Assembly: GCA_016938735.1 (NCBI GenBank)
Contig: JAFGUB010000037.1
Coordinates: 1 to 64,000 of the forward strand
Origin: Campylobacterales bacterium
GTDB taxonomy: Bacteria; Campylobacterota; Campylobacteria; Campylobacterales; Sulfurimonadaceae
Direction: 5' to 3'
Length of the DNA stretch: 64,000 bases
Numbering within the stretch: position 1 is the stretch's first letter; each line of letters starts with the position of its first letter. The notes under the pieces were generated by a model. The model worked only from the letters and a program-made list of their open reading frames with translations. It made no database searches and was not told the DNA's origin. This document shows, in pieces, positions 1 to 64,000 of this stretch. Made by a program: the position numbers and the translations under genes.

Positions 1-61
1 CATGAAGCAACTCGCTGGTTATGATTGGATTCTGGAGCAGTGGAATGGTATTAATGGAAAT

Positions 62-2788
62 TTATAGGCCGTTTTTTGGTTTGGTATTACTCGCAGTCAT
101 TCCTAGAAAAAACCAAACAACTTTTGAATTTAGGATTCCCAACAAAAACAAAGATGCATTGGGTAAAATGAATACTTTATTGTTAGCAAAAAAGCAATTT
201 TCTTCATAAGTAAATGCTGAAAATGTTGCGATTTCTTGATATAAAATCTTCGGCCTCTCAAACGCCTCCCAATACCCCACGGTATCTTGAAGCTCATACC
301 ACTCATAACTGCCCTCTTTTCGCCCGTTCCACGTACCGCTAAACCCCTTGGGCTTGGGCATCAGCCGCTCTTTGTACTGCTCCAGATGCGCTTTGACGGC
401 GGGGTATGCGTCGATGTTGATGCCTCTGCGGGTGAAGATCAGATAGTTTTGCGCCTCCGGCGTCTCATACCGCTTAATATCCCGCCCCGCCAAAAAGGGT
501 TTGATGATCTGCGCGCTCGCGGCATCCTCATCGATCAGCCGCGCGCGTGTCGGTGCGTCGATCACGAAGGCTTCGTTGAGTCCCGTGAGCACGCCGCGAT
601 AAATCTCCCCCTGCACATATTCCCCCAAGCGCACGCCGCTTTGCTCTATCTTTTCCAGCAGCGCTTGGGTGCGGCCATCGCCCAGCGTCCAGCCCTTTAC
701 ATGTAAGGCATTTTGGTCGCTGAGCGTGTGGTGCTCCCTGACAAAGCTGCGTAGGTCGCCAAACTCCAGCGTGTTCATCTGCAGACTGCGAAAGGTGCCG
801 GGCGCTGCGCCTTTGTGCAGCGTGAGGATGAGCGGATAGGTGGTGGCCTCTTCAAAAACCCGCAAATCGCCAAAGTCGATGATCTCTTCGATGCGTTTGT
901 CTCCTAGCCACGCGCGTAACGCCTCGCCGTAGCCGGAGCGCATCCATTTGTTGGGGAAGATGTAGCCGAATTTGCCCCCATCGCGCAGCAGGCTGTAGCC
1001 CTTTTCCACAAAAAAGATATACAAATCCGCCGCGCCGTGGTAGGTGGCGTAGCGGGTTTTGAAGTACTCTTTGTGCCCTACATGTAAGAGCTCCTGTCGC
1101 ACATACGGCGGGTTGCCCACGATGATGTCGAAGCCGCCGTTTTGAAAAACTTCGGGAAACTCCGCCTCCCAGTCAAAGGCGTGCTCATCGACGACAGGGT
1201 CGCTGATGAGCGAGTTGCCGCTTTTGATCTTGTCTGAGAGTTTGGTCAGCTCCCGTCCAGCTCTGGCGGTGGAGAGCCAGAGGGAGAGCCGCGCGATTTC
1301 GCAGGCGTCTTCATTGAGATCGACGCCGTAGAGGTTGTGCTCCAGGATGGTCTTTTCGATCTCCTCGTGCGCGGTGAGGTCGCCAAAGAGCAAAATCTGC
1401 GCCTGCACGCGGGTGTGCTCCGCGATGAGAAAAGCGAGTGCTTGATTGAGAAACGCGCCGCTGCCGCAGGCGGGATCGCAGATGCGCAGGCCATAGAGCC
1501 ATGTGCGGTACGCTTGCAGGGCTTGCAGCGTGGTCGCTTCGGCTTTGAGCAGCTTGGTGCGGTGTTTGGGCGCGGTGATCTGCGAGTCGATGCCGAGTGT
1601 GCGGCGCTTCTCTTCGCAGAGGCTGCCCAGCGTGTTTTCGACAATGTAGCGCGTGATGTAGCCCGGAGTGTAAAAGACCCCCTCTTTTTTGCGCTTGGAA
1701 GCTTTGGCATCAAAGCTATTGCCTTCGATGGCGGCGTTCATCTCCTCCAAGTCGCTCAGAGACTGCTCAAAGATATGCCCCAAAATATCGATGGAGACAT
1801 CAGAAGCAAAGTCGTAGTCGCTGAGGCGCTGCGCACTCATATCAAGCCGATCATCGCTGATGATGAGGCTATCGAGCAGCGCGTCGTGGGCAAAAAGGCC
1901 GCCGTTGTAGCGCTTGATGGCAAGCTTTTCATGCCCCGTGTCGATGGCGGCGAAGTAGATTTTGTAGTAGTCGTACATGCCAAGGCCGTGAATGTCGCCG
2001 CTGTGGCGCTCGCGGATTTCGCGGATGGTGTTTTTGCGCAGTAAGAGCGTATCTTCGGCAAAGAGGATAAAGACGATGCGATCCACCAGCTTTTGGGTGA
2101 GGCGTAGCAGGGTTTTGGGCTCATGCGTAGGGTTACATGTAACGATATCTTCAAAAAGCGCGCGGCGAAAATCGGCGTAGTCACGATAGAGCGCCTTGGT
2201 GATCTGCGCCTCAGCCTCGGCGCTTTGCTTCTTGAGCTGGAGCGGAAGGCTACATGTAAGGCTCTCAAGGCTCAGCAGCAGATGCAGCCGCTTAAACTCC
2301 GCAAAACCAATCGAAAAAAGATCAAACTCCTCAAACTCCGTCTTTTTGTCAATGTACAAGCGCAGCTTTTCAAAGTTGCTGAGTATCGCGTAGCGTGCGT
2401 GCGTGTGGGCGCTAAGATAGCCAAAAAGCTGCTCGATGGGGCTTTTGCCGCCGCGTATCTTGGCACGTTCAAAATCCCGCGTGCTCGTGTCTTTGAGCTC
2501 GATGAGCGCGACGATCTTGCCCTCTAGGGTGATTGCACCATCGGCCTTTTGGGCGTCTTGCTCGTTTTTCTCTTCGCGCAAGAGGTTGGCGTTCGCATCG
2601 GGAGAGAGGGTGTAGCCCAGAGCCGCGACGAAGAGGTCGCGCAAAAACCCCTCTTGATACTGCTCCTCTTTGAGCGCTCTGATGGCGTTTTGTTTGGATT
2701 GGTAGTGCTTGAAGGCTTCATAGCGCGGCAGGAGCCGCGCGCTGTCTTGGGCTTTGAGGGCGGCTTGGAGGGTTTTGGGGTGGAACAT
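62..2788 (-). CDS. Type IIG restriction-modification enzyme (Eco57I-like, N6-adenine methylase fused to nuclease)
   Basis: This 908-residue protein joins an N-terminal nuclease-like part to an adenine methyltransferase and a C-terminal target-recognition region, so one chain should both cut and methylate its site. A PD-(D/E)xK-like pattern (ADGAI, then IELKD near residue 95) marks the nuclease. GVFYTP near 370 (motif X), CDPACGSGAF near 438 (SAM binding) and GNPPYV near 557 (catalytic NPPY) mark the methylase. The last 60 or so residues, encoded by about 65-240, are much richer in A+T than the rest, which suggests an exchanged specificity segment. The frame stays open for 20 codons past the stop up to the window edge, so the end may be a nonsense truncation. 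No separate methylase or specificity gene is adjacent. The recognition site cannot be read from sequence. Confidence 0.85.
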   Translation of the reverse strand: MFHPKTLQAALKAQDSARLLPRYEAFKHYQSKQNAIRALKEEQYQEGFLRDLFVAALGYTLSPDANANLLREEKNEQDAQKADGAITLEGKIVALIELKDTSTRDFERAKIRGGKSPIEQLFGYLSAHTHARYAILSNFEKLRLYIDKKTEFEEFDLFSIGFAEFKRLHLLLSLESLTCSLPLQLKKQSAEAEAQITKALYRDYADFRRALFEDIVTCNPTHEPKTLLRLTQKLVDRIVFILFAEDTLLLRKNTIREIRERHSGDIHGLGMYDYYKIYFAAIDTGHEKLAIKRYNGGLFAHDALLDSLIISDDRLDMSAQRLSDYDFASDVSIDILGHIFEQSLSDLEEMNAAIEGNSFDAKASKRKKEGVFYTPGYITRYIVENTLGSLCEEKRRTLGIDSQITAPKHRTKLLKAEATTLQALQAYRTWLYGLRICDPACGSGAFLNQALAFLIAEHTRVQAQILLFGDLTAHEEIEKTILEHNLYGVDLNEDACEIARLSLWLSTARAGRELTKLSDKIKSGNSLISDPVVDEHAFDWEAEFPEVFQNGGFDIIVGNPPYVRQELLHVGHKEYFKTRYATYHGAADLYIFFVEKGYSLLRDGGKFGYIFPNKWMRSGYGEALRAWLGDKRIEEIIDFGDLRVFEEATTYPLILTLHKGAAPGTFRSLQMNTLEFGDLRSFVREHHTLSDQNALHVKGWTLGDGRTQALLEKIEQSGVRLGEYVQGEIYRGVLTGLNEAFVIDAPTRARLIDEDAASAQIIKPFLAGRDIKRYETPEAQNYLIFTRRGINIDAYPAVKAHLEQYKERLMPKPKGFSGTWNGRKEGSYEWYELQDTVGYWEAFERPKILYQEIATFSAFTYEENCFFANNKVFILPNASLFLLGILNSKVVWFFLGMTASNTKPKNGL

Positions 2789-2823
2789 GCGGTGCCCTTG
2801 GGAAGAGATGGGCTATTTTAACG

Positions 2824-2838
2824 AAAAGAGATATAAAA
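2824..2838. repeat. 15-base repeat AAAAGAGATATAAAA, copy 1
   Basis: The same 15 bases occur at 16280-16294. This copy is in the 66-base gap after the CDF stop and before the R-M gene; the other touches the stop of the CBM48 gene. Both follow a stop codon on the minus strand, so they may be paired promoter or 3'-end elements. Confidence 0.4.
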
Positions 2839-2854
2839 ACGCGAAGAACTCCAA

Positions 2855-3766
2855 TTATGGCTGATTGATCTCCACGGTGATATGCACCAGCTCTTCATGG
2901 ATGCCAAGGGCGTCGCGGATGGTTTGGGCCTTGAGTGCGCCGGGACTTTGAAGCGCCACGATCACCGCGTATTTGCCCTTGCCTACCCGCCAGACGTGCA
3001 GGTCGGTGATGAGGGCATTTGGGGCGCACTGCGCCAGGGTGTCGCGGATCTCTTGCGTGACGGGGTCGTTCATGTGGGCATCGAGCAGCACTGTGGCGCT
3101 TTGGCGCAGCAGGCCGAGCGCCCAGATGCTGATGAGCAGCCCGCCGACGATCCCCATGAGCGGATCGAGCCACACCGCACCCCAGATTTTGCCCGCAGCG
3201 AGCGCGATGATGGCCAGTAGCGACGTGGCGGCGTCGGCGAGTACATGTAGATAGGCCGAGCGCAGATTGAGGTCGTGGTGGTGGTCGTGCGTATGATGAT
3301 GATCGTCGTGGTCATGATGGTGATGATCGTGTAGCAGCCATGCACACACCAGATTGACCGCCAGCCCGATCACCGCGACGACCATCGCTTCGTCAAAACG
3401 GATCGCCACAGGTTCGATCAGTCGAAGGGCGGAGTGATAGAACATGCCAAGCGCCACCACGCCCAGCAGCAGTGCGCTGGTGTAGCTTGAGAGCACCTCG
3501 ATCTTCCAGGTGCCAAAGGCGAAGCGCGGATCATCCGTGTAGCGGCGAGAGAGCAGATACGCCAGCGCCGAGAGTCCAAGCGCGAGCGCGTGGGTGCCCA
3601 TGTGCCAGCCATCGGCCAGCAGCGCCATCGAGCCGTAGTACCACCCCGCAACGATCTCGACAATCATAGTAGCAAGCGTGAGCCATACGGCCAAACGAAC
3701 GCGCCGCTCTGCGGCGGGGTTGCCTTCGTCGAAGCGGTGGGAGTGGATCGGCGCCTTAGCGTCCAT
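2855..3766 (-). CDS. CDF-family metal efflux protein, DmeF-like
   Basis: A 303-residue cation diffusion facilitator of the inner membrane that should export divalent metal (Co, Ni or Zn) in exchange for protons. Six hydrophobic segments are visible. TM2 carries ADGWHMGTHA (about 51-60) and TM5 carries LHVLADA (about 173-179), which hold the transport-site residues. A loop near 147-164 is packed with about a dozen His and Asp residues. The N-terminal HSHRF and ADGWHM signatures resemble the Co/Ni exporter DmeF more than CzcD or ZitB. A longer frame reaches back to 3907, but MDAKAP at 3766 is preferred because it overlaps the end of glgB by only 11 bases and family similarity begins there. It is the last gene of the carbohydrate block; the link looks positional rather than metabolic. 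Metal specificity is inferred. Confidence 0.85.
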   Translation of the reverse strand: MDAKAPIHSHRFDEGNPAAERRVRLAVWLTLATMIVEIVAGWYYGSMALLADGWHMGTHALALGLSALAYLLSRRYTDDPRFAFGTWKIEVLSSYTSALLLGVVALGMFYHSALRLIEPVAIRFDEAMVVAVIGLAVNLVCAWLLHDHHHHDHDDHHHTHDHHHDLNLRSAYLHVLADAATSLLAIIALAAGKIWGAVWLDPLMGIVGGLLISIWALGLLRQSATVLLDAHMNDPVTQEIRDTLAQCAPNALITDLHVWRVGKGKYAVIVALQSPGALKAQTIRDALGIHEELVHITVEINQP

Positions 3767-5696
3767 CACCGTGTGCAGCGCTCTTTTTGAGGTAAACCAC
3801 ACCCAGTGGCGGTAGGGTGAGCGTGAGCGTGTAGGCTCTGCCGTGTTGCTCTTTCTCTTGTGTGTGCAGCGGCTGAGGATTGCCGATGCCCCACCCTTCA
3901 AATTCATGGTTTTGAGAGTTGAATATTTCGACGTAGCTGCCCGCTTCGCTGAGGCCGATGGGGTAGCCCTCGTGGGTTTTGTCGGAGAAGTTACACACCA
4001 CGATCACCTGCTCTTGCGCCGCGTCGCCTTTGCGGATAAAGCTGATGACGTTGGCTTGAAAGTCGTTCTCATCGATCCACTCGAAGCCCTGTGGCTCCGT
4101 GTCGTTTTGGTGCAGCGCGGGTTCGGCGCGGTAAAGGGCGTTAAGCGCGGCAACAAGGCGCAGCATACCTGCGTGCAGCGGGTATTCGAGCAGGTGCCAA
4201 TCCAGGCTGCGCTGATAGTTCCACTCTGCAAACTGCGCGATTTCGCCGCCCATAAAGAGCAGCTTTTTGCCCGGATGGGCGTACATGTACGCATAGAGCG
4301 CACGCAGATTGGCGAACTTTTGGTTGTGATCGCCGGGCATTTTGTTGATGAGCGAGCCTTTCATGTGGACCACTTCGTCGTGGCTTAGCGGCAGGCAGTA
4401 GTTTTCGTTGTACATGTACACAAAACTAAAGGTTAGCTCATGGTGGTGGTGCTGTCTGTAATAGGGATCGAGCTTCATGTATTTGAGGCTGTCATGCATC
4501 CAGCCCATGTTCCATTTGAAGCCAAAGCCCAGTCCGCCCACATCGACCGGACGGCTTACCATCGCATAGGCGGTGGACTCCTCGGCGAAGGTCATGATGT
4601 CGTTGTGCGTCTCATAGAGGCTCGTGTTGAGCTGTTTGAGGAACTCGATGGCTTCGAGGTTGTGGTTGCCGCCATAGCGGTTGGGCACCCATTCGCCCTC
4701 TTTTCGGGCGTAGTTGAGATAGAGCATGGAGGCGACCGCATCGACGCGGATACCGTCGATATGGTATTTTTCCAGCCAAAACATTGCCGAGCTGATCAAA
4801 AAGGCGCGCACTTCGTTGCGCCCGTAGTTGAAGATGGCGCTGCTCCATTCGGGGTGGTAGCCCTGGCGCGGGTCTTTGTGCTCAAAGAGACAACTGCCGT
4901 CAAAGTTCATCAGCCCGTGCCCGTCGGTCACAAAATGCGAGGGCACCCAGTCAAGGATCACGCCGATACCGTGAGTGTGCATGGTGTCCACAAAAGCCAT
5001 AAACTCTTCAGGTGTGCCGTAACGTGCGGTTGGAGCGAAGTAGCCGTTGCATTGATAGCCCCAAGAACCTTCAAAGGGATGCTCCGTGACGGGCAGCAAC
5101 TCGACGTGGGTGAAGCCTGTCTGTACCAGATAGTGTGCCAACTCTTTGGCTGTTTCGGCGTAGGTCAAAAAGCGGTTGTGCTCTTCGACCTTGCGTCGCC
5201 ATGAGCCTAGATGCATCTCGTAGATGCTCACGGGGGCTTTGTGGCTGTTGCGCGCGGCGCGCGTGGCCATCCACTCCTGATCCTGCCACTGATGCAGATC
5301 CAGTGTGGCGACGCGCGAAGCCGAGGCCGGCGCCTCTTCGGCCCAGAAGGCGTAGGGGTCGGCTTTGTCGGGATTGGCGTTTGGCGTATCGGTGGTGATG
5401 TGGTATTTGTAGGTCATACCGGGGTTTACCCCTTCGATGAAGCCTTCCCAAATACCTGAGCCGTCTTCGCGGGCTTTAAGCGGATGGCTGTAAATATCGT
5501 AGCGGTTAAAATCGCCGCGTACGCTTACCGCTTTGGCATTGGGCGCCCAGACGCTAAAGAGCGTGCCGTCTTGGTCATTGCGGATCAGCGGATGGGCGCC
5601 GAGACAGTTATAAAGGCGCGTGTGCGTTCCTTCGCGGAAGAGATAGACATCAAGCTCCCCAAAAAGGGTGACGTCGTAGTGGATGGGGTGGTGCAT
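3756..5696 (-). CDS. glgB: 1,4-alpha-glucan branching enzyme (GH13)
   Basis: GlgB cuts an alpha-1,4 glucan chain and rejoins it through alpha-1,6 bonds, creating glycogen branches in the cytoplasm. At 646 residues it has the common bacterial form: a short N-terminal CBM48 domain (FSVWAPNAK, about 47-55), a GH13 barrel and a C-terminal beta domain. Catalytic residues are in GIRVDAV (Asp near 319), FAEEST (Glu near 372) and LSHDEVVH. The extra N-terminal N1 domain of some enzymes is absent. Its start codon abuts the stop of glgA1 without a gap, which points to translational coupling. Two GTACATGTAC palindromes (4281, 4410) lie inside it in the Tyr-Met-Tyr frame. Confidence 0.95.
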   Translation of the reverse strand: MHHPIHYDVTLFGELDVYLFREGTHTRLYNCLGAHPLIRNDQDGTLFSVWAPNAKAVSVRGDFNRYDIYSHPLKAREDGSGIWEGFIEGVNPGMTYKYHITTDTPNANPDKADPYAFWAEEAPASASRVATLDLHQWQDQEWMATRAARNSHKAPVSIYEMHLGSWRRKVEEHNRFLTYAETAKELAHYLVQTGFTHVELLPVTEHPFEGSWGYQCNGYFAPTARYGTPEEFMAFVDTMHTHGIGVILDWVPSHFVTDGHGLMNFDGSCLFEHKDPRQGYHPEWSSAIFNYGRNEVRAFLISSAMFWLEKYHIDGIRVDAVASMLYLNYARKEGEWVPNRYGGNHNLEAIEFLKQLNTSLYETHNDIMTFAEESTAYAMVSRPVDVGGLGFGFKWNMGWMHDSLKYMKLDPYYRQHHHHELTFSFVYMYNENYCLPLSHDEVVHMKGSLINKMPGDHNQKFANLRALYAYMYAHPGKKLLFMGGEIAQFAEWNYQRSLDWHLLEYPLHAGMLRLVAALNALYRAEPALHQNDTEPQGFEWIDENDFQANVISFIRKGDAAQEQVIVVCNFSDKTHEGYPIGLSEAGSYVEIFNSQNHEFEGWGIGNPQPLHTQEKEQHGRAYTLTLTLPPLGVVYLKKSAAHGDGR

Positions 5697-7187
5697 TTAG
5701 AGCTCCTTGGTAAATTGCGCGACGCGGCGTTTGGCCAGAGCGTAGCGGTAGACGTCGATATAGCGCTCAGCGGCGTCAGCCCAACTGAAGTGCATCTGCA
5801 TGGCGTTGCGCTGCATCGCTTCAAAGGCATCGCGGTGGTTGTGGTAGGTTTCGACCGCCCAGCGGACGGTGTAGTAGAGTGCTTCGTTGGTGGCGTGGTC
5901 AAACTTGAAGCCGTTGCCCCGTCCGCTTTGCGCGTCGAAGTTTTCGATTGTATCGTCCAAGCCGCCCGTGGCGCGCACGATGGGCAGGGTGCCGTAGCGC
6001 AGGCTGTAGATCTGGTTGAGGCCGCAGGGCTCAAAAAGCGAGGGCATCAAAAAGAGGTCGCAGCCCGCTTCGATCTGGTGTGCCAGTGCGTCGGAGTAGC
6101 CTACATGTAAGCCGAATTTTCCGGGATGATGCGCGGCGATCTGGCTGAAGTAGTGCTCTGCCCACTTCTCTCCGGCGCCGAGCATCACCACCTGTAGATC
6201 GAGCTGCAGCAGCCCTTCGATGGCTCCGGCGATCATGCCGATCCCCTTTTGCTCCGCAAAGCGCCCCACAAAGCCGATGAGCGGCGTATGGTCGCGCTTC
6301 TCCAGACCGAAACGTTTTTGCAGGGCGTGCTTACATGTAAGCTTTCCTTCGAGCGTATCGACGTCAAAAGTCTGACTGATGTGCGGATCGATGGAGGGGT
6401 TCCATTCGTCGTAATCGACACCGTTGAGGATGCCAAAGAGCTTGTGGCTGTGCGCGGCAATGTGGTGTTGCAGCCCAAAACCGAACTCCGGCGTTTGGAT
6501 CTCTTGGGCATAGCGCGCGGAGACGGTCGTAACCGCATCGGCGCAGGCGATGCCCCCTTTGAGCATGTTGAGGCTGTCCATACTCTCGAACGCCGCAGGG
6601 TTGAAGTGCTCCCATCCCACCTCCATCACATCGATGCACCCTTTGAAAAAGACCCCCTGATGCTGGAGGTTGTGAATGGTGAGCACCGTAGCCGCGTTGC
6701 CGAAGTGGTGAACGTAGCGGGTATTTGAAAGCAGCGGCATAGCGGCCGTGTGCCAGTCGTTGGCGTGGATCACGTCAGGCTCGAAGCCGATTTTTTGGCA
6801 AAGCATGAACGCGGCTTTAGAGAGAAAGATAAAGCGATTGTCGTTGTCGCCATAAGCGCGGCCATGGTCGTCATACAGCCCTTTGCGGCCATAAAACTGT
6901 TCGTAATCGATGAAATAGATATCGACGTCGCTGCCGGGAATTTTGGTGGTGTAGACGGCGCACCATAGTTCGCCCATCGGCCCCATGCTCACCCCCATGG
7001 CCCCTTCGAGCAGCTCGAGCTTCGATTTGTCGATCTGATAGTAGCGCGGCATCACCACGACGACCTTGTGTCCCAGAGCAGAGAGCGCCTTGGGCAGTGC
7101 TCCGGAGACGTCGGCCAAACCTCCGGTTTTGGCAAAAGGGACCACCTCTGCGGCGGCGAAGAGGATATTGAGCGGATCTTTGTGCAT
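5697..7187 (-). CDS. glgA: Glycogen synthase (GT5), first copy
   Basis: This 496-residue GT5 enzyme adds glucose from a nucleotide sugar (ADP- or UDP-glucose) to the non-reducing end of glycogen. The N-terminal nucleotide-sugar loop KTGGLADV is at 20-27, the middle has HANDWHTA, and the C-terminal Rossmann half has EPCGLNQ near 385. The start is supported by an AAAGGAG ribosome site just ahead of ATG 7187. It lies between a second glgA and glgB. It is the more typical of the two copies in length and in its FAAAEVVPFAKTGG opening. No ADP-glucose pyrophosphorylase gene (glgC) lies in the window, so the donor is uncertain. Two palindromes (6101, 6331) lie inside. Confidence 0.93.
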   Translation of the reverse strand: MHKDPLNILFAAAEVVPFAKTGGLADVSGALPKALSALGHKVVVVMPRYYQIDKSKLELLEGAMGVSMGPMGELWCAVYTTKIPGSDVDIYFIDYEQFYGRKGLYDDHGRAYGDNDNRFIFLSKAAFMLCQKIGFEPDVIHANDWHTAAMPLLSNTRYVHHFGNAATVLTIHNLQHQGVFFKGCIDVMEVGWEHFNPAAFESMDSLNMLKGGIACADAVTTVSARYAQEIQTPEFGFGLQHHIAAHSHKLFGILNGVDYDEWNPSIDPHISQTFDVDTLEGKLTCKHALQKRFGLEKRDHTPLIGFVGRFAEQKGIGMIAGAIEGLLQLDLQVVMLGAGEKWAEHYFSQIAAHHPGKFGLHVGYSDALAHQIEAGCDLFLMPSLFEPCGLNQIYSLRYGTLPIVRATGGLDDTIENFDAQSGRGNGFKFDHATNEALYYTVRWAVETYHNHRDAFEAMQRNAMQMHFSWADAAERYIDVYRYALAKRRVAQFTKEL

Positions 7188-7188
7188 G

Positions 7189-8580
7189 TTACTCCTTTGA
7201 AAGTACGTTGCGGTAGAGGTTGATATAGGTTTGTGCGCTTTTTTTGAAAGAGAAGTCGCAAGACATATTAAACGATATGATCTCGTCGCGCTGGGTTTGA
7301 GAGAGTGCTAAAGCCCGGTCAACGCCCCCGACAAGCGCGTCGCTCGTGGGGGCATTGAAGCGCACACCTGCACCGCAGCGCAGCGGCGTCTCTTCGTGCA
7401 CGGTGTCGCGCAGACCGCCGACGGCGTGCACGATCGGGATGGCACCATAACGCATGGCGATCATCTGATTGAGCCCGCAGGGCTCGAAGCGCGAAGGCAT
7501 CAGCAAAAAGTCGCATCCGGCGTAGATGCGGTGGGATTTCTCCTCGTCATAGCCCACACAGAAGGTGAAGTTGTCATGCCGCTCGCTCCAGTACGCGAGC
7601 CCTGCGCAATATTCGCTCTCGCATCCCGTCATCACCAGCAAATTGATCGGCCTTGAGAGTAGTCCTTCCATAGAGGAGAGCAGAAGATCAAATCCCTTTT
7701 GGGCGACGGGACGGCCTATCATCGCAATCAGCGGACGATCGGCGTCATGGAGTCTCGCTTCTTGTAAAATCGCCTCTTTGTTGTGGCGGCGTGTGAGGGG
7801 ATCGTGTGTCCTGTAGCGTAGGGCGATGGCGGGGTCGGTTGCGGGGTCGAAGAAGTCGGTTTCAATTCCGTTGAGGATACCGTGCAGTTTGGCGCTGTGG
7901 CGGATTAAAAAGCCTTCAAGACCGCAGCCGAATTGCGGGGTGAGGATCTCTTGGGCGTAGCTTGGGCTGACGGTAGTAATGGCGTCGGCAAAACCCAGAC
8001 CCGCCTTCATAAAGCTGAGCCTGCCGTAAAACTCCAACGCCTCATGGTGAAAATAGTTCGGATCGATCCCCAACCGATACAGGGACGATGCCTCAAAAAG
8101 CCCTTGATAGGCAAGACTGTGGATGGTGAAAACAGAGCGGATCGACAAGGCGCGAACTTTTAGCCAAAAAGGGATGAGCCCCGTATGCCAGTCATTGCAG
8201 TGGATCAGATCGGAGCCTAGATGCTCGGCCAGAGCGATAACGGCTTCGGCGAAGATCGCAAAGCGCAGATCGTTATTCGGGTAGTCTCCGTGCTCGTTGC
8301 CATAGAGCGCTTCAGTCTCTCCCAGCAGCGGCGCTTCGACCATATAGAGCGCTCCATGGCGATAAAAACGGGCTTCAAATGCGAACCAAGCGACACGTAA
8401 CGAGCGCGTGAATTCTGGTGTCGTTTTGAAAGTTTCGTGCATAAAACCGTAAAGTGGCATGACAGTGCTAATAGCGACACCTGCGTGTTGCAGCGCTGAG
8501 GGCAAAGAGGCACCTACATCGGCTAAACCGCCGGTTTTGGCATAGGGTCTGACCTCCGCGCTTGCAAACAGAATGTTCAT
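7189..8580 (-). CDS. glgA: Glycogen synthase (GT5), second divergent copy
   Basis: A second GT5 glycogen synthase, 463 residues, directly upstream of the first. It keeps KTGGLADV (15-22), HCNDWHTG and EPCGLNQ (near 365), so it is expected to be active. It differs through most of its length, so it is an old paralogue or a separately acquired gene rather than a fresh duplicate. The frame extends to 8613, but the ATG at 8580 (MNILFASAEV) matches the family start. Its stop overlaps the leader of the next gene by a few bases. It may prefer another donor or chain length, or build the primer while the other elongates; this is inference. Confidence 0.9.
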   Translation of the reverse strand: MNILFASAEVRPYAKTGGLADVGASLPSALQHAGVAISTVMPLYGFMHETFKTTPEFTRSLRVAWFAFEARFYRHGALYMVEAPLLGETEALYGNEHGDYPNNDLRFAIFAEAVIALAEHLGSDLIHCNDWHTGLIPFWLKVRALSIRSVFTIHSLAYQGLFEASSLYRLGIDPNYFHHEALEFYGRLSFMKAGLGFADAITTVSPSYAQEILTPQFGCGLEGFLIRHSAKLHGILNGIETDFFDPATDPAIALRYRTHDPLTRRHNKEAILQEARLHDADRPLIAMIGRPVAQKGFDLLLSSMEGLLSRPINLLVMTGCESEYCAGLAYWSERHDNFTFCVGYDEEKSHRIYAGCDFLLMPSRFEPCGLNQMIAMRYGAIPIVHAVGGLRDTVHEETPLRCGAGVRFNAPTSDALVGGVDRALALSQTQRDEIISFNMSCDFSFKKSAQTYINLYRNVLSKE

Positions 8581-8582
8581 GC

Positions 8583-9602
8583 TTATTCTCGCATATTCAG
8601 CAGCGACGCGCACTCTTCGGGTGCGACGGGATTGATGGCCATCTGTGTGGCAATCTCAAAACCGCCGATGCGGTAGATGCGCGGCGTGATGCGGATCGTA
8701 AAACGGTAGTTCTTATGCAAGTGGGGCAGATACTCTTCATTTTCGAAATTGGCGTTGAGCGGCGCTTGAGAGATATAGAGGTTGTAATCGAAATCGCCGA
8801 GCTGATGCGAGAGCTTGATAAAAACGCTGCGCAAAAGCGCAGAGAGTTCGGCAATATCGTCGCGGTGGCATTCACTCAGCGAAATGATGTTACGCCGTCT
8901 TGGCGTGATCATTACCTCAAAGGGAAAGTGGCTGGCATAGGGACAAAAAGCGACAAAACAGCCGATCTCCTCAATGATGCGTACCTTCTCTTTCAGCTCG
9001 CCGTCGATGATATCGTGAATCTTTCCGCGTCCGTGACGGCGGTAGTAGCCATGATTGCGCGCCAAAAACTCCAGCTCTTCGCGGGGCATGACGGGTAAGG
9101 CCAAAATCTGGGTGTGAGGGTGTTCTTGCGTCGCACCCGCATTGGCACCGTGATTTTTGAAGATGCTGATATAGATCAGCCGCTTGTCGTTGCGTAGGTC
9201 ATCAATCCGTCGCATAAGGGTACGAAGCCAGTTTTCGATGGCCGATTTGTCAAGCTGATGCAGATTGCAGTCATGACAGGGAGAGTCGATCACCACCTCA
9301 TGCGCACCCACGCCGGGAATGGATTCAAACATCCCATCGCGCTTGGAACGGTCTTCAAGCTCCACCTGCACCGCTTTGTAGAGGTTGGGAACGACACGCA
9401 TCTTCCAACCCGCTGCATTGGCGGCATTGTCGCGCAGCGCGAAGATCTCGGGAGGAGTAAGCGCTTCGTTGCCTTCGCAAAAAGGGCATCGATACCCCCC
9501 TGCCCTTACACGCGGCGGTCTGTGGGTGTCGGGACGATGCAGACGCTCAGGGGCGATGAGGATGTATTGGTTGCGGATGCGGTCCAGCCTAATTTCAGAC
9601 AC
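8583..9602 (-). CDS. galT: Galactose-1-phosphate uridylyltransferase family protein
   Basis: This 339-residue HIT-superfamily enzyme swaps UMP between UDP-glucose and galactose-1-phosphate, or acts on a related sugar phosphate. CPFCEGNE near 35 supplies two zinc-type cysteines, and QEHPHTQI near 158 is the His-x-His-Pro-His active-site motif with the nucleophilic His. The frame begins at 9623, but a GTG at 9602 with GGAGG seven bases ahead, overlapping the stop of the previous gene, is the better start. No galK or galE is nearby. In this setting it may serve nucleotide-sugar supply for the glucan rather than galactose use; some archaeal and thermophile homologues are broad or act as ADP-glucose phosphorylases, so the exact substrate is open. 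Confidence 0.85.
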   Translation of the reverse strand: MSEIRLDRIRNQYILIAPERLHRPDTHRPPRVRAGGYRCPFCEGNEALTPPEIFALRDNAANAAGWKMRVVPNLYKAVQVELEDRSKRDGMFESIPGVGAHEVVIDSPCHDCNLHQLDKSAIENWLRTLMRRIDDLRNDKRLIYISIFKNHGANAGATQEHPHTQILALPVMPREELEFLARNHGYYRRHGRGKIHDIIDGELKEKVRIIEEIGCFVAFCPYASHFPFEVMITPRRRNIISLSECHRDDIAELSALLRSVFIKLSHQLGDFDYNLYISQAPLNANFENEEYLPHLHKNYRFTIRITPRIYRIGGFEIATQMAINPVAPEECASLLNMRE

Positions 9603-11628
9603 AATCAACCTCCAAACGCACACTCAGCGCAAGCGAAGCGGCAAAAGAAAAGCCAAGTACAAAACAGACCTGTTGCGCCACCAGATCAAAGCCGCTTTCG
9701 CTTTGGGAAACGGTATGCAGCACCACGGCGCGCAGATCGAACGAGGCGTTACATGTAAACTTGATGTGCTGCTGCGTAAACTCATCAAAGATCTCTAAAG
9801 ACGAGAGTGCATTTAGCTCAAGCCCTTCGCCGATGAGTCGGCCGTTGAAGGTGACAAGGTGCGGATGGGCGAAATGGAAGTTGAACTCCATACCGTAATG
9901 CAGCGGGTGGGTGTAGTCGCTTTTGCAGGCAAACTCCAGCTCTAGGGCATTGCGATCAGCCTTATAACTCTTTTGAACGGTGGTGGGATGGCTGCCATAG
10001 TGGTAGATCCCGCCTTGGCGCTTGAAGCAGTGTGATTTGAGATCAAAGATAAAGGGTTGGTTGGCGAAGTCTCCGACTTCGCGGAAATTGGCGTGACGTA
10101 CCCCTTCGAGCGTAAAAGGAGCGTCGCTGAAGTGATCGACGAAGGAGTGTTTGGGGTGCCAGTCGAAGATGAGCGCCGCTTTGAGTGCCTCATCCACTGC
10201 TTCAGCGGCGTGATGGATGGTGCTGATCTCATCCTCTTTGGCCTCGCCGTGGGCGCGGTGGGCCGAGGGATTGAGAATCTTGTCGTGGTAAGCCTCTTCG
10301 CGGCGCATCAGGGTGTTTTGCCAATTGAAGAGACTCTGAAGCGATCCGAACTCTATCATCTGTGCGCCCCACTTAGCACTTGTGACCACACAAAGCTCCG
10401 AGGTGAGCATCTTAAACTCATCAAATCCGTCCATATCGATATCGCTGTAGAGAAATTGGGTACGCTCCGTAGTGTGTGCGCGTTCGATCTCTAGCAAATA
10501 GCGGTAAGCGTTGTCACGCAAGTTGGGTAGGTAGAGACCACCAAATACCCCATGCCAAAAGACGTCGTTGGTCTGAAGTTTGTAGAGTGATTCAAGTGTA
10601 GACTCATCAAAGCGTTCCTGCTCCAGACTCATACCGAGCATCCGCTTGTGCAGGTAGTTGCTCTCGTGGTATTTGACAAAGAAGTTTTTCCAGATCCCCC
10701 CTTTGATAAAGCAGACCCCCATCTTTTCAAAATACTCCGACCCCACCTGCTGCTTGAGCGCTTCGAGTGCCAAAGTCTGCTTGGGGTGTAGACTCCACTC
10801 TCCCATCTCAAAGTAAGAGGTGTTGTTGAGATAGGCGACACCGCGTGAGCGGTTGGTACGTAGGTATTCGCCATAATGTCTGGTGACGATCTGAGGATGG
10901 CTCAAGATCGCTTCGACGAAGCCCTCAAGCCACTTTTTTTCATAAACCCATTCATGGGTTTTGGGCCAAAGGCCGAACTTTTCAGCGTCATCGAAAATAA
11001 TGGCTGCCGAGTCGTCGTTACGCGCGCATTCCAGCACCGTATTGACCGAGCGTTCAACGCTAAAAAACGGTAATGCGTAGCGCAGCGCCTGAGAGATCGG
11101 AAAGAGCGCGAGCGGATGTCCACCCTCCTCTGTGCGGTAGTATCCGTCCATACGCGAAGGCTCAAATCCGCTACTAAGAAAATGGTAGTCATCCACCACG
11201 GCGTACTCAATTTCGCTTACATGTAAATCAGGCACAAGCGCTGATTCCCACACCCGCTCGGTGAGCCAAAGCCCCGTCGGTTTGACGCCTAAATGGGTTT
11301 CGATGGTGTCGTTGAGCTTTTTGATCTGGGCACGGCGGTCGCGTGAAGGGATGGCGCTTAGAACGGGTTCATAGTAGCCTGCGCTGATCCATTCAATCGC
11401 CCCCTTGTGTGTCAACGCTGCCATGTCGGCAAAAATATCGGGATGCTTGAGGCGGATCTGATCAAAGAGCCATCCGCTACAGTGCACGGCAAACTTGAAG
11501 TCACTGTAGCGCACCATCGTGCGGAAAAACGGACCGTAACATTTGGCGATGGCCTCATCGACGGCGTCGCCGAAATTGTCCACCGGCTGATGCATGTGGA
11601 TACCCAAAAGTAGGGATACTGTTTTCAT
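9595..11628 (-). CDS. GH57 4-alpha-glucanotransferase / alpha-amylase-like enzyme with DUF1925/1926 domains
   Basis: A 677-residue family-57 glycoside hydrolase close in plan to the Thermococcus 4-alpha-glucanotransferase. It has an N-terminal (beta/alpha)7 barrel opening with GIHMHQPVDN, then the helical and beta domains of that group. WLTERVWE puts the likely nucleophile Glu near 122-123 and FDDAEKFG puts the likely acid Asp near 211, matching the family's known Glu123/Asp214 spacing. It should transfer or hydrolyse alpha-1,4 glucan segments in the cytoplasm. ATG 11628 is chosen over the TTG before it because AGGAG lies about six bases ahead. It follows another GH57 gene after 9 bases and overlaps galT. 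Confidence 0.88.
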   Translation of the reverse strand: MKTVSLLLGIHMHQPVDNFGDAVDEAIAKCYGPFFRTMVRYSDFKFAVHCSGWLFDQIRLKHPDIFADMAALTHKGAIEWISAGYYEPVLSAIPSRDRRAQIKKLNDTIETHLGVKPTGLWLTERVWESALVPDLHVSEIEYAVVDDYHFLSSGFEPSRMDGYYRTEEGGHPLALFPISQALRYALPFFSVERSVNTVLECARNDDSAAIIFDDAEKFGLWPKTHEWVYEKKWLEGFVEAILSHPQIVTRHYGEYLRTNRSRGVAYLNNTSYFEMGEWSLHPKQTLALEALKQQVGSEYFEKMGVCFIKGGIWKNFFVKYHESNYLHKRMLGMSLEQERFDESTLESLYKLQTNDVFWHGVFGGLYLPNLRDNAYRYLLEIERAHTTERTQFLYSDIDMDGFDEFKMLTSELCVVTSAKWGAQMIEFGSLQSLFNWQNTLMRREEAYHDKILNPSAHRAHGEAKEDEISTIHHAAEAVDEALKAALIFDWHPKHSFVDHFSDAPFTLEGVRHANFREVGDFANQPFIFDLKSHCFKRQGGIYHYGSHPTTVQKSYKADRNALELEFACKSDYTHPLHYGMEFNFHFAHPHLVTFNGRLIGEGLELNALSSLEIFDEFTQQHIKFTCNASFDLRAVVLHTVSQSESGFDLVAQQVCFVLGFSFAASLALSVRLEVDCV

Positions 11629-11637
11629 CAATTGCTC

Positions 11638-13656
11638 CTAAACAAACCAGTTTTCACTGTAATCACTCGAAAGATCGATCTCGAGTTCTCCAAAACCCGG
11701 TAGGGTCTGTACCACTTGCATACCTGAGAAAAGCTCAAAGCGAATCTGGAGACGGAGCTCTTCAAGACGCGAAACGTCCAGCCGCATCTCCAGCCAGCGG
11801 TCACAAGCAATTTTGATATCCAACGCCTCAAAACTGTACTCCCCATGAAGCTTAACATGTTCGTCAAAGCCTGTAGGCTCGATGATGATGCGTAGTGAAT
11901 CGTTACCGCAAAGATTTTGCATCTCAGCTTCAAAAGCGAAGTAGAGATGCAGATGATCTTGACCATAATAGATTTTGTGTATGGGACCGCGCACTTTATC
12001 CATAGTGGAGAAGAGTTTCGTCTCATCCAGTACACCGCAGCCGACCCACTCAAAAAAGGTATCATGCCGACCGTTGATCGAGGGCGAAATAGGCGATTGG
12101 GGTTTGAGCCAGAAGTCCTGAGCGCTCTTATTTTTGATGATCGGTTCAAAGAGATCTGATGGCGCAGCAATCCCCATGAGATCGTAAATATCAATCAGAT
12201 GAGATCGGAACAGCGCATCAAACTCAGCGCCGAAATCGGTATAGTGGTCATCTCCGTACCACCAAAACCAATCAGAACACTCAGCGGCCAAAAAGTGCGC
12301 CGTAATCGCTTCGCTTTGAGCCGCACTCAGATCGCTTTTGTGGTGTTCATAGTCGCGCTTGGCCATAAAAATGAGTTCCCAACCGCGTGTTTTTTCGTGG
12401 TGGCCGACCCAGGTATTAAATTCACCGTGAATCCAGCTTCCCGCCGCCAAACGCTCCAGCGGTCTCGCGGAGCCTTTGATGAGCTCATCCATGTGGACAG
12501 TATGGCACCATGAAGTGTTGGAAATGTCTCGATAGAGGGCGTCAAAAAAGTCAAAAGCATTGTTGTGGTAATACTCCCACGCATTCTCGCCATCCAAAAT
12601 CACGAAGACCGTCGCTTCGGGATTATTTTTTTGAATGGGGTGCAAAGCGCCCATAAAGTGATCTGCAGCCTTTCGTGCTTCCCAAAAGCGATAGGTAAAG
12701 CCGACCAGATCGCTCAGCCCGTGGTCGCGAAACCCCATATACATGCCGCGATAGTTATAGGTGTGGTAAAGCTCATCGCGCCTGGAGTGTCCCAAAGAGC
12801 GAAATAAAATGGCCTCATCGGTGGCGATCCACGAAACACCAAGCTCATGTAACAAGGCAACGCTTTTGGGATCGACTGCACCCTCTGCAGGCCAAAAGCC
12901 CAAAGCGTCATAGCCAAAAGTCTGACGAAACATCGCTTGAGCCCGTATCACCTGCTCTTTGGCATCTGCTTCCAGAGGGATATGCTGCTTGGGTATGTCG
13001 GTAGAGGGGTTGGCCGCTTTAGCATTGTTCATATCCATTAACAGAGGCAAGATCGGGTGGTTGAGCGGTGTAGTCGAGATGGCGATGCGCCCCTCGGCGT
13101 GTAGCTTGGCATAGTAGTCGAAGATACCGCGCACAAACCGTGCAAGCGATGAGAGCAGCGCCTCTTTGTCGGAGGTGCTGAAAAACTCCCCTTTTTCGAT
13201 CAGCGCCGCGACGGTTTCATCGTGCTGTCTGAGATAGACACCGCACCAAGAGAGCATAAAAAGCACCTGAAGATCAAACAGATCACGGTCGTCAAGTTGC
13301 TCTTTTTTATAGCGTCTGGCATAGGTGGGAAGCGGTGCGACCATCGTGTCAAAAGGGGGACTTTTGCAGATTTTGACCATCCACTGACGCTCTTTTTCAC
13401 TCAAGGTTTCAGGATGTCGCAACCAGAGTGAAAGAAAATAGTCGTATCTGGCGGGTTCGTCGTAATAAAGGGCAAGCTGTTCAATGAGCGGTGGAGTGAT
13501 GTTGAAGGTTGCTTTGAGATGTTCGTGGCGCGAGAGCATCCACGGCATGTCGTAGTAGTCTTTGAGCGCGTGCAAAAAGACCCAAGGCATCTGCATGATG
13601 CCCGACTTGTTTCGGTAATCGGGCTGATGCATATGCCAGATGAATGCTAGATTCAC
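11638..13656 (-). CDS. GH57 glycoside hydrolase (alpha-amylase/alpha-mannosidase type)
   Basis: A second, distinct GH57 protein of about 672 residues, likely a glucan-degrading or glucan-remodelling enzyme. The N-terminus has HMHQPDYR, the conserved metal or substrate His motif. GFWPAEGAVD near 254 carries the likely catalytic Glu and ILDGENAWEYY near 352 the likely catalytic Asp. The rest is helical with a C-terminal beta domain. The frame is open up to 13719, but family similarity starts at VNLAFIWHMHQP, so the GTG at 13656 is taken as the start; it lies 10 bases after the stop of the upstream gene. It differs too much from the adjacent GH57 to be a recent duplicate. The precise bond specificity is not visible. 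Confidence 0.85.
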   Translation of the reverse strand: MNLAFIWHMHQPDYRNKSGIMQMPWVFLHALKDYYDMPWMLSRHEHLKATFNITPPLIEQLALYYDEPARYDYFLSLWLRHPETLSEKERQWMVKICKSPPFDTMVAPLPTYARRYKKEQLDDRDLFDLQVLFMLSWCGVYLRQHDETVAALIEKGEFFSTSDKEALLSSLARFVRGIFDYYAKLHAEGRIAISTTPLNHPILPLLMDMNNAKAANPSTDIPKQHIPLEADAKEQVIRAQAMFRQTFGYDALGFWPAEGAVDPKSVALLHELGVSWIATDEAILFRSLGHSRRDELYHTYNYRGMYMGFRDHGLSDLVGFTYRFWEARKAADHFMGALHPIQKNNPEATVFVILDGENAWEYYHNNAFDFFDALYRDISNTSWCHTVHMDELIKGSARPLERLAAGSWIHGEFNTWVGHHEKTRGWELIFMAKRDYEHHKSDLSAAQSEAITAHFLAAECSDWFWWYGDDHYTDFGAEFDALFRSHLIDIYDLMGIAAPSDLFEPIIKNKSAQDFWLKPQSPISPSINGRHDTFFEWVGCGVLDETKLFSTMDKVRGPIHKIYYGQDHLHLYFAFEAEMQNLCGNDSLRIIIEPTGFDEHVKLHGEYSFEALDIKIACDRWLEMRLDVSRLEELRLQIRFELFSGMQVVQTLPGFGELEIDLSSDYSENWFV

Positions 13657-13666
13657 ACGACCGCCT

Positions 13667-16168
13667 TCACGCTTGCGACCATTCGGTGATCTTCGCCTTG
13701 TAGTGCTCGTAGAGAGCAACGCCGGAGTCTTCGTCTTTGGCTTGAATATAGATGTTAAGATGGTCGCTGTACTGATCGGGAATCATCAAAATCCAATCGG
13801 TATCACTGTTCCAGATTTTGACTCCATCTGCCGAAGAGGAGCGCTTGCCTTTGGCGTCTTCAAGGAACTTGCGCATCATCTTGCCTTTAAGCGCCTGTTT
13901 ACAAGAGAGCTGAAGACTTTGATAATAAAACGATTCGATCTTTTTGGCAAGCTCGGAGAGTTTGACGTTGTGGCAACTGGTGAGCTCCATGATTTTGAGA
14001 CTGGCATACATCGCATCGCGTGTGACACCAAATTCAGTAAAGGCGAAGTTGCCATCAACAGTAGCGATCAACGTATACTCTTTGAGTTTTGAAGCTTTGA
14101 AGTTGGAGTATTTACCCCGTTCAATTTCAAGATTATCAAAGGTGATAATATCAGGTGCCCATGTCGGCAAAAAGACCCTTAGTTTTCGCTCTTTGGCTTC
14201 CAGGTTGAGCAGATGCAGTACGGTCATTAATCCCTTGATCTTATCGAGTATCTCTCCTTCGTCGGTGACAAGAATCAGCCGCTGCGCGTTAGGATAGATC
14301 ATAATCCCCATATCGTAATCAAGCCCCGTGACAATGCGTGCTACGTTCGTTTGGGAGCGCTTTTCAAGTACGGGGACATTGGCAAGCTTTTGCTCGTCGT
14401 TGTAGGCATTAAGGATCACATTTTCGATCCCAAGATCATTAAGAATATTAGGGAAGATATCAGCGACACCTCCGTGCATCAAATCAACCGCAACTTTAAA
14501 GCCGCCGCATTTGATAATATTTTGATCGATTTTGCCTTCAATGGCCTGCTTGTAGTTGAGGCACTCTTTATTGTGCATCGTTTCGTGAATCTCGCCGATG
14601 CGTGAATAATCGACGCGGCGGAACTTTTCGGTAAAAAAGGCCTTCTCAATCTTTTGGGCACTTGCGGAGTCGATACGAATCGCCTCTTCATTGAAGAGCG
14701 TAATCTGAGAGCTGGTCGGGTCGTTGATGTCCCGTTTGAAATGGGCGCCGGCGACCAGATTTTTGTCGTTGGCCAGAGTGTAGCGCAAGACCGAAGGAGG
14801 CGTGCTTTTAAGATCAAGTGCATTGACACCGGCAGAAAGCAATCCGCCTAAAAAGGCGCGCTTAAGCATGCGTGAACTCTTATCGTAGTCACGCCCGACA
14901 ACTACGCGCGAACCTACGGGGAGTTGCGCGGCAAAGGCTTCTGCAAGTTTGGTGGCCATTTCGCAAGAGAGTTCGACGTTGCTCTTTCCGGTCACGGTAC
15001 CGTTTTCAAAGATCGAATTTTTATAGCGGCTTCCCCAAACAATGTTATTGCTAACGATCGAGGCGGCTTCGATCTTCTTATCGGGCCAGATGGTGACATC
15101 TTGTTCTATGGTGGCCAGCTCTCCGATCTCACACCCTTCAGCGAGGATCATGCCCGCTTTTGCGGTGACGTTTTTACCGATGATATTGTGATTACAGATG
15201 ACGCAGTGGTCGAGTTTGGTGTTTTTGCCTACTTTCGTATCGTGCCAGATCACGCTGTTGCGGATCACACACCCTTTCTCGATAACGGCATTGTCGCCGA
15301 TAACAACATTGCTCAGCTTCACGTCGTGACCAATGTGAACATTCTCTCCGAGCACTACAGTTCCTACAATCTCAACACTCTTATCAAGCTTGTAGGGATT
15401 GTCGCTGTAGAGCGTCCCCTCTGCATGACGCTGTGCGGTACCGGGGATCGTAAAATTGACCTGACCGCCCAAGAGATCTTCATAGACGTCGCGGTAACTT
15501 TCGGGATTGCCGACATCCCGCCAGTAACCCTCTAAGTTGAAGCCCATCAGATCAATGCCTCGTTTCATCAAATTGGGAAAGAGGTCTTTGGCGAAGTCGT
15601 AATTTTCGCCCTCGGGAATGTAGTTTAGAATTTCGGGTTCTATGATATAGATACCGGTGTTGATGGTATCACTAAAGACCTCTCCCCAGCTCGGCTTTTC
15701 AAGAAACTTCTCAATAATGCACTCCTCATTGGCAATGACCACGCCAAACTGCAACGGGTTTTCTACTGAAGTCAGACCAATAGAGAGCTTGGCTTTACGA
15801 GAGGCATGAAAATCGAAAATCTTTTGGAAATCAAAATCCGTCACAAGGTCGCCGCTGATGATGATAAAGTTCTCATCGCCGATATGCTCTTGAGCCTTTT
15901 TGACCGCGCCGGCCGTTCCGTAGTCGTCGTCGGGAATGACATAGGTAATTTTCATACCAAAATCACTGCCGTCTTTGAAGTAGTCCATGATGACATCGGG
16001 CTTGAAGTAGAGCAGCACAATAAATTCCGAGATCCCCAACCTCTTGAGCGTCATCATGGTGTGTTCCATCATGGGTCGATTGACGATAGGCAACATAGGC
16101 TTGGGACGAGAATGGGTAAGAGGCTGAATACGGGTTCCAAACCCGCCTGCCATAACGACTGCTTTCAT
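13667..16168 (-). CDS. Nucleotidyltransferase/phosphohexomutase fusion (mannose-1-P guanylyltransferase-like)
   Basis: An 833-residue fusion. Residues 1-230 are a sugar-phosphate nucleotidyltransferase (AGGFGTRIQPLT at 7-18, SRPKPMLP). About 250-380 is a left-handed beta-helix with hexapeptide repeats. From about 385 on it is a phosphohexomutase-like region. Similar fusions occur in cyanobacteria and thermophiles and are named mannose-1-phosphate guanylyltransferases. The mutase phosphoserine loop (usually TASHNP) is replaced near 470 by VAGAHFKRDINDP, so the mutase half is probably not a normal mutase. In this cluster it could make the sugar nucleotide used by the glycogen synthases; that is inference, and GlgC itself is not recognised. 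It has its own leader (16169-16294). Confidence 0.8.
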   Translation of the reverse strand: MKAVVMAGGFGTRIQPLTHSRPKPMLPIVNRPMMEHTMMTLKRLGISEFIVLLYFKPDVIMDYFKDGSDFGMKITYVIPDDDYGTAGAVKKAQEHIGDENFIIISGDLVTDFDFQKIFDFHASRKAKLSIGLTSVENPLQFGVVIANEECIIEKFLEKPSWGEVFSDTINTGIYIIEPEILNYIPEGENYDFAKDLFPNLMKRGIDLMGFNLEGYWRDVGNPESYRDVYEDLLGGQVNFTIPGTAQRHAEGTLYSDNPYKLDKSVEIVGTVVLGENVHIGHDVKLSNVVIGDNAVIEKGCVIRNSVIWHDTKVGKNTKLDHCVICNHNIIGKNVTAKAGMILAEGCEIGELATIEQDVTIWPDKKIEAASIVSNNIVWGSRYKNSIFENGTVTGKSNVELSCEMATKLAEAFAAQLPVGSRVVVGRDYDKSSRMLKRAFLGGLLSAGVNALDLKSTPPSVLRYTLANDKNLVAGAHFKRDINDPTSSQITLFNEEAIRIDSASAQKIEKAFFTEKFRRVDYSRIGEIHETMHNKECLNYKQAIEGKIDQNIIKCGGFKVAVDLMHGGVADIFPNILNDLGIENVILNAYNDEQKLANVPVLEKRSQTNVARIVTGLDYDMGIMIYPNAQRLILVTDEGEILDKIKGLMTVLHLLNLEAKERKLRVFLPTWAPDIITFDNLEIERGKYSNFKASKLKEYTLIATVDGNFAFTEFGVTRDAMYASLKIMELTSCHNVKLSELAKKIESFYYQSLQLSCKQALKGKMMRKFLEDAKGKRSSSADGVKIWNSDTDWILMIPDQYSDHLNIYIQAKDEDSGVALYEHYKAKITEWSQA

Positions 16169-16294
16169 AAAAATACTCCAACGAGAAATGTGGTGTTACA
16201 TGTAATGAAATCGTTACATGTACTTATGTATGACGACTTCATCACATGAGTGATAAAGTCATTGTATAGCGGTGTCCTTAAAAGAGATATAAAA
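16169..16294 (-). promoter_or_regulatory. Leader/promoter region inside the carbohydrate block
   Basis: This 126-base gap sits inside an otherwise packed gene block. On the minus strand it has a -10-like TACAAT (16261-16266). Right after it comes an imperfect inverted repeat with 11-base arms (16235-16245 and 16250-16260, one mismatch, loop ATGA), then two copies of the window-wide palindrome (16196 and 16214), and a GGAG ribosome site before ATG 16168. It probably starts a second transcript running from the fusion gene to glgB. The repeat could be an operator or a leader hairpin; no T-run follows it, so it is not a classic terminator. Confidence 0.5.
16280..16294. repeat. 15-base repeat AAAAGAGATATAAAA, copy 2
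   Basis: Second copy of the element at 2824-2838. It directly follows the stop codon of the CBM48 gene on the minus strand and lies about 14 bases upstream of the TACAAT box of the leader region. Confidence 0.4.
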
Positions 16295-16573
16295 CTAGAG
16301 TTTCAGGAGGCTATTTTGCGATCCGAAGGGGGACGGGACGCAAGGGGTCGTATCGTCGCACTGCCAGATGCATTCATCAATACGGTAACCGAATTGGTAT
16401 TCGGACTCTACGGGCAAGATTTTTGTTACGGAATATTCACCGTTTTTTTTCATTTTCATCGGCTCATCTTGCCACTCATTCCATTCGCCGCAAATCGCTA
16501 CCGCTTCTGCTTGTTCGGGATGTACCGTGAAGGTTACCCATGCCTTGTTGCCGTTTACTTTGATCTTGATCAT
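16295..16573 (-). CDS. Stand-alone CBM48 / isoamylase N-domain glycogen-binding protein
   Basis: A 92-residue protein consisting of one E-set carbohydrate-binding module like those at the N-terminus of GlgB, isoamylase and AMPK beta. It shows the typical order: a V-x-F-x-V strand, then ICGEWNEWQ (about 28-36), MKKNGEYS, and a YQFGYRID strand. It has no catalytic domain, signal peptide or membrane segment. It lies 15 bases after pfkA and before the fusion gene, so it is made with the glucan enzymes. It may tether an enzyme to glycogen or act as a regulatory subunit. Function is inferred from fold and neighbours only. Confidence 0.8.
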   Translation of the reverse strand: MIKIKVNGNKAWVTFTVHPEQAEAVAICGEWNEWQDEPMKMKKNGEYSVTKILPVESEYQFGYRIDECIWQCDDTTPCVPSPFGSQNSLLKL

Positions 16574-16588
16574 AATGTGCCTCCTGTT

Positions 16589-17554
16589 TTAAGATTGATC
16601 TAGCAGATGAAGCGCGTCGAGAAAGTGTTGTGGAAGCGTATAGCGGTTCCCAACCACCTCTTCGATCTCCATGAGCTTGAAGTCGCCTTTTTGAAAGACG
16701 ACCACCTTGTTGGAATCGTTATGGGTCAAAAGATGATCAACCGCCGTCACGGTAAAATCAAACGCCATCATTCTATCATACACCGTCGGGTTTCCACCGC
16801 GCTGGATATGTCCTAGGATACTGACCCGGGTATCTAGCCCGATACTATCTTGGAGCCACTGATACACTTCATTGGTCTGCTTGGCTCCTTCAGCAATAAT
16901 AGCCAAAATATAGTTGCGTCCCGCAGCAACCTCTTTTTTGAGTTTTTCTTCGATTCTTTCACGCTCGAAAGGTTTTTCGGGAATAACACAGATCTCCGCA
17001 CCACTGATCATCGACGAGACAATGGCCAGGTAGCCGCAATCGCGCCCCATGACCTCCACCAAAAAGGCACGGTTAAACGAGGAGGCGGTATCACGAATCT
17101 TGTCAAGGGCGTCGCGGATCACATTGAGTGCGGTATCAACACCTAGACAATACTCTGTACCGTAGATATCGTTGTCGATGGTCGTCGGAATTCCTACAAA
17201 ATTGATATCGAAATCCTTCGAAAACTGATTAAGCGCACGAAACGAACCGTCTCCACCAAGAATGACCAAGGCGGTGATACCGTGCATTTGCAGATTCTCA
17301 TAAGCCTTGAGCCGGAAATCGTAGTCAAAAAAACGTTTCGATCTTGAAGAGCGAATGATGGTACCGCCGTTGTGGATAATGCCTACGACATCTCTGTGGG
17401 TAGCTTGTTTGATTTTATTATCGATCATCCCTTCTAGGCCATCATAGATCAAATAGGGGCGTTCGCCACGCTTGTAGACGTAATCGACGAATTTTTTGAT
17501 GGCGGGGTTCATTCCCGGTGCATCCCCGCCTGAACACATGATCGCCAGTGCCAT
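16589..17554 (-). CDS. pfkA: ATP-type 6-phosphofructokinase
   Basis: PfkA phosphorylates fructose-6-phosphate to fructose-1,6-bisphosphate in the forward glycolytic direction. At 321 residues it has the standard bacterial length. CSGGDAPGMN opens the fold, GGDGS lies near 100, PTTIDND near 120 with the catalytic Asp, and MGRDCGYLA follows. Gly in GGDGS rather than GGDD, and lack of Lys in the P-x-TIDND motif, fit ATP rather than pyrophosphate use. The start overlaps the pgk stop as TAATG. Many Campylobacterota lack a phosphofructokinase, so this gene closes a full Embden-Meyerhof route here, opposite the fbp gene at 27157. Confidence 0.93.
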   Translation of the reverse strand: MALAIMCSGGDAPGMNPAIKKFVDYVYKRGERPYLIYDGLEGMIDNKIKQATHRDVVGIIHNGGTIIRSSRSKRFFDYDFRLKAYENLQMHGITALVILGGDGSFRALNQFSKDFDINFVGIPTTIDNDIYGTEYCLGVDTALNVIRDALDKIRDTASSFNRAFLVEVMGRDCGYLAIVSSMISGAEICVIPEKPFERERIEEKLKKEVAAGRNYILAIIAEGAKQTNEVYQWLQDSIGLDTRVSILGHIQRGGNPTVYDRMMAFDFTVTAVDHLLTHNDSNKVVVFQKGDFKLMEIEEVVGNRYTLPQHFLDALHLLDQS

Positions 17555-18771
17555 TATGCTCTCTCCGCTTTGTCGAGATTTTCAAAACCAGGCAGAATTT
17601 TGCCTTCAAGTAGCTCTAGACTGGCACCGCCTCCGGTGGAGATGAAGCTAAAGTTGTCCGCCTCCCCTGCCCGATCGACTGCATCGGCCGTGTCACCGCC
17701 TCCGACGATGGTATAGGCGTAACACTCCGCAATCGCATTAGCGATTTTAAAGGTGCCTTTGGAGAATTTATCGATCTCGAAAATACCCATCGGTCCGTTC
17801 CAGATGATGGTGTTAGAAAGTGCAATCGCTTCGCTAAAAAGCTTTACGCTCGCTGGGCCGATATCGACCGCTTTATAGCCGTCCATGACGTCTTGAGCGG
17901 GCACTACCTTAACATCCACAGGGGATTCGACGTTGTCGGTAATCACCACATCGACGGGCAGATAGACTTTGACCCCGCGCTCTTTGGCCTCCGCAAGCAC
18001 CTCTTTGGCCGTCTCGATAAAGTCGGGTTCAAAGCGTGACGCTTTCATGTCGTACCCCAACGCCTGCAAGAAGGTGTTGCTCATGGCGCCGCCGATAATG
18101 AGTTTGTCCACTTTGCCCAGTACACTTTTAAGCAGAGTGATTTTGGAGGAGATTTTAGCCCCTCCGACCACCAATGCAATGGGGCGCACCGGACTTTCGA
18201 GCGCCTTGGCAAAGGCTTCGATTTCGCGCATCATCAAAAAGCCGGCCACCTTTACGGGGACAAACTCCGCGACGCCGTAGGTGGAGGCGTGTTTGCGGTG
18301 GGAGGCGCCGAAGGCGTCGTTAACGTAAACGTCGCAAATTGAAGCGAGCTTGCGGGAGAGCTCGGAATCGTTCTTCTTCTCTCCCGGATAGAAGCGGATA
18401 TTCTCAAGTAAAAATACGCGCTCTAGTGAACATGCGGCAATCTCATCTTTGGAGTTTTCAAAATTCTCAACAAACTCCACCTTACGCTGGAGTAGACGCT
18501 CCAACCGTTTGACGATGAGGCGTAAAGAGAATTTGGGATCGTTTGGGGTTTTAGGGTCTCCAAAGTGCGACACCAGCGTAATGGAGCAGGCGTTGTTATC
18601 GATGCAGTGGTTAATCGTCGGCAGCGCCGCGCGGATGCGACGGTCGTCGGTGATGTTGCCGTGTTCATCCACGGGAACGTTAAAATCGACACGGATCAGC
18701 ACTTTTTTACCGCTGACATCAATAGAGCGAAGACTTTTGACGGCTTGCATAGATGCAATATTAGAGGTCAT
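17554..18771 (-). CDS. pgk: Phosphoglycerate kinase
   Basis: Pgk converts 1,3-bisphosphoglycerate and ADP to 3-phosphoglycerate and ATP, and runs backwards in gluconeogenesis. The 405-residue protein has RVDFNVP near 27-33, the substrate-binding HFGDPK region, and the nucleotide site GGGDTADAV near the C-terminus. ATG 18771 has AGGAG ahead of it and overlaps the glgP stop as ATGA; a Met seven codons later is a possible alternative. Gap, the previous enzyme of the pathway, is encoded upstream in the same run of genes. Confidence 0.95.
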   Translation of the reverse strand: MTSNIASMQAVKSLRSIDVSGKKVLIRVDFNVPVDEHGNITDDRRIRAALPTINHCIDNNACSITLVSHFGDPKTPNDPKFSLRLIVKRLERLLQRKVEFVENFENSKDEIAACSLERVFLLENIRFYPGEKKNDSELSRKLASICDVYVNDAFGASHRKHASTYGVAEFVPVKVAGFLMMREIEAFAKALESPVRPIALVVGGAKISSKITLLKSVLGKVDKLIIGGAMSNTFLQALGYDMKASRFEPDFIETAKEVLAEAKERGVKVYLPVDVVITDNVESPVDVKVVPAQDVMDGYKAVDIGPASVKLFSEAIALSNTIIWNGPMGIFEIDKFSKGTFKIANAIAECYAYTIVGGGDTADAVDRAGEADNFSFISTGGGASLELLEGKILPGFENLDKAERA

Positions 18772-20423
18772 TGTGGCTCCTGAGATTTATACATCAATTC
18801 ATAATACTCGTGCACCATACGGCCCGAGTCAAACTGCGTCTGTACGCTACTAATGGCGTTTTTCATCATTGCCGTCCACGCTTTGGGTCGGTCGTAGTAG
18901 GTTGGAATCACTTCATCTTCGAGTATGCTCATCATATTGGCATGGTCGATACGGTCTTGTTCGCTAATGGGCAGACGATGATCAACTTCGGGAATAGTGA
19001 AGCAATTTTTACCGTGCATCTCAAATTCGGGGTGCCATCCGTCGTTAATCGAGAAGTGAATGGCGCCGTTCATACATGCCGTCATACCGCTCGTACCGCT
19101 TGCTTCACGGGTAATGCGCGGGGTGTTGAGCCAAACATCACACCCCTGTTTGAGCATTTTGGACAAACCAAGCTCATATCCGGTCAAGATGGCCATGCTT
19201 TTGAAACGGTGACCCAGTTTGATCAGCTCATTGAAAATGGCGATGGCGCCATAGTCAAACGGATAGGGTTTACCTGCCCAAATCACCTGAATCGGCTTGT
19301 CGGTTCGGGTGATAAGCTCTTCATAGCGTTCGAGATCGCGTACCAACAGATTAGGGCGTTTGTACTCCGCAAAACGTCTGGCCCAGACGATCGTGAGCAC
19401 TTCAGGATCGAACATCTTTCCGGTTTGATTGGCTACTTCGGAGAAGAGCAGATGCTTGAGGTGTTTTTTACGGGCGGTAAGCTCATAATCCTCATGCTCT
19501 TCCATGGCGCGGATGATGGTCTTGTCGCTCCAGTATCGGCGGTTTTGGGCGTTGGTGATTGAAATGATCTCGCAACGGTTGTCGATATGCGCCCACATTT
19601 CATTGGCAACAGTGCCATGAATTTTGGAGACTGCGTTGGTGATTTTGGCACAGCGCAGTGCACCGACAGTGAGCGAGAATTGATCCTCGTGCTCATAGCC
19701 CATGCGTGTACGCACCTCATCGAGTGGTATACCGGCAAAGAAGCCCATCTCGTGCAAAAAGTAGATGTTGTGCTCTTCGTTACCCGCTTTTTCGGGTGTA
19801 TGGGTAGTGAAGACCAAGTGCTTCTTCACTTCGTCTAGTGATCCGAAACGACGATAGAGCTCAAAGGCGAGCGGGAGGGCATGCCCTTCGTTGAGATGAT
19901 AGATGTCAATCGTCTCTCCGAGTGCTTCAAGCACTTTGGTACCGCCGATCCCCAAAACGATCTCTTGAGCGACGCGGGTGCGTTCGTTGTTGTCGTAGAG
20001 CTTATGGGTGATAGTACGGGCCAAAAAGTCGTTTTCGTCACAATCGGTAGAGAGCAAAATCATCGGTGCGGTGCCGAACACTTCGCTAGAGAGAAAATAG
20101 GCTTTGACTTTGACGGCGTTACCGTGGATGGTGACGTGGACATTGACGTCAAGCTCTTGCAAAAAGTAGTAGTGCTTACGCAGAAACTGCACGCTAAGGG
20201 TACGGTCTTCGTTGCGTCCTTGATCGTAATAACCAAAGCTCCAAAGAATACCGATACCGATAGTGTATTGCTTCAGGTCATAGACACTGCGCATATGCGA
20301 TCCGGCCAAAAAGCCAAGGCCGCCGGAATAGATTTTAAGCGGCTGATCAATGGCAAATTCCATGGAAAAGTAGGCGACTCGGGTTTGATAGTGCTCGTTG
20401 ATGTCGTAGCTAAACAGCGACAT
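18768..20423 (-). CDS. glgP: Alpha-glucan phosphorylase-like GT35 protein, PLP lysine replaced
   Basis: A 551-residue GT35 protein of the short bacterial/archaeal glycogen phosphorylase type, which normally releases glucose-1-phosphate from alpha-1,4 glucan using pyridoxal phosphate. YFSMEFAI near 20, GGLGFLAGSH near 35, WNGxP-like WAGKPYPFD and NTPRITREASGTSG near 435-445 are clear. The next residues read GMTACMNGA, where the family has GMK with the PLP-binding Lys, so residue 448 (codon ACG, 19080-19082) is Thr. Unless Lys is supplied elsewhere, it may not bind PLP normally. ATG 20423 has an AAGGAG site. The neighbours (pgi, pgk) fit a role in moving glucose units out of glycogen. Confidence 0.8.
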   Translation of the reverse strand: MSLFSYDINEHYQTRVAYFSMEFAIDQPLKIYSGGLGFLAGSHMRSVYDLKQYTIGIGILWSFGYYDQGRNEDRTLSVQFLRKHYYFLQELDVNVHVTIHGNAVKVKAYFLSSEVFGTAPMILLSTDCDENDFLARTITHKLYDNNERTRVAQEIVLGIGGTKVLEALGETIDIYHLNEGHALPLAFELYRRFGSLDEVKKHLVFTTHTPEKAGNEEHNIYFLHEMGFFAGIPLDEVRTRMGYEHEDQFSLTVGALRCAKITNAVSKIHGTVANEMWAHIDNRCEIISITNAQNRRYWSDKTIIRAMEEHEDYELTARKKHLKHLLFSEVANQTGKMFDPEVLTIVWARRFAEYKRPNLLVRDLERYEELITRTDKPIQVIWAGKPYPFDYGAIAIFNELIKLGHRFKSMAILTGYELGLSKMLKQGCDVWLNTPRITREASGTSGMTACMNGAIHFSINDGWHPEFEMHGKNCFTIPEVDHRLPISEQDRIDHANMMSILEDEVIPTYYDRPKAWTAMMKNAISSVQTQFDSGRMVHEYYELMYKSQEPQ

Positions 20424-20440
20424 TACTCTCCTTTATGGGC

Positions 20441-20450
20441 TTACATGTAC
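20441..20450. repeat. TTACATGTAC palindrome copy between glgP and pgi
   Basis: One of eight intergenic copies of the window-wide palindrome. It lies in the 34-base gap between pgi and glgP, eight bases from the pgi stop, within what looks like one transcript. One outer base differs from the perfect form. Confidence 0.8.
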
Positions 20451-20457
20451 GCGATCG

Positions 20458-21738
20458 CTATTTAGCGAATCGCTTTTGCAGGATCACTTTGCCGAGTTCG
20501 ACACCCGGCTGATCGTAGGTATTAATGTGCATCATGGCGCCTGCTGCTGACGTGAGCAGCTCGAAATAGGCCAAAATTGCCCCTACCGTCTCTTCATCAA
20601 TACGCGCCAGCGTAATGGTGTCCACCGGAACGTCACACTGCAGGAGACTCTCTTTGGTCGCGTCACACTGGGCATTGATCAGGGTGTTAAACGGTAGGCT
20701 GTTGGCAAAATTCGTCTTTTCAAGAAATTTCAGCGAGATATCCGGGATCATCAAGCCGTTTTCAAAGTTGTCAATCTTCATAAAAGTGACGGTCTTGTTG
20801 CGCGGCCCTTCGATGATGAGCTGCAAAAAGGAGTGCTGATCCACGGCTCCGGTCAGACCGATTGGCGTCAAGCCGACACGATTGCCCTGTGCATCAACCT
20901 TTCCAAGCGACTCTGCCCAGAGCTGCACGAACCATTTGCCAAGCTGCTCAAAGAGGTTGGAGTAGCCAAAGAGGACATTGATAGGATAGTGCTCTTTGTG
21001 GGTGGTCATAAAGGCGGCTTTTTGTAAAACGTGCATCTCCTGCCCCGCAAAGAAGCGCTCGATCATGCTGCTGGCACCGTCTAGGATTTTAGGCACGTTA
21101 AAACCTGCTGCCAAGAGCGGAAGCACTCCTACGGCGCTCAGAACAGAAAAGCGTCCGCCGACGTTCTCAGGGATGTTAAACTCATTGAGTCCGTACTGCT
21201 TAGCAAATTGCGATAAAATCGAACCTTCATCGGTAATGATGAAAAAACGCTCTTTATCGGCACCATCGAGATGGATGTTGAAGTGTGTCAGCATCATTTT
21301 AAAGATCGAAATGGTCTCAATGGTGCCGCCCGATTTAGAGATCAGGAAAAAAAGCGAACGCCCTTTATGGATTCTCTCAAGAGCGTAGCTTAACTCCACG
21401 GGATCCGAGTTCTCAAGATAGACGATCTCTTTTTGTTCTCGAAGCGCCGGATGCAAAAGAGTGTCAATTGCTTTGATGCCTAGCGATGAACCGCCAATCC
21501 CAATCACAACGATGGTTTGAATCGATTTGGAGAATTTACTCTCAAGCTTGTGGAGTCTCGAAGCGGCATCATAGACCATCTGTGCACTGTTGCGCGGCAG
21601 ATCATAATAGCCGATCCGACCGCTTTGACGTTCCTCTTGCATCACTTCAAAAGCTTGCTGCTGCAATGCTTCATCAAGACCGTCGAGCGAGAACTCCTGC
21701 TCGAAACAGATCTGCTGGGTGTTGTAGCGGCGTTGCAT
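20458..21738 (-). CDS. pgi: Glucose-6-phosphate isomerase
   Basis: Pgi interconverts glucose-6-phosphate and fructose-6-phosphate, linking the glycogen genes to glycolysis. The 426-residue protein is of the shorter bacterial type. GIGGSSLG near 78 and SKSGGTIET near 130 are the sugar-phosphate-binding SIS motifs, followed by NVGGRFSVLS and a C-terminal YDQPGVELGK. The start overlaps the gap stop by one base as TAATG, so the two are probably translated together. Confidence 0.95.
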   Translation of the reverse strand: MQRRYNTQQICFEQEFSLDGLDEALQQQAFEVMQEERQSGRIGYYDLPRNSAQMVYDAASRLHKLESKFSKSIQTIVVIGIGGSSLGIKAIDTLLHPALREQKEIVYLENSDPVELSYALERIHKGRSLFFLISKSGGTIETISIFKMMLTHFNIHLDGADKERFFIITDEGSILSQFAKQYGLNEFNIPENVGGRFSVLSAVGVLPLLAAGFNVPKILDGASSMIERFFAGQEMHVLQKAAFMTTHKEHYPINVLFGYSNLFEQLGKWFVQLWAESLGKVDAQGNRVGLTPIGLTGAVDQHSFLQLIIEGPRNKTVTFMKIDNFENGLMIPDISLKFLEKTNFANSLPFNTLINAQCDATKESLLQCDVPVDTITLARIDEETVGAILAYFELLTSAAGAMMHINTYDQPGVELGKVILQKRFAK

Positions 21739-22733
21739 TATCGGTTACCTACAAAAACAGCCATATCGATCAGACGGCTGGTGTATCCCCATTCGTTGTC
21801 GTACCATGCCAAAACTTTGACAACGTTACCATCTACCACACTGGTCATATCGGGCACAAAGGTGGAGCTGTATGCGGAGCCGATAAAGTCGCTCGATACC
21901 CGCTTGTCGTTGTCGATCTCGATATAGCCTTTAAAGACACCTTCCGCTGCTGCGGCAAAAACGGCGTTGACTTCATCTTTGGTAACTTCTTTTTTCAAAG
22001 TGGCGGTGAGGTCTACAACGGAGACATTGGGCGTGGGTACGCGCATGGCATATCCGTTGAGCTTGCCTTTGAGGTGGGGCATAACCAGGCCGATCGCCTT
22101 GGCGGCACCCGTAGTTGTGGGAATCATATTAATCGCAGCGGCGCGGGCGCGGCGTTTATCTGCTTTGTGCTTCACGTCGAGAATATTCTGATCGTTGGTA
22201 TAAGAGTGAATGGTGGTCATCAAACCGTTTTCAATTCCAAACGCGTCGTCAAGGACTTTGCAGACGGGGGCAAGGCAGTTGGTAGTACAACTGGCGTTGG
22301 AGATGATCGCTTCGCCTTTGTAGCTGTCGGTGTTGATGTTGAGTACATAAGTTGGCGTGTCGTCTTTGGCCGGTGCGGACATGATCACCTTTTTTACCCC
22401 GTTCTTGAGGTATGCTTGGCACTTCTCCGTTGTCAAAAATGCACCCGTGCATTCAATAACCACTTCAGCCCCGACAGCGCCAAAATCAATCTCTTTGGGG
22501 TCGCGGCTGCTAAAGAGGGCTACTTCTTTGCCAGCGATCATGATGGTTTTCTCATCAATGACCTTGGCGTCGATGCCACTGTGTACGCTGTCGTACTTAA
22601 AAAGGTACTCAAGCATGTCTGGTGCGGACGTGGTGTTGATGGCTACCAGTTCGATATCTTCGCGTGTAGCGATAATTTTTGCGGCGATCATGCCGATGCG
22701 TCCTGTTCCGTTAATTGCTGCTTTAATGGCCAT
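21738..22733 (-). CDS. gap: Glyceraldehyde-3-phosphate dehydrogenase
   Basis: Gap oxidises glyceraldehyde-3-phosphate to 1,3-bisphosphoglycerate with NAD(P). The 331-residue protein has the NAD-binding INGTGRIG (family usually NGFGRIG), the catalytic ASCTTNC near 148-154, and WYDNEWGYT near the end. The frame extends to 22775, but ATG 22733 with AAGGAG ahead fits the family start. It is first in the 20 kb minus-strand carbohydrate block, so its promoter in 22734-22921 probably drives much of the block. Confidence 0.95.
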   Translation of the reverse strand: MAIKAAINGTGRIGMIAAKIIATREDIELVAINTTSAPDMLEYLFKYDSVHSGIDAKVIDEKTIMIAGKEVALFSSRDPKEIDFGAVGAEVVIECTGAFLTTEKCQAYLKNGVKKVIMSAPAKDDTPTYVLNINTDSYKGEAIISNASCTTNCLAPVCKVLDDAFGIENGLMTTIHSYTNDQNILDVKHKADKRRARAAAINMIPTTTGAAKAIGLVMPHLKGKLNGYAMRVPTPNVSVVDLTATLKKEVTKDEVNAVFAAAAEGVFKGYIEIDNDKRVSSDFIGSAYSSTFVPDMTSVVDGNVVKVLAWYDNEWGYTSRLIDMAVFVGNR

Positions 22734-22921
22734 GTGTGCTCCTTGATTCAGTAGTTGAAAAATATACTGTAACACGCTTACGAGACGGTTACACCTGAGG
22801 ATGACTTTGGGTTACATCGTCAGGCTCTACGCCTATAAGCGTAGTGCTTGTAAGCTTCAGCTTGGCTTTGGCACTTAAGATTCCTCTGCTATGATTGCAA
22901 AAAACCATTTCAGGAACCAAA
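22734..22921. promoter_or_regulatory. Divergent promoter region between gap and gltX
   Basis: Of this 188-base gap, the right side has TATGAT (22890-22895), a good -10 for gltX about 27 bases before its ATG. The left side has TATATT on the minus strand (complement of 22761-22766), a candidate -10 for gap. In between is a perfect 6-base stem CTACGC/GCGTAG with a 6-base loop (22827-22844). No tRNA or palindrome copy is present. The hairpin is a possible operator for the carbohydrate block; nothing stronger can be said. Confidence 0.5.
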
Positions 22922-24220
22922 ATGCTACGTTTTGCACCCTCTCCGACGGGTGATATGCACATCGGCAATCTGCGTGTCGCACTTTTTAATTACATCCTTT
23001 CCAAACAGCGTAATGAACCGCTGCTGATTCGTATCGAAGATACCGACAAAGAGCGCAACATTCCGGGCAAAGATCAAGAGATCATCGGCATTTTGCATCT
23101 GTTTGGGATCGAATACGGTGAACTGATCTACCAAAGCAACAATCTCAAATTTCACCGTGCTATGGCGCTGCAACTGCTGCAAAACAAAAAGGCATTTAAC
23201 TGTTTTTGTACCCCAGAAACGCTCGATGAAAAGCGCGAAGCCGCTATTGCTGCAAAGCTGCCTTACCGCTATGACGGTACCTGTACGGATCTAAGCGACG
23301 CCGAGACCATCGACAACCCTAATCCCTTCGTGGTGCGGCTTAAAAAACCCGATCACGCCATCGAGGTGCATGACATCATCAAAGGGGATAGCCGTTTTGA
23401 ACCCGATGATATCGACAGCTTTATCATTATGCGCGCCGACAAGTTCCCTACCTACAATTTTGCTTGCGCGGTGGATGATATGCTTGGCGACATCTCGCTG
23501 GTGATTCGCGGCGAAGACCATGTCAGCAACACGCCCAAACAGATGGCGATCCGCGAAGCACTGGGTTATGACAAAACGATCGAGTATGCCCATCTGCCCA
23601 TCATTTTAGGTGAAGAGGGGCGCAAAATGAGCAAGCGCGATAACGCTTCAAGCGTCAAGTGGATGCTTGAAGAGGGGTTTTTGCCACAGGCCATCGCCAA
23701 CTACCTGATCTTGATGGGCAACAAAGCCCCTACCGAAATCTTTACGATCCAAGAGGCGATCGAGTGGTTTAGGCTCGATCACGTCTCCAAAGCTCCGGCG
23801 CGCTTTGATCTGGACAAGCTGCGCTTTATCAATAAAGCCCATCTGAAGATGATGGAGAACAAAGAGCTTTCACGCTACGTCGGATTTGCCGACGACGCCG
23901 TGGGCGCACTGGCCAAGGTCTATCTGGATGAGGCTTCGACGCTCAAAGAGCTGCGTGAAAAACTCGCTGCCGTATTTGCGCCCAAGGTAATCGAAGGGGA
24001 GTTTGCCGAACCTGCTGCGCTGCTGCGTGAAGCGATCATGCAAGCCCCTTATTGCGAGACCTACGATGCGTTTAAAAACCATCTGATGGTGCAGACCGGA
24101 CTTAAAGGCAAGCTCTTGTTCAAGCCTCTGCGCCTGTTACTTAGCGGCGCGGAACACGGGCCGGAGCTTGCGGATATCTATCCGATGCTCAAAGACTACC
24201 TTGGGGAGATTGTGAAATGA
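22922..24220 (+). CDS. gltX: Glutamyl-tRNA synthetase
   Basis: GltX charges tRNA-Glu (in this phylum one of two copies often charges tRNA-Gln for later amidation). The 432-residue class I enzyme has [11 protein letters not shown] near 8-18 (HIGH motif) and GRKMSKRDN near 232 (KMSKS motif). The frame begins at a TTG 22895, but ATG 22922 after AGGA and opposite the family start is preferred. It heads a run gltX-yggT-slt with ATGA overlaps. The order matches C. jejuni Cj0845c-Cj0843c as I recall it. Confidence 0.94.
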
Positions 24221-24507
24221 TCGGTGATATCATTTTAGGGCTTGGCAACATCGTCCATAGCCTCATCAACCTTTACATGTGGGTGGTGATCATCGCCGCG
24301 CTGCTAAGCTGGGTGCGCCCCGATCCCTATAACCCTATCGTGCAACTGCTGCACCGTCTTACCGCGCCCGTCTATGCTTTGGTGCGTCGGCATATACCCA
24401 GTGTCTATAACGGTATCGATCTCTCGCCTCTAATCATCATCATAGCGCTGCAGGTGATTGACGTACTCTTTGTCAGCCTGATCAATAATTTAGCCCAAAC
24501 CTTATGA
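24217..24507 (+). CDS. YggT family membrane protein
   Basis: A 96-residue inner-membrane protein with two hydrophobic segments (about 14-28 and 68-90) flanking the conserved [17 protein letters not shown] stretch (about 30-46) that marks the YggT family. Its biochemical role is unknown; homologues have been tied to osmotic shock resistance and cell division. It overlaps gltX and slt by four bases each, so all three are co-translated. Confidence 0.9.
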
Positions 24508-26150
24508 TGCGCTCTCTTGCTATCCTTGCGCTCGCATCGCAGTTGATGGGGGTGACGCTCGAGCAGATCGCCTCTAAGCCATCAGGACATGCAAAAAACT
24601 TTCTGATCTGGCAATTCTTCGATCAAAACATTACCGCCAAAGAGGCCCAAGCAGCCTTTTATCAAATCTCCGGCGTGACCCTCAACGATCTGCACCGTTA
24701 CGCCCAAAAGGGCAAAGAACCCGAGATCCGCTATGTTTCAAACTGCCTCACGACGCCGCCGCAAAAGATCCTCACGCTGCGTCAAGAGGATTGCCGCGCT
24801 TTGGCGCTGACACCTTATAAATTCAGTCAGCTTGAACCTGCGCAGCGCGAAGCGCTTATCGAGAGTGAAAAAGATCATCGGCGTCTGCGCTGGATGAGGG
24901 CGATGCGCGGCAAAAAAGTGGCTAATCTGATTGATCCGCAAACCTTGCTGCTGCTCTTTACACGCGCCGGAAGCGACTACCGCGATGCCAATTTCAACCG
25001 TCCCTACAGCGCCAAGGAGATCGGCAATCTCTCAAGGCATGAGGGATTTTCAACCTTTGTACTGCAAGGGGTGATGAATCCTAAACTAAGCCGTATGGCC
25101 TCTTCCCTCTTACATGTAAACATGAACGAGCATGTTGACGCACCCATGCACTTTTATCTGGGTCTCAACGCACTGCGTTTTGAGCGCAAGCAACGTGCAT
25201 TGGAGCATTTCGACGCCGCTTATGTTAAGTCCTATTATCAGGCCGATAAAGACAAAGCACTCTTCTGGCGCTATCTCGTCACAGGCGATAAAACGCTGTT
25301 GCAACGGCTGGATGAGAGTTTCGATATCAATCTATACACCCTCTATGCGCGCGAACTGCTGGGCAAAATAGAGCGGGGCAATTACTACACCTCCTTACAT
25401 GTAAGCCAAACACAACGCTCCGAGGACATTACCGACCCTTTTGTCTGGAACGCCATTCTCGATCAGATCCGCGCGACGCCGATCGAACGTCTTGAGGCGC
25501 TGCGCGAACACTACAGCGCACCGAGCCTAATCGGCGTAGCTTCATTTATCTTTGAGCGGGAGACACGCTTCAAGCAGCAGGGGTTTTTGACCCCTTATCG
25601 TGAACATATCAACCATCTTGATCCAGACATGCAGGCGATGATCTATGCGCTGATGCGCCAAGAGAGCCGCTTTATCCCCTCTGCCCTCTCTTCATCCTAT
25701 GCGATGGGATTGATGCAGCTGATGCCATTTTTATCGCGCGACATCGCCAAAAAACGCAAAGAGCCGCTTGACGCGTTAGAGGCGATGTTTGATCCTGAGC
25801 GCAATCTGGATTATGCTTCAGAGCATCTGGCATGGCTCAAGGAGACCTACTACCATCCGCTCTTCATCGCCTACAGCTACAACGGTGGGTTTGGATTTTT
25901 GCGTAACCATCTGCAAAGCGGTGCATTTAGCAAAGGCGATTATGAACCTTTTATGAGTATGGAGCTGATGCTCAACTCCGAGAGCCGCGAGTACGGCAAA
26001 AAGGTGCTCGCCAACTACGTGATCTACAAAGAGATGTTTGGCGAAAAGGTCTCTATTCGAGATCTTTGTGATAGCTTAAATGAACCAAGCCGGACTGATC
26101 GTTTTCGAGCAGCAAATCAAGCATCGTCAAGTGCTGGGGGGCAAACTTGA
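24504..26150 (+). CDS. slt: Soluble-type lytic transglycosylase
   Basis: Slt cleaves the peptidoglycan glycan chain in the periplasm and leaves 1,6-anhydromuramic acid ends. The 548-residue protein has a signal peptide ([16 protein letters not shown]), a long alpha-helical superhelix, and a C-terminal SLT domain with RQESRF near 384 (catalytic Glu), then SSYAMGLMQLMP and YNGG. The last 30 or so codons run antisense through the 3' end of the facing lipoprotein gene (98-base overlap) and look unlike the family. Two palindrome copies (25110, 25395) lie inside as Leu-His-Val. Confidence 0.9.
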   Translation: MMRSLAILALASQLMGVTLEQIASKPSGHAKNFLIWQFFDQNITAKEAQAAFYQISGVTLNDLHRYAQKGKEPEIRYVSNCLTTPPQKILTLRQEDCRALALTPYKFSQLEPAQREALIESEKDHRRLRWMRAMRGKKVANLIDPQTLLLLFTRAGSDYRDANFNRPYSAKEIGNLSRHEGFSTFVLQGVMNPKLSRMASSLLHVNMNEHVDAPMHFYLGLNALRFERKQRALEHFDAAYVKSYYQADKDKALFWRYLVTGDKTLLQRLDESFDINLYTLYARELLGKIERGNYYTSLHVSQTQRSEDITDPFVWNAILDQIRATPIERLEALREHYSAPSLIGVASFIFERETRFKQQGFLTPYREHINHLDPDMQAMIYALMRQESRFIPSALSSSYAMGLMQLMPFLSRDIAKKRKEPLDALEAMFDPERNLDYASEHLAWLKETYYHPLFIAYSYNGGFGFLRNHLQSGAFSKGDYEPFMSMELMLNSESREYGKKVLANYVIYKEMFGEKVSIRDLCDSLNEPSRTDRFRAANQASSSAGGQT

Positions 26151-26547
26151 CGAGGTAGTAGCGGTTCCACTCGTTGTTGATGGGCATAAGCAGCCGGAGT
26201 TCGTCATCCGTTTTGAGTTCAGTGGTCTCGACCGGCTCTTCTCCGTTACATGTAAAGGTATACTTTTTGTTATTGAGACCGCTTTTGAAGTAAAGCCGCA
26301 CGTTTTCGCGGGTATAGAGCGCGATGTAGAAATACTCGCCGTCGCTGTACTTTTCGGGATAGACAGGGTTGAGGTAGATCGCCGAGAGGATCGCTTCAGT
26401 CTCGAATGATCGCACGATGGTGCCGGTTTGCATATTGTCTACCGCGCGTTCATGCACCTTGTCCATTCGAAAAAGATCAAATGCGGTGGTACGGGCGCAG
26501 CCACTCAGCAGTACAAGGGTAAAAACGCAGAGCGAAAGAAGACGCAC
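26053..26547 (-). CDS. Predicted lipoprotein of unknown function
   Basis: A 164-residue protein with a signal peptide ending in a clear lipobox (LLSGC, Cys 17), so it should be anchored in the outer or inner membrane facing the periplasm. The mature part has predicted strands (YFYIALYTRENVRLYFKSG) and ends in VHLSYHKDLE. I do not recognise a named domain. It lies between slt and mobB, as does Cj0842 in C. jejuni, so it is probably a conserved Campylobacterota protein. TATAAT on the minus strand (26574-26579) is its likely -10. It overlaps the slt end by 98 bases. Confidence 0.75.
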   Translation of the reverse strand: MRLLSLCVFTLVLLSGCARTTAFDLFRMDKVHERAVDNMQTGTIVRSFETEAILSAIYLNPVYPEKYSDGEYFYIALYTRENVRLYFKSGLNNKKYTFTCNGEEPVETTELKTDDELRLLMPINNEWNRYYLVKFAPQHLTMLDLLLENDQSGLVHLSYHKDLE

Positions 26548-26573
26548 GGTGAACCTTTTGATTGATTTGGCTC

Positions 26574-26624
26574 ATTATAACTTGCTTACATGTAAGAACC
26601 TATTAATGACCGTTTCAATATAAT
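26574..26624. promoter_or_regulatory. Divergent promoters around a TTACATGTAA copy
   Basis: TATAAT on the minus strand (26574-26579) serves the lipoprotein gene and TATAAT on the plus strand (26619-26624) serves mobB. The perfect palindrome TTACATGTAA (26586-26595) sits between them, at the position of the -35 region or spacer for both. A protein bound there could affect both promoters. Confidence 0.6.
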
Positions 26625-26652
26625 CTATCCATCTTTTATCAAGGCCGCCAGA

Positions 26653-27156
26653 TTGCAACCACGACGCGCCGTCGCCTTTACCGGACCTTCTAACAGCGGC
26701 AAAACGACGCTGATTCTAAAAGTCGCACGTAAGTTGATCCATGATCATGGCTTACAGGTCGCAATAATCAAAAACGACCCCAAGGACAAAGCACGCTTCG
26801 ACGTTCCGGGCAAAGACAGCTACCGCTTTAGTGATACAGGGGCTGAAGTAGTGGTCACCTCACCTAGACGTACCACCTACTTCTCTCAGCGTCAGCAGAG
26901 TCTGGAAGAGATTATTGCGATGCTTAGCGCCTTTGATGTGCTGCTGGTTGAGGGGCTCAAAAATTTGCCTCTGCCGCGTATCAGCATCTTTCGGGGAAAA
27001 ATCGATGAAGAGTATTTTCCCTACATGGACGCATTGGCGGTTGATGAGAGCGTGGCACTCGAACAATACACGGTGCCATTACATGTAAGCGTGCTTGATC
27101 TCAACGACGAAGCAGCCGTGATCGAGTGGATATTTCAACATGCCAAGGAGGTATAG
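26653..27156 (+). CDS. mobB: Molybdopterin-guanine dinucleotide biosynthesis adaptor MobB
   Basis: MobB is a small GTP-binding protein that helps load guanine nucleotide onto molybdopterin for enzymes such as formate dehydrogenase and nitrate reductase. The 167-residue protein begins with a P-loop GPSNSGKTT (10-18), followed by KNDPKDKARFDVPGKDSYR, a MobB hallmark. No in-frame ATG fits, so TTG 26653 with AAGG eight bases ahead is taken as start. fbp follows directly after a strong AAGGAGG site located in the mobB end. Confidence 0.88.
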   Translation: MQPRRAVAFTGPSNSGKTTLILKVARKLIHDHGLQVAIIKNDPKDKARFDVPGKDSYRFSDTGAEVVVTSPRRTTYFSQRQQSLEEIIAMLSAFDVLLVEGLKNLPLPRISIFRGKIDEEYFPYMDALAVDESVALEQYTVPLHVSVLDLNDEAAVIEWIFQHAKEV

Positions 27157-28014
27157 ATGCGTACATTAGCACCCGTTTTTGAGGCGATCGAACGATCGGC
27201 TCTACGTATTCGCGAAGCGATCACCAATGAGGATACCGATTATGCGGCGCAGTCCAACCAATCGGGAGACATTCAACTCAAGCTTGATATTCTGAGCGAC
27301 CTGATCATTGCCGAAGAGTTCTCCAAGGTGCCGCTCATCAAAGCGATCGCTTCGGAAGAGAAAGAGGAGGCTGAAGAGCTTAATGCTTCTGGTGAGCTCT
27401 TTATTGCTTACGATCCGCTCGATGGCTCCAGCCTTATCGATGTAAATCTGAGTGTGGGTTCGATCTTCGGGATCTACGACGGTGAGTGGAGCGCACAGAA
27501 GCTGATTGCGGCGGTCTATGTAGTGTATGGACCGCGCACCGAGATGGTCACGGCGTATCATAACAACGTGCGCCACTACATCTACCGTCACGGCCGCTTC
27601 AAAGAGCTTGAGCAGATCCGCTTGCAAGACAAAGGCAAGCTCAACGCTCCGGGTGCCACCCAGCAGGGTTGGTCTGTCAAACACAAATCACTCATCGAGT
27701 CGCTCTTTAGCGAGGGGTACCGCCTGCGCTACTCCGGCGGTATGGTGCCTGATTTGCATCAGATCCTGCTTAAAGGGGGCGGACTCTTTAGCTATCCCGG
27801 CACCACCGACAAACCCGGCGGCAAGCTGCGCAAGCTCTTTGAAGTCTTCCCCTTCGCCTTTGTTTATGAACTTGCCGGCGGTATCGCCATCGATGAACAG
27901 GGGACGCGCATTTTGGATCTAAGCTGCAACGATCCGCACGAAGCCACCTCGTGCTACCTTGGCAGCCGCTACGAAATCGAGAAGGTCAAGCGCGATGTCT
28001 GCGGTCTTGGATGA
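27157..28014 (+). CDS. fbp: Class I fructose-1,6-bisphosphatase
   Basis: Fbp removes the 1-phosphate from fructose-1,6-bisphosphate, the irreversible step of gluconeogenesis. The 285-residue protein has YDPLDGSSLIDVN near 88-100 (metal site) and YSGGMVPDLHQIL near 190 with the GGLFSYP motif. A strong AAGGAGG precedes ATG 27157. It stands apart from the pfkA-containing block and on the other strand, so the opposing steps can be controlled separately. Confidence 0.95.
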   Translation: MRTLAPVFEAIERSALRIREAITNEDTDYAAQSNQSGDIQLKLDILSDLIIAEEFSKVPLIKAIASEEKEEAEELNASGELFIAYDPLDGSSLIDVNLSVGSIFGIYDGEWSAQKLIAAVYVVYGPRTEMVTAYHNNVRHYIYRHGRFKELEQIRLQDKGKLNAPGATQQGWSVKHKSLIESLFSEGYRLRYSGGMVPDLHQILLKGGGLFSYPGTTDKPGGKLRKLFEVFPFAFVYELAGGIAIDEQGTRILDLSCNDPHEATSCYLGSRYEIEKVKRDVCGLG

Positions 28015-28192
28015 CCGATTTGAGCGCGCGCTTGACGAGGAGCTGCGTAAGCTTCAAGCCTGTCAAGAGGCAAAGCAGCTCCAGAGTTGCAGCCGTTGCG
28101 ACGCGTTCATCGGCTGTGACGTGCGCAAAAGTTATGTGAGCGCCGTTTATAACAGCATGTCCAAAGGGGACAGCGGCGGATTTGAATTTTAA
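27995..28192 (+). CDS. Small conserved cysteine-containing protein of unknown function
   Basis: A 65-residue protein starting inside the end of fbp (20-base overlap; ATG 27995 chosen because the longer frame to 27959 has a low-complexity start). It is charged and helical at first, then has CSRCDAFIGCDVRKSYV, a Cys-x2-Cys-x5-Cys pattern, and ends SGGFEF. The C. jejuni gene Cj0839c occupies the same place between fbp and metG, so it is very likely a real conserved gene. Metal or Fe-S binding is possible but not shown. Confidence 0.75.
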   Translation: MSAVLDDRFERALDEELRKLQACQEAKQLQSCSRCDAFIGCDVRKSYVSAVYNSMSKGDSGGFEF

Positions 28193-28213
28193 AAAGGACT
28201 ACGTCACTATCAC

Positions 28214-30160
28214 ATGAGCACCTACATCACCACGCCCATCTATTACGTTAATGGCGAAGCCCACATCGGCCACGCCTACACTACCTTCATCGCCGACGCG
28301 CTCGCGCGTCATGCTAGACTGCGCGGCAGCGAAACCTACTTTCTCACAGGCACCGATGAACACGGTCAAAAGATCGAAGAATCGGCTAAAAAGAACGGCC
28401 AGGAGACGCAGACCTTTGCCGATGCCATCAGCGCCACGTTTAAAAATCTGTGGGACGATTTTAATATTAGTTACGATCAGTTTATCCGCACCACCGATGC
28501 GGCCCATAAAAAAGGGGTGCAACACGCCTTTGAAGTGATGTTTGCGCGCGGTGATATCTACAAGGATTTTTACGAGGGCAACTACTGTGTGAGCTGCGAA
28601 GCCTTCTTTCCCGAGAGCCAACTGCTTGATGGCGGATGCTGCCCCGACTGCGGCCGCAGCACCAGCGTGGTCAAAGAGGAAAGCTACTTTTTTCGTCTCA
28701 GCGCTTACGAGCAAAAGCTGCTGGAGTACTACGACGCCCACCCCGATTTTATCCTCCCAAAATCACGCCGCAACGAGGTGATCAACTTTGTGCGCGGCGG
28801 CTTACAAGACCTCTCTGTCACCCGCACCAGCTTTACCTGGGGCGTGCCGATACCGCAAAGTCTGAATGATCCCAAACATGTTATGTACGTCTGGCTCGAT
28901 GCCCTGCTCAACTACGTCACCGCGCTGGGATATGGTCAAAACGAAGCGCTGATGAAGTTCTGGCCGGCGAGCGTGCAGCTTGTGGGCAAAGATATTTTGC
29001 GCTTTCACGCGATCTATTGGCCGGCTTTTTTGATGAGTCTGGATCTTGAGTTACCCCGCCATATCGGTGCGCACGGCTGGTGGACGCGCGATGGGGAGAA
29101 GATGAGCAAATCCAAGGGCAACGTCATCCATCCCAAAGAGGTCTCTGAGGCGTACGGCGTGGAGAATCTGCGCTATTTTATGATGCGTGAAGTCCCTTTT
29201 GGACAAGACGGCGACTTCTCGCAGCGCGCCTTTATCGACCGCATCAACTCCGATCTCTCAAACGATCTGGGCAACCTGCTCAATCGCATTATCGGGATGA
29301 GCGGCAAGTACTCAGAATATCGTATCGACTCCTTACATGTAAGCACCTACCACGCCAAAGAACTCGCCGATATGCGGCGCATTATAGAGAGTCTGGAGGC
29401 GTACTGGAGCGAGTTGCAGATTCACCGCTACCTCGAAGAGCTCTGGCGGCTCTTTGCCATCGGCAACAAGGCGATTGAAGAGCATGCCCCCTGGGCGAAG
29501 GTCAAAGAGGGGCGCCTCGATGAGGCGCTCGCCACCGTCGCGCTGGTGGCCAACATTCTCGCCAAAGCCTCCTTGCTGCTACACGGCGTCATGCCCCACA
29601 CCACCCAAACCATCGCCCGCGCACTGGGCTTTGAGATATCGCCGCAGCACTTTGTACGCCTCATTGGCGAAGATGCGCTGCTCGAACCCTTCACGATTGA
29701 AGTGATTCCCCCGCTCTTTCCGCGCGTGGAAGCGCCGCTGATTGCCGAAGCGCCCAAGGTGCTTCACGGCGGCGGCGAGGCGGTTGCGGTTCAAGAGAGC
29801 AAAAAAATGCAGCCCGAAACCAAAAGCGTCGAGGGGGTCATCACTGTTGAACAGTTTTTTGCCGTCTCTTTGCGCATCGGTCAGGTGCTTGAGGCCGAGA
29901 TCGTCCCCAAAAGCGACCGATTGCTCAAGCTTCAAGTCGATGTCGGCGACGCCGCGCCGCGCCAGATCATTGCCGGGATTCGGGAGTTTTACGCACCCGA
30001 AGCGCTGGTAGGGACACAGGTGTGCGTCGTAGCCAACCTCAAACCTGCCAAGTTGATGGGGATGCTCTCGGAGGGGATGCTGCTGGCAGCCAAAGATGAG
30101 CGCGGACTCTGCCTCATCCGACCCGAAAGCCCCAAAACCGTCGGCACGCCGATTCGCTAA
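28214..30160 (+). CDS. metG: Methionyl-tRNA synthetase
   Basis: MetG charges tRNA-Met for initiation and elongation. The 648-residue class I enzyme has YYVNGEAHIGHAYT near 10-23 (HIGH motif), a zinc knuckle (CVSCEAFFP then CCPDCG near 120-140) and EKMSKSKGNV near 297. The C-terminal 110 or so residues form an OB-fold tRNA-binding domain (VEQFFAVSLRIGQV), which allows dimer formation. A Shine-Dalgarno-like AAGGA lies rather far (16 bases) from ATG 28214, so initiation may depend on coupling to the gene before. Confidence 0.95.
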   Translation: MSTYITTPIYYVNGEAHIGHAYTTFIADALARHARLRGSETYFLTGTDEHGQKIEESAKKNGQETQTFADAISATFKNLWDDFNISYDQFIRTTDAAHKKGVQHAFEVMFARGDIYKDFYEGNYCVSCEAFFPESQLLDGGCCPDCGRSTSVVKEESYFFRLSAYEQKLLEYYDAHPDFILPKSRRNEVINFVRGGLQDLSVTRTSFTWGVPIPQSLNDPKHVMYVWLDALLNYVTALGYGQNEALMKFWPASVQLVGKDILRFHAIYWPAFLMSLDLELPRHIGAHGWWTRDGEKMSKSKGNVIHPKEVSEAYGVENLRYFMMREVPFGQDGDFSQRAFIDRINSDLSNDLGNLLNRIIGMSGKYSEYRIDSLHVSTYHAKELADMRRIIESLEAYWSELQIHRYLEELWRLFAIGNKAIEEHAPWAKVKEGRLDEALATVALVANILAKASLLLHGVMPHTTQTIARALGFEISPQHFVRLIGEDALLEPFTIEVIPPLFPRVEAPLIAEAPKVLHGGGEAVAVQESKKMQPETKSVEGVITVEQFFAVSLRIGQVLEAEIVPKSDRLLKLQVDVGDAAPRQIIAGIREFYAPEALVGTQVCVVANLKPAKLMGMLSEGMLLAAKDERGLCLIRPESPKTVGTPIR

Positions 30161-31165
30161 GTGCATCTGCATAACGTCATCGGCCTCACCCACGGCGTAC
30201 TGCGCAGCAATCCCACCGTCTCAACCTTTGATGGCATCGTTATTGATCCCAAGCGGGTTAAACGCGGTGCGCTTTTTGTCGCACTCAACCCCTACGATGT
30301 ACCGCTTGCGCTTGAAAACGGCGCGTACGGTGTGCTTTTTGAGCGACATATCACGCCAATCAACGACGATACTGCGTGGATTGAGGTAGAAGACATATAC
30401 GCCGCGCTGATGCGCCTGATGCGATTTGTTCTGCTGGATAAAGAGCTCTACGCCTTTACATGTAACCGCATCACCCTTCATGTCGCCAAGCAGTTGCACC
30501 TAGAGGGCAACTGCCTTGTGCTTGAAGGCTCCTTGCATGAAAACTTCGATCGTTTGATGGGAGCACCCCAAGGAGCAACGCTGCTCTTTAGCGACCAAGA
30601 GATCCGCAGCGACCTCTTTATCGATGTCTCTGCTCTGAACCTAGAGGGGCTTGAGCCGATCACGCTGCTGGAACAGACCCTGTTTGAGTGCTCCTTTATC
30701 TACCGCGAACGCTATTTTGAGCGTCAGCTCCTCTCACCGCTCTTTATTCCAGAACTTGAGGCCCTATTGCAGTTGCTGCATGAGCGGGGTATCGGTTATA
30801 AAATTCGTCCCTTTACCCATTTTGGCCACTTTCAGCCACTATTTGTCAATGCGGCGCTGCAGATTAAAGAGTTTGGCAGCAGCGATCGGGTGCTTATTTT
30901 TGAGCCTGATTGCTCTTTGATACCACGACAGATGGACTTTATTGCTTCAAAGTCGCCCTGGGCCAAGGTGCGTTATTGCCTACCGCGAGGAGCGCTAGTG
31001 TCTCAACAAAGTAATGATATTATTTGGTATGACACTACCGAAAGGTTGCTTGAGTCACTGCACCGTGAGCACTACCATTTCGCCCTTGTCGCAGGCGAAA
31101 AGCCTAGCATTTTGGAGCGGCAGCGTCTGCCCATGCGAAATCAGCAAAAATTGTTTGAGGAGTAA
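30161..31165 (+). CDS. Conserved unknown protein with MurF-like N-terminal region
   Basis: A 334-residue cytoplasmic protein starting with GTG directly after the metG stop. The first 60 residues (GIVIDPKRVKRGALFVAL, then LENGAYGVLF) resemble the UDP-MurNAc-binding N-domain of Mur ligases, but no ATP-binding GTNGKT or ligase motif follows. The rest has no domain I recognise; it is rich in paired strands and helices and holds scattered Cys and His residues. It shares the metG operon, and its stop overlaps the TRAP gene start. Possibly a peptidoglycan-related regulator, but this is a guess. Confidence 0.7.
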   Translation: MHLHNVIGLTHGVLRSNPTVSTFDGIVIDPKRVKRGALFVALNPYDVPLALENGAYGVLFERHITPINDDTAWIEVEDIYAALMRLMRFVLLDKELYAFTCNRITLHVAKQLHLEGNCLVLEGSLHENFDRLMGAPQGATLLFSDQEIRSDLFIDVSALNLEGLEPITLLEQTLFECSFIYRERYFERQLLSPLFIPELEALLQLLHERGIGYKIRPFTHFGHFQPLFVNAALQIKEFGSSDRVLIFEPDCSLIPRQMDFIASKSPWAKVRYCLPRGALVSQQSNDIIWYDTTERLLESLHREHYHFALVAGEKPSILERQRLPMRNQQKLFEE

Positions 31166-32301
31166 TGATGGATCGTAGAGCCTTTTTTCAAGCGGGAGCC
31201 ACCCTCTCGACAGCGCTGATCGCCCAAGGATGCAACAGCAGCGGTCGTCAGGCGATTGATGAACGCAAACAGCACGAGCTCAAACAGGCTGCCACCCAAG
31301 GAGTCAATATCAACCGCAACCAAAAGGTGACGCTCAAGCTCGCCACCAGTTGGCCTGCCGGTTTTCTGATTATGGGCACAGGCGTCGAGCGCTTCGTCCA
31401 AATGGTCTCGCGTGCCAGCGGCGGAACGCTGGAGATTAAACTCTTTCCTAAAGATACGCTCATCCCCGCTCTGGCCGTCTTTGACGCCGCGTCAAGCGGA
31501 CAAATCGACTGTTTTCATTCGGGTCCTTACTATTGGAAAGGCAAGAACAGCGCCTTTTCACTGTTTAGCGGTATCCCTTTTGGCTTTACCGCTGAAGAGA
31601 TCAATTCATGGATCTTCTTTGGTGGAGGGCTGGAGTTGTGGCGCGAACTCTATGCACAGCACAACCTCTACCCCTTTGTTGGAGGCAATACCAACATCCA
31701 GATGGGCGGTTGGTTTCGCAAACCGATCCATTCACTCGATGATCTGCGGGGGTTGAAAATGCGCATCCCCGGTCTTGGCGGAGAACTTTTTTCGGAGCTT
31801 GGCGTCAATCCCGTTTTGCTGAGCGCCGGAGAGATCTACACCTCGCTTGAGCGCGGCGTGATCGATGCAACAGAGTGGGTCGGCCCCTTTCTTGATCTGA
31901 AAATGGGCTTTTACAAAGTGGCGCCTTACTACTACGCGGGGTGGCATGAGCCCGGAAGTATCCTCGAGCTGACCTTTAACAAACGCACGTGGGAGAAGCT
32001 CTCAGATGAGCATCAAGCCATCATCGAGATGGCGGCCAATGATCTTAACGCAACTATGACGACTGAGTTTCACGCCCGCGATATCACAGCCCTGAAAGAG
32101 CTTAAAAATCTTGGTGTGCAGATTGCCTCCTATCCAAGCGATGTGATTGAAGCGGGCAAAAAGGCGCTATCCGTTGTGCTGCGGCGCTTGGGAGATCAAA
32201 ATGCAGATTTCGCCCGCATCCGCGATCATGCGCAGCACTATCTGGACGATTCCAAAGCTTGGAGCGAAGTTAGCCTTAAAAACTTTCTAAACATTCGATA
32301 A
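31165..32301 (+). CDS. TRAP transporter substrate-binding protein (DctP family), orphan
   Basis: A 378-residue extracytoplasmic binding protein. It opens with MMDRRAFFQAGATLSTALIAQGC, cut here as MMDRRAFFQ (Arg-Arg, Tat-like) and LIAQGC (lipobox-like Cys), so it may be exported folded and lipid-anchored. The mature part has the DctP pattern: FVQMVSRASGG, LRGLKMRIPG near 200, GEIYTSLERGVIDATEW near 226. Homologues bind mandelate, keto acids or ectoine-like carboxylates. No DctQ or DctM membrane gene is in the window, so partners must be elsewhere or it acts as a sensor. It overlaps the upstream gene by one base. Confidence 0.85.
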   Translation: MMDRRAFFQAGATLSTALIAQGCNSSGRQAIDERKQHELKQAATQGVNINRNQKVTLKLATSWPAGFLIMGTGVERFVQMVSRASGGTLEIKLFPKDTLIPALAVFDAASSGQIDCFHSGPYYWKGKNSAFSLFSGIPFGFTAEEINSWIFFGGGLELWRELYAQHNLYPFVGGNTNIQMGGWFRKPIHSLDDLRGLKMRIPGLGGELFSELGVNPVLLSAGEIYTSLERGVIDATEWVGPFLDLKMGFYKVAPYYYAGWHEPGSILELTFNKRTWEKLSDEHQAIIEMAANDLNATMTTEFHARDITALKELKNLGVQIASYPSDVIEAGKKALSVVLRRLGDQNADFARIRDHAQHYLDDSKAWSEVSLKNFLNIR

Positions 32302-32327
32302 TTTCAAGTCAAATTCGTTATCGTGTG

Positions 32328-32333
32328 TAAAAT
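32328..32333 (+). promoter_or_regulatory. Candidate -10 for the CsgG-like gene
   Basis: TAAAAT lies 13 bases before ATG 32347, and a strong AGGAGG ribosome site lies between. The spacing would leave a very short leader. No clear -35 is present, which is usual for the main sigma factor of this phylum. Confidence 0.4.
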
Positions 32334-32346
32334 TTAGGAGGTTTAC

Positions 32347-33273
32347 ATGCGTTCTCTTTTTACTCTTTTATTGGTATTACTGGTTTCGCTTCACGCGGAT
32401 GACTACGACATTCCCGCACCACCTGAGGGCACGCTTAAATACAGTGTCACCGTGACCAAGTTCGACAACGAAGCGGGCTGGAGCGGCAAGTGGAGCATTG
32501 GCGATGGGATGGCCACCATCATGACTGATATGCTCAATCAATCAGGCTGGTTTATCACACTCGGTGATGATGAGATGCGCAAAGCGGCGATGCAAGAGCA
32601 GGACTTCAACGCCGCAGGGCGCACCGCAGGAGGCAAGAAAACAGCCAAAATGGGGCGTATGACTCCAGCGCAACTGCTGCTGCGCGGCTCTATCACCCAT
32701 GTGCAGGAGACCGGCAGTAAAGAGGGCGGGCTCAACTTTATGGGTGTTTCCGTCGGCGGCGATACCGGCTCGGCGGAGATCAATTTCACCATCTACATGA
32801 TCGACAGTCAGACCGGTCAGGTCGTCGCTTCTAAAAGCGTGATCGGAGAGTCGGGCAAACGCGGCTTCCGACTAGGCTATCACGGCTCCAAACTGGGCGG
32901 TCTCACAGGCGGTTTTGGGGGCGAAGATGCCGACAACGTAGGACAGGCCGCGCAAGACGCGGTAGGCAAAGCTCTGACCTTTATGATCAGCCAGCTTGAC
33001 CGTATCGCTTGGGAAGGCTCGGTGATGATGGTCAAAGGTAAAAGTGTCATCATCAACAGAGGCGAGCGCGAAGGGGTCAAAGTGGGCACCACCTTCAATG
33101 TGGGTAACGTCGAAGAGTTAGTCGATCCCGACACCGGCGAAGTACTCGATGTAGACATGAGCGTTGTGGGCAGCGTGAAGGTGAGCAGTGTCAAAGAGAA
33201 GATCGCCTACGCCGACATCATTACCGGCGGCAACGCAATTGCCAAAGGGATGAGCGTACTGCCGCTCAAGTAG
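32347..33273 (+). CDS. CsgG/HfaB-like secreted protein
   Basis: A 308-residue exported protein with a signal peptide (MRSLFTLLLVLLVSLHADD). The mature part matches the CsgG/curli-assembly domain group: YSVTVTKFDNEAGW near 28-41, MATIMTDMLNQSGWF, LLRGSITHV near 115, a glycine-rich segment GGLTGGFGGED near 185 and a C-terminal domain with VIINRGEREGVKVGT that resembles a FlgT-like C-domain. No lipobox Cys is visible, unlike true CsgG. It could form an outer-membrane channel or handle surface polymers; no curli genes are nearby. Confidence 0.7.
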   Translation: MRSLFTLLLVLLVSLHADDYDIPAPPEGTLKYSVTVTKFDNEAGWSGKWSIGDGMATIMTDMLNQSGWFITLGDDEMRKAAMQEQDFNAAGRTAGGKKTAKMGRMTPAQLLLRGSITHVQETGSKEGGLNFMGVSVGGDTGSAEINFTIYMIDSQTGQVVASKSVIGESGKRGFRLGYHGSKLGGLTGGFGGEDADNVGQAAQDAVGKALTFMISQLDRIAWEGSVMMVKGKSVIINRGEREGVKVGTTFNVGNVEELVDPDTGEVLDVDMSVVGSVKVSSVKEKIAYADIITGGNAIAKGMSVLPLK

Positions 33274-33288
33274 GCTCACGCCTACTTG
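33267..33288. terminator. Hairpin spanning two facing stop codons
   Basis: Perfect 9-base stem CAAGTAGGC/GCCTACTTG with loop TCAC. The TAG stop of the CsgG-like gene (33271-33273) lies in one arm and the TAG stop of the facing small gene (33282-33284) in the other. No T-run follows on either side, so it may be a weak bidirectional terminator or a 3'-end-protecting stem. Confidence 0.6.
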
Positions 33289-33614
33289 GAGATGATCAGC
33301 GTATTGGCTTTTTGCAGATTCTCAAGCCGCGCTTTGTTATACGCTCTGATCTGCACCATGACATCTTCAGCTGCCTCTTGGGTTAGCGAGAAGGTGTCAT
33401 AACTTCCTCTCTCATTTTTCACCAACATTTGGCGCAGTTTCTGTTTGGCATCGTTTGGATTGACGCACGATCCGCTCTCGATTTTTGAAACATTTTCCAT
33501 AGCGACACTGGCAAAGCCTCGATCACCGTTGCACTGCATCGTCTCAAAGACCACCGTAAATTCCGAAGCTGCGACCAGTAGCGCCGAAGCGGCCAGCAGG
33601 ATTAAAGTCCTCAT
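33282..33614 (-). CDS. Small secreted protein of unknown function
   Basis: A 110-residue protein with a signal peptide (MRTLILLAASALLVAAS) and a mature part of about 90 residues with two cysteines (MQCNGDRG and GSCVNPN) that could form a disulphide in the periplasm. It then has a helical tail (LTQEAAEDVMVQIRAYNKARLENLQ). No family recognised. It faces the CsgG-like gene, with 8 bases between the stops inside one hairpin. Confidence 0.65.
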   Translation of the reverse strand: MRTLILLAASALLVAASEFTVVFETMQCNGDRGFASVAMENVSKIESGSCVNPNDAKQKLRQMLVKNERGSYDTFSLTQEAAEDVMVQIRAYNKARLENLQKANTLIISK

Positions 33615-33644
33615 TAATTCAACTCCTTATGTGATATCGTGTGA

Positions 33645-34262
33645 TTATAGCCTAGTTTGGCGCAGTTCCCGGCGCAACATCGCCCCTTCGGGAATCAAGC
33701 CGTGCAAGAGCTCATAAAAGGCGCGTGAATGGTTCATGTGGCGTAGGTGGCAGAGCTCATGTGCGATGACGTAGCGGCGCAGCTCGGGGCGCAGCTTGAG
33801 CAGGTGGGTGTTGAGGGTAATGCGCCCTTTGGTGTTGCAGTTGCCCCACTGGCGCTTGAGCCGGCGCAACCTCAGTTCACTTGGATAAAGCCCCGTCGCT
33901 TGACTGAGCGCTTCGAGTTCCACAGGCAGCAGGGCTCTGGCGCGTTCGAGATAGAAGCGCTCAATCATCGCCTCACGTTCAAGCGACTTTGGGGCGTTTT
34001 GAAGTTCAGGGATCGCTTCGAGCGAGAGGGTGCGGCCATCCAGCCACAGCACCGAAGGGTCGCTTGGCGCTGCGGGCGTCATGGCCGCTTTTTTCTTGCG
34101 AATCCATGCCATTTTTTCCTGGATCAGCCTTTGCGCCTGCTCAAAGCCCAGCGGGGTGCTCAGCCGTACAAGCCCGTCGCTGCCGATGCGCAGATAGCTG
34201 TTGCGGTTGCGCCGGTTGATCGTCACCTCGACCGTGACCTCCTCATACTCAAAGCGCTTCAA
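33645..34262 (-). CDS. YgjP-like zinc metallopeptidase domain protein (DUF45)
   Basis: A 205-residue protein of the YgjP/SprT-like group. The zinc site HELCHLRHMNH (His 167, Glu 168, His 171 and His further on) is complete, preceded by LRLRRLKRQWGNC, another family mark. Substrate unknown; some homologues accompany type I restriction genes or DNA-protein crosslink repair. Start chosen at TTG 34262, which has AAGGAG ahead and overlaps the glycosylase gene by 14 bases; the frame is open further upstream to 34304 without similarity. Confidence 0.85.
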   Translation of the reverse strand: MKRFEYEEVTVEVTINRRNRNSYLRIGSDGLVRLSTPLGFEQAQRLIQEKMAWIRKKKAAMTPAAPSDPSVLWLDGRTLSLEAIPELQNAPKSLEREAMIERFYLERARALLPVELEALSQATGLYPSELRLRRLKRQWGNCNTKGRITLNTHLLKLRPELRRYVIAHELCHLRHMNHSRAFYELLHGLIPEGAMLRRELRQTRL

Positions 34263-34743
34263 GCCGCTCCTTGATGATACGGTAGTGCTCCAGCTTCTGT
34301 GCAAAACTCATGGCCGCATTGGCGGCGGAGCTGGAGGGGAGCTTGTGGCTACTTACATGTAAAGCGCTAAAGTGCCGCGTCCATGCGTTGTAAGCGCTTG
34401 TACCATTGCAAAAAACCTCTTCGATCCCCTCATAGCGCCGCAGCAGTACGTCGATGGGGTTGGGCGCGGCGTGGGTGAGGTTGGCGTCGCTGGAGTTGCC
34501 CTCTTTGCGGCGTACGATGCCAAAAACATCCCATAATGCGATACGGCGACGGTGCAAAAAATCGCGCTTTTGCTCAACGCTCTCAAGCCGCTCTTCAAAA
34601 AGTGCCTCCATCAGCTTCCAGAAGTGGTTGCGCGGATGGCCGTAGTAAAACCCCGTCTCAAAAGAGGCGATACTGGGAAAAGAGCCTAGAATCAGCACTT
34701 TGGAAGCCTCATCAATGATCGGATCAAAGGGGTGCTCGATCAT
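34249..34743 (-). CDS. Hypoxanthine-DNA glycosylase (UDG superfamily)
   Basis: A 164-residue DNA repair enzyme that removes deaminated adenine (hypoxanthine) and possibly uracil from DNA. LGSFPSIASFETGFYYGHPRN near 19-39 is the family-6 active-site motif, cut here as GSFPS and FYYGHPRN. A later NGTSAYNAW segment corresponds to the second motif. It starts inside the queC stop (TAATG) and overlaps the YgjP-like gene. One TTACATGTAA copy (34363) lies inside as Leu-His-Val. Confidence 0.88.
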   Translation of the reverse strand: MIEHPFDPIIDEASKVLILGSFPSIASFETGFYYGHPRNHFWKLMEALFEERLESVEQKRDFLHRRRIALWDVFGIVRRKEGNSSDANLTHAAPNPIDVLLRRYEGIEEVFCNGTSAYNAWTRHFSALHVSSHKLPSSSAANAAMSFAQKLEHYRIIKERLEAL

Positions 34744-35408
34744 TACATGTACGCAATCGGATCGATGGTTTTGGCCCGCTCAAAACCTCTTAGACGCAAG
34801 CGGCAACTGTCACAAACGCCGCAGGCACGCTCTTCGTTTTGATAGCAGCTCCAGGTCAGATGCAGCGGTACGTCGTATTCGATGGCCTTCAAGACGATCT
34901 GCTCTTTGCTCAGATGCACCAAAGGGGTCTCGATGCGCAGCCGCGTTTGCTCTTTGGTGCCGAGGTTGATGGCGCGCTCCATCGCTTCGATGTAGGCTTC
35001 GCGGCAATCGGGATAGCCGCTGCTGTCCTCCTCCACCACGCCGATCGCGATCGCTTCGGCCCCCTCTTTTTCGGCAATGGCCGTTGCAATGGAGAGAAAA
35101 ATGCCGTTACGAAAGGGCACGTAGGTGATCGGAACCCCCGGCTCTATCCCCTGCGTGGGCACCTCGATGGAGCGGTCGGTAAGCGCTGAAGCACCGATTT
35201 GGGTGAAAAAGGGCAGATCAATCTCATAGCGCGACGCGACCTCTAGCGTACCGCAGAGGGCGCGAAAACACTCCAGCTCTTTATGCTGCGTGCGCTGGCC
35301 GTAGTTGAAATGCACCGCGACAATCGCATACCCCTTTTGGCGCATCATGTAGGCCGCAAGGGTCGAATCCATCCCGCCGCTCATGATGCAAAGCGCTTTT
35401 TGTGCCAT
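34743..35408 (-). CDS. queC: 7-cyano-7-deazaguanine synthase
   Basis: QueC uses ATP and ammonia to make preQ0, the precursor of queuosine in tRNA (and sometimes of deazaguanine in DNA). The 221-residue protein has the PP-loop SGGMDST near 9-15 and a zinc site CYQNEERACGVCDSC near 190-204, cut here as ACGVCDSC. Its stop codon TAA is part of a palindrome copy (GTACATGTAA on this strand), giving the C-terminus Ala-Tyr-Met. Confidence 0.94.
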   Translation of the reverse strand: MAQKALCIMSGGMDSTLAAYMMRQKGYAIVAVHFNYGQRTQHKELECFRALCGTLEVASRYEIDLPFFTQIGASALTDRSIEVPTQGIEPGVPITYVPFRNGIFLSIATAIAEKEGAEAIAIGVVEEDSSGYPDCREAYIEAMERAINLGTKEQTRLRIETPLVHLSKEQIVLKAIEYDVPLHLTWSCYQNEERACGVCDSCRLRLRGFERAKTIDPIAYM

Positions 35409-35440
35409 GATCTACCTTCGCTTTTTTTGCCGAAAGTCTA

Positions 35441-35450
35441 GTACATGTAA
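35441..35450. repeat. GTACATGTAA palindrome copy in a divergent promoter
   Basis: An intergenic copy between the divergent genes queC and the exported phosphatase. It lies about 22 bases upstream of the TACAAT -10 (35472-35477) of the phosphatase gene, close to where a -35 would be. Confidence 0.8.
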
Positions 35451-35471
35451 GCTGACATGACCCTCTTTGGC

Positions 35472-35477
35472 TACAAT
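35472..35477 (+). promoter_or_regulatory. Candidate -10 for the exported phosphatase gene
   Basis: TACAAT ends six bases before ATG 35484, so a start of transcription seven bases downstream would fall on the ATG itself and give a leaderless mRNA. The alternative upstream start ATG 35457 would put this box inside the gene. Confidence 0.4.
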
Positions 35478-35483
35478 GACGCC

Positions 35484-36755
35484 ATGAAAAAACTACGACC
35501 GATCCTCATCACCCTCATCATCGGCGCTCTGCTTTATGCTCTTGGACGCTTCGGTATCGTTTATTATGACAGCACCCTCTTTTTGGAGCGTGCCCCCTAC
35601 ATGCAGATGCAGACCGCTACAAGCGTCCTCTTTAAGTGGCAAAGCCCCGAAGCGGAGATCGGCTGCGTACGGCTTGAATCGCGCGAAGTGTGCGACAGTG
35701 CACCGACACGCTATCACCGCGTCGCTATCGATGGGCTCACTCCCGCCACGCGTTACATGTACACCGTCCACTCTCCATCAATGGGCATCGATAATGAAGA
35801 GCGCTTTTTTGAAACCTTACATGTAAGCCCGCAGGAGGTGCAGCGCATCTGGGCGATCGGCGATTCGGGCAAGGCGGGTAAGGATCAGGAGGCGGTTTAC
35901 GGGCAGATGATGCGCTTTTTAGGCGATCAAAAGCTCGATCTATGGCTCTTGCTGGGTGATAATGCCTACAGCAGCGGCACCCAAAAGCAGTTTAACAAAG
36001 CCCTCTTTACCCCCTACGCTCCGACACTAAAGACCCACACTCCATGGGCGGTCAACGGCAACCACGACGCCAGACGCTGGGCTTTTGATGATATTTTTGA
36101 GATGCCCACAGAGGCCGAAGCGGGGGGTGCGCCCTCGAAGAGCGAGAAGTTTTACGCCCTTGAGAGCGGAAACGTCCACATCGTGATGCTCGATTCGCAC
36201 GAAGGGGATATGAGCGCGGATGGAAAGATGGCACGCTGGCTGCATGAGGATCTCTCCAAAGTAAACAAGCCTTGGATCATCGCCGTGCTGCACCATCCCC
36301 CCTACTCCAAGGGCAGTCATGACTCCGATAGCCGGTATGACAGCTGGTTTCGTATGGTCAACGCCCGCGAACACATTATGCCCATCCTTGAGCGCTACGG
36401 GGTCGATCTGGTGCTCTCGGGCCACTCGCACGGCTACGAGCGCTCCCGCCTCATTGCCGGTCATTACGAGACCTCTGATCGGTTTGACCCTAAAGTGCAT
36501 CACCGTTCCGACGAGACGCACCACTTTGTCAAAAGCAGCGTCAAAGCACCCCAGGACGGCACGATCTACAACATCGTCGGCTCCTCTTCCAAAACGGGCA
36601 AAAACCCCTACAACCACCCCGTCATGCAGACAAGCTTCGGACGGCTGGGTTCACTGCTGCTGGAGGTGACGCCGACACGACTTGAAGGCTACTTTATCGA
36701 CCACAACGGCACGATTGCCGATCACTACAGCATCACTAAGGAGGTAAAAGAGTGA
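35484..36755 (+). CDS. Exported purple-acid-phosphatase-like metallophosphoesterase
   Basis: A 423-residue protein with an N-terminal signal anchor (IGALLYALGRFGIVYY), a fibronectin-III-like domain (about 40-105: SVLFKWQSPE, YHRVAIDGLTP) and a calcineurin-type domain. Metal ligands appear in order: AIGDSG, LLGDNAY, VNGNHDARRW, LHHPPYSKG, SGHSHGYER. It probably removes phosphate from organic esters outside the cytoplasm. ATG 35484 is preferred to 35457 because the extra residues carry a promoter-like box. It overlaps ybeY by four bases (GTGA). Two palindromes (35753, 35817) lie inside. Confidence 0.85.
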   Translation: MKKLRPILITLIIGALLYALGRFGIVYYDSTLFLERAPYMQMQTATSVLFKWQSPEAEIGCVRLESREVCDSAPTRYHRVAIDGLTPATRYMYTVHSPSMGIDNEERFFETLHVSPQEVQRIWAIGDSGKAGKDQEAVYGQMMRFLGDQKLDLWLLLGDNAYSSGTQKQFNKALFTPYAPTLKTHTPWAVNGNHDARRWAFDDIFEMPTEAEAGGAPSKSEKFYALESGNVHIVMLDSHEGDMSADGKMARWLHEDLSKVNKPWIIAVLHHPPYSKGSHDSDSRYDSWFRMVNAREHIMPILERYGVDLVLSGHSHGYERSRLIAGHYETSDRFDPKVHHRSDETHHFVKSSVKAPQDGTIYNIVGSSSKTGKNPYNHPVMQTSFGRLGSLLLEVTPTRLEGYFIDHNGTIADHYSITKEVKE

Positions 36756-37180
36756 CAATCGATTTTCATAACGAAACGGAGTCACACTATTCGTTAGGGC
36801 TGCTTGAACGCCTTAGCAGCGATCTGACTCCCCGCAGCGTCGAACTGGTGCTTACATGTAACGACGCTATTGCGCAGCTCAACCGCTCTTTTCGCGGTAT
36901 CGACGCCCCCACCGACGTGCTTAGTTTTCCCAGTGCCGACAAGGGCAGAAGGCGTCCGCTGGGCAGCATCGTCATCAGCGACGACTATGTACGCAAGGCG
37001 GCGCTGGAGCATGGCCATAGCCCACAAGAGGAGTTCGCCCTGCTCTACATCCACGGCCTGCTGCATCTACTGGGCTATGATCATGAGTGCGACAACGGCG
37101 AGATGCGCCAAAAAGAGGAGGCGCTGATCCGAAAATACGCCCTGCCTCAAAGCCTAATTGTGCGTACGATGGAGGCTTGA
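36752..37180 (+). CDS. ybeY: Endoribonuclease YbeY
   Basis: YbeY is a zinc endoribonuclease needed for 16S rRNA 3'-end maturation and ribosome quality control. The 142-residue protein has the complete zinc motif HGLLHLLGYDH near 102-112, and PTDVLSFP near 49. It starts at GTG inside the end of the phosphatase gene. The exchanger gene follows one base after its stop. Confidence 0.93.
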   Translation: MTIDFHNETESHYSLGLLERLSSDLTPRSVELVLTCNDAIAQLNRSFRGIDAPTDVLSFPSADKGRRRPLGSIVISDDYVRKAALEHGHSPQEEFALLYIHGLLHLLGYDHECDNGEMRQKEEALIRKYALPQSLIVRTMEA

Positions 37181-38110
37181 ATGGATATTATCATTTTTAT
37201 CGCCGCAATGGCATCGCTCATCTACGGTGCCGACTTCGTGATCGACGAATCCGAACGCATCGCCCTGCATTTCGATATTCCGCACTTCGTGATCGGCGCA
37301 ACGCTGGTGGCTTTTGGCACTTCGCTGCCGGAGATGGCCGCTTCGGTGATTGCAAGCGCGCAAGGAAAAAGCGAGATGGCCCTCGCCAATGTCGTAGGCA
37401 GCAACTTTATGAATATCGCGCTCATTTTGGGTATCGTTTTTTTGTTCTCGCGCCGGCTTGAACCGGAGCGTGATCTCTTTGCTAATGACAGTGCTTGGGT
37501 TTTGATTCCGCCTCTACTTTTTGGCCTCATGATCTTCGATGGGCGCATTGGACGCTTTGACGCGCTGCTGCTGCTGTCGATGATGGCGGCGTACCTCTTT
37601 TTTCTCTTTGGCGGCTCAAAAAGCGTGATCGAATATGACGAAGTGATGCAAAGAGCGCGCTTTAACTGGCTCAAAAGCGTTGTACTACTCCTTGCAGGCT
37701 TCGCATTGACCATTGGGGGTGCGCATTTTGTCGTTGAGAGCGGATCAAATATCGCCCGATTGTTCGGGGTGAGCGAGTGGATGATCGGCATCGTTTTGAT
37801 CGCTTTTGGCACCTCGCTGCCGGAGCTGGTTGTCTCCGTTGCCGCCATCCGTAAAGGTAACGCCGATATGAGTATCGGCAACATTATCGGCTCTAATGTC
37901 GCCAACCTCTCCATGGTGCTTGGCAGTGCGGCGCTCGTGGCGCCTCTACATGTAAACCTTGTTTCAAGCGCCTTCGATCTCGCACTGATGGGTGCTGCCG
38001 CGCTCTGTTTGACTCTGATTTTAGCCAACCGACTCTATCATCGCGCGGGCGGCGTTTTGCTGCTCATACTGCTGGGGCTGCTCATCCAAAACAGCCTTGC
38101 TACTCTTTGA
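37181..38110 (+). CDS. Sodium/calcium exchanger family protein (CaCA, YrbG-like)
   Basis: A 309-residue inner-membrane exchanger with ten or so hydrophobic segments in two inverted halves. Each half carries the alpha-repeat signature: VAFGTSLPEMAAS near 47 and IAFGTSLPELVVS near 207, with the Glu residues that bind the cation, and a GSNFMNI/GSNVANL motif after each. It should exchange Ca2+ for Na+ or H+. GGAGG precedes the ATG. It ends in an 11-base convergent overlap with mrdA. Confidence 0.9.
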   Translation: MDIIIFIAAMASLIYGADFVIDESERIALHFDIPHFVIGATLVAFGTSLPEMAASVIASAQGKSEMALANVVGSNFMNIALILGIVFLFSRRLEPERDLFANDSAWVLIPPLLFGLMIFDGRIGRFDALLLLSMMAAYLFFLFGGSKSVIEYDEVMQRARFNWLKSVVLLLAGFALTIGGAHFVVESGSNIARLFGVSEWMIGIVLIAFGTSLPELVVSVAAIRKGNADMSIGNIIGSNVANLSMVLGSAALVAPLHVNLVSSAFDLALMGAAALCLTLILANRLYHRAGGVLLLILLGLLIQNSLATL

Positions 38111-39878
38111 TATAACCGTATTCGAGCAGTTTGTCAAAGATCCTTGAGGTGATTCCTCCGGCAGCCGCTCCACCGTGTCCACCGTGTTCGATCAGAACGG
38201 TTACGATAAATTGAGGATTTTCATAGGGTCCATAGGTGGAGAGCCACGCATGGGAGCGTTGATAGTAGGTCATCTCATGCTCTTTAAGCCGCTGTTTCGT
38301 CTCTTGCGAGATTCCTACTACCTGTGCCGTACCGGTCTTTCCGGCGAGCTTTATTTTGGCGTCGATGTATCTGGTGGCCGTACCCGAGGGGTGGTTACAC
38401 ACCTCATACATCGCTTTGCGGATGCGCGGCAGTTCGGCCTTTTCTTGTACAGTCAGTACCTCTTTAGACTCGGTCGCAATTGTCTCGCCGTTCATTGCGT
38501 AGCCCACCTTAGGAGTGAGTAACACCCCTGTTGCCATGAGGGCAGTGAATTGGGTTATTTGTATGGGCGTGACAAGAAAAGAGCCCTGACCGATAGAGGT
38601 ATTGAGCGTCTCGCCGATATACCAAGGCTGTTTGTAGCGCTTGCGCTTCCATTCGCGGCTGGGGACCGTGCCGATGAACTCGTTGGGGACGTCGATATTC
38701 GTTTTCTGACCCAAGCCATAGCGCTGCAGATGCGCACTCATCACGTCAATTCCGATTTTAATGCTCCCTTTGTAGAAGTAGTCATCACAACTCTCTCTGA
38801 TCGCTTTATTCAGATCGGTTGTGCCATGCCCCGTATTTTTCCAGCAGCGGAAATTTCGATTGCCAAGCTCCATTGAACCACTACAGAAAAACTGGCTCCA
38901 GGGTTTGAGTTCGGTAGTGATATAGATGAGCCCTAGTCCGGTTTTGATGACTGAGCCGGGAGGATAGAGGCCATTAGTGATTTTGTTGGTAAAAGGGGTG
39001 TCGATGTCGTTAATCAGCGTCCGCCACGCCTCTTGATTGATGCCTGTGGCAAAGGCGTTGAGATCATATTCCGGGTAACTGCCGGCGGCGACAATGCGCC
39101 CTTGTGTATCCATCACCACGACCGCGCCGGCTTGATTCTGCATCATTGAGGCGATATCTTGCTGCAAACGCATATCAAGACTAAGCGTCAAATTGCGGTT
39201 CTCTTGAGGTGCCGTGGTGCTGATCTGCTCAATCTCTTCGTTGTAGGCACTCACCTTGACAACCCGCTCTCCGGGCTCACCTTCTAAAAATTGGTTGTAC
39301 GATTTTTCGATACCGCTTTTGCCCACGAAGCCGATCTGTTTGAGCAAAGGATCTTCTTGCACCTCTTTAAGAGTCGCACGCGAAACATAGCCGATCATGT
39401 GCGCAGCACTTTTGCCGTAAGGATAGTAGCGCTGCGACGCAGGCAAAATCTTAATGTGTTCATGCAGGTTGATATAGGCAAAAAGAGGCATGATCTCTTC
39501 ATGCGAAATAAAATCGGCTACGCTAATGGGATAGTGGTTGTAGTCGGAATCTTTTTTGACGTAGCGCTCAAACATTTTTTGGGCATCAAGTGAAGGCAGA
39601 TAGCCCACAAGAGTCTCCAACTCGGAGCGCAAAAACTCTTTTTGACGGCTCAAATGGGGTGAAAGGACGATTTTAAAGCCGAGTTTATTGATGGCTACAG
39701 GCGTGTGGTTTCGATCAAAAATATTGCCACGTATCGGCAAAATCAGATCAGTCTTGATCGTATTTCTCTCAGAGAGTGCGTCGTAATAGCTGTTGGACTG
39801 CACCGCCAAATAAAAGACGCGCACCAGCAGCGCAAGCCAAATTAGTCCAAACAATGCGACTAAAAGACGAATTCTCAT
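38100..39878 (-). CDS. mrdA: Penicillin-binding protein 2 (rod-shape transpeptidase)
   Basis: PBP2 crosslinks peptidoglycan during cell elongation, working with RodA and the Mre proteins in the inner membrane. The 592-residue protein has an N-terminal membrane anchor (LLVALFGLIWLALLV), a dimerisation domain and a transpeptidase domain with PGSVIKTG near 306 (SxxK active Ser), a second motif SCD near 363 (SxD, as in other PBP2s) and GKTGTAQ near 512. ATG 39878 overlaps the upstream stop as ATGA; the frame to 39929 adds residues without similarity. It is last in the operon, matching C. jejuni Cj0652. Confidence 0.93.
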   Translation of the reverse strand: MRIRLLVALFGLIWLALLVRVFYLAVQSNSYYDALSERNTIKTDLILPIRGNIFDRNHTPVAINKLGFKIVLSPHLSRQKEFLRSELETLVGYLPSLDAQKMFERYVKKDSDYNHYPISVADFISHEEIMPLFAYINLHEHIKILPASQRYYPYGKSAAHMIGYVSRATLKEVQEDPLLKQIGFVGKSGIEKSYNQFLEGEPGERVVKVSAYNEEIEQISTTAPQENRNLTLSLDMRLQQDIASMMQNQAGAVVVMDTQGRIVAAGSYPEYDLNAFATGINQEAWRTLINDIDTPFTNKITNGLYPPGSVIKTGLGLIYITTELKPWSQFFCSGSMELGNRNFRCWKNTGHGTTDLNKAIRESCDDYFYKGSIKIGIDVMSAHLQRYGLGQKTNIDVPNEFIGTVPSREWKRKRYKQPWYIGETLNTSIGQGSFLVTPIQITQFTALMATGVLLTPKVGYAMNGETIATESKEVLTVQEKAELPRIRKAMYEVCNHPSGTATRYIDAKIKLAGKTGTAQVVGISQETKQRLKEHEMTYYQRSHAWLSTYGPYENPQFIVTVLIEHGGHGGAAAGGITSRIFDKLLEYGYIKE

Positions 39879-40327
39879 ATCAGTGCGGCTAAAGCGAATT
39901 CTATAAGGACGTAATAGGCAAGACGCCAATCGACTGAGGGCATCTCAAAGACGAAAATCTGCGATAGCAGCAGCATGAGCAGCGCGTAACCGACATAGGC
40001 CAGAGCGATCTGTATCAGCAAACGGCAGGGTTCACAGTCAATATATTGCTTTAAAAGCGGTACAACAAAGCGCTCCAGCAGTACGAAACAAAGCAGTGAA
40101 GAGGCAAACAGATACCCCTTTTCTGCCTCAAAAACGATCAGCATGGCAGCAATGAGCACGATATCAATCAACCGTTTTTGGGCGACGGCGCGCACGTATA
40201 AGAGAAACAAAATGCCAAATAACGGTGGTATGAGCAGATAGATGCTGCTAAGCGACGCGTACACCACAAAAAGCGGCAACGCCCAAAGCGGAATCAGACG
40301 CTTTTGATCAGCGCGATTTCGTTGCAT
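39875..40327 (-). CDS. MreD-like inner-membrane protein
   Basis: A 150-residue, strongly hydrophobic protein with five or so membrane segments and little else. Position right before mrdA in the elongation gene group is where MreD-like proteins lie, and C. jejuni has a similar membrane gene (Cj0651) there. It would help place PBP2 in the elongasome. The start is uncertain: MQRNRADQ at 40327 overlaps the previous gene by 34 bases, and a later start is possible. Confidence 0.65.
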   Translation of the reverse strand: MQRNRADQKRLIPLWALPLFVVYASLSSIYLLIPPLFGILFLLYVRAVAQKRLIDIVLIAAMLIVFEAEKGYLFASSLLCFVLLERFVVPLLKQYIDCEPCRLLIQIALAYVGYALLMLLLSQIFVFEMPSVDWRLAYYVLIEFALAALI

Positions 40328-40758
40328 ACCGGAAAGTGCTTGCATTTGATACAATCCGCCCATATTTTGTGTTCCGGGATCGACTCTTTGGGGATCTCAT
40401 GAAAACCAAGCTGCTCAAAAAAGTGTTGCCTATAGGTGAGCGTGAGCACCTCTTTAAGCCCCAGTCTGGCCGCCTCTTCAAGCGCGTGCGTTACCAACTC
40501 CGAACCGATACCCCTGCCGCGTAGACGCTCTATCACTACCAAAGAGCGAATCTCCGCCAACTTGGGGGTGTGTACATGTAAGGCAGTAAAGCCGACCAGC
40601 GTATCGCCTTCAAAAGCCAGCGTGTAGGAGCGGATATTGGTGGCCAGTTCATCGTCGCTGCGCATTAGGATCATTCCGCTGTGTACTTCAGGCATCACCA
40701 ACGCCTGCATCGCTTTAATATCAGATAAAAAGGCCTTGCGGTAGGTGATCTCACTCAT
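40294..40758 (-). CDS. GNAT N-acetyltransferase (ArgA-like)
   Basis: A 154-residue GNAT enzyme. RGRGIGSELVTHA near 80 is the acetyl-CoA loop, and YRQHFFEQLGFHEI near 107 is typical of the short N-acetylglutamate synthases of proteobacteria without a kinase domain. The C-terminus has CIKCKHFPVCNE, a Cys-x2-Cys-x5-Cys pattern also seen in those proteins. Likely acetylates glutamate for arginine synthesis. ATG 40758 has an AAAGGA site and overlaps engB as ATGA. Confidence 0.8.
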   Translation of the reverse strand: MSEITYRKAFLSDIKAMQALVMPEVHSGMILMRSDDELATNIRSYTLAFEGDTLVGFTALHVHTPKLAEIRSLVVIERLRGRGIGSELVTHALEEAARLGLKEVLTLTYRQHFFEQLGFHEIPKESIPEHKIWADCIKCKHFPVCNEIALIKSV

Positions 40759-41368
40759 GGTTTTCCTTTGGAAAGAGGGTGTGATAGACATGTTGCGTCA
40801 GCGTCTCGATACCACGCTTGCTAAGGTTTGAGATTAACAATGCTTGGGGATGGGCTTTGCGAAGCAAGGAGAGCTCTTTTTGAGTGAGCTTGTCAATTTT
40901 TGTAAAGACCACTATCGTCTCTTGTGCGGGCGTTTGGATAGCGGCCAAAAAGTCGCGTACGGAGTGGTCGATCTCGAGATCCGGATGGCGCGCGTCGATC
41001 AGATGCACAAAGAGTCTGATCTGCTTACGCTGTTCGATAAAGGCGGTGAGGTTTTTGTTCCAATCCGATTTGATCGATTTTGAGACTTTGGCATATCCAA
41101 AACCGGGCAGATCCACAAAGCGGGCCTGACGCTTCTGCGCGTTTTCCCGATCCAAAAAGGTGACGCCGTAGTAGTTGATGAGCTGGGTTTTACCGGGTGT
41201 CGCTGAGACTTTGGCCAGACTTTTGCGTTTGGTGAGGGTGTTGAGCAGTGAGCTTTTTCCGGTATTGGAGCGTGCCAAAAAAGCGACTTCATCACACTGT
41301 TCACTGTGGGGAACCTTGGTAATATCGGGCGCAGAAAGCTCGAACACGGCGTCGATAATCTCAATCAA
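40751..41368 (-). CDS. engB: Ribosome biogenesis GTPase EngB/YsxC
   Basis: EngB is an essential GTPase for 50S ribosome assembly. The 205-residue protein has the P-loop ARSNTGKSS near 32-40, a G2 Thr in SATPGKTQ, DLPGFGYAKV (G3) and TKIDKL (G4). Start at TTG 41368, with GGAGGAG eight bases ahead inside the end of lptA; the frame is open for six more codons without similarity. Confidence 0.93.
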   Translation of the reverse strand: MIEIIDAVFELSAPDITKVPHSEQCDEVAFLARSNTGKSSLLNTLTKRKSLAKVSATPGKTQLINYYGVTFLDRENAQKRQARFVDLPGFGYAKVSKSIKSDWNKNLTAFIEQRKQIRLFVHLIDARHPDLEIDHSVRDFLAAIQTPAQETIVVFTKIDKLTQKELSLLRKAHPQALLISNLSKRGIETLTQHVYHTLFPKENHE

Positions 41369-41825
41369 GGCGCTCCTCCAGCTCAAAAGTCATAATAACA
41401 GGCCGCTTGGCCTTACCAACGGCCATGGCACTGCCTTTGGAGAGATTCACAAAGACCTCTTCGCCGATGATCCGTTTTTTCTGATCAAGTTGCAGTAGCT
41501 CAACATCGCCGTTAAAGCGGTATGCCTGCTCCGAGGGGATAAAGTGAGCGTGCTGAGCTGTACCGCTATACGTCCCATTGGCCTCAGCGGTGATATGAAA
41601 CGAGACGTTTCCATCCGCCCAATACTCAATGGGTTGACGCTTTTCATCGAGGCGAATACGTACCTCTGAGGCATTGATTTCATCGCTACCTCTGCTGATT
41701 TGAACATTTCCCGAAAAGAGCGTAATACCGGTCGTTTCATCAGCTTGAAACTGCTCAGCCACCACCTTAAGCGCCTCCGCATAAAGTAAATTTGCAAGCA
41801 CCATCATGGTCATCCAAACTCTCAC
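41361..41825 (-). CDS. lptA: LPS transport periplasmic protein LptA
   Basis: LptA forms the periplasmic bridge that carries lipopolysaccharide from the inner to the outer membrane. The 154-residue protein has a signal peptide (MRVWMTMMVLANLLYAEA) and an OstA beta-jellyroll with FSGNVQISRGSDEI, YWADGNVSF and YRFNGDVELLQ repeats. It overlaps lptC and engB, in the order seen in C. jejuni (Cj0648-Cj0650). Confidence 0.9.
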   Translation of the reverse strand: MRVWMTMMVLANLLYAEALKVVAEQFQADETTGITLFSGNVQISRGSDEINASEVRIRLDEKRQPIEYWADGNVSFHITAEANGTYSGTAQHAHFIPSEQAYRFNGDVELLQLDQKKRIIGEEVFVNLSKGSAMAVGKAKRPVIMTFELEERLD

Positions 41826-42337
41826 GGTAACTCCTGTAGGTAATGGGCCTTGATTGAAGAGGCGCTCATAAAGCGCTCTTTGGTATTGAGGTAGAGACGC
41901 TCTCCCTCTATCACGTTCTCTTGCATATTCACCCTAAACGCTCCTACGGTTTGTACCAAACTTCGGTTGATATCATAGCTTGCCTCTTCTGAGTGAAACG
42001 CCATACCGTCAGCACGTGCATACGCCACCCCTCCCTCGAGCCACACGACGTCGTTTGCATAGCGTCCGTAGCGAGATCGTAGCTCTTGCTCCAAACCACC
42101 CGAACGATCGGCAACATGAAGATCCTGAATCTCGTAGTGATCCTCAAAACGCTCTGCGGCGCTGCCTTGAAGCATACGCACCAAACGCTCAAACCCGAGC
42201 TCATAGAGCGTAAACTCTTTAAGGCTAAGCTGCGCAACCTCGATCGGTGCTCCCGCCATCTGTTGCGTGGGCTTGAAAAAGAGGTAGACACCGATGAGCA
42301 GCCCCAAAAGGAGGGTTAAAAAAAGGTTGATGTTCAC
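41822..42337 (-). CDS. lptC: LPS export protein LptC
   Basis: LptC is anchored in the inner membrane and passes lipopolysaccharide from LptB2FG to LptA. The 171-residue protein has one N-terminal membrane segment (LFLTLLLGLLIGVYLFF) and an LptC fold (YELGFERLVRMLQG, VWLEGGVAYARADG, INRSLVQTVG). GTG 42337 overlaps the kdsC stop as GTGA, so translation is coupled. Confidence 0.88.
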   Translation of the reverse strand: MNINLFLTLLLGLLIGVYLFFKPTQQMAGAPIEVAQLSLKEFTLYELGFERLVRMLQGSAAERFEDHYEIQDLHVADRSGGLEQELRSRYGRYANDVVWLEGGVAYARADGMAFHSEEASYDINRSLVQTVGAFRVNMQENVIEGERLYLNTKERFMSASSIKAHYLQELP

Positions 42338-42837
42338 GCGTGCGACGTCCAAAGGGCCATAAAGGCCGCCTCTTCACCGTTATGTGCGATCAGCATCTCG
42401 ATCATCTCGCGTACGGCGCCGCGTCCGCCGCCGTGTTGCAGGCATGTATGCTCAAGCGCTTGCATCTGCCGCGCCGCATCAGAAGGGATGAAAGCGTGTC
42501 CCACAAAGCGCAACATCTCATAATCATTCAGATCGTCGCCGATAGCGGCAACTTCTTCGGGCTGCAAACCATGACGGTCGCAGTGCTCACGCAGCAGCGC
42601 CGCTTTGTCTTTGACCCCTTGAAAGAGCAAAGTGATCCCCAGCTCCGCCGCGCGGCGGCTCACCAGTTCAGAGCGACGCCCCGTAATGATCATCGCCTCA
42701 TGCCCCAGCATCAGCCAGCTTCGAATCGCCAATCCGTCTTTAACGTCAAAGCTTTTGGTTTCGTTGCCGTCGTTGCCGTAGATGATCCGTCCATCGGTCA
42801 TACAGCCGTCTACGTCGAGCACCAGCATCTTGATCAC
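42334..42837 (-). CDS. kdsC: 3-deoxy-D-manno-octulosonate-8-phosphate phosphatase
   Basis: KdsC removes phosphate from KDO-8-phosphate in the supply of KDO for lipid A-core. The 167-residue C0-type HAD phosphatase has VLDVDGCMTDG near 6-16 (two Asp), ITGRRSE and IGDDLND. It starts with GTG overlapping the hisB stop (GTGA), and is followed by lptC, so sugar supply and LPS export are in one operon. Confidence 0.92.
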   Translation of the reverse strand: MIKMLVLDVDGCMTDGRIIYGNDGNETKSFDVKDGLAIRSWLMLGHEAMIITGRRSELVSRRAAELGITLLFQGVKDKAALLREHCDRHGLQPEEVAAIGDDLNDYEMLRFVGHAFIPSDAARQMQALEHTCLQHGGGRGAVREMIEMLIAHNGEEAAFMALWTSHA

Positions 42838-43406
42838 AAGATCCCCTTGGTACTGGGAATACCGGAGCGCTCATTGGGTGAGAGCGCACGACGCAGCGCT
42901 ACCGCAAAGGCTTTAAACGAGGCTTCGACGATATGATGTTTATTTTTGCCGCGCTGCATGACGATATGGGCGCTGATGCCCGCATTTTGTACCAAGGCTT
43001 TGAAAAACTCCTCGGCCAGTTCCGTATCAAAACGTCCCACTTTTCCCTCAACCGCCACTTCGTAGTGCAAGTAAGGACGGTTGCTCAGATCCAAATCGCA
43101 CGCTACCGCCGCCTCGTCCATCACGATCACGGCATTGCCGAAGCGCTCTACCTTTTCAATCGGGTAGATGCTTTGGCGCAGCAGTTGGCCGATCACGATA
43201 CCTACATCCTCGACACTGTGGTGATCATCAATGTGGGTATCACCCTTACATGTAACGTTCAGATCGATCTGCGCGTGTTTACTAAAGCTCTCCAGCATAT
43301 GATCGAAAAAACCGACGCCGGTTGCAATACTGCTCTTGCCACTGCCGTAAAGCCCCAGCTCTACGACGATAGCGGTCTCTTTAGTGGTGCGCTCTAATCT
43401 CTTCAT
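42834..43406 (-). CDS. hisB: Imidazoleglycerol-phosphate dehydratase
   Basis: HisB carries out the seventh step of histidine synthesis, removing water from imidazoleglycerol phosphate. The 190-residue protein is monofunctional. The manganese-site motifs GFFDHMLESFSKH, DDHHSVEDVG and KNKHHIVEASFKA are complete. No other his gene is near; it is an insertion of amino-acid metabolism into an envelope operon compared with C. jejuni. Confidence 0.95.
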   Translation of the reverse strand: MKRLERTTKETAIVVELGLYGSGKSSIATGVGFFDHMLESFSKHAQIDLNVTCKGDTHIDDHHSVEDVGIVIGQLLRQSIYPIEKVERFGNAVIVMDEAAVACDLDLSNRPYLHYEVAVEGKVGRFDTELAEEFFKALVQNAGISAHIVMQRGKNKHHIVEASFKAFAVALRRALSPNERSGIPSTKGIL

Positions 43407-43409
43407 CTT

Positions 43410-44210
43410 CTACTCCATAACGATAAATGCGTGTTGCAAGCCGTTGTTTGCAATAAAGTCGCGGGCTTCCGCATCACTTTTGAATCCTGTCACGTAGACG
43501 CGGAAAATTCGCCCTTTTTCATATTGCGAATCTTTGATAACCGCGCTGTAGCCCTGCATATTGTGGTACTTTTCGCGTGTCGCCATCGCCCCTTCGATCC
43601 GTACAAAAGCGCCCACTTGGACCGAAAAGATACCTGAAACCTGCTCTTTTGGCCCTTGCTTGAGGGTTTCGATCGGCGAGATGCTGCGGCTGCCTTTGGC
43701 TTCGAAACCGAGCACTTCCAGTCTGACCGGAGCGGTTCCGGTGCGGATCATATCGAGCTCACTTGCCCCTTTTTTGGAGAGGTCGATAATGCGGCTATCG
43801 ACGAAGGGGCCGCGGTCGTTGATGCGTACGATAATACTGCGGCCATTCTCTTTATGCGTTACCCGCACCACGGTGTTCATCGGTAGCGTCTTGTGCGCAG
43901 CGGTCATCGCGTGCATGTCATAGGTCTCTCCATTGGAGGTCTTTTTGCCGTGAAAATCGGGGCCGTACCAGCTCGCCCTGCCGTGAAACTCCTCTCCGAC
44001 ATGCACGATAGTAGGGTAGTAGCGCTTGCCGTGAACGGTGTAAGGCCGCATAGTAGGATGAAGGCGATCCTTATCCGAAGGAGTAGGCGCAGCACCGTCT
44101 AAAGTGGGTTGGGCCGTAACTTTACCCTGATTCAAATAGCCCTCTTGCGTTCGCGTGCTGCATCCGGCAAAAAGCAGCAGCGTTATCAATACGATACTAG
44201 TCGTATACAT
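43410..44210 (-). CDS. rlpA: RlpA-like septal-ring lipoprotein with SPOR domain
   Basis: RlpA-type proteins are lytic transglycosylases that act on denuded glycan strands, mainly at the septum. The 266-residue protein has a lipobox LFAGC (Cys 17), a double-psi barrel (RASWYGPDFHGKKTSNGE near 77; VRINDRGPF near 127 with the catalytic Asp) and a C-terminal SPOR domain (SVQVGAFVRIEGA near 198). Its ATG is formed by a palindrome copy (44205-44214) that also encodes the Leu-His-Val end of mltD. Confidence 0.9.
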   Translation of the reverse strand: MYTTSIVLITLLLFAGCSTRTQEGYLNQGKVTAQPTLDGAAPTPSDKDRLHPTMRPYTVHGKRYYPTIVHVGEEFHGRASWYGPDFHGKKTSNGETYDMHAMTAAHKTLPMNTVVRVTHKENGRSIIVRINDRGPFVDSRIIDLSKKGASELDMIRTGTAPVRLEVLGFEAKGSRSISPIETLKQGPKEQVSGIFSVQVGAFVRIEGAMATREKYHNMQGYSAVIKDSQYEKGRIFRVYVTGFKSDAEARDFIANNGLQHAFIVME

Positions 44211-45414
44211 GTAAGCGGTCTCCGATCCGAATCAACGAATCTTTGAGATTGTTCATCGCTTTAAGTTTGGCGATAGTCAGATCAAAATGCTTGGCGATTG
44301 ACGCCAAGGTGTCTCCGGCGCGTACGATATATTTCGATTCGCGCTCCTGCGCAGGTTTATCCACCGGTATAATCAAACGCTGCCCCAAGGACAAAATAGT
44401 GCCGGAGAGATGGTTGAAATCAACGATCTTCCGATAATCGATCTTGTATTGACGCCCGATTTTAGCGAGGGTCTCTCCCTTTTTGACGGTGTGGACCATA
44501 TAGACATCGCGCAACGGCTCACTCTTGTAGTCACGCTTGAAATCGGCCAGTTTGGCATAGGGAATATAGATAGTGTACCCCTTCTCCTCCGGCGGTACAA
44601 AATCATATTTAAGGTGACGGTTGTAACGTTCGAGCTCCTTGATCGGTAGCCGGAGCACCTTGGCAACGCGGCTTAAGCGTTCGCCACCGGCTATTTCGAC
44701 CGGAGCGATGGAGAAGGCGCTCGCACGATTGAGCAAAAAGTCGTATTCGTGGGCGATCAGATAATTTTCGTCATTGCCGATCAGTGCCAATGCGAGAATT
44801 TTGCGGATGTACAGTCGGGTCTCTTTGGGAAGATAGCGCTTTTGGCTGTCCACCAGAACCGACAGATCGTCACTTTGGGCCAGCTCGATGGCGCGTCTGA
44901 GCCGTCCCTCGCCGCAGTTGTACGCCAGCGCGGCAAGATACCATTTGCCGAATTTCGCGTGCAGAGCTTCAAGGTAGCGTACCGCAGCCTCAGTCGATTT
45001 GACCAGATCGCGTCGCTCATCGACGTAATTGTCAATACGTAGTCCGTTGTACTGAGCCGTTTCAGAGATGAACTGCCATAATCCCGAAGCCCTTTTATCC
45101 GAAAAGGCTTTCAGTGAAAAGTTCGATTCCGCCATGGCCAAAAAAATAAATTCGGCAGGCAACGCGGATCTAGAGAGCACCTCTTTGATCATGGGAATGT
45201 AGATGTAAGCGTCATCCATCGCTTTAAAGAAGTGCTCGTGCGCATAGGTGCTTTTGTAGTGCGCGATGGTTTGTCGTAGCACCCTATCGGCCAAAAACTC
45301 CGGCGATATATCAAAACTCTTGAGGACGACACTCTCGCGTCGGTTGTTATTCTCAAAGGTTAAAACGGCGTGCGCACCGCACATCAAAAGCAGCAAGAGA
45401 AGAACTATGCGCAT
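44197..45414 (-). CDS. mltD: Membrane-bound lytic transglycosylase D-like protein with two LysM domains
   Basis: A 405-residue periplasmic glycan-cutting enzyme. It has a signal peptide, a family-1 SLT domain with MAESNFS (catalytic Glu 96) and SGLWQFI, then YNCGEGRLRRA, and two C-terminal LysM modules (VHTVKKGETLAKIG near 308; YIVRAGDTLASIAKHF near 363) that bind peptidoglycan. No lipobox is clear. It overlaps the start of rlpA by 14 bases. Confidence 0.9.
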   Translation of the reverse strand: MRIVLLLLLLMCGAHAVLTFENNNRRESVVLKSFDISPEFLADRVLRQTIAHYKSTYAHEHFFKAMDDAYIYIPMIKEVLSRSALPAEFIFLAMAESNFSLKAFSDKRASGLWQFISETAQYNGLRIDNYVDERRDLVKSTEAAVRYLEALHAKFGKWYLAALAYNCGEGRLRRAIELAQSDDLSVLVDSQKRYLPKETRLYIRKILALALIGNDENYLIAHEYDFLLNRASAFSIAPVEIAGGERLSRVAKVLRLPIKELERYNRHLKYDFVPPEEKGYTIYIPYAKLADFKRDYKSEPLRDVYMVHTVKKGETLAKIGRQYKIDYRKIVDFNHLSGTILSLGQRLIIPVDKPAQERESKYIVRAGDTLASIAKHFDLTIAKLKAMNNLKDSLIRIGDRLHVYD

Positions 45415-45469
45415 GTAACTCCCTTGGTGATCGCTTTCTTGAAGGGCTCTATTTTATCGAAAAACAGCT

Positions 45470-46243
45470 TTATATCCTGAAGAGTTTTTGGGCATTGGCT
45501 GTTGTCGTCGCTTCGATCTCGCCGGGTTCGCACTCAAGCAGTTCGGCCATCTTTTGTGCCACAAGCGTACAATAGGCGGGTTCATTACGCTCGCCTCGGT
45601 GCGGATGCGGGGTGAGATAAGGGCCGTCGGTTTCGATGAGGAGCCGATCTTTGGGGATCTTTGGCAGCACCTCCAGCAACTTTCTGGCATTTTTAAAGGT
45701 CACCACCCCGCCGATGCCGAAATAAAAACCCGACTTCGCCAGCATCAGCAACTCCGCATCGGCGTTGTAGCAGTGCAGCACGCCGCCGACCGCTTCGGCC
45801 CCCTCCTCTAGCAAAATGGTTTTGGCATCATGGCTGGCATCGCGGATATGCACGATCAGCGGCTTTTGATAAGCGATGGCCGTGCGGATTTGGGCACGAA
45901 ACACCGCGTGCTGGCGCGCCTTCTCCTCTTGCTTTTGGGCGTCGCTCCCCTCTAGGCGGTAGTAGTCCAGACCGCACTCTCCGATGGCGACGCATTTGGG
46001 ATGACGGATGAGCGGCTCAAACGAAAACGACGCGAACGCCTCCATATCGTAAGGATGTACCCCCAGAGCAAAATAGAGTCCCTCGTGCGCTTCGCAGAGC
46101 GCTACTGCGCGTTCAAGCGTTTTGGGATCGGCTCCGGGCAGCACAAACTGCGTCACCCCGACTGCGCGGGCACGTGCCAAAACAGCTTCGAAATCTTCCA
46201 CATAACGCTCGTCTTCAAGGTGGATATGGGTATCAATGATCAT
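45470..46243 (-). CDS. tatD: TatD family metal-dependent deoxyribonuclease
   Basis: TatD proteins are metal-dependent nucleases of the amidohydrolase fold, involved in DNA repair and degradation. The 257-residue protein has IIDTHIHLED near 2-11 (HxH), GECGLDYY near 93, HIRDAS and HCYNADAE and ETDGPYL motifs. ATG 46243 with AAGGAG lies right after the recN stop; the frame is open further upstream without similarity. Confidence 0.93.
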   Translation of the reverse strand: MIIDTHIHLEDERYVEDFEAVLARARAVGVTQFVLPGADPKTLERAVALCEAHEGLYFALGVHPYDMEAFASFSFEPLIRHPKCVAIGECGLDYYRLEGSDAQKQEEKARQHAVFRAQIRTAIAYQKPLIVHIRDASHDAKTILLEEGAEAVGGVLHCYNADAELLMLAKSGFYFGIGGVVTFKNARKLLEVLPKIPKDRLLIETDGPYLTPHPHRGERNEPAYCTLVAQKMAELLECEPGEIEATTTANAQKLFRI

Positions 46244-46244
46244 G

Positions 46245-47780
46245 CTACTCCTTGGCACTGCGCAGCAGATCTTTGGCAAAAAGCCGCGCTTCTTTGGTGA
46301 CGGTGTCGCCACTGATCATTCGGGCGATCTCTTCGATCCGTCCGGCTTCGTCAAGCATCCGTACCCTGCTTTCATCCTCTCTGGTAATCAAAAAATGTTG
46401 GGTTCCCATTGAAGTGAGTTGCGGCTGATGAGAGATGACGAAAATCTGATAAATGCGGCTGAGCGACCTAAGCACCCTTGCGACGCTCATCGACTCTTCA
46501 CCACTCAAATTGGCATCGATCTCATCAAGCAACAATACCCCCTCATCGTGCTCGATCCCCTCCGCCCAGATGGCCAACACTGCTAAGCGCATTCGGTTGT
46601 ACTCCCCAGCGCTAAGCGAGGAAAGCTGCGTCTGCTCTATCTTCAGCTCCAACAGATCCTGACCCAGCGCATCGACCGCAACTTTCGCCAAAGAGAGGGT
46701 TGCGCTACGCAGATAGAGTGCACGCAGATAAAAGCCCAAACGCGCTTCAAACGCCGAGAGCGCTTTTTCGCGCCCCGCGCTTACCGTATCGGCAAGCTGC
46801 TCAAGGCGTACATGTAATGCCTGATACTCCGATTTAAGGTGATCTTTGGTCGATTCAATCCGGGCGTAGCGTTCGAGTTCCAAGCGCTTACGCTCTCTGT
46901 AAGCAATGGCTTCTTCGATGGAGCCATAACGGCGCTTGAGCTCGGCGAGCGCTTCAAGGCGGTCTAAAATGGACTCGACATCCATCTCTTCAAGCTCCTG
47001 CATGCGCGCGGCTCCATTGTCAAGATGGCTGCGCAGCGTGTTCATCGCATCATCAAAAAAACCGCTGTCGATCTCCAGTAGATCCAATACGGTTCCAACG
47101 CTGGATTCAAGCTCGAAAATGCGTTCGGCATTTGCAATCGCACTCAGGATCTTTTCGCGTCTGGAGAGGGCTTTTTTAACCTCCATCAAATGCTCGTCTT
47201 CGCCTATTTTGGGTTTGAGCGCGTCGATTCGCTCAATCTCAAACACCGCGAACGCCTTGAGTTCACTCACGCGGCGTTCCTCCTCTTCGAGGGCTTCAAG
47301 CTCCTTTTTGGTTTTGGCGTAGGCACCAAAGGTCTCTGAAAGCGCTTGAGTGTGCCCCGCATGATCGCTATCGAGCGCTTGCGCAAACCGATCAAGCAGC
47401 AAAAGCAGACGTCCGCGCTCAAAATCGCTGTCGTCGCGCAAGGAGAGATGCTTCACATGCTCGGCGGCAATAGCCGCTACGGCACGTCTTGAAAAGCTTT
47501 GGCCGTTGATGAAATAGCGCACCTTCTCCTTTTTGAGATGGCGCAGAATATTGGGCGATTCGTTGATGATGCCGTGACGCTCCTCATCGAACCGCCACGA
47601 CACCCCAAGCTCACACAGCGCAGCTCTGGGTTCCCCAAGCCCCAAAGAGGCCAAAATGGACTCCATCAGCACCGATTTTCCGCTACCACTAGGACCTGTA
47701 AAGACAATCAGCCCTTTTGAAAATTCGAGCTCCGCCTCTTTAAAACTCAGTAAATCTTTCAGATAGAAACGCTCCAGCAC
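46245..47780 (-). CDS. recN: DNA repair protein RecN
   Basis: RecN is an SMC-like ATPase that holds broken DNA ends during recombination repair. The 511-residue protein has a Walker A GPSGSGKS near 29-36, long coiled coils in the middle (about 150-360), the signature LSSLSAGEYNRM and Walker B VLLLDEIDANLSG near 434. It starts with GTG overlapping the nadK stop (TAGTG). It lacks some length of the E. coli protein (about 550), as usual in this phylum. Confidence 0.93.
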   Translation of the reverse strand: MLERFYLKDLLSFKEAELEFSKGLIVFTGPSGSGKSVLMESILASLGLGEPRAALCELGVSWRFDEERHGIINESPNILRHLKKEKVRYFINGQSFSRRAVAAIAAEHVKHLSLRDDSDFERGRLLLLLDRFAQALDSDHAGHTQALSETFGAYAKTKKELEALEEEERRVSELKAFAVFEIERIDALKPKIGEDEHLMEVKKALSRREKILSAIANAERIFELESSVGTVLDLLEIDSGFFDDAMNTLRSHLDNGAARMQELEEMDVESILDRLEALAELKRRYGSIEEAIAYRERKRLELERYARIESTKDHLKSEYQALHVRLEQLADTVSAGREKALSAFEARLGFYLRALYLRSATLSLAKVAVDALGQDLLELKIEQTQLSSLSAGEYNRMRLAVLAIWAEGIEHDEGVLLLDEIDANLSGEESMSVARVLRSLSRIYQIFVISHQPQLTSMGTQHFLITREDESRVRMLDEAGRIEEIARMISGDTVTKEARLFAKDLLRSAKE

Positions 47781-48634
47781 TACTCACCCCAACCGAGCTT
47801 GCCCTTCAGGACATCAAAGTAGTTAAAATCAGGTGTATGCACCAGTCTTGCTGACGTTTCGGCGAGCTTGATCAAGATGCGATCACCCTCGCCAAACTCA
47901 TACAAATCCTGCCCGTCAACAATGACCAAAGCACTCTGTTCTGAAGTACTCACCTCGATCTCGAAGTGTCCCGGAAGTACCACGGGGCGTTGGGTGAGCG
48001 AATGGGGGCTGATGGGGGTAAGTGCAAAAACCTGAGTATGGGGAAAGAGCACCGGCCCGCCTGCGGAGAGGTTATAAGCGGTTGAACCCGTCGGGGTGGA
48101 GATGATGACGCCGTCGCCGAAATAGGTGTTAAATGCTTTGCCGTCTACCTTGGTCTGTAGGTGGATCATTTTAGCGATAGAGGGTCGAGTGAGGACAATG
48201 TCGTTAAAGGCAATCAGGCGGGTGGTCTTATCGCAACTCATAATCGACGCCTCAAGCATGGAGCGCTCTTCAATACGGTATTCGCCGTCAATAAGCTTTG
48301 GGATAAACGCTTCTAAGCCGGACAGATCCAAATCAGCCAAAAAACCGAGCTTTCCCGCATGTACACCTAGGACCGGCATCTTGTAGGCACACGAACGACG
48401 AACGGTTGAGATCAGGGTTCCGTCTCCGCCGATAGCCAGCAGCATGTCGCAGTTTTGGCAAAGAATATCAAATTTTTGCCCGAGTACTCCGATCATACCG
48501 CCGCTGATGTGGTCAATAAACACTTCAACACCATGTGTTTCAAACAGTGCTTTGACCTGATAGAACATATTTTTGAGTTCCGGCGTAGAGGGGCGTAAAA
48601 CGACGCCGATTTTTTTAATATTGGTTAATTTCAA
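47780..48634 (-). CDS. nadK: NAD kinase
   Basis: NadK makes NADP from NAD and ATP. The 284-residue protein has AIGGDGTL near 67-74 (catalytic Asp), FNDIVL and [15 protein letters not shown] near 178. It heads the envelope operon; a minus-strand TATAAT (48665-48670) lies 31 bases before its ATG. recN follows with a one-base overlap, as in C. jejuni. Confidence 0.95.
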
Positions 48635-48664
48635 AGTATCAACCCCGCTCTTTGGTTTGGCGTC

Positions 48665-48738
48665 ATTATAACCAACTTTATAGACACCCCCTTACATGTA
48701 AGGCACTTAGCAAAGCCCAAGCTCCCCTTGAGTATAAT
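48665..48738. promoter_or_regulatory. Divergent nadK/aspS promoters around a TTACATGTAA copy
   Basis: Minus-strand TATAAT (48665-48670) for nadK and plus-strand TATAAT (48733-48738) for aspS. A perfect TTACATGTAA (48692-48701) lies between, about 22 bases from one box and 31 from the other. Confidence 0.6.
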
Positions 48739-48768
48739 CGCGGAAACATTTTTTGTGAGGATTCACGA

Positions 48769-50525
48769 TTGAGAAGTCACTACTGTACCGAACTGAGTGA
48801 GCGCCACATCGGCCAAGAGGTCATCTTGTGCGGGTGGGCCAACAGTCACCGCGATCACGGCGGTATTATATTTATAGACCTGCGCGACAAGTCGGGCTTG
48901 ATCCAGCTGGTCAACGATCCGGCCGACAGCGTCCAGGCGCACAAGGTCGCCAACGACGTGCGCGACGAATTTGTCCTGATCGCCAAAGGCACCGTGCGCG
49001 CGCGCGGTGAGGGGCTCATCAATCCCCGTCTTAAAACCGGAGCCATCGAAGTGGTGGTACATGAGCTGATTATCGAAAACCGCTCCGAGCCGGTTCCCTT
49101 CGTGATCGGTGATAATAACGTCGGCGAAGAGACCCGCTTGCGCTATCGCTACTTGGATCTACGTAACCCCTCTTCTTATGAAACGTTTAAACTTCGATCC
49201 AAAGCCGCCATCGCTGCGCGTAACACACTCGATAATCTGGGCTTTTTGGAGGTTGAGACCCCTATTTTGACCAAGTCCACGCCCGAGGGTGCGCGCGACT
49301 ACCTCGTTCCCAGTCGTGTACATGAAGGGGAGTTTTACGCCCTGCCCCAGTCTCCGCAGCTCTTCAAACAGCTCTTGATGGTGGGTGGATTTGACCGCTA
49401 TTTCCAGATTGCCAAATGTTTCCGCGATGAAGATCTACGCGCCGACCGCCAGCCTGAATTTACCCAGATCGACGTAGAGATGAGCTTTTGTGATCAAGAG
49501 GATGTCATCGGTGTGGCCGAAGAGCTGATCAAAGGGATGTTCGCTGCCGCCGGACACGAGATCAACCCTCCCTTCAACCGTATCAAATACTCCGACGCGA
49601 TGGAGTGGTACGGTTCAGACAAGCCCGATCTGCGCTATGAGCTGAAGATGGTGGACGTGATTGACATCTTCGCACGCTGCACCAACGAGATCTTTACCGC
49701 CATCGCCGCCAATCCCAAGATGAACCGTATCAAAGCACTGCGCGTGCCGGGGGCCGATCTAGTATTTTCTAAGCGTGAGATGAAGAGTTTTGAAGATTAT
49801 GTGCGCAAATTCGGCGCCAAGGGTCTGGGCTATTTTCAGATGAAAGAGGATGGACTCAAAGGGCCGCTGGAGAAGTTCTTTAGCCCTGAAGATCTACAAC
49901 TGCTCATCGAACGCACAGGGATGCAAGTCGGCGACGTCGTCTTTTTCGGTGCCGGAGACAAAAAGACGGTGTGGGATTATATGGGACGCTTCCGTATCTT
50001 TATCGCCGAACATGAAAAGATGAATCTGATCGACAAAGACCGCTTTGAGTTTGTATGGGTAGTAGACTTCCCGATGTTCGAGATCGAAGAGGGGCGCGTC
50101 AAAGCCCTGCACCACCCCTTCACCATGCCGCGTGATCTCAACCATGAGCATATCGAGGATATCGAGTCTATTGCCTACGACATCGTGCTTAACGGCACCG
50201 AACTTGGCGGCGGCTCGATCCGTATCCACAAAGAGGCGTTGCAAGAGCAGATCTTCAAACTCCTGGGTATCGAAGAGGATGAAGCGCGCGCGAAGTTCGG
50301 TTTCTTGCTCGATGCACTCAAATTCGGCGCACCGCCGCACGGCGGCTTTGCCATCGGTTTTGACCGCTTTATGATGCTGCTCTCCAAAAAAGAGTCGATC
50401 CGCGACGTTATTGCCTTTCCTAAAACCCAAAAAGCCTCATGTATCATGACCGACGCGCCTAGCCCTGTCGAGCTGACTCAATTACGTGAACTGCATATTC
50501 GTCTGCGCGAGCAAAAATCGGCGCA

Positions 50526-50529
<4 letters not shown>
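48769..50529 (+). CDS. aspS: Aspartyl-tRNA synthetase (probably Asp/Asn type)
   Basis: AspS charges tRNA-Asp and, in bacteria without AsnS, also tRNA-Asn. The 586-residue class II enzyme has an N-terminal OB fold ([14 protein letters not shown]), motif 2 [18 protein letters not shown] near 220, an inserted GAD domain and motif 3 [12 protein letters not shown] near 540. The start is TTG 48769 with GAGG nine bases ahead; the frame upstream crosses the promoter TATAAT. It overlaps adk by four bases. Confidence 0.95.
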
Positions 50530-51760
<1,231 letters not shown>

Positions 51761-51771
51761 GGAGCAAACAC

Positions 51772-52512
51772 TTGGAGTCGCCACACTTTTACGCTGTCAT
51801 TATCGGCTCTGAGATACTCAACGCCAGACGTGAGGACAAGCATTTCGCTTTTATCCGCGACGCACTTTTGCGCCGTGGCCACACCCTCTTCTTTACATGT
51901 ACGATCAAAGATGACGAAGCGCTCATGACGACGCTCTATACGATGATCAAAAATGATCCCAAGGCCGTAATGTTTAGCTTTGGCGGCATCGGCTCCACCC
52001 CTGATGATCTCACCCGCGCCGTCGCTTCAAAAGTCTTTGGCGACGGAGTGCTCTATGCGCACCCAGCTTTTCGCGCATCCATTGTCGAGCGCTTCGCAGA
52101 AGCGGCCTTTCCGCATCGCGTCTTGATGGCCGATCTGCCCAAAGAGGCCGGCTTGCTGCATAATGTTGTGAATAATATGTCGGGGTTTTATCTGCAAGAG
52201 CGCTATTTTTTTATGCCCGGCTTTCCGCAGATGGCGCACCCGATGGTAGAAGAGGCGCTTGATCGCTTCTACCCGGTCGCATCCACGCCCACCTACCGCG
52301 CTACCTTGCTGGCCGATACCAGCGAAAACACCCTGATCGACGTAATGCGCTCGATTCCTCCGCATCTGGAGCTCTCATCGCTTCCCATTTTAAACCCGCA
52401 AAAACCACAAGTGGAGATCTCCGTCTCGGGAAGCGACGCCCAAGAGGTGGAAGCGGCGCTGGGGCTGTTTGAGGCAAAACTCAAAATGCTCCATATCCCC
52501 TACCGACGCTAA
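51772..52512 (+). CDS. Molybdopterin-binding domain protein (MoaB/CinA N-terminal-like)
   Basis: A 246-residue protein with the MoCF-binding fold: AVIIGSEILNARREDKH near 8-24 and FGGIGSTPDDLTRAVA near 70-85. Such domains occur in MoaB/MogA and at the N-terminus of CinA. The CinA deamidase domain is missing. It could act on a molybdopterin or a pyridine/flavin nucleotide; the exact reaction is not known. The start is TTG 51772 with GGAG eight bases ahead. It ends in a four-base convergent overlap with the ankyrin gene. Confidence 0.8.
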   Translation: MESPHFYAVIIGSEILNARREDKHFAFIRDALLRRGHTLFFTCTIKDDEALMTTLYTMIKNDPKAVMFSFGGIGSTPDDLTRAVASKVFGDGVLYAHPAFRASIVERFAEAAFPHRVLMADLPKEAGLLHNVVNNMSGFYLQERYFFMPGFPQMAHPMVEEALDRFYPVASTPTYRATLLADTSENTLIDVMRSIPPHLELSSLPILNPQKPQVEISVSGSDAQEVEAALGLFEAKLKMLHIPYRR

Positions 52513-52988
52513 GCGCTTTCATAGCGCTCTAGCAACTGCATCATCGCGCTTTTACGCATTTTTCTGGCAAAATCAGCGGCGCTGAAGCCTTTGTGATCAC
52601 GCGCCTGCGGATCGGCTCCGGCCTCTAGCAGTTGCCGCGCCATCTCGACTCTGGAGTAGCAAACGGCTGCCATAAGCGGGGTAAAACGGCTGCGCCGCAT
52701 CGTTTTGTTGACATCGATGCCCGATGAGAGGAGTTGTCCAAAAAGTTTGGGGGCATTATAGGTGATCGCATAATCAAAAATACCCACCCCCTCTTCATCA
52801 AAATCATCCAGATTGGCACCGTTTTGGATCAACAGATCGATCACCTCTTCGTCACAATGCATCTTAAGCGCCAAAGCCAAAACAGACTCTTCATGCTCAT
52901 TCGCGGCATTCACATCAGCACCTCCCTCAAGATAGCGCTTGATACCGATTCGATCGTTGTGCTCTAGCAACTTGAGCCACTCTTCCAT
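52509..52988 (-). CDS. Ankyrin-repeat protein
   Basis: A 159-residue soluble protein of about four ankyrin repeats (GGADVNAANEHEESVLALAL, GANLDDFDEEGVGIFDYAI, GIDVNKTMRRSRFTPLMAAV and GADPQARDHKGFSAADFA, each shown in part). No signal peptide. Ankyrin repeats bind other proteins; the partner is unknown. It is divergent from dapD; minus-strand TATACT (53018-53023) is its likely -10. Confidence 0.85.
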   Translation of the reverse strand: MEEWLKLLEHNDRIGIKRYLEGGADVNAANEHEESVLALALKMHCDEEVIDLLIQNGANLDDFDEEGVGIFDYAITYNAPKLFGQLLSSGIDVNKTMRRSRFTPLMAAVCYSRVEMARQLLEAGADPQARDHKGFSAADFARKMRKSAMMQLLERYESA

Positions 52989-53049
52989 TATTGTCTCGCC
53001 TTTTGACTGTTTGACTTAGTATAACAGCTTGGACTTCAAACACACCCCC

Positions 53050-53059
53050 TTACATGTAA
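53050..53059. repeat. TTACATGTAA palindrome copy in a divergent promoter
   Basis: A perfect copy between the ankyrin gene (minus) and dapD (plus). Candidate -10 boxes lie on both sides: TATACT on the minus strand (53018-53023) and TAAAAT on the plus strand (53090-53095). Confidence 0.8.
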
Positions 53060-53121
53060 GTGAACCGAGGCTTTAAGCGCACCGTATGTTAAAATTTCGC
53101 AAATCAATCAGAAGGACTATA

Positions 53122-54318
53122 ATGGAAATGATCGAAACCGCCGAGGGGTTCAAACAAAAGGTAGCCTCCATCAAGAGTGCTCAGGGGTACAAAGATCCGC
53201 TCGCGTTTGGTATCTGCCGCATCGATTTGGGACAACTCAACAGCGACAAGGCGCTGCAGGCCACATTCCCGGTCGTCAACTGGAACGAAAACTTCGGAAG
53301 TGCCGCCATCTTCATTGCAGCCCTTCAAGAGCAAGGTGTCATGATCGACTTTAACGCCAACGAAGTGATCGCCCATGTGAATCTTGCCTTTTTGCAAAGC
53401 TGTCTCAATGCCTTTACTCCTTATGCCGATGAAGCGTACGGCGATGCGCACCGAAATATTCAAGTGGTTTCAACGCTCTATCGTCAAATCAAAGAAGAGG
53501 GGATGCGTGAGGGTGAGTTTCGCGTGGTCTTTATCTTTAATGATGCGCCGTGCCAGAGCGTCGAGGCGACCTATCTCAAGCTCTACGCCCTCTCGCTGGC
53601 CAAAGTAGCGCTGCGCAGCATCAATCTCAACGGTGCCTTCGGTGCTCTGCCCAACGTAGCATGGTCGGGCGGTAAGCCGATTGAGCTGGCGTGGCTGCGT
53701 GAATACGAGATCGATCTCAAGCTATCGGGCGAATACCCGCATATCGATTTTGTCGATAAATTCCCCCGTTTCTTGCAGCACATTATTCCTGCCGACAATA
53801 CCCGCATCCTTGACGCTTCAAAGGTACGTTTCGGTGCCCAACTGCACGCAGGCACGACGGTTATGCCCGGAGCCAGCTACATTAACTTCAATGCAGGTAC
53901 GACCGGCGTGAGTATGGTAGAGGGGCGCATCTCCAGCTCTGCCATCGTGGGCGACGGCTCGGATGTCGGCGGAGGCGCCTCGATTCTAGGCGTACTCAGC
54001 GGTACGGACGGTAATCCGATCAGCATCGGCAAAAACTGTCTGCTTGGGGCCAACTCGGTTTGCGGTATTCCGCTGGGCGATGGATGTATCATTGATGCTG
54101 GTGTGGCGATTTTGGCGGGAACCAAAGTGCGCATTGCGCCTGATCAGCTCGCCAAGATCGCTCTGGCCAATCCTGAAGCCTCTTTAAGCGGGGAGATCTT
54201 CAAGGGTGCGGCCCTTGCAGGACTCAACGGCCTACACTTCCGCCAAAGCTCTACCAACGGTGAAATCACGGCCGGTAGATCGACACGTGAAGTGAAGCTG
54301 AACGCCGAGCTTCACTAA
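53122..54318 (+). CDS. dapD: 2,3,4,5-tetrahydropyridine-2,6-dicarboxylate N-succinyltransferase
   Basis: DapD succinylates tetrahydrodipicolinate in lysine and meso-diaminopimelate synthesis. The 398-residue protein is of the long Campylobacterota type (about 390-400 residues, against 275 in E. coli). The C-terminal third is a left-handed beta-helix (SYINFNAGTTGVSMVEGRI, SDVGGGASILGVLSG). ATG 53122 follows GAAGGA; the longer frame from 53086 crosses the candidate promoter. Confidence 0.92.
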   Translation: MEMIETAEGFKQKVASIKSAQGYKDPLAFGICRIDLGQLNSDKALQATFPVVNWNENFGSAAIFIAALQEQGVMIDFNANEVIAHVNLAFLQSCLNAFTPYADEAYGDAHRNIQVVSTLYRQIKEEGMREGEFRVVFIFNDAPCQSVEATYLKLYALSLAKVALRSINLNGAFGALPNVAWSGGKPIELAWLREYEIDLKLSGEYPHIDFVDKFPRFLQHIIPADNTRILDASKVRFGAQLHAGTTVMPGASYINFNAGTTGVSMVEGRISSSAIVGDGSDVGGGASILGVLSGTDGNPISIGKNCLLGANSVCGIPLGDGCIIDAGVAILAGTKVRIAPDQLAKIALANPEASLSGEIFKGAALAGLNGLHFRQSSTNGEITAGRSTREVKLNAELH

Positions 54319-54351
54319 TCTTTTTTCCGTTTCTTTTTTGCCGAATCGGGC

Positions 54352-54357
54352 TATAAT
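54352..54357 (+). promoter_or_regulatory. Candidate -10 for the mini-rod gene
   Basis: TATAAT 20 bases before ATG 54378, with AAGGAG (54367-54372) between. T-rich runs upstream (54321-54339) may end dapD transcription and also serve as the AT-rich -35 substitute. Confidence 0.55.
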
Positions 54358-54377
54358 GGGCTTTCAAGGAGTCCATT

Positions 54378-54596
54378 ATGACGATCTCATCCAATCTCTC
54401 TTCCATTCAAAACAGTCAATATGCGATGAACCAGAGTGCGCAGCGCGTCGCACAAGCCGGTCGTGACCCATCCCAAACCGATCTAAGCAAAGAGCTTACC
54501 GATCAGATGATGATCGAAAAAAGCGTTCAAAGCAACGCTTCTGTAATCAAAACGGCTGATGAGATGCTCGGCTCTCTGCTGGACACTAAGGCGTAA
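54378..54596 (+). CDS. Miniature flagellar rod/hook-like protein
   Basis: A 72-residue protein. Its first 25 residues (NLSSIQNSQYAMNQSAQRVA) look like the N-terminal helix of rod proteins, and its last 40 (MMIEKSVQSNASVIKTADEMLGSLL, shown in part) match the C-terminal helix shared by FlgB, FlgC, FlgG and FlgE. The whole middle of a normal rod protein is missing. It may be an accessory rod or export subunit, or a regulator that mimics a rod substrate. Strong promoter and AAGGAG ribosome site support that it is expressed. It overlaps the facing NlpC gene end by 11 bases. Confidence 0.7.
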   Translation: MTISSNLSSIQNSQYAMNQSAQRVAQAGRDPSQTDLSKELTDQMMIEKSVQSNASVIKTADEMLGSLLDTKA

Positions 54597-55899
54597 GCGT
54601 CACGATATTCATGCTTTCAAGGTGCAAAAGCAGTCTCCCATTTGGATTATAATCGCTTAAGTTGTTCCCTAACTGAAATGTTGAGATGATGCTTTTGCCG
54701 ACAATATATCTCCCTTCAAGTGTATTTTTTCGTGTTTTAATCCCCCATGTATCATGAAAAACGATCACTTCATTATTGTACACCCCCAAATAGAGCATGA
54801 CGTGACCGGGCTTGTACAAAAGTGTCTTAAAGGGGTGTGCCTCTTCGCGTATACGCCGTAACTTCTCCTCATCGGAAAGCCCCTTGAGTACGATGACCTT
54901 TCCAATACGCGATTGCTCCAAAGAGTTGCGCGGTAGCCATAGACCAAAAGCGGCAAAATAGTCGCGCAGCATCGAAGAGCAGTCCCGACGCCCCAGCAAG
55001 CCACCCCAGCCATACTGCTCTTGAAGCAACTGATTGCCTATCATGTTTAGATGTTTCGCATCCATAGGAAGCGGCTGTTGCGCGCCAATGGTAGAAGGGG
55101 CGACGGCAGGCACAAAACGGGCACTGCCGTCACTCTCTCTTTGGGCCGTCAAAAGCTCTATACGTCCGGGTTGTATTTCACGGTGGATCGGAAGCATCGT
55201 GCCGATGCTACTGTGCAACAGATAGCGTCCGCCGCTCGCCTCTTTGAGCGGATAATCCTCTTGTGTAATATACAATTGAGAGAGACCTTCCCAATACTTT
55301 TTCTGTGTCGGGCCTACCAAGGCGATATCGCTTACATGTAACCATCCTGAAGCGTAAGCGGTAAAGACGTAGATCCAATCTCCGTCTTGGCTGTAATGAG
55401 AGAGATAGAGAGGTTCATTGGCATGAACGCCGCTGTTTTGATTGTAGTCAAAAGGGAACCCCTCTCCCGCCTCTTTGGGATCGCGAAAGAGGGGATCGTG
55501 GGTAGGAAAATTCCTTAGATCCGATGAACGTACCGTCATGCCGTAAGCACGCAGTGTATCAAAAGCATCAAAGTCGGAGAGACGACGCATCTGTTCAAAC
55601 CACTCCGGTCCTAAAGGTTGCAAGACAGGACCGTAGATGACCCCTTTTTGATAGCTTCGATAGGGCCACATAATGGCATCCAAGCCTTGCGGCGCTTGCG
55701 TGTACCGCCAAGGTTCGAACCACTTGAGCTTCAAGGTTGATGGGACCACACCCTCTTCTTTGTCAGATCGATACGCGGACGTATAGGCTTCAAAACTTTG
55801 CGGCAGACGAATCAAATCGTCAGGCACTTCTACCTTTTTGGCCGTGTAGGCACAACCACTTAAAAACCCTAACATCGCTAAGACGATCAGACGGTACAA
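54586..55899 (-). CDS. NlpC/P60 peptidoglycan endopeptidase lipoprotein with SH3 domains
   Basis: A 437-residue exported protein with lipobox LSGC (Cys 16), an N-NLPC helical cap, SH3b domains in the middle (about 150-270) and a C-terminal NlpC/P60 (C40) peptidase. RRDCSS near 303 holds the nucleophile Cys, GHVMLYLG the His and FHDTWG a third polar residue. It should cut stem peptides of peptidoglycan. It ends inside the mini-rod gene from the other strand. One palindrome (55332) lies inside as Leu-His-Val. Confidence 0.88.
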   Translation of the reverse strand: MYRLIVLAMLGFLSGCAYTAKKVEVPDDLIRLPQSFEAYTSAYRSDKEEGVVPSTLKLKWFEPWRYTQAPQGLDAIMWPYRSYQKGVIYGPVLQPLGPEWFEQMRRLSDFDAFDTLRAYGMTVRSSDLRNFPTHDPLFRDPKEAGEGFPFDYNQNSGVHANEPLYLSHYSQDGDWIYVFTAYASGWLHVSDIALVGPTQKKYWEGLSQLYITQEDYPLKEASGGRYLLHSSIGTMLPIHREIQPGRIELLTAQRESDGSARFVPAVAPSTIGAQQPLPMDAKHLNMIGNQLLQEQYGWGGLLGRRDCSSMLRDYFAAFGLWLPRNSLEQSRIGKVIVLKGLSDEEKLRRIREEAHPFKTLLYKPGHVMLYLGVYNNEVIVFHDTWGIKTRKNTLEGRYIVGKSIISTFQLGNNLSDYNPNGRLLLHLESMNIVTLTP

Positions 55900-55910
55900 G
55901 ATGCTCTTTT

Positions 55911-56570
55911 TTATACAACCCCTCCAAAACGACCGACCACCCGCCCGATAATCTGCACTTCGCTAGGATGCGCCGTATGCAGCGGGTAGTCTTTATTGTC
56001 TGAAATAATATCGATTCTACCATCGATTCGCTTTTGAATGCGCTTGATAAAGAGGCCATGCTCGGTATTGATGGTAAAAACGCCGCCCCGCCCGATATCT
56101 TGTTTGGAACGATTGATAAATACGATGTCGCCGTGCTGAAACAGAGGCTCCATCGAATCGCCGCTGACGTTGATCGCTTCAATATGGCGCAGCTCCTGCT
56201 CGCCCCCCAGCAGGGCGACAAAGCCCGCTTCGAGCATCAACGGCTCACTTACTTCATCATCATTTTCCGCACCGCCGCCGGCCGATGCGTTGACGGCAGT
56301 GAAATAGCGTACCCTGTAAAAGCGGTTGGTGGGTTCAATCAGGCTCTCCGGGGCTTGACCGTAAAGCAGCCAGTTGATGGCGATAGAGCGTCTGGCGCAA
56401 AAGTCCAAAAGTTCGTGAAACGGAATCTTGTTGCGCTTTTTCATCGTTGCAAAATTCATTTGAGAAATTCCCAGCAATGAGGCGACATCCTTGTCAAAGA
56501 CCTTCTTGCCCGGAAACTCTTCGCAGACAACGTCTTTGATCTGTTCGACAATTTCAAAAAGAGTTTTCAT
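55911..56570 (-). CDS. S24 (LexA/CI-like) self-cleaving repressor
   Basis: A 219-residue regulator. The first 70 residues form a CI-like helix-turn-helix (VASLLGISQMNFATMKKR, then LLDFCARRSIAINWLLYG). The C-terminal half is a peptidase S24 domain with a likely cleavage site Ala97-Gly98 (NASAGGG), catalytic Ser139 (VSGDSMEP) and Lys176 (LFIKRIQ). Such proteins repress genes until RecA-stimulated self-cleavage. No prophage surrounds it. The divergent intergenic region has a 17-base perfect palindrome (56630-56646), a likely operator controlling this gene and the 27-codon ORF opposite. Confidence 0.88.
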   Translation of the reverse strand: MKTLFEIVEQIKDVVCEEFPGKKVFDKDVASLLGISQMNFATMKKRNKIPFHELLDFCARRSIAINWLLYGQAPESLIEPTNRFYRVRYFTAVNASAGGGAENDDEVSEPLMLEAGFVALLGGEQELRHIEAINVSGDSMEPLFQHGDIVFINRSKQDIGRGGVFTINTEHGLFIKRIQKRIDGRIDIISDNKDYPLHTAHPSEVQIIGRVVGRFGGVV

Positions 56571-56629
56571 GTCAAAGCTCCGATTTGATTTTCAATATAG
56601 TATGAAAAAGCCATAATGAATATAAATTA

Positions 56630-56646
56630 TATTGCATTTTGCAATA
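56630..56646. promoter_or_regulatory. Palindromic operator candidate for the S24 repressor
   Basis: TATTGCA, three T, TGCAATA: perfect 7-base arms, placed 60 bases from both the repressor ATG (56570) and the micro-ORF ATG (56707), in a very A+T-rich stretch that must carry both promoters. Size and position fit a LexA/CI-type site. Confidence 0.6.
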
Positions 56647-56706
56647 AAAATAGGTGTTTTTCTTAAAAACCTTTACGATTAGCCAAACAAAAGAGGAGGA
56701 GAGACA

Positions 56707-56790
56707 ATGGTACGGGTAATCCACAAAGCACACTCTTGGATGGAACGTTTTGAGCAGATTCTGGAACTATGGGCTGAGCGGTTGCTGTAG
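56707..56790 (+). CDS. 27-residue micro-ORF facing the S24 repressor
   Basis: ATG 56707 is preceded by AGGAGGAGA, the best ribosome site in the window. It encodes 27 residues beginning MVRVIHKAHSWMERFEQ and ending LELWAERLL, an amphipathic helix with two Trp. No family recognised. It could be a leader peptide, an anti-repressor, a toxin or a stress peptide. Divergence from the repressor across a palindrome suggests that the repressor controls it. Confidence 0.55.
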   Translation: MVRVIHKAHSWMERFEQILELWAERLL

Positions 56791-56797
56791 TGTTAGC

Positions 56798-56821
56798 TTA
56801 CACGTAAATGCTTACATGTAA
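56798..56821. repeat. Near-tandem pair TTACACGTAA + TTACATGTAA
   Basis: A one-base core variant (56798-56807) and a perfect palindrome (56812-56821) 14 bases apart, each preceded by GC, in the gap between the two facing micro-ORFs. It looks like a local duplication of one unit with a T-to-C change in the first. Confidence 0.65.
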
Positions 56822-56823
56822 GA

Positions 56824-56940
56824 CTATTGCTTTTCATCTTCTTCCCGCTCGTGCATCTTTTTGAGATGATAACCGCGCATAAGATAAATAAGCAGCATGA
56901 TCAGCAGTACAAGCATCAAGGTATCAACAACGGGATTCAC
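56824..56940 (-). CDS. 38-residue single-pass membrane peptide
   Basis: GTG 56940 overlaps the trmL stop as GTGA. The peptide has a hydrophobic segment (TLMLVLLIMLLIYLM, about 7-21) and a charged tail (LKKMHEREEDEKQ). C. jejuni has a small hydrophobic protein (Cj0786) close to its CiaD gene as I recall, so it is probably conserved. Function unknown. Confidence 0.6.
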   Translation of the reverse strand: MNPVVDTLMLVLLIMLLIYLMRGYHLKKMHEREEDEKQ

Positions 56941-57407
56941 ATGAGTTCCTTATAGGTCTGGAAATTTTGACGTATGGCTTCATATAAAATGATGCCGCAA
57001 CTGACGGCAAGATTGAGGCTGCGCCCTTCTTTGCTCATGGGAATCGTCATGCACCGATGATTGTAGCGCTCTAGAATTTCAGCGGGAATACCTGCTGTTT
57101 CGCTTCCGAAAAAGAGGTAGTCTCCACTTTGAAATGTCCGCTCAAAATAGGGAGCTTGCGTTTTGGTTGTCGCAAAGAAGAAGCGCTCACTCTGCGGATG
57201 CGCCGCAAAAAAATCGTCGATGGAGTCATAAACCTTGACGCTTAGCTTGTGCCAATAGTCGAGCCCTGCGCGACGCAAGGCCTTCTCCGAAAGATCAAAT
57301 CCCAAAGGGCGAATCAGATGCAAAGTGCTACCCGTATTGACGCAAAGCCGACCGATGCTTCCCGTATTGTTGGGGATTTGCGGATGGACCAAAACGATGT
57401 GAAACAC
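56937..57407 (-). CDS. trmL: tRNA (cytidine/uridine-34 2'-O)-methyltransferase
   Basis: TrmL methylates the ribose of the wobble nucleotide in tRNA-Leu isoacceptors. The 156-residue SPOUT protein has NNTGSIGRLCVNTG near 13-26 and the knotted C-terminus FGSETAGIP near 98 and RSLNLAVSCGIILYE near 127, which bind SAM. It starts with GTG overlapping the purU stop (TAGTG). Confidence 0.92.
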   Translation of the reverse strand: MFHIVLVHPQIPNNTGSIGRLCVNTGSTLHLIRPLGFDLSEKALRRAGLDYWHKLSVKVYDSIDDFFAAHPQSERFFFATTKTQAPYFERTFQSGDYLFFGSETAGIPAEILERYNHRCMTIPMSKEGRSLNLAVSCGIILYEAIRQNFQTYKELM

Positions 57408-58255
57408 TAAAATATGACCGTTTTATTGGCATAAACAAAGATACGATCTTCAAGCGCCAGCTTGAGTGCGCGAGAAAGAACGATCTTCTCGACATCGCGG
57501 CCGGAGCGCTGCATATCTTTCCAGCTATAGGCGTGATCTACGGGGATGATCTCCTGGGCAATGATCGGACCTTCGTCAAGGTTATTGTTGACAAAGTGCG
57601 CAGTCGCTCCGATGATCTTGACACCCCGCTCATAGGCTTGTTTATAAGGGTTAGCCCCGATGAATGCGGGCAAAAAAGAGTGGTGAATGTTGATGATCCG
57701 GTGTTCATAGCGCGACACAAACTCAGGAGTCAGAATACGCATATATTTTGCCAAAACGACATAGTCGATAGGCCCGAGTGCTTCGAGTGCTTCAAGTACC
57801 CTTTGTTCATGATCTGAGCGGCTTAGACCCTCATGCGATACGGTCACGAACGGAATATCAAACTTGCGCACCAGAGGCTCCAGCAGATCGTAGTTGGAGA
57901 CGACGGCTAATATTTCTGCATCCAATTCTCCGTCTATATAGCGGATCAGCAGATCGCCGAGCGCATGGGTCTCTTTGGTTACCATCAAAACAATGCGTTT
58001 TTTTTGCGGCTCAATGACATTCACAACCGCATTATCGGGCAGTACAGCGATCAAGTCGGAATAAAGTTTCTCTCCGTCGATCACACCGATCACTTCACTA
58101 CGCATAAAAAAGCGGTTGTTTTCGCGATCAACAAATTCATTATTAGAGAGCATGTTCAGATCGTAATTGAAAAAGATATTCGAGACTTTAAAGACAAGAC
58201 CCTTTTCATCTCTGCAGTCAATCAGGATACGGTACTGTGTAGGAGTTGGATTCAT
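57407..58255 (-). CDS. purU: Formyltetrahydrofolate deformylase
   Basis: PurU hydrolyses 10-formyl-tetrahydrofolate to formate and tetrahydrofolate, balancing one-carbon units. The 282-residue protein has an N-terminal ACT domain (YRILIDCRDEKGLVFKVSN) and a C-terminal formyl-transferase fold with INIHHSFLPAFIG near 200, TAHFVNNNLDEGPII near 226. Four-base overlap with the CiaD-like gene upstream. Confidence 0.93.
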   Translation of the reverse strand: MNPTPTQYRILIDCRDEKGLVFKVSNIFFNYDLNMLSNNEFVDRENNRFFMRSEVIGVIDGEKLYSDLIAVLPDNAVVNVIEPQKKRIVLMVTKETHALGDLLIRYIDGELDAEILAVVSNYDLLEPLVRKFDIPFVTVSHEGLSRSDHEQRVLEALEALGPIDYVVLAKYMRILTPEFVSRYEHRIINIHHSFLPAFIGANPYKQAYERGVKIIGATAHFVNNNLDEGPIIAQEIIPVDHAYSWKDMQRSGRDVEKIVLSRALKLALEDRIFVYANKTVIF

Positions 58256-58569
58256 GTTTTGATCTTTTCTATTCTGGTGTCAATGGTAGAGAGCAGATAC
58301 TCAAGAAAATTGAGCGTTAAATCTACCTTCGCTTCAATATTTTTATTGTTAGGCGACTGAAATCCTTCAAAAAGAACCAACAAACGCTCCCGAAGATTCT
58401 CCAAAAAGCGCGACTCGTCGCCGTGAACACTTTCATGTTCACTTACGTACGGTTCCGTCGGAACCTGCGGTGCGGATGGCTGCTTGACGTGATCGGACAA
58501 ATTTTGGTTTTTAACAATGGCTGCGTCCATTTCGGCAAGTGTAGAGAGGATCACATCTTTTAGTTCCAT
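58252..58569 (-). CDS. CiaD-like domain protein
   Basis: A 105-residue soluble protein. The C-terminal half (FLENLRERLLVLFEGFQ near 56, LDLTLNFLEYLL-like near 85) matches the conserved part of C. jejuni CiaD, which lies near purU there too. The N-terminal half is charged and poorly conserved. In C. jejuni CiaD is reported as a flagellum-secreted host-cell effector; in a probably free-living organism the ancestral role must be something else. Coupled to purU and to the TPR gene. Confidence 0.7.
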   Translation of the reverse strand: MELKDVILSTLAEMDAAIVKNQNLSDHVKQPSAPQVPTEPYVSEHESVHGDESRFLENLRERLLVLFEGFQSPNNKNIEAKVDLTLNFLEYLLSTIDTRIEKIKT

Positions 58570-58808
58570 ATTTTAAGCAACCATCTTTCAAATTCTATAT
58601 ATTCGATCTCATCTTCCATGCGGATAAAAAAATCTTTCATCTCTTTATTGACGCCCAAAAACTTGCGGCGCATTCCGCTGAGACGACGAATCGCGATTTT
58701 GGCTTCGCTATTGGAGGGTTCACGGGAAAGCACCTCTTTGTAGATCTCCAAAGCCTCCTCTTTGAGGCCCTGAAGCTCATAAATATTAGCTAGCGTTAGC
58801 GTTTGCAT
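58560..58808 (-). CDS. Small TPR-repeat protein
   Basis: An 82-residue protein with one clear tetratricopeptide unit ([22 protein letters not shown], shown in part) and a start of a second, then an acidic-aromatic tail ([22 protein letters not shown], in part). It lies between leuB and the CiaD-like gene, with overlaps on both sides; similar to C. jejuni Cj0787, next to CiaD, as I recall. Probably an adaptor for the CiaD-like partner. Confidence 0.65.
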
Positions 58809-59875
58809 TTAGCCGCATAGTTGGCGATAATGGAACCCATCTCATTGGTCGAACAGATCTCTTTCGCATCAAAATCGGCGATATCTTTGGTGCGGTAGCC
58901 TTCAGAGAGGGCTTTTTTGATCGCGGCGTCGATGCGATCGGCGGCTTTGGTTTCACCCAGTGCGTAGCGCAGCATCATCGAGGCGCTGGAGATGGTAGCG
59001 ATAGGATTGGCGATGCCCTGCCCGGCAATATCGGGCGCGGAGCCGTGGATGGGCTCATACACACCGATTTTGTTGCCTACGGAAGCCGAGGGAAGCAGCC
59101 CGATGGAGCCTGAGAGCATACTCGCTTCGTCGCTAAGGATATCTCCGAAAATATTGCCCGTCAGGATCACGTCAAACTGTCTTGGATCGCGGATGAGCTG
59201 CATGGCGGCATTATCGACATACATGTGCGAGAGACTCACTTCGGGATACTCTTTGGCCACCTCTTCGACCACTTCGCGCCAAAGCTGGCTCACATCGAGT
59301 ACGTTGGCCTTATCGACCGAGCAGACGCGTTTATCGCGCTCCATAGCGATTTTGAAGGCGACGTGGGCAATGCGTTCGATCTCATAGCGTGCATACACCA
59401 TCGTATTGAACGCACGATCACCTTCACGTCCTTTGGGTTCGCCAAAATAGATACCGCCGATCAGCTCCCGTACCACCATCAAATCCACCCCTTGCACCAC
59501 GGAGGGTTTGAGTGAACTGGCATTAACAAGCTCGTCATAAACGACTGCGGGGCGCAAGTTGGCAAAAACGCCCAGCTCTTTTCTAAAGCGAAGCAGACCG
59601 CTTTCAGGGCGTTTTTCGCGCGGCAGGTTGTCCCATTTTTGCCCTCCGATGGCACCAAAAAGCACCGCGTCGCTGCGAAACGCTCCGTCGATCGTCTCTT
59701 GCGGCAGCGGATCACCGGTGAGATCATAAGCGCATCCGCCCATCAAAAACTCTTCGTAGGAGAAATCAAACGCTTCGCTCGCCGCCACGGCGTCAAGCAC
59801 CTTGACTGCTTCATCGATGATTTCAGGGCCGATACCGTCTCCCTTAATAAGGGCAATAGAGTATTTTTTCATCAT
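58796..59875 (-). CDS. leuB: 3-isopropylmalate dehydrogenase
   Basis: LeuB oxidises and decarboxylates 3-isopropylmalate in leucine synthesis using NAD. The 359-residue protein has [11 protein letters not shown] near 9-19, [26 protein letters not shown] and an end motif for NAD binding ([13 protein letters not shown] near 273). leuD ends immediately before its ATG. leuA and leuC are not in the window. Confidence 0.95.
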
Positions 59876-60376
59876 TTATCCTTGAGCTGCAATTTCATCT
59901 TTGGCGTAGTTCATCAGACCGCCGGCACCAAGCAGTGCTTGCATAAATTCGGGAATCGGGGTGAAGCGGTAGCTTTTGCCGCTGCTGAGATTCTCAATCG
60001 TGCCCGCTTCCATGTCGATGCGGATGCGCTCCCCCTCTTTAATCTCCAAACTTTGCGGCAGCTCAAAAATCGGCAGGCCCATATTAAAAGCATTGCGGTA
60101 AAAAATACGCGCAAAAGTGGGGGCGACGACGGCAGCGACTCCGGCGGCTTTGAGAGCGATGGGGGCGTGTTCGCGTGAAGAGCCGCAGCCGAAGTTTTCA
60201 TCGGCGACAATGATGTCGCCTGGTTGCATTTTGGAGACAAAGCTAGGGTCGGCATCTTCCATGACATGTTTGGCCAGCTCTTTGGGATCGGAGGTGTTGA
60301 GATATCTGGCGGCGATGATCAGATCGGTGTCGATATCCTTACCGAAATTCCAGACGTTTCCTTCAATTTTGTGCAT
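59876..60376 (-). CDS. leuD: 3-isopropylmalate dehydratase small subunit
   Basis: LeuD is the swivelling-domain subunit which, with the Fe-S subunit LeuC, isomerises 2- to 3-isopropylmalate. The 166-residue protein has FGKDIDTDLIIAARYL near 11-26 and DENFGCGSSREHAP near 59. ATG 60376 with AGGA nine bases ahead is preferred to ATG 60385. LeuC must be encoded elsewhere. Confidence 0.93.
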   Translation of the reverse strand: MHKIEGNVWNFGKDIDTDLIIAARYLNTSDPKELAKHVMEDADPSFVSKMQPGDIIVADENFGCGSSREHAPIALKAAGVAAVVAPTFARIFYRNAFNMGLPIFELPQSLEIKEGERIRIDMEAGTIENLSSGKSYRFTPIPEFMQALLGAGGLMNYAKDEIAAQG

Positions 60377-60470
60377 AAAAATCATCCTAAATTCCAGCGC
60401 TGCGCCGGAATGAATTTGCGGGATTATAGCTAAAGGAAGATGCGAGGGAGCTAAAGAGAATCAGCGCCTA

Positions 60471-61259
60471 TTAGCGCTTGAGTCCGTTGGTGGTTTGCAG
60501 CATTTCATCACTGGTGGTGATCACTTTTGAGTTGGCGTCATACGCCCGCTGTCCCGTGATCAGGTCGGTCAGCTCCACCACCAATTGGACGTTACTCAGC
60601 TCTACAAAACCCTGACGCAGCAGCCCAAGACCGTCTACGCCGGGCGTACCGTCTACGGGCTGGCCTGAGCTGTCGGTCTCCACAAAAAGGTTGTCTCCCA
60701 TCGCGTGCAAGCCCGCAGGGTTGATGAAGTTGGTCGTGAGCACCTGCCCGATCTGCGTGGCCTGCGCCTGCCCCGGCTGAGTGACGGTCACGATACCGTC
60801 GGTGCCGATGCTGATGTAGGTGGCATCTTCGGGAATCACGATTTCAGGTACCAAGCGGTAGCCGTCAGAGTTGACCAAAGTACCGTTTTCATCGCGTTTA
60901 AAAGCACCGTTGCGGCTGTAAACTTCTGTACCGTCAGGCAGTTCAAGCTTGAAAAAGCCGCGTCCGGTAATCGCAATGTCGAGGTCGTTATCGGTCTGCT
61001 TGAGGCTTCCGGCGGAGAAGATCTTGTTGATCGCGGTAGGCCGTACCCCAAGACCCACTTCGATACCGGTAGGTGATTTGGTGGTATCGCTGGTCGAAGT
61101 GCCTGCATACTCCATCACCCGATACATCAAGTCGGCAAACTCCGCGCGGGATTTTTTATACCCTATGGTATTGACGTTGGCGATGTTGTTGGCGGTGGTG
61201 TCGATTTGGGTTTGCATCCCCAGCATTCCGGTGGAGCTGGTATAGAGTGACTGCATCAT
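60471..61259 (-). CDS. flgG: Flagellar distal rod protein FlgG
   Basis: FlgG builds the distal rod of the flagellar basal body. The 262-residue protein has the N-terminal rod helix (LYTSSTGMLGMQTQIDTTANNIANVNT, in part), ITGRGFF near 102 and the C-terminal helix ITGQRAYDANSKVITTSDEML. It follows its paralogue flgF after 3 bases. Confidence 0.95.
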   Translation of the reverse strand: MMQSLYTSSTGMLGMQTQIDTTANNIANVNTIGYKKSRAEFADLMYRVMEYAGTSTSDTTKSPTGIEVGLGVRPTAINKIFSAGSLKQTDNDLDIAITGRGFFKLELPDGTEVYSRNGAFKRDENGTLVNSDGYRLVPEIVIPEDATYISIGTDGIVTVTQPGQAQATQIGQVLTTNFINPAGLHAMGDNLFVETDSSGQPVDGTPGVDGLGLLRQGFVELSNVQLVVELTDLITGQRAYDANSKVITTSDEMLQTTNGLKR

Positions 61260-61262
61260 GGC

Positions 61263-62084
61263 TTATCCTTTTTTGGAGAGTTTTTCTACGGCGTCTTTGT
61301 TCATGTCGTTCATTTGTGAATCCATCGCTTTTTGGTACATGCCCACCAAGCGGTTGGCTTCGATCATGGCGACCATCTCGTTGATCGGATTGACGTTGCT
61401 TTTTTCGACAAATCCTTGAAGCACCAAGCCGCTCTCTTCGCTTACATGTAAGATTTCGAGTGATTCGGGTTTATAGAGGTTGGCACCCTCTTTGACCAGA
61501 TTTTGCAGGGTTTCGGGACGTACGATCATCAGTTTGCTGCCGGCGACGAGCTGCGCATTTCCGGGAATGCTGATGTAAAACTGTCCGTTTTTATCGGTTT
61601 CGACAATGGCGTCTTCATTATTGAAGCGGATGGTACTTTTGGCTTCAAATCCATCATTGGAGAGCACTTCAAACCCCTCTTTGGTCACGAGCACGCCGTC
61701 ATCATTTAGCTTGAACGAGCCGTCTTGCGTGAGGCGTATCCCCTGTGGAGTATTGACGACAAAAAAGTGACCGCTGCCGCCTAATGCAAAATCGAAGGTG
61801 TTGTCCGTTTTGGCCAGATTACCCAAACGAAAATCGGTGTAGCGCTCCGTAATCTGCGGCACGCGGTCCATTGCACGGTTGTAAAACTGCGCCCCCTCAA
61901 CCGTCTGATTCTCCAAAGGGAGTTCGTCACGCGCTGTTTTGTATAGACGCAAAAAGTCGCCGACGATGACGTTGTCGCTTTTAAAACCCAGCGTATTGGT
62001 ATTGGCTAAATTGTTTGCCACCACATCAAGCCGGTTAAACTGCGTCACCATACCGCCGGCTGCCGAGTAGTATCCGCTTTGCAT
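61263..62084 (-). CDS. flgF: Flagellar proximal/distal rod protein FlgF (FlgG2)
   Basis: A 273-residue rod protein, often called FlgG2 or FlgF in this phylum. The N-terminus SGYYSAAGGMVTQFNRLDVV and NNLANTNTLGFK, ALGGSGHFFV near 98 and the C-terminal helix (MVAMIEANRLVGMYQKAM) are clear. ATG 62084 with GGAGG ahead is preferred to the longer frame. A sigma-54 promoter lies 34 bases upstream. One palindrome (61442) lies inside as Leu-His-Val. Confidence 0.9.
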   Translation of the reverse strand: MQSGYYSAAGGMVTQFNRLDVVANNLANTNTLGFKSDNVIVGDFLRLYKTARDELPLENQTVEGAQFYNRAMDRVPQITERYTDFRLGNLAKTDNTFDFALGGSGHFFVVNTPQGIRLTQDGSFKLNDDGVLVTKEGFEVLSNDGFEAKSTIRFNNEDAIVETDKNGQFYISIPGNAQLVAGSKLMIVRPETLQNLVKEGANLYKPESLEILHVSEESGLVLQGFVEKSNVNPINEMVAMIEANRLVGMYQKAMDSQMNDMNKDAVEKLSKKG

Positions 62085-62117
62085 ATCACGCCTCCGGATA
62101 TTGATTTGGAGTATAAA

Positions 62118-62134
62118 AGCAATTGGTGTTCCAA
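62118..62134 (-). promoter_or_regulatory. Sigma-54 promoter of flgF-flgG
   Basis: On the minus strand TTGGAACACCAATTGCT has GG and GC separated by exactly 10 bases, the -24/-12 signature of RpoN. Rod genes of Campylobacterota are known to be RpoN/FlgR-dependent. Transcription would start near 62107, 23 bases before the flgF ATG. Confidence 0.7.
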
Positions 62135-62197
62135 TCCCAAGAAAAGCCTTCCATTGGTTATTTTGGTACACCTAAGCAATATTTTAAAATATTTCGG

Positions 62198-62203
62198 TAT
62201 AAT
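62198..62203 (+). promoter_or_regulatory. Candidate -10 of rpoD
   Basis: TATAAT about 70 bases before ATG 62274, preceded by an AT-rich stretch (62179-62194) as is common for the main sigma factor in this phylum. No clear -35. Confidence 0.6.
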
Positions 62204-62273
62204 CCACTTCTTTTAAAATCATAAAAAGCACCTGTTCATCCCATCCCCCTACGAAGCGGAGTACCTCCCCAAT

Positions 62274-64000
62274 ATGACCTCCAAAGATCTCAACAAGACC
62301 CTTGAAAAGCTCTTCAGTGAGCACAAATCGGAAAACTGTCTCACTTATGAGTCGGTCGTCTCCAAATTCGACAAGCAGCCGACACAGACCCAGATCAAAG
62401 CCGTGCTCAAGCTCGTGCAAAAGTATGATCGATGCCTCTATACTGCTTCTGAGCACGCGAAACTTCTCAACATTCAAGAAGCCGAAGCTAAACGTGTCGC
62501 ACAGCAAAAACTGTTGGATGAAAGCGATGCCGAAGATTTCGATATTTTGCAAAAACACGAACTCATGGAGTGGTCACGCTCAGACTCTCCCGTGCGGATG
62601 TATCTTCGCGAAATGGGTCAAATTCCGCTGCTCAGCAAAGAAGAGGAGATTGAGATCTCTAAAAAGATCGAATTAGGCGAAGGCATCATCATCGATGCGA
62701 TCTGCTCCGTTCCTTACCTTATCGACTTCATTTTGGACTACAAAGACCCGCTTATCAACCGTGAACGTCGCGTTAAAGAGCTCTTTAAAAGTTTTGAAGA
62801 CGAAAAAGACGATGACAGTGAAAGTGATGATGAGAGCGATAACGAGAGCGAGGACGAAAGCGAAGAGGGTGTAGAGAAGGTTCAAAGCGCCAAAGACCGA
62901 AAGCGGGTCGATAAGGTAATTGAAAGCTTCAAGGCGCTCGAAAAAGCCAAAAAAGAGTGGCTCAAAGTGACCGAAAAGGCCGATCCCGCCTTTTTTGAGC
63001 AGACGGAGATGACCGAAGAGTCGCTGACCTATTTTATGAACATGACCTTTAAAAAATTGGTACTGCGCGAGAAGCTGCTCGATCTGGGACCAACCTCAAA
63101 ACTCATCAACGAATTGGTGCGTTCGATGGAGACAGCGCTTAAAAGTGATGAAGGTTTCGATAAAGAGCTGCGTCGTCTTGAATACAAACTGCCCCTTTTT
63201 AATGATACCCTGCGCAAAAATCACACAGAGATCATCAAACAGATCACCGATCTGACCAAAGAGCAGATTGCCCTTAAAGTGCCCGAAGCGACGATGGTGA
63301 GTACCTATATGGAGATCAAAAAGCTGATCCAAACCAAAGAGGCATCCAAAAGCAGCTTTAATATGGAACCCGATAAGTTACATGTAATCTTAGAGCAGAT
63401 CAAACGCGGTAAAAGCATCTCCGAAATGGCTAAAACCCGTATGGCTAAATCCAACCTTCGTCTGGTGGTTTCGATTGCCAAGCGCTACACCAACCGCGGT
63501 CTGCCCTTTTTGGATCTGATCCAAGAGGGCAATATCGGCCTGATGAAAGCGGTCGATAAGTTTGAGTACCACAAAGGCTTCAAATTCTCCACCTACGCGA
63601 CGTGGTGGATCCGTCAGGCGATCAGCCGCGCCATCGCGGATCAGGCCAGAACGATCCGTATTCCGATCCATATGATCGAAACCATCAACCGCATCAACAA
63701 GATCATGCGCAAATACCTCCAAGAGCATGGCCGCGAACCTAGTGTGGAGATTATTGCCGAAGAGGTGGGGCTCTCAGCCGAGAAGGTCAAAAACGTGATT
63801 AAAATCACCAAAGAGCCGATCTCGCTTGAAGCACCCATCGGCAATGAAGAGGATGGTCGCTTTGGAGACTTTATTGAGGATAAAACCTCCCTCTCTCCCT
63901 CTGATGCGATTCTTAAAGACGATCTGAAAATCCAAATCGAGCAGGTGCTTGAGCAGCTCAACGAGCGTGAAAAAGCGGTCATCAAGATGCGTTTTGGGAT
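62274..64000 (+). CDS. rpoD: RNA polymerase sigma-70 factor RpoD (partial, runs off the window)
   Basis: The main sigma factor, about 575 codons visible and no stop before the edge. The N-terminus ([21 protein letters not shown]) is region 1.1; [17 protein letters not shown] is region 1.2; region 2 reads [26 protein letters not shown] and [10 protein letters not shown] (DNA melting), then [12 protein letters not shown] very acidic insert with about 15 Asp/Glu in 24 residues lies near 182-205 in the non-conserved region. Region 4 is only begun at the edge. The frame is open upstream of ATG 62274 for about 19 codons without a good start. One palindrome (63378) lies inside as Leu-His-Val. Confidence 0.95.

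Follow-up and report, generated by a model that had tools for sequence, protein, structure and literature searches.

The window analysed here, i.e. the whole stretch of 64,000 nucleotides at positions 1 to 64,000 of contig JAFGUB010000037.1 from a Campylobacterales bacterium of the Sulfurimonadaceae, contains a short open reading frame between a dapD homologue and a convergent NlpC/SH3-like gene, and the 72-residue product of this frame is referred to as the mini in the following. The gene names dapD, NlpC/SH3-like, flgG and flgF, and likewise lexA-like, purU, leuB and leuD for further neighbours, are our own presumptive assignments. The features of the locus are:

53086 to 54318, plus strand: dapD homologue, the upstream neighbour, conserved in the family loci
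54291 to 54316, plus strand: terminator-like hairpin followed by TTTTTT at the end of dapD (one found against 0.5 expected in shuffled sequences)
54352 to 54357, plus strand: TATAAT, putative sigma-70-type -10 box with no consensus -35, recognized by motif enrichment in the family minis
54366 to 54371, plus strand: ribosome-binding site AAGGAG, 6 nt 5' of the ATG, read directly from the sequence
54378 to 54596, plus strand: mini axial-type protein of 72 aa (stop codon included in the coordinates), from its match to Pfam PF06429 and its family homologues
54384 to 54458, plus strand: codons of the predicted N-terminal helix, residues 3-27 (AlphaFold2 model; alignment with 101-aa orthologues)
54483 to 54590, plus strand: codons of the predicted C-terminal D0 helix, residues 36-71 (AlphaFold2 model; Flg_bbr_C match)
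54586 to 55899, minus strand: NlpC/SH3-like gene, convergent neighbour, its 3' end overlapping that of the mini by 11 nt
60471 to 61259, minus strand: flgG, distal rod protein, with the gate motif FADLM
61263 to 62171, minus strand: flgF open frame, the true start of which is probably the ATG at 62084, as read from the sequence
62119 to 62133, minus strand: TGGAACACCAATTGC, sigma-54-type promoter before flgF-flgG; TGGAACN5TTGC has no other exact match in the window

The ATG at 54378 opens a frame of 72 codons with a good ribosome-binding site, and an upstream in-frame stop permits an extension by seven codons at most (open frame of 79). Flg_bbr_C (PF06429) was the sole Pfam match of the window copy (28.9 bits against a curated cut-off of 23, residues 32-69); neither Flg_bb_rod (PF00460) nor any other Pfam family matched its N-terminal half, and FliE (PF02049) was absent from its matches up to E 10. 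NCBIfam and PDB sequence searches with this copy returned mainly the C-termini of FlgE and FlgG, and the scores stayed below the NCBIfam equivalog cut-offs for FlgB, FlgC, FlgE, FlgF and FlgG, both for the window copy (best 30.4 bits against 469) and for the orthologue L038 (best 26.8 bits against 400). Within the same genome, the next-best matches to the mini had E values of 3.9e-4 and above and lay in frames of 263-628 aa. The N-terminal half of the window copy was identified by alignment to orthologues of 101-102 aa, which bear the ANNVANVNTDGF rod/hook signature. The first-pass annotation, which had proposed a rod-like flagellar protein of 72 residues and had named a lack of the rod signature in alignments as speaking against it, is borne out by the Flg_bbr_C match above the cut-off and by the signature in the aligned orthologues.

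In a family sample of 101 Sulfurimonadaceae genomes, the window's own included, a short homologue was present in at least 67 (66 fetched loci and the window), and these short proteins separate from weaker matches in long FlgE-type frames of mostly 590-1036 aa. Sixty-one of the 67 extracted members are 101 or 102 aa long, spread over 13 genera and mostly found at one locus. Their usual form reads SSNVSSLxAxQTxMNxNANNVANVNTDGFVP - linker - SQTDLxKExxDQ...NVxAIKTQDEMLGSLLDIKA, that is, a rod/hook N-terminal helix with ANNxANxNTxGF, a short beta-hairpin and a Flg_bbr_C helix. At E <= 0.1, Flg_bbr_C was matched by 40 of 41 full-length members and Flg_bb_rod by 15 of 41; L038 scored 22.3 bits against Flg_bbr_C, slightly under the cut-off of 23. 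Two of the 67 are internally shortened, the window copy and a copy of 71 aa in genome G021. Compared with the usual family member, the window copy has lost signature, linker and hairpin altogether, and its N-terminal helix (residues 3-27) is a remnant of the D0 N-helix without ANNxANxNTxGF, the C-terminal D0 helix being the part present in every form of the mini. A DapD tree places G021 in a supported group with two genomes whose copies are 101 aa long, away from the genome of the window, and hence the two shortenings are separate.

The ratio dN/dS was 0.02-0.15 in the six closest mini pairs (dS < 0.8), with a median of 0.21 across 160 pairs with dS < 1.5. Since the six closest pairs have low ratios and a short homologue recurs in 67 of the 101 genomes of the family, the mini is beyond chance, and the reading frame at 54378-54596 is a real gene under selection; a chance ORF or gene fragment was rejected on the selection signal and the conserved locus. 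If the mini were a remnant of a duplicated flgE or flgG gene, decaying or neutral, this would agree with the at least two separate shortenings, the patchy presence and a few pairs at dS of about 0.84 with dN/dS of 0.5-0.6; however, the closest pairs, the median over all 160 and the constancy of length and locus across 13 genera largely refute such an origin, which we regard as highly improbable. An origin from phages or plasmids was likewise rejected: the phage sequences searched with the mini gave no match, no listed plasmid record spans 80% of the query, and the listed plasmid matches fall in FlgE genes or unannotated places.

AlphaFold2 modelled the full-length form with a helix at residues 2-24, a hairpin at 34-40/46-52 and a second helix at 65-100 (mean pLDDT 76.8, pTM 0.58), and the window copy as two helices, 3-27 and 36-71 (mean pLDDT 81). 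The earlier description of a protein consisting of helices only, with no middle domain, thus applies to the model of the window copy, but not to the usual member with its modelled short beta-hairpin. In VIA-align 93-101 of the 101 residues of a modelled full-length member were overlaid on 17 flagellar entries (rods, hooks, hook-filament and filament-assembly complexes) with an rmsd of 1.5-2.6 A and Z of 10.3-12.9, values to be read with the caveat that helical models can reach Z 13 from arrangement alone. By our own reading of titles and lengths, the overlaid chains are presumably FlgG, FlgF, FlgC/FlgB and FlgE. Outside these entries and the flagellar 3a69 and 5wrh, the best row reached Z 5.9 and was not flagellar. 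Despite the helical caveat the overlay appears to hold, for a wide margin separates the flagellar rows from the lower-scoring unrelated rows, and the sequence points the same way. Foldseek gave a best E of only 4.7e-3 for the full-length model, to a proximal-rod chain, and no significant match for the window copy (best E 0.68). As modelled and aligned, a 101-aa family member corresponds over its whole length to the D0 core of axial rod/hook proteins.

With FlhA taken as the marker for flagella, 79 of the 101 family genomes qualify as FlhA-bearing. Among the matches listed, the mini occurs in 68 of these 79 (the 67 mentioned above and a diverged copy in G037) and in none of the 22 FlhA-less genomes. 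The phylum sample of 397 Campylobacterota genomes included 342 with FlhA and at least 85 with a short mini-type frame, both among the matches listed; all 85 carry FlhA, and none of the 55 FlhA-less genomes is among them. Presence in relatives without flagella, which the first-pass annotation had considered fatal to its idea, was found in neither sample among the matches listed. Out of the 34 genomes without a short homologue in the family search, 27 gave a dapD match; two of these loci are truncated within dapD, and in the flank of the remaining 25, which extends to 1.5 kb at most, no mini was detected (profile E no better than 1.3). In seven FlhA-less genomes (G010, G012, G026, G035, G043, G044, G060) the dapD and NlpC matches end about 55 nt apart or less. 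An independent-pair test on the DapD tree, with 87 genomes having a usable DapD, yielded about 2.8 of 4 supported pairs in agreement and none in disagreement (median p 0.25), the pairs being too few for significance.

Eleven of the 79 FlhA-bearing family genomes have no mini among the matches listed (G002, G017, G019, G020, G030, G031, G055, G067, G076, G084, G091), several of them being incomplete assemblies. The match in G076 (9.3e-7) was taken as FlgE-type, because only long frames were matched there and dapD abuts the NlpC gene. The mini is dispensable in some flagellated lineages. As a separate observation, G055 (genus g10) has an intact FlhA (8.3e-260) though the other sampled members of its genus are FlhA-less, and it has no listed match to the mini query, neither short nor FlgE-type.

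The survey covered the Campylobacterota, supplemented by a pattern scan elsewhere, from which 80 of 283 loci were listed. The 85 listed genomes of the phylum sample fall into 41 Sulfurimonadaceae, 14 of group f2, which we take to be Helicobacteraceae, and 30 of other groups; the latter include group f10, presumably Sulfurospirillum-like, with every one of its 22 listed members that have FlhA. In f2, 13 of the 14 short proteins are 70-86 aa long and resemble the C-terminal half only, the remaining one (L180) being diverged and 93 aa long. When a profile of these short forms was applied to 50 genomes, the short frames listed came from G183, G347 and G311, all of genus g19. Since the profile of the Helicobacteraceae-like short proteins also picks up frames about as long as FlgG and FlgE (about 1e-12 to 1e-14), these proteins are not confidently orthologues, and they may have arisen either by reduction or separately from FlgE/FlgG. 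Many of the C-terminal-only proteins (L179, L181-L192) have a GYxAF..AQSGI-like N-terminus, and a gene we presume to be speA-like comes next in L181, L182 and L188, and not in L185 and L186. The genomes tried that we take to be Campylobacter-like, Arcobacter-like and gastric-Helicobacter-like had no short mini among the matches listed.

Of the 66 family loci fetched, 62 have dapD as their upstream neighbour, on the strand of the mini, and 64 have the NlpC/SH3-like gene on the downstream side in convergent orientation; 62 have both. In 14 further, longer loci (18-19 kb fetched) the lexA-like, purU, leuB and leuD genes follow in nearly all, and after them flgG-flgF in 13. In the window flgG and flgF lie 5.9-7.6 kb downstream of the mini on the opposite strand, where they (60471-62171) adjoin leuD-leuB-like genes. 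The mini had been placed away from other flagellar genes, which stands insofar as it looks like a separate transcription unit, but has to be qualified by flgG-flgF at a distance of about 6 kb in an order kept in 13 of 14 loci. In G037 (L160) the diverged mini is found beside the NlpC gene with another gene upstream and dapD on another contig; this locus is a rearrangement that retained the mini. A second shared locus, unlike the dapD site, was seen in L161 (f10) and L173 (f3, genus g74), in which similar convergent genes, presumably queA-, tatC- and tatB-like, follow the mini. In genus g14 (L038, L042, L059, L064, L092) the dapD-mini intergenic region, folded as single sequences, has a stem-loop just 5' of a -10-like TATACT; its stem sequence varies, its loop is near-constant (CTTAAGG/TTTAAGG), and it is possibly a dapD terminator with a conserved loop.

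An exact TATAAT within 150 nt upstream was found for 31 of 69 Sulfurimonadaceae minis against 11.3 in shuffled sequences, 23 of these boxes being placed between -24 and -35; in other families the excess was slight (11 of 36 against 8.8). A two-hexamer promoter scan did not report the TATAAT of the window, as no fitting -35 accompanies it. Stricter sigma-54 patterns of the TGGAAC-N5-TTGC type were found before none of the 69 Sulfurimonadaceae minis and none of the 36 elsewhere, a very loose GG-N10-GC pattern before 16 of 69 (6.9 in shuffles) and 5 of 36 (2.6), and the sigma-28 core showed no clear excess (17 of 69 against 11.2; 2 of 36 against 4.4). A sigma-54-type site of a related pattern is located upstream of flgF in 12 of 14 loci, the window included, and in the same genome flgE is preceded by the sigma-54-type site TGGAACGCTCTTTGC, while the upstream region of flgB contains another, TGGAACGTCTTTTGC. 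A promoter of its own, as first proposed for the mini, is supported in the form of a promoter-like element, the TATAAT box being enriched upstream of family minis. From these motifs we infer that the mini is under early or separate control, in contrast to the sigma-54 rod and hook genes.

Taken together, it is well supported that the mini belongs to the rod/hook superfamily as an additional member that is linked to flagella and has been reduced to the D0 core. Its genome has fliE (on contig 15), flgB and flgC, which all pass their family cut-offs, as well as flgF, flgG and flgE; the mini as a replacement for FliE, FlgB or FlgC was rejected, as all three genes are present. In our view the mini is most likely, with a probability of about 0.4, a D0-only axial-type protein made early that serves as a minor subunit of the rod base, a role suggested by the fold, the sigma-70-type promoter and the precedent of FlgC. 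It would be transcribed early from the sigma-70 promoter, ahead of the sigma-54 rod and hook genes, and, as has been reported for FlgC, its access to the export gate or entry into it would depend on the N-terminus, not on an FlhB-docking motif. It would then pack beside FliE, FlgB and FlgC as a minor helical-hairpin subunit of the axial base, and may there stabilize or prime the junction of gate and rod. The C-terminal D0 helix would be its working part, and for this reason the lineage of the window could dispense with both hairpin and N-terminal signature.

The export signal bears on this assumption. Together with the sigma-70-type promoter it also concerns the three roles that the first-pass annotation had suggested, namely a plug, an adaptor at the junction of rod and export gate, and a decoy substrate, without favouring any one of them. 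The gate docking motif FxxxPhi was found between residues 5 and 60 in none of 90 full-length minis, 34 of which have it elsewhere (residue 4, 61-73 or 86-94), whereas each of 14 FlgG proteins carries it at residue 40 as FADLM or FSDLM and the counterparts in the same genome are FQQLL in FlgB, FNEVF in FlgC and FADLL in FlgE. According to the portion of the source available, FxxxPhi docks early subunits at FlhB-C and is termed essential for their export, and these subunits are described as lacking chaperones (PMC8983047). For FlgC, secretion was stated in an extract of another study to need residues 6-14, with F49 being needed for assembly and not for secretion (PMC9307174). Since FlgC is secreted independently of F49, loss of the motif need not block export of the mini; the missing motif appears to weaken the case for export without excluding it.

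The main rival to a rod-base subunit is a cytosolic partner, which would pair its D0 helices with unassembled FlgB, FlgC, FlgE, FlgF or FlgG as a chaperone, an anti-polymerization or an export-tuning factor. The lack of FxxxPhi at its usual place, the unchaperoned state described for early subunits (PMC8983047, in part), a promoter of sigma-70 and not sigma-54 type, and shortened forms retaining the C-terminal helix alone would all agree with it; full-length members, however, keep ANNVANVNTDGF and the modelled hairpin like assembled axial subunits, and the secretion of FlgC without its F49 (PMC9307174, in part) also speaks against it, so that we consider it somewhat unlikely. Slightly less probable appears a cytosolic or gate-associated regulator, i.e. 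a D0-only, sigma-70-expressed mimic without docking motif that would pair with D0 helices or occupy the gate. Unlikely, too, and placed below both, is a minor axial subunit that is exported to a more distal site, such as the rod-hook or hook-filament junction, or a protein that is secreted and not retained in the structure: the C-termini of FlgE and FlgG and the ends of FlgK are the closest sequence profiles, and the hook, the hook-filament junction (9go6) and filament-assembly (9u4r) were overlaid with Z 11.0-12.1, yet the promoter is unlike the sigma-54 type of rod and hook genes and no outer domain is present to fit the hook surface.

Among known axial proteins, the full-length mini is close to FlgC and FlgB in having D0 helices and a small beta element; on rod chains of 123-132 residues, presumably FlgB and FlgC by our reading of their lengths, 97-101 residues of the mini model were overlaid (Z 10.3-12.2). 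It differs from both in being about 30 residues shorter and far under their family cut-offs, in its sigma-70-type promoter, in lacking FxxxPhi at the usual place and in occurring alongside separate flgB and flgC genes. With FlgE and FlgG, its best profile matches, the full-length mini shares ANNxANxNTxGF at the N-terminus and the C-terminal helix, but it has no middle domains, and the window copy has no N-terminal signature either. FliE is similarly small and helical without a large outer domain, and the window model weakly resembles a chain of the FliE-containing entry 7cg4 (E 3.5, TM 0.61, not significant); the mini, however, has no Pfam FliE match, and its genome has its own fliE. A further lead was HP1233, presumably a short protein, from the related bacterium H. 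pylori; no short match was listed in the gastric-Helicobacter-like genomes searched. Identity of the two was provisionally rejected, HP1233 being called a putative FlgJ, unclear or hypothetical in the literature; as far as the excerpted source goes, it is a class II flagellar gene annotated as putative FlgJ (PMC2864241).

No description of a D0-only protein in this phylum was found in the open-licence literature searched. A survey of flagellar proteins sought 56 proteins, nearly all with C. jejuni probes, and none of those in the excerpted part is such a D0-only protein (PMC9321776). As the Campylobacter-like genomes have no listed copy, a D0-only part would be missed by parts lists based on Campylobacter. 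We know of no chaperone-like or gate-priming factor for early flagellar substrates, and a regulator of the kind considered above would, if true, be the first. Many swimming Campylobacterota carry the mini, and it was not found in relatives without flagella. A D0-only protein that is conserved, has its own regulation and was not detected in lineages that lost flagella makes a concrete candidate for a flagellar part. Should it prove axial, it would represent a subunit pared down to the helices that line the channel; should it prove cytosolic, it would bear on what keeps the unchaperoned subunits of rod and hook from associating and what sets their order at the export gate.
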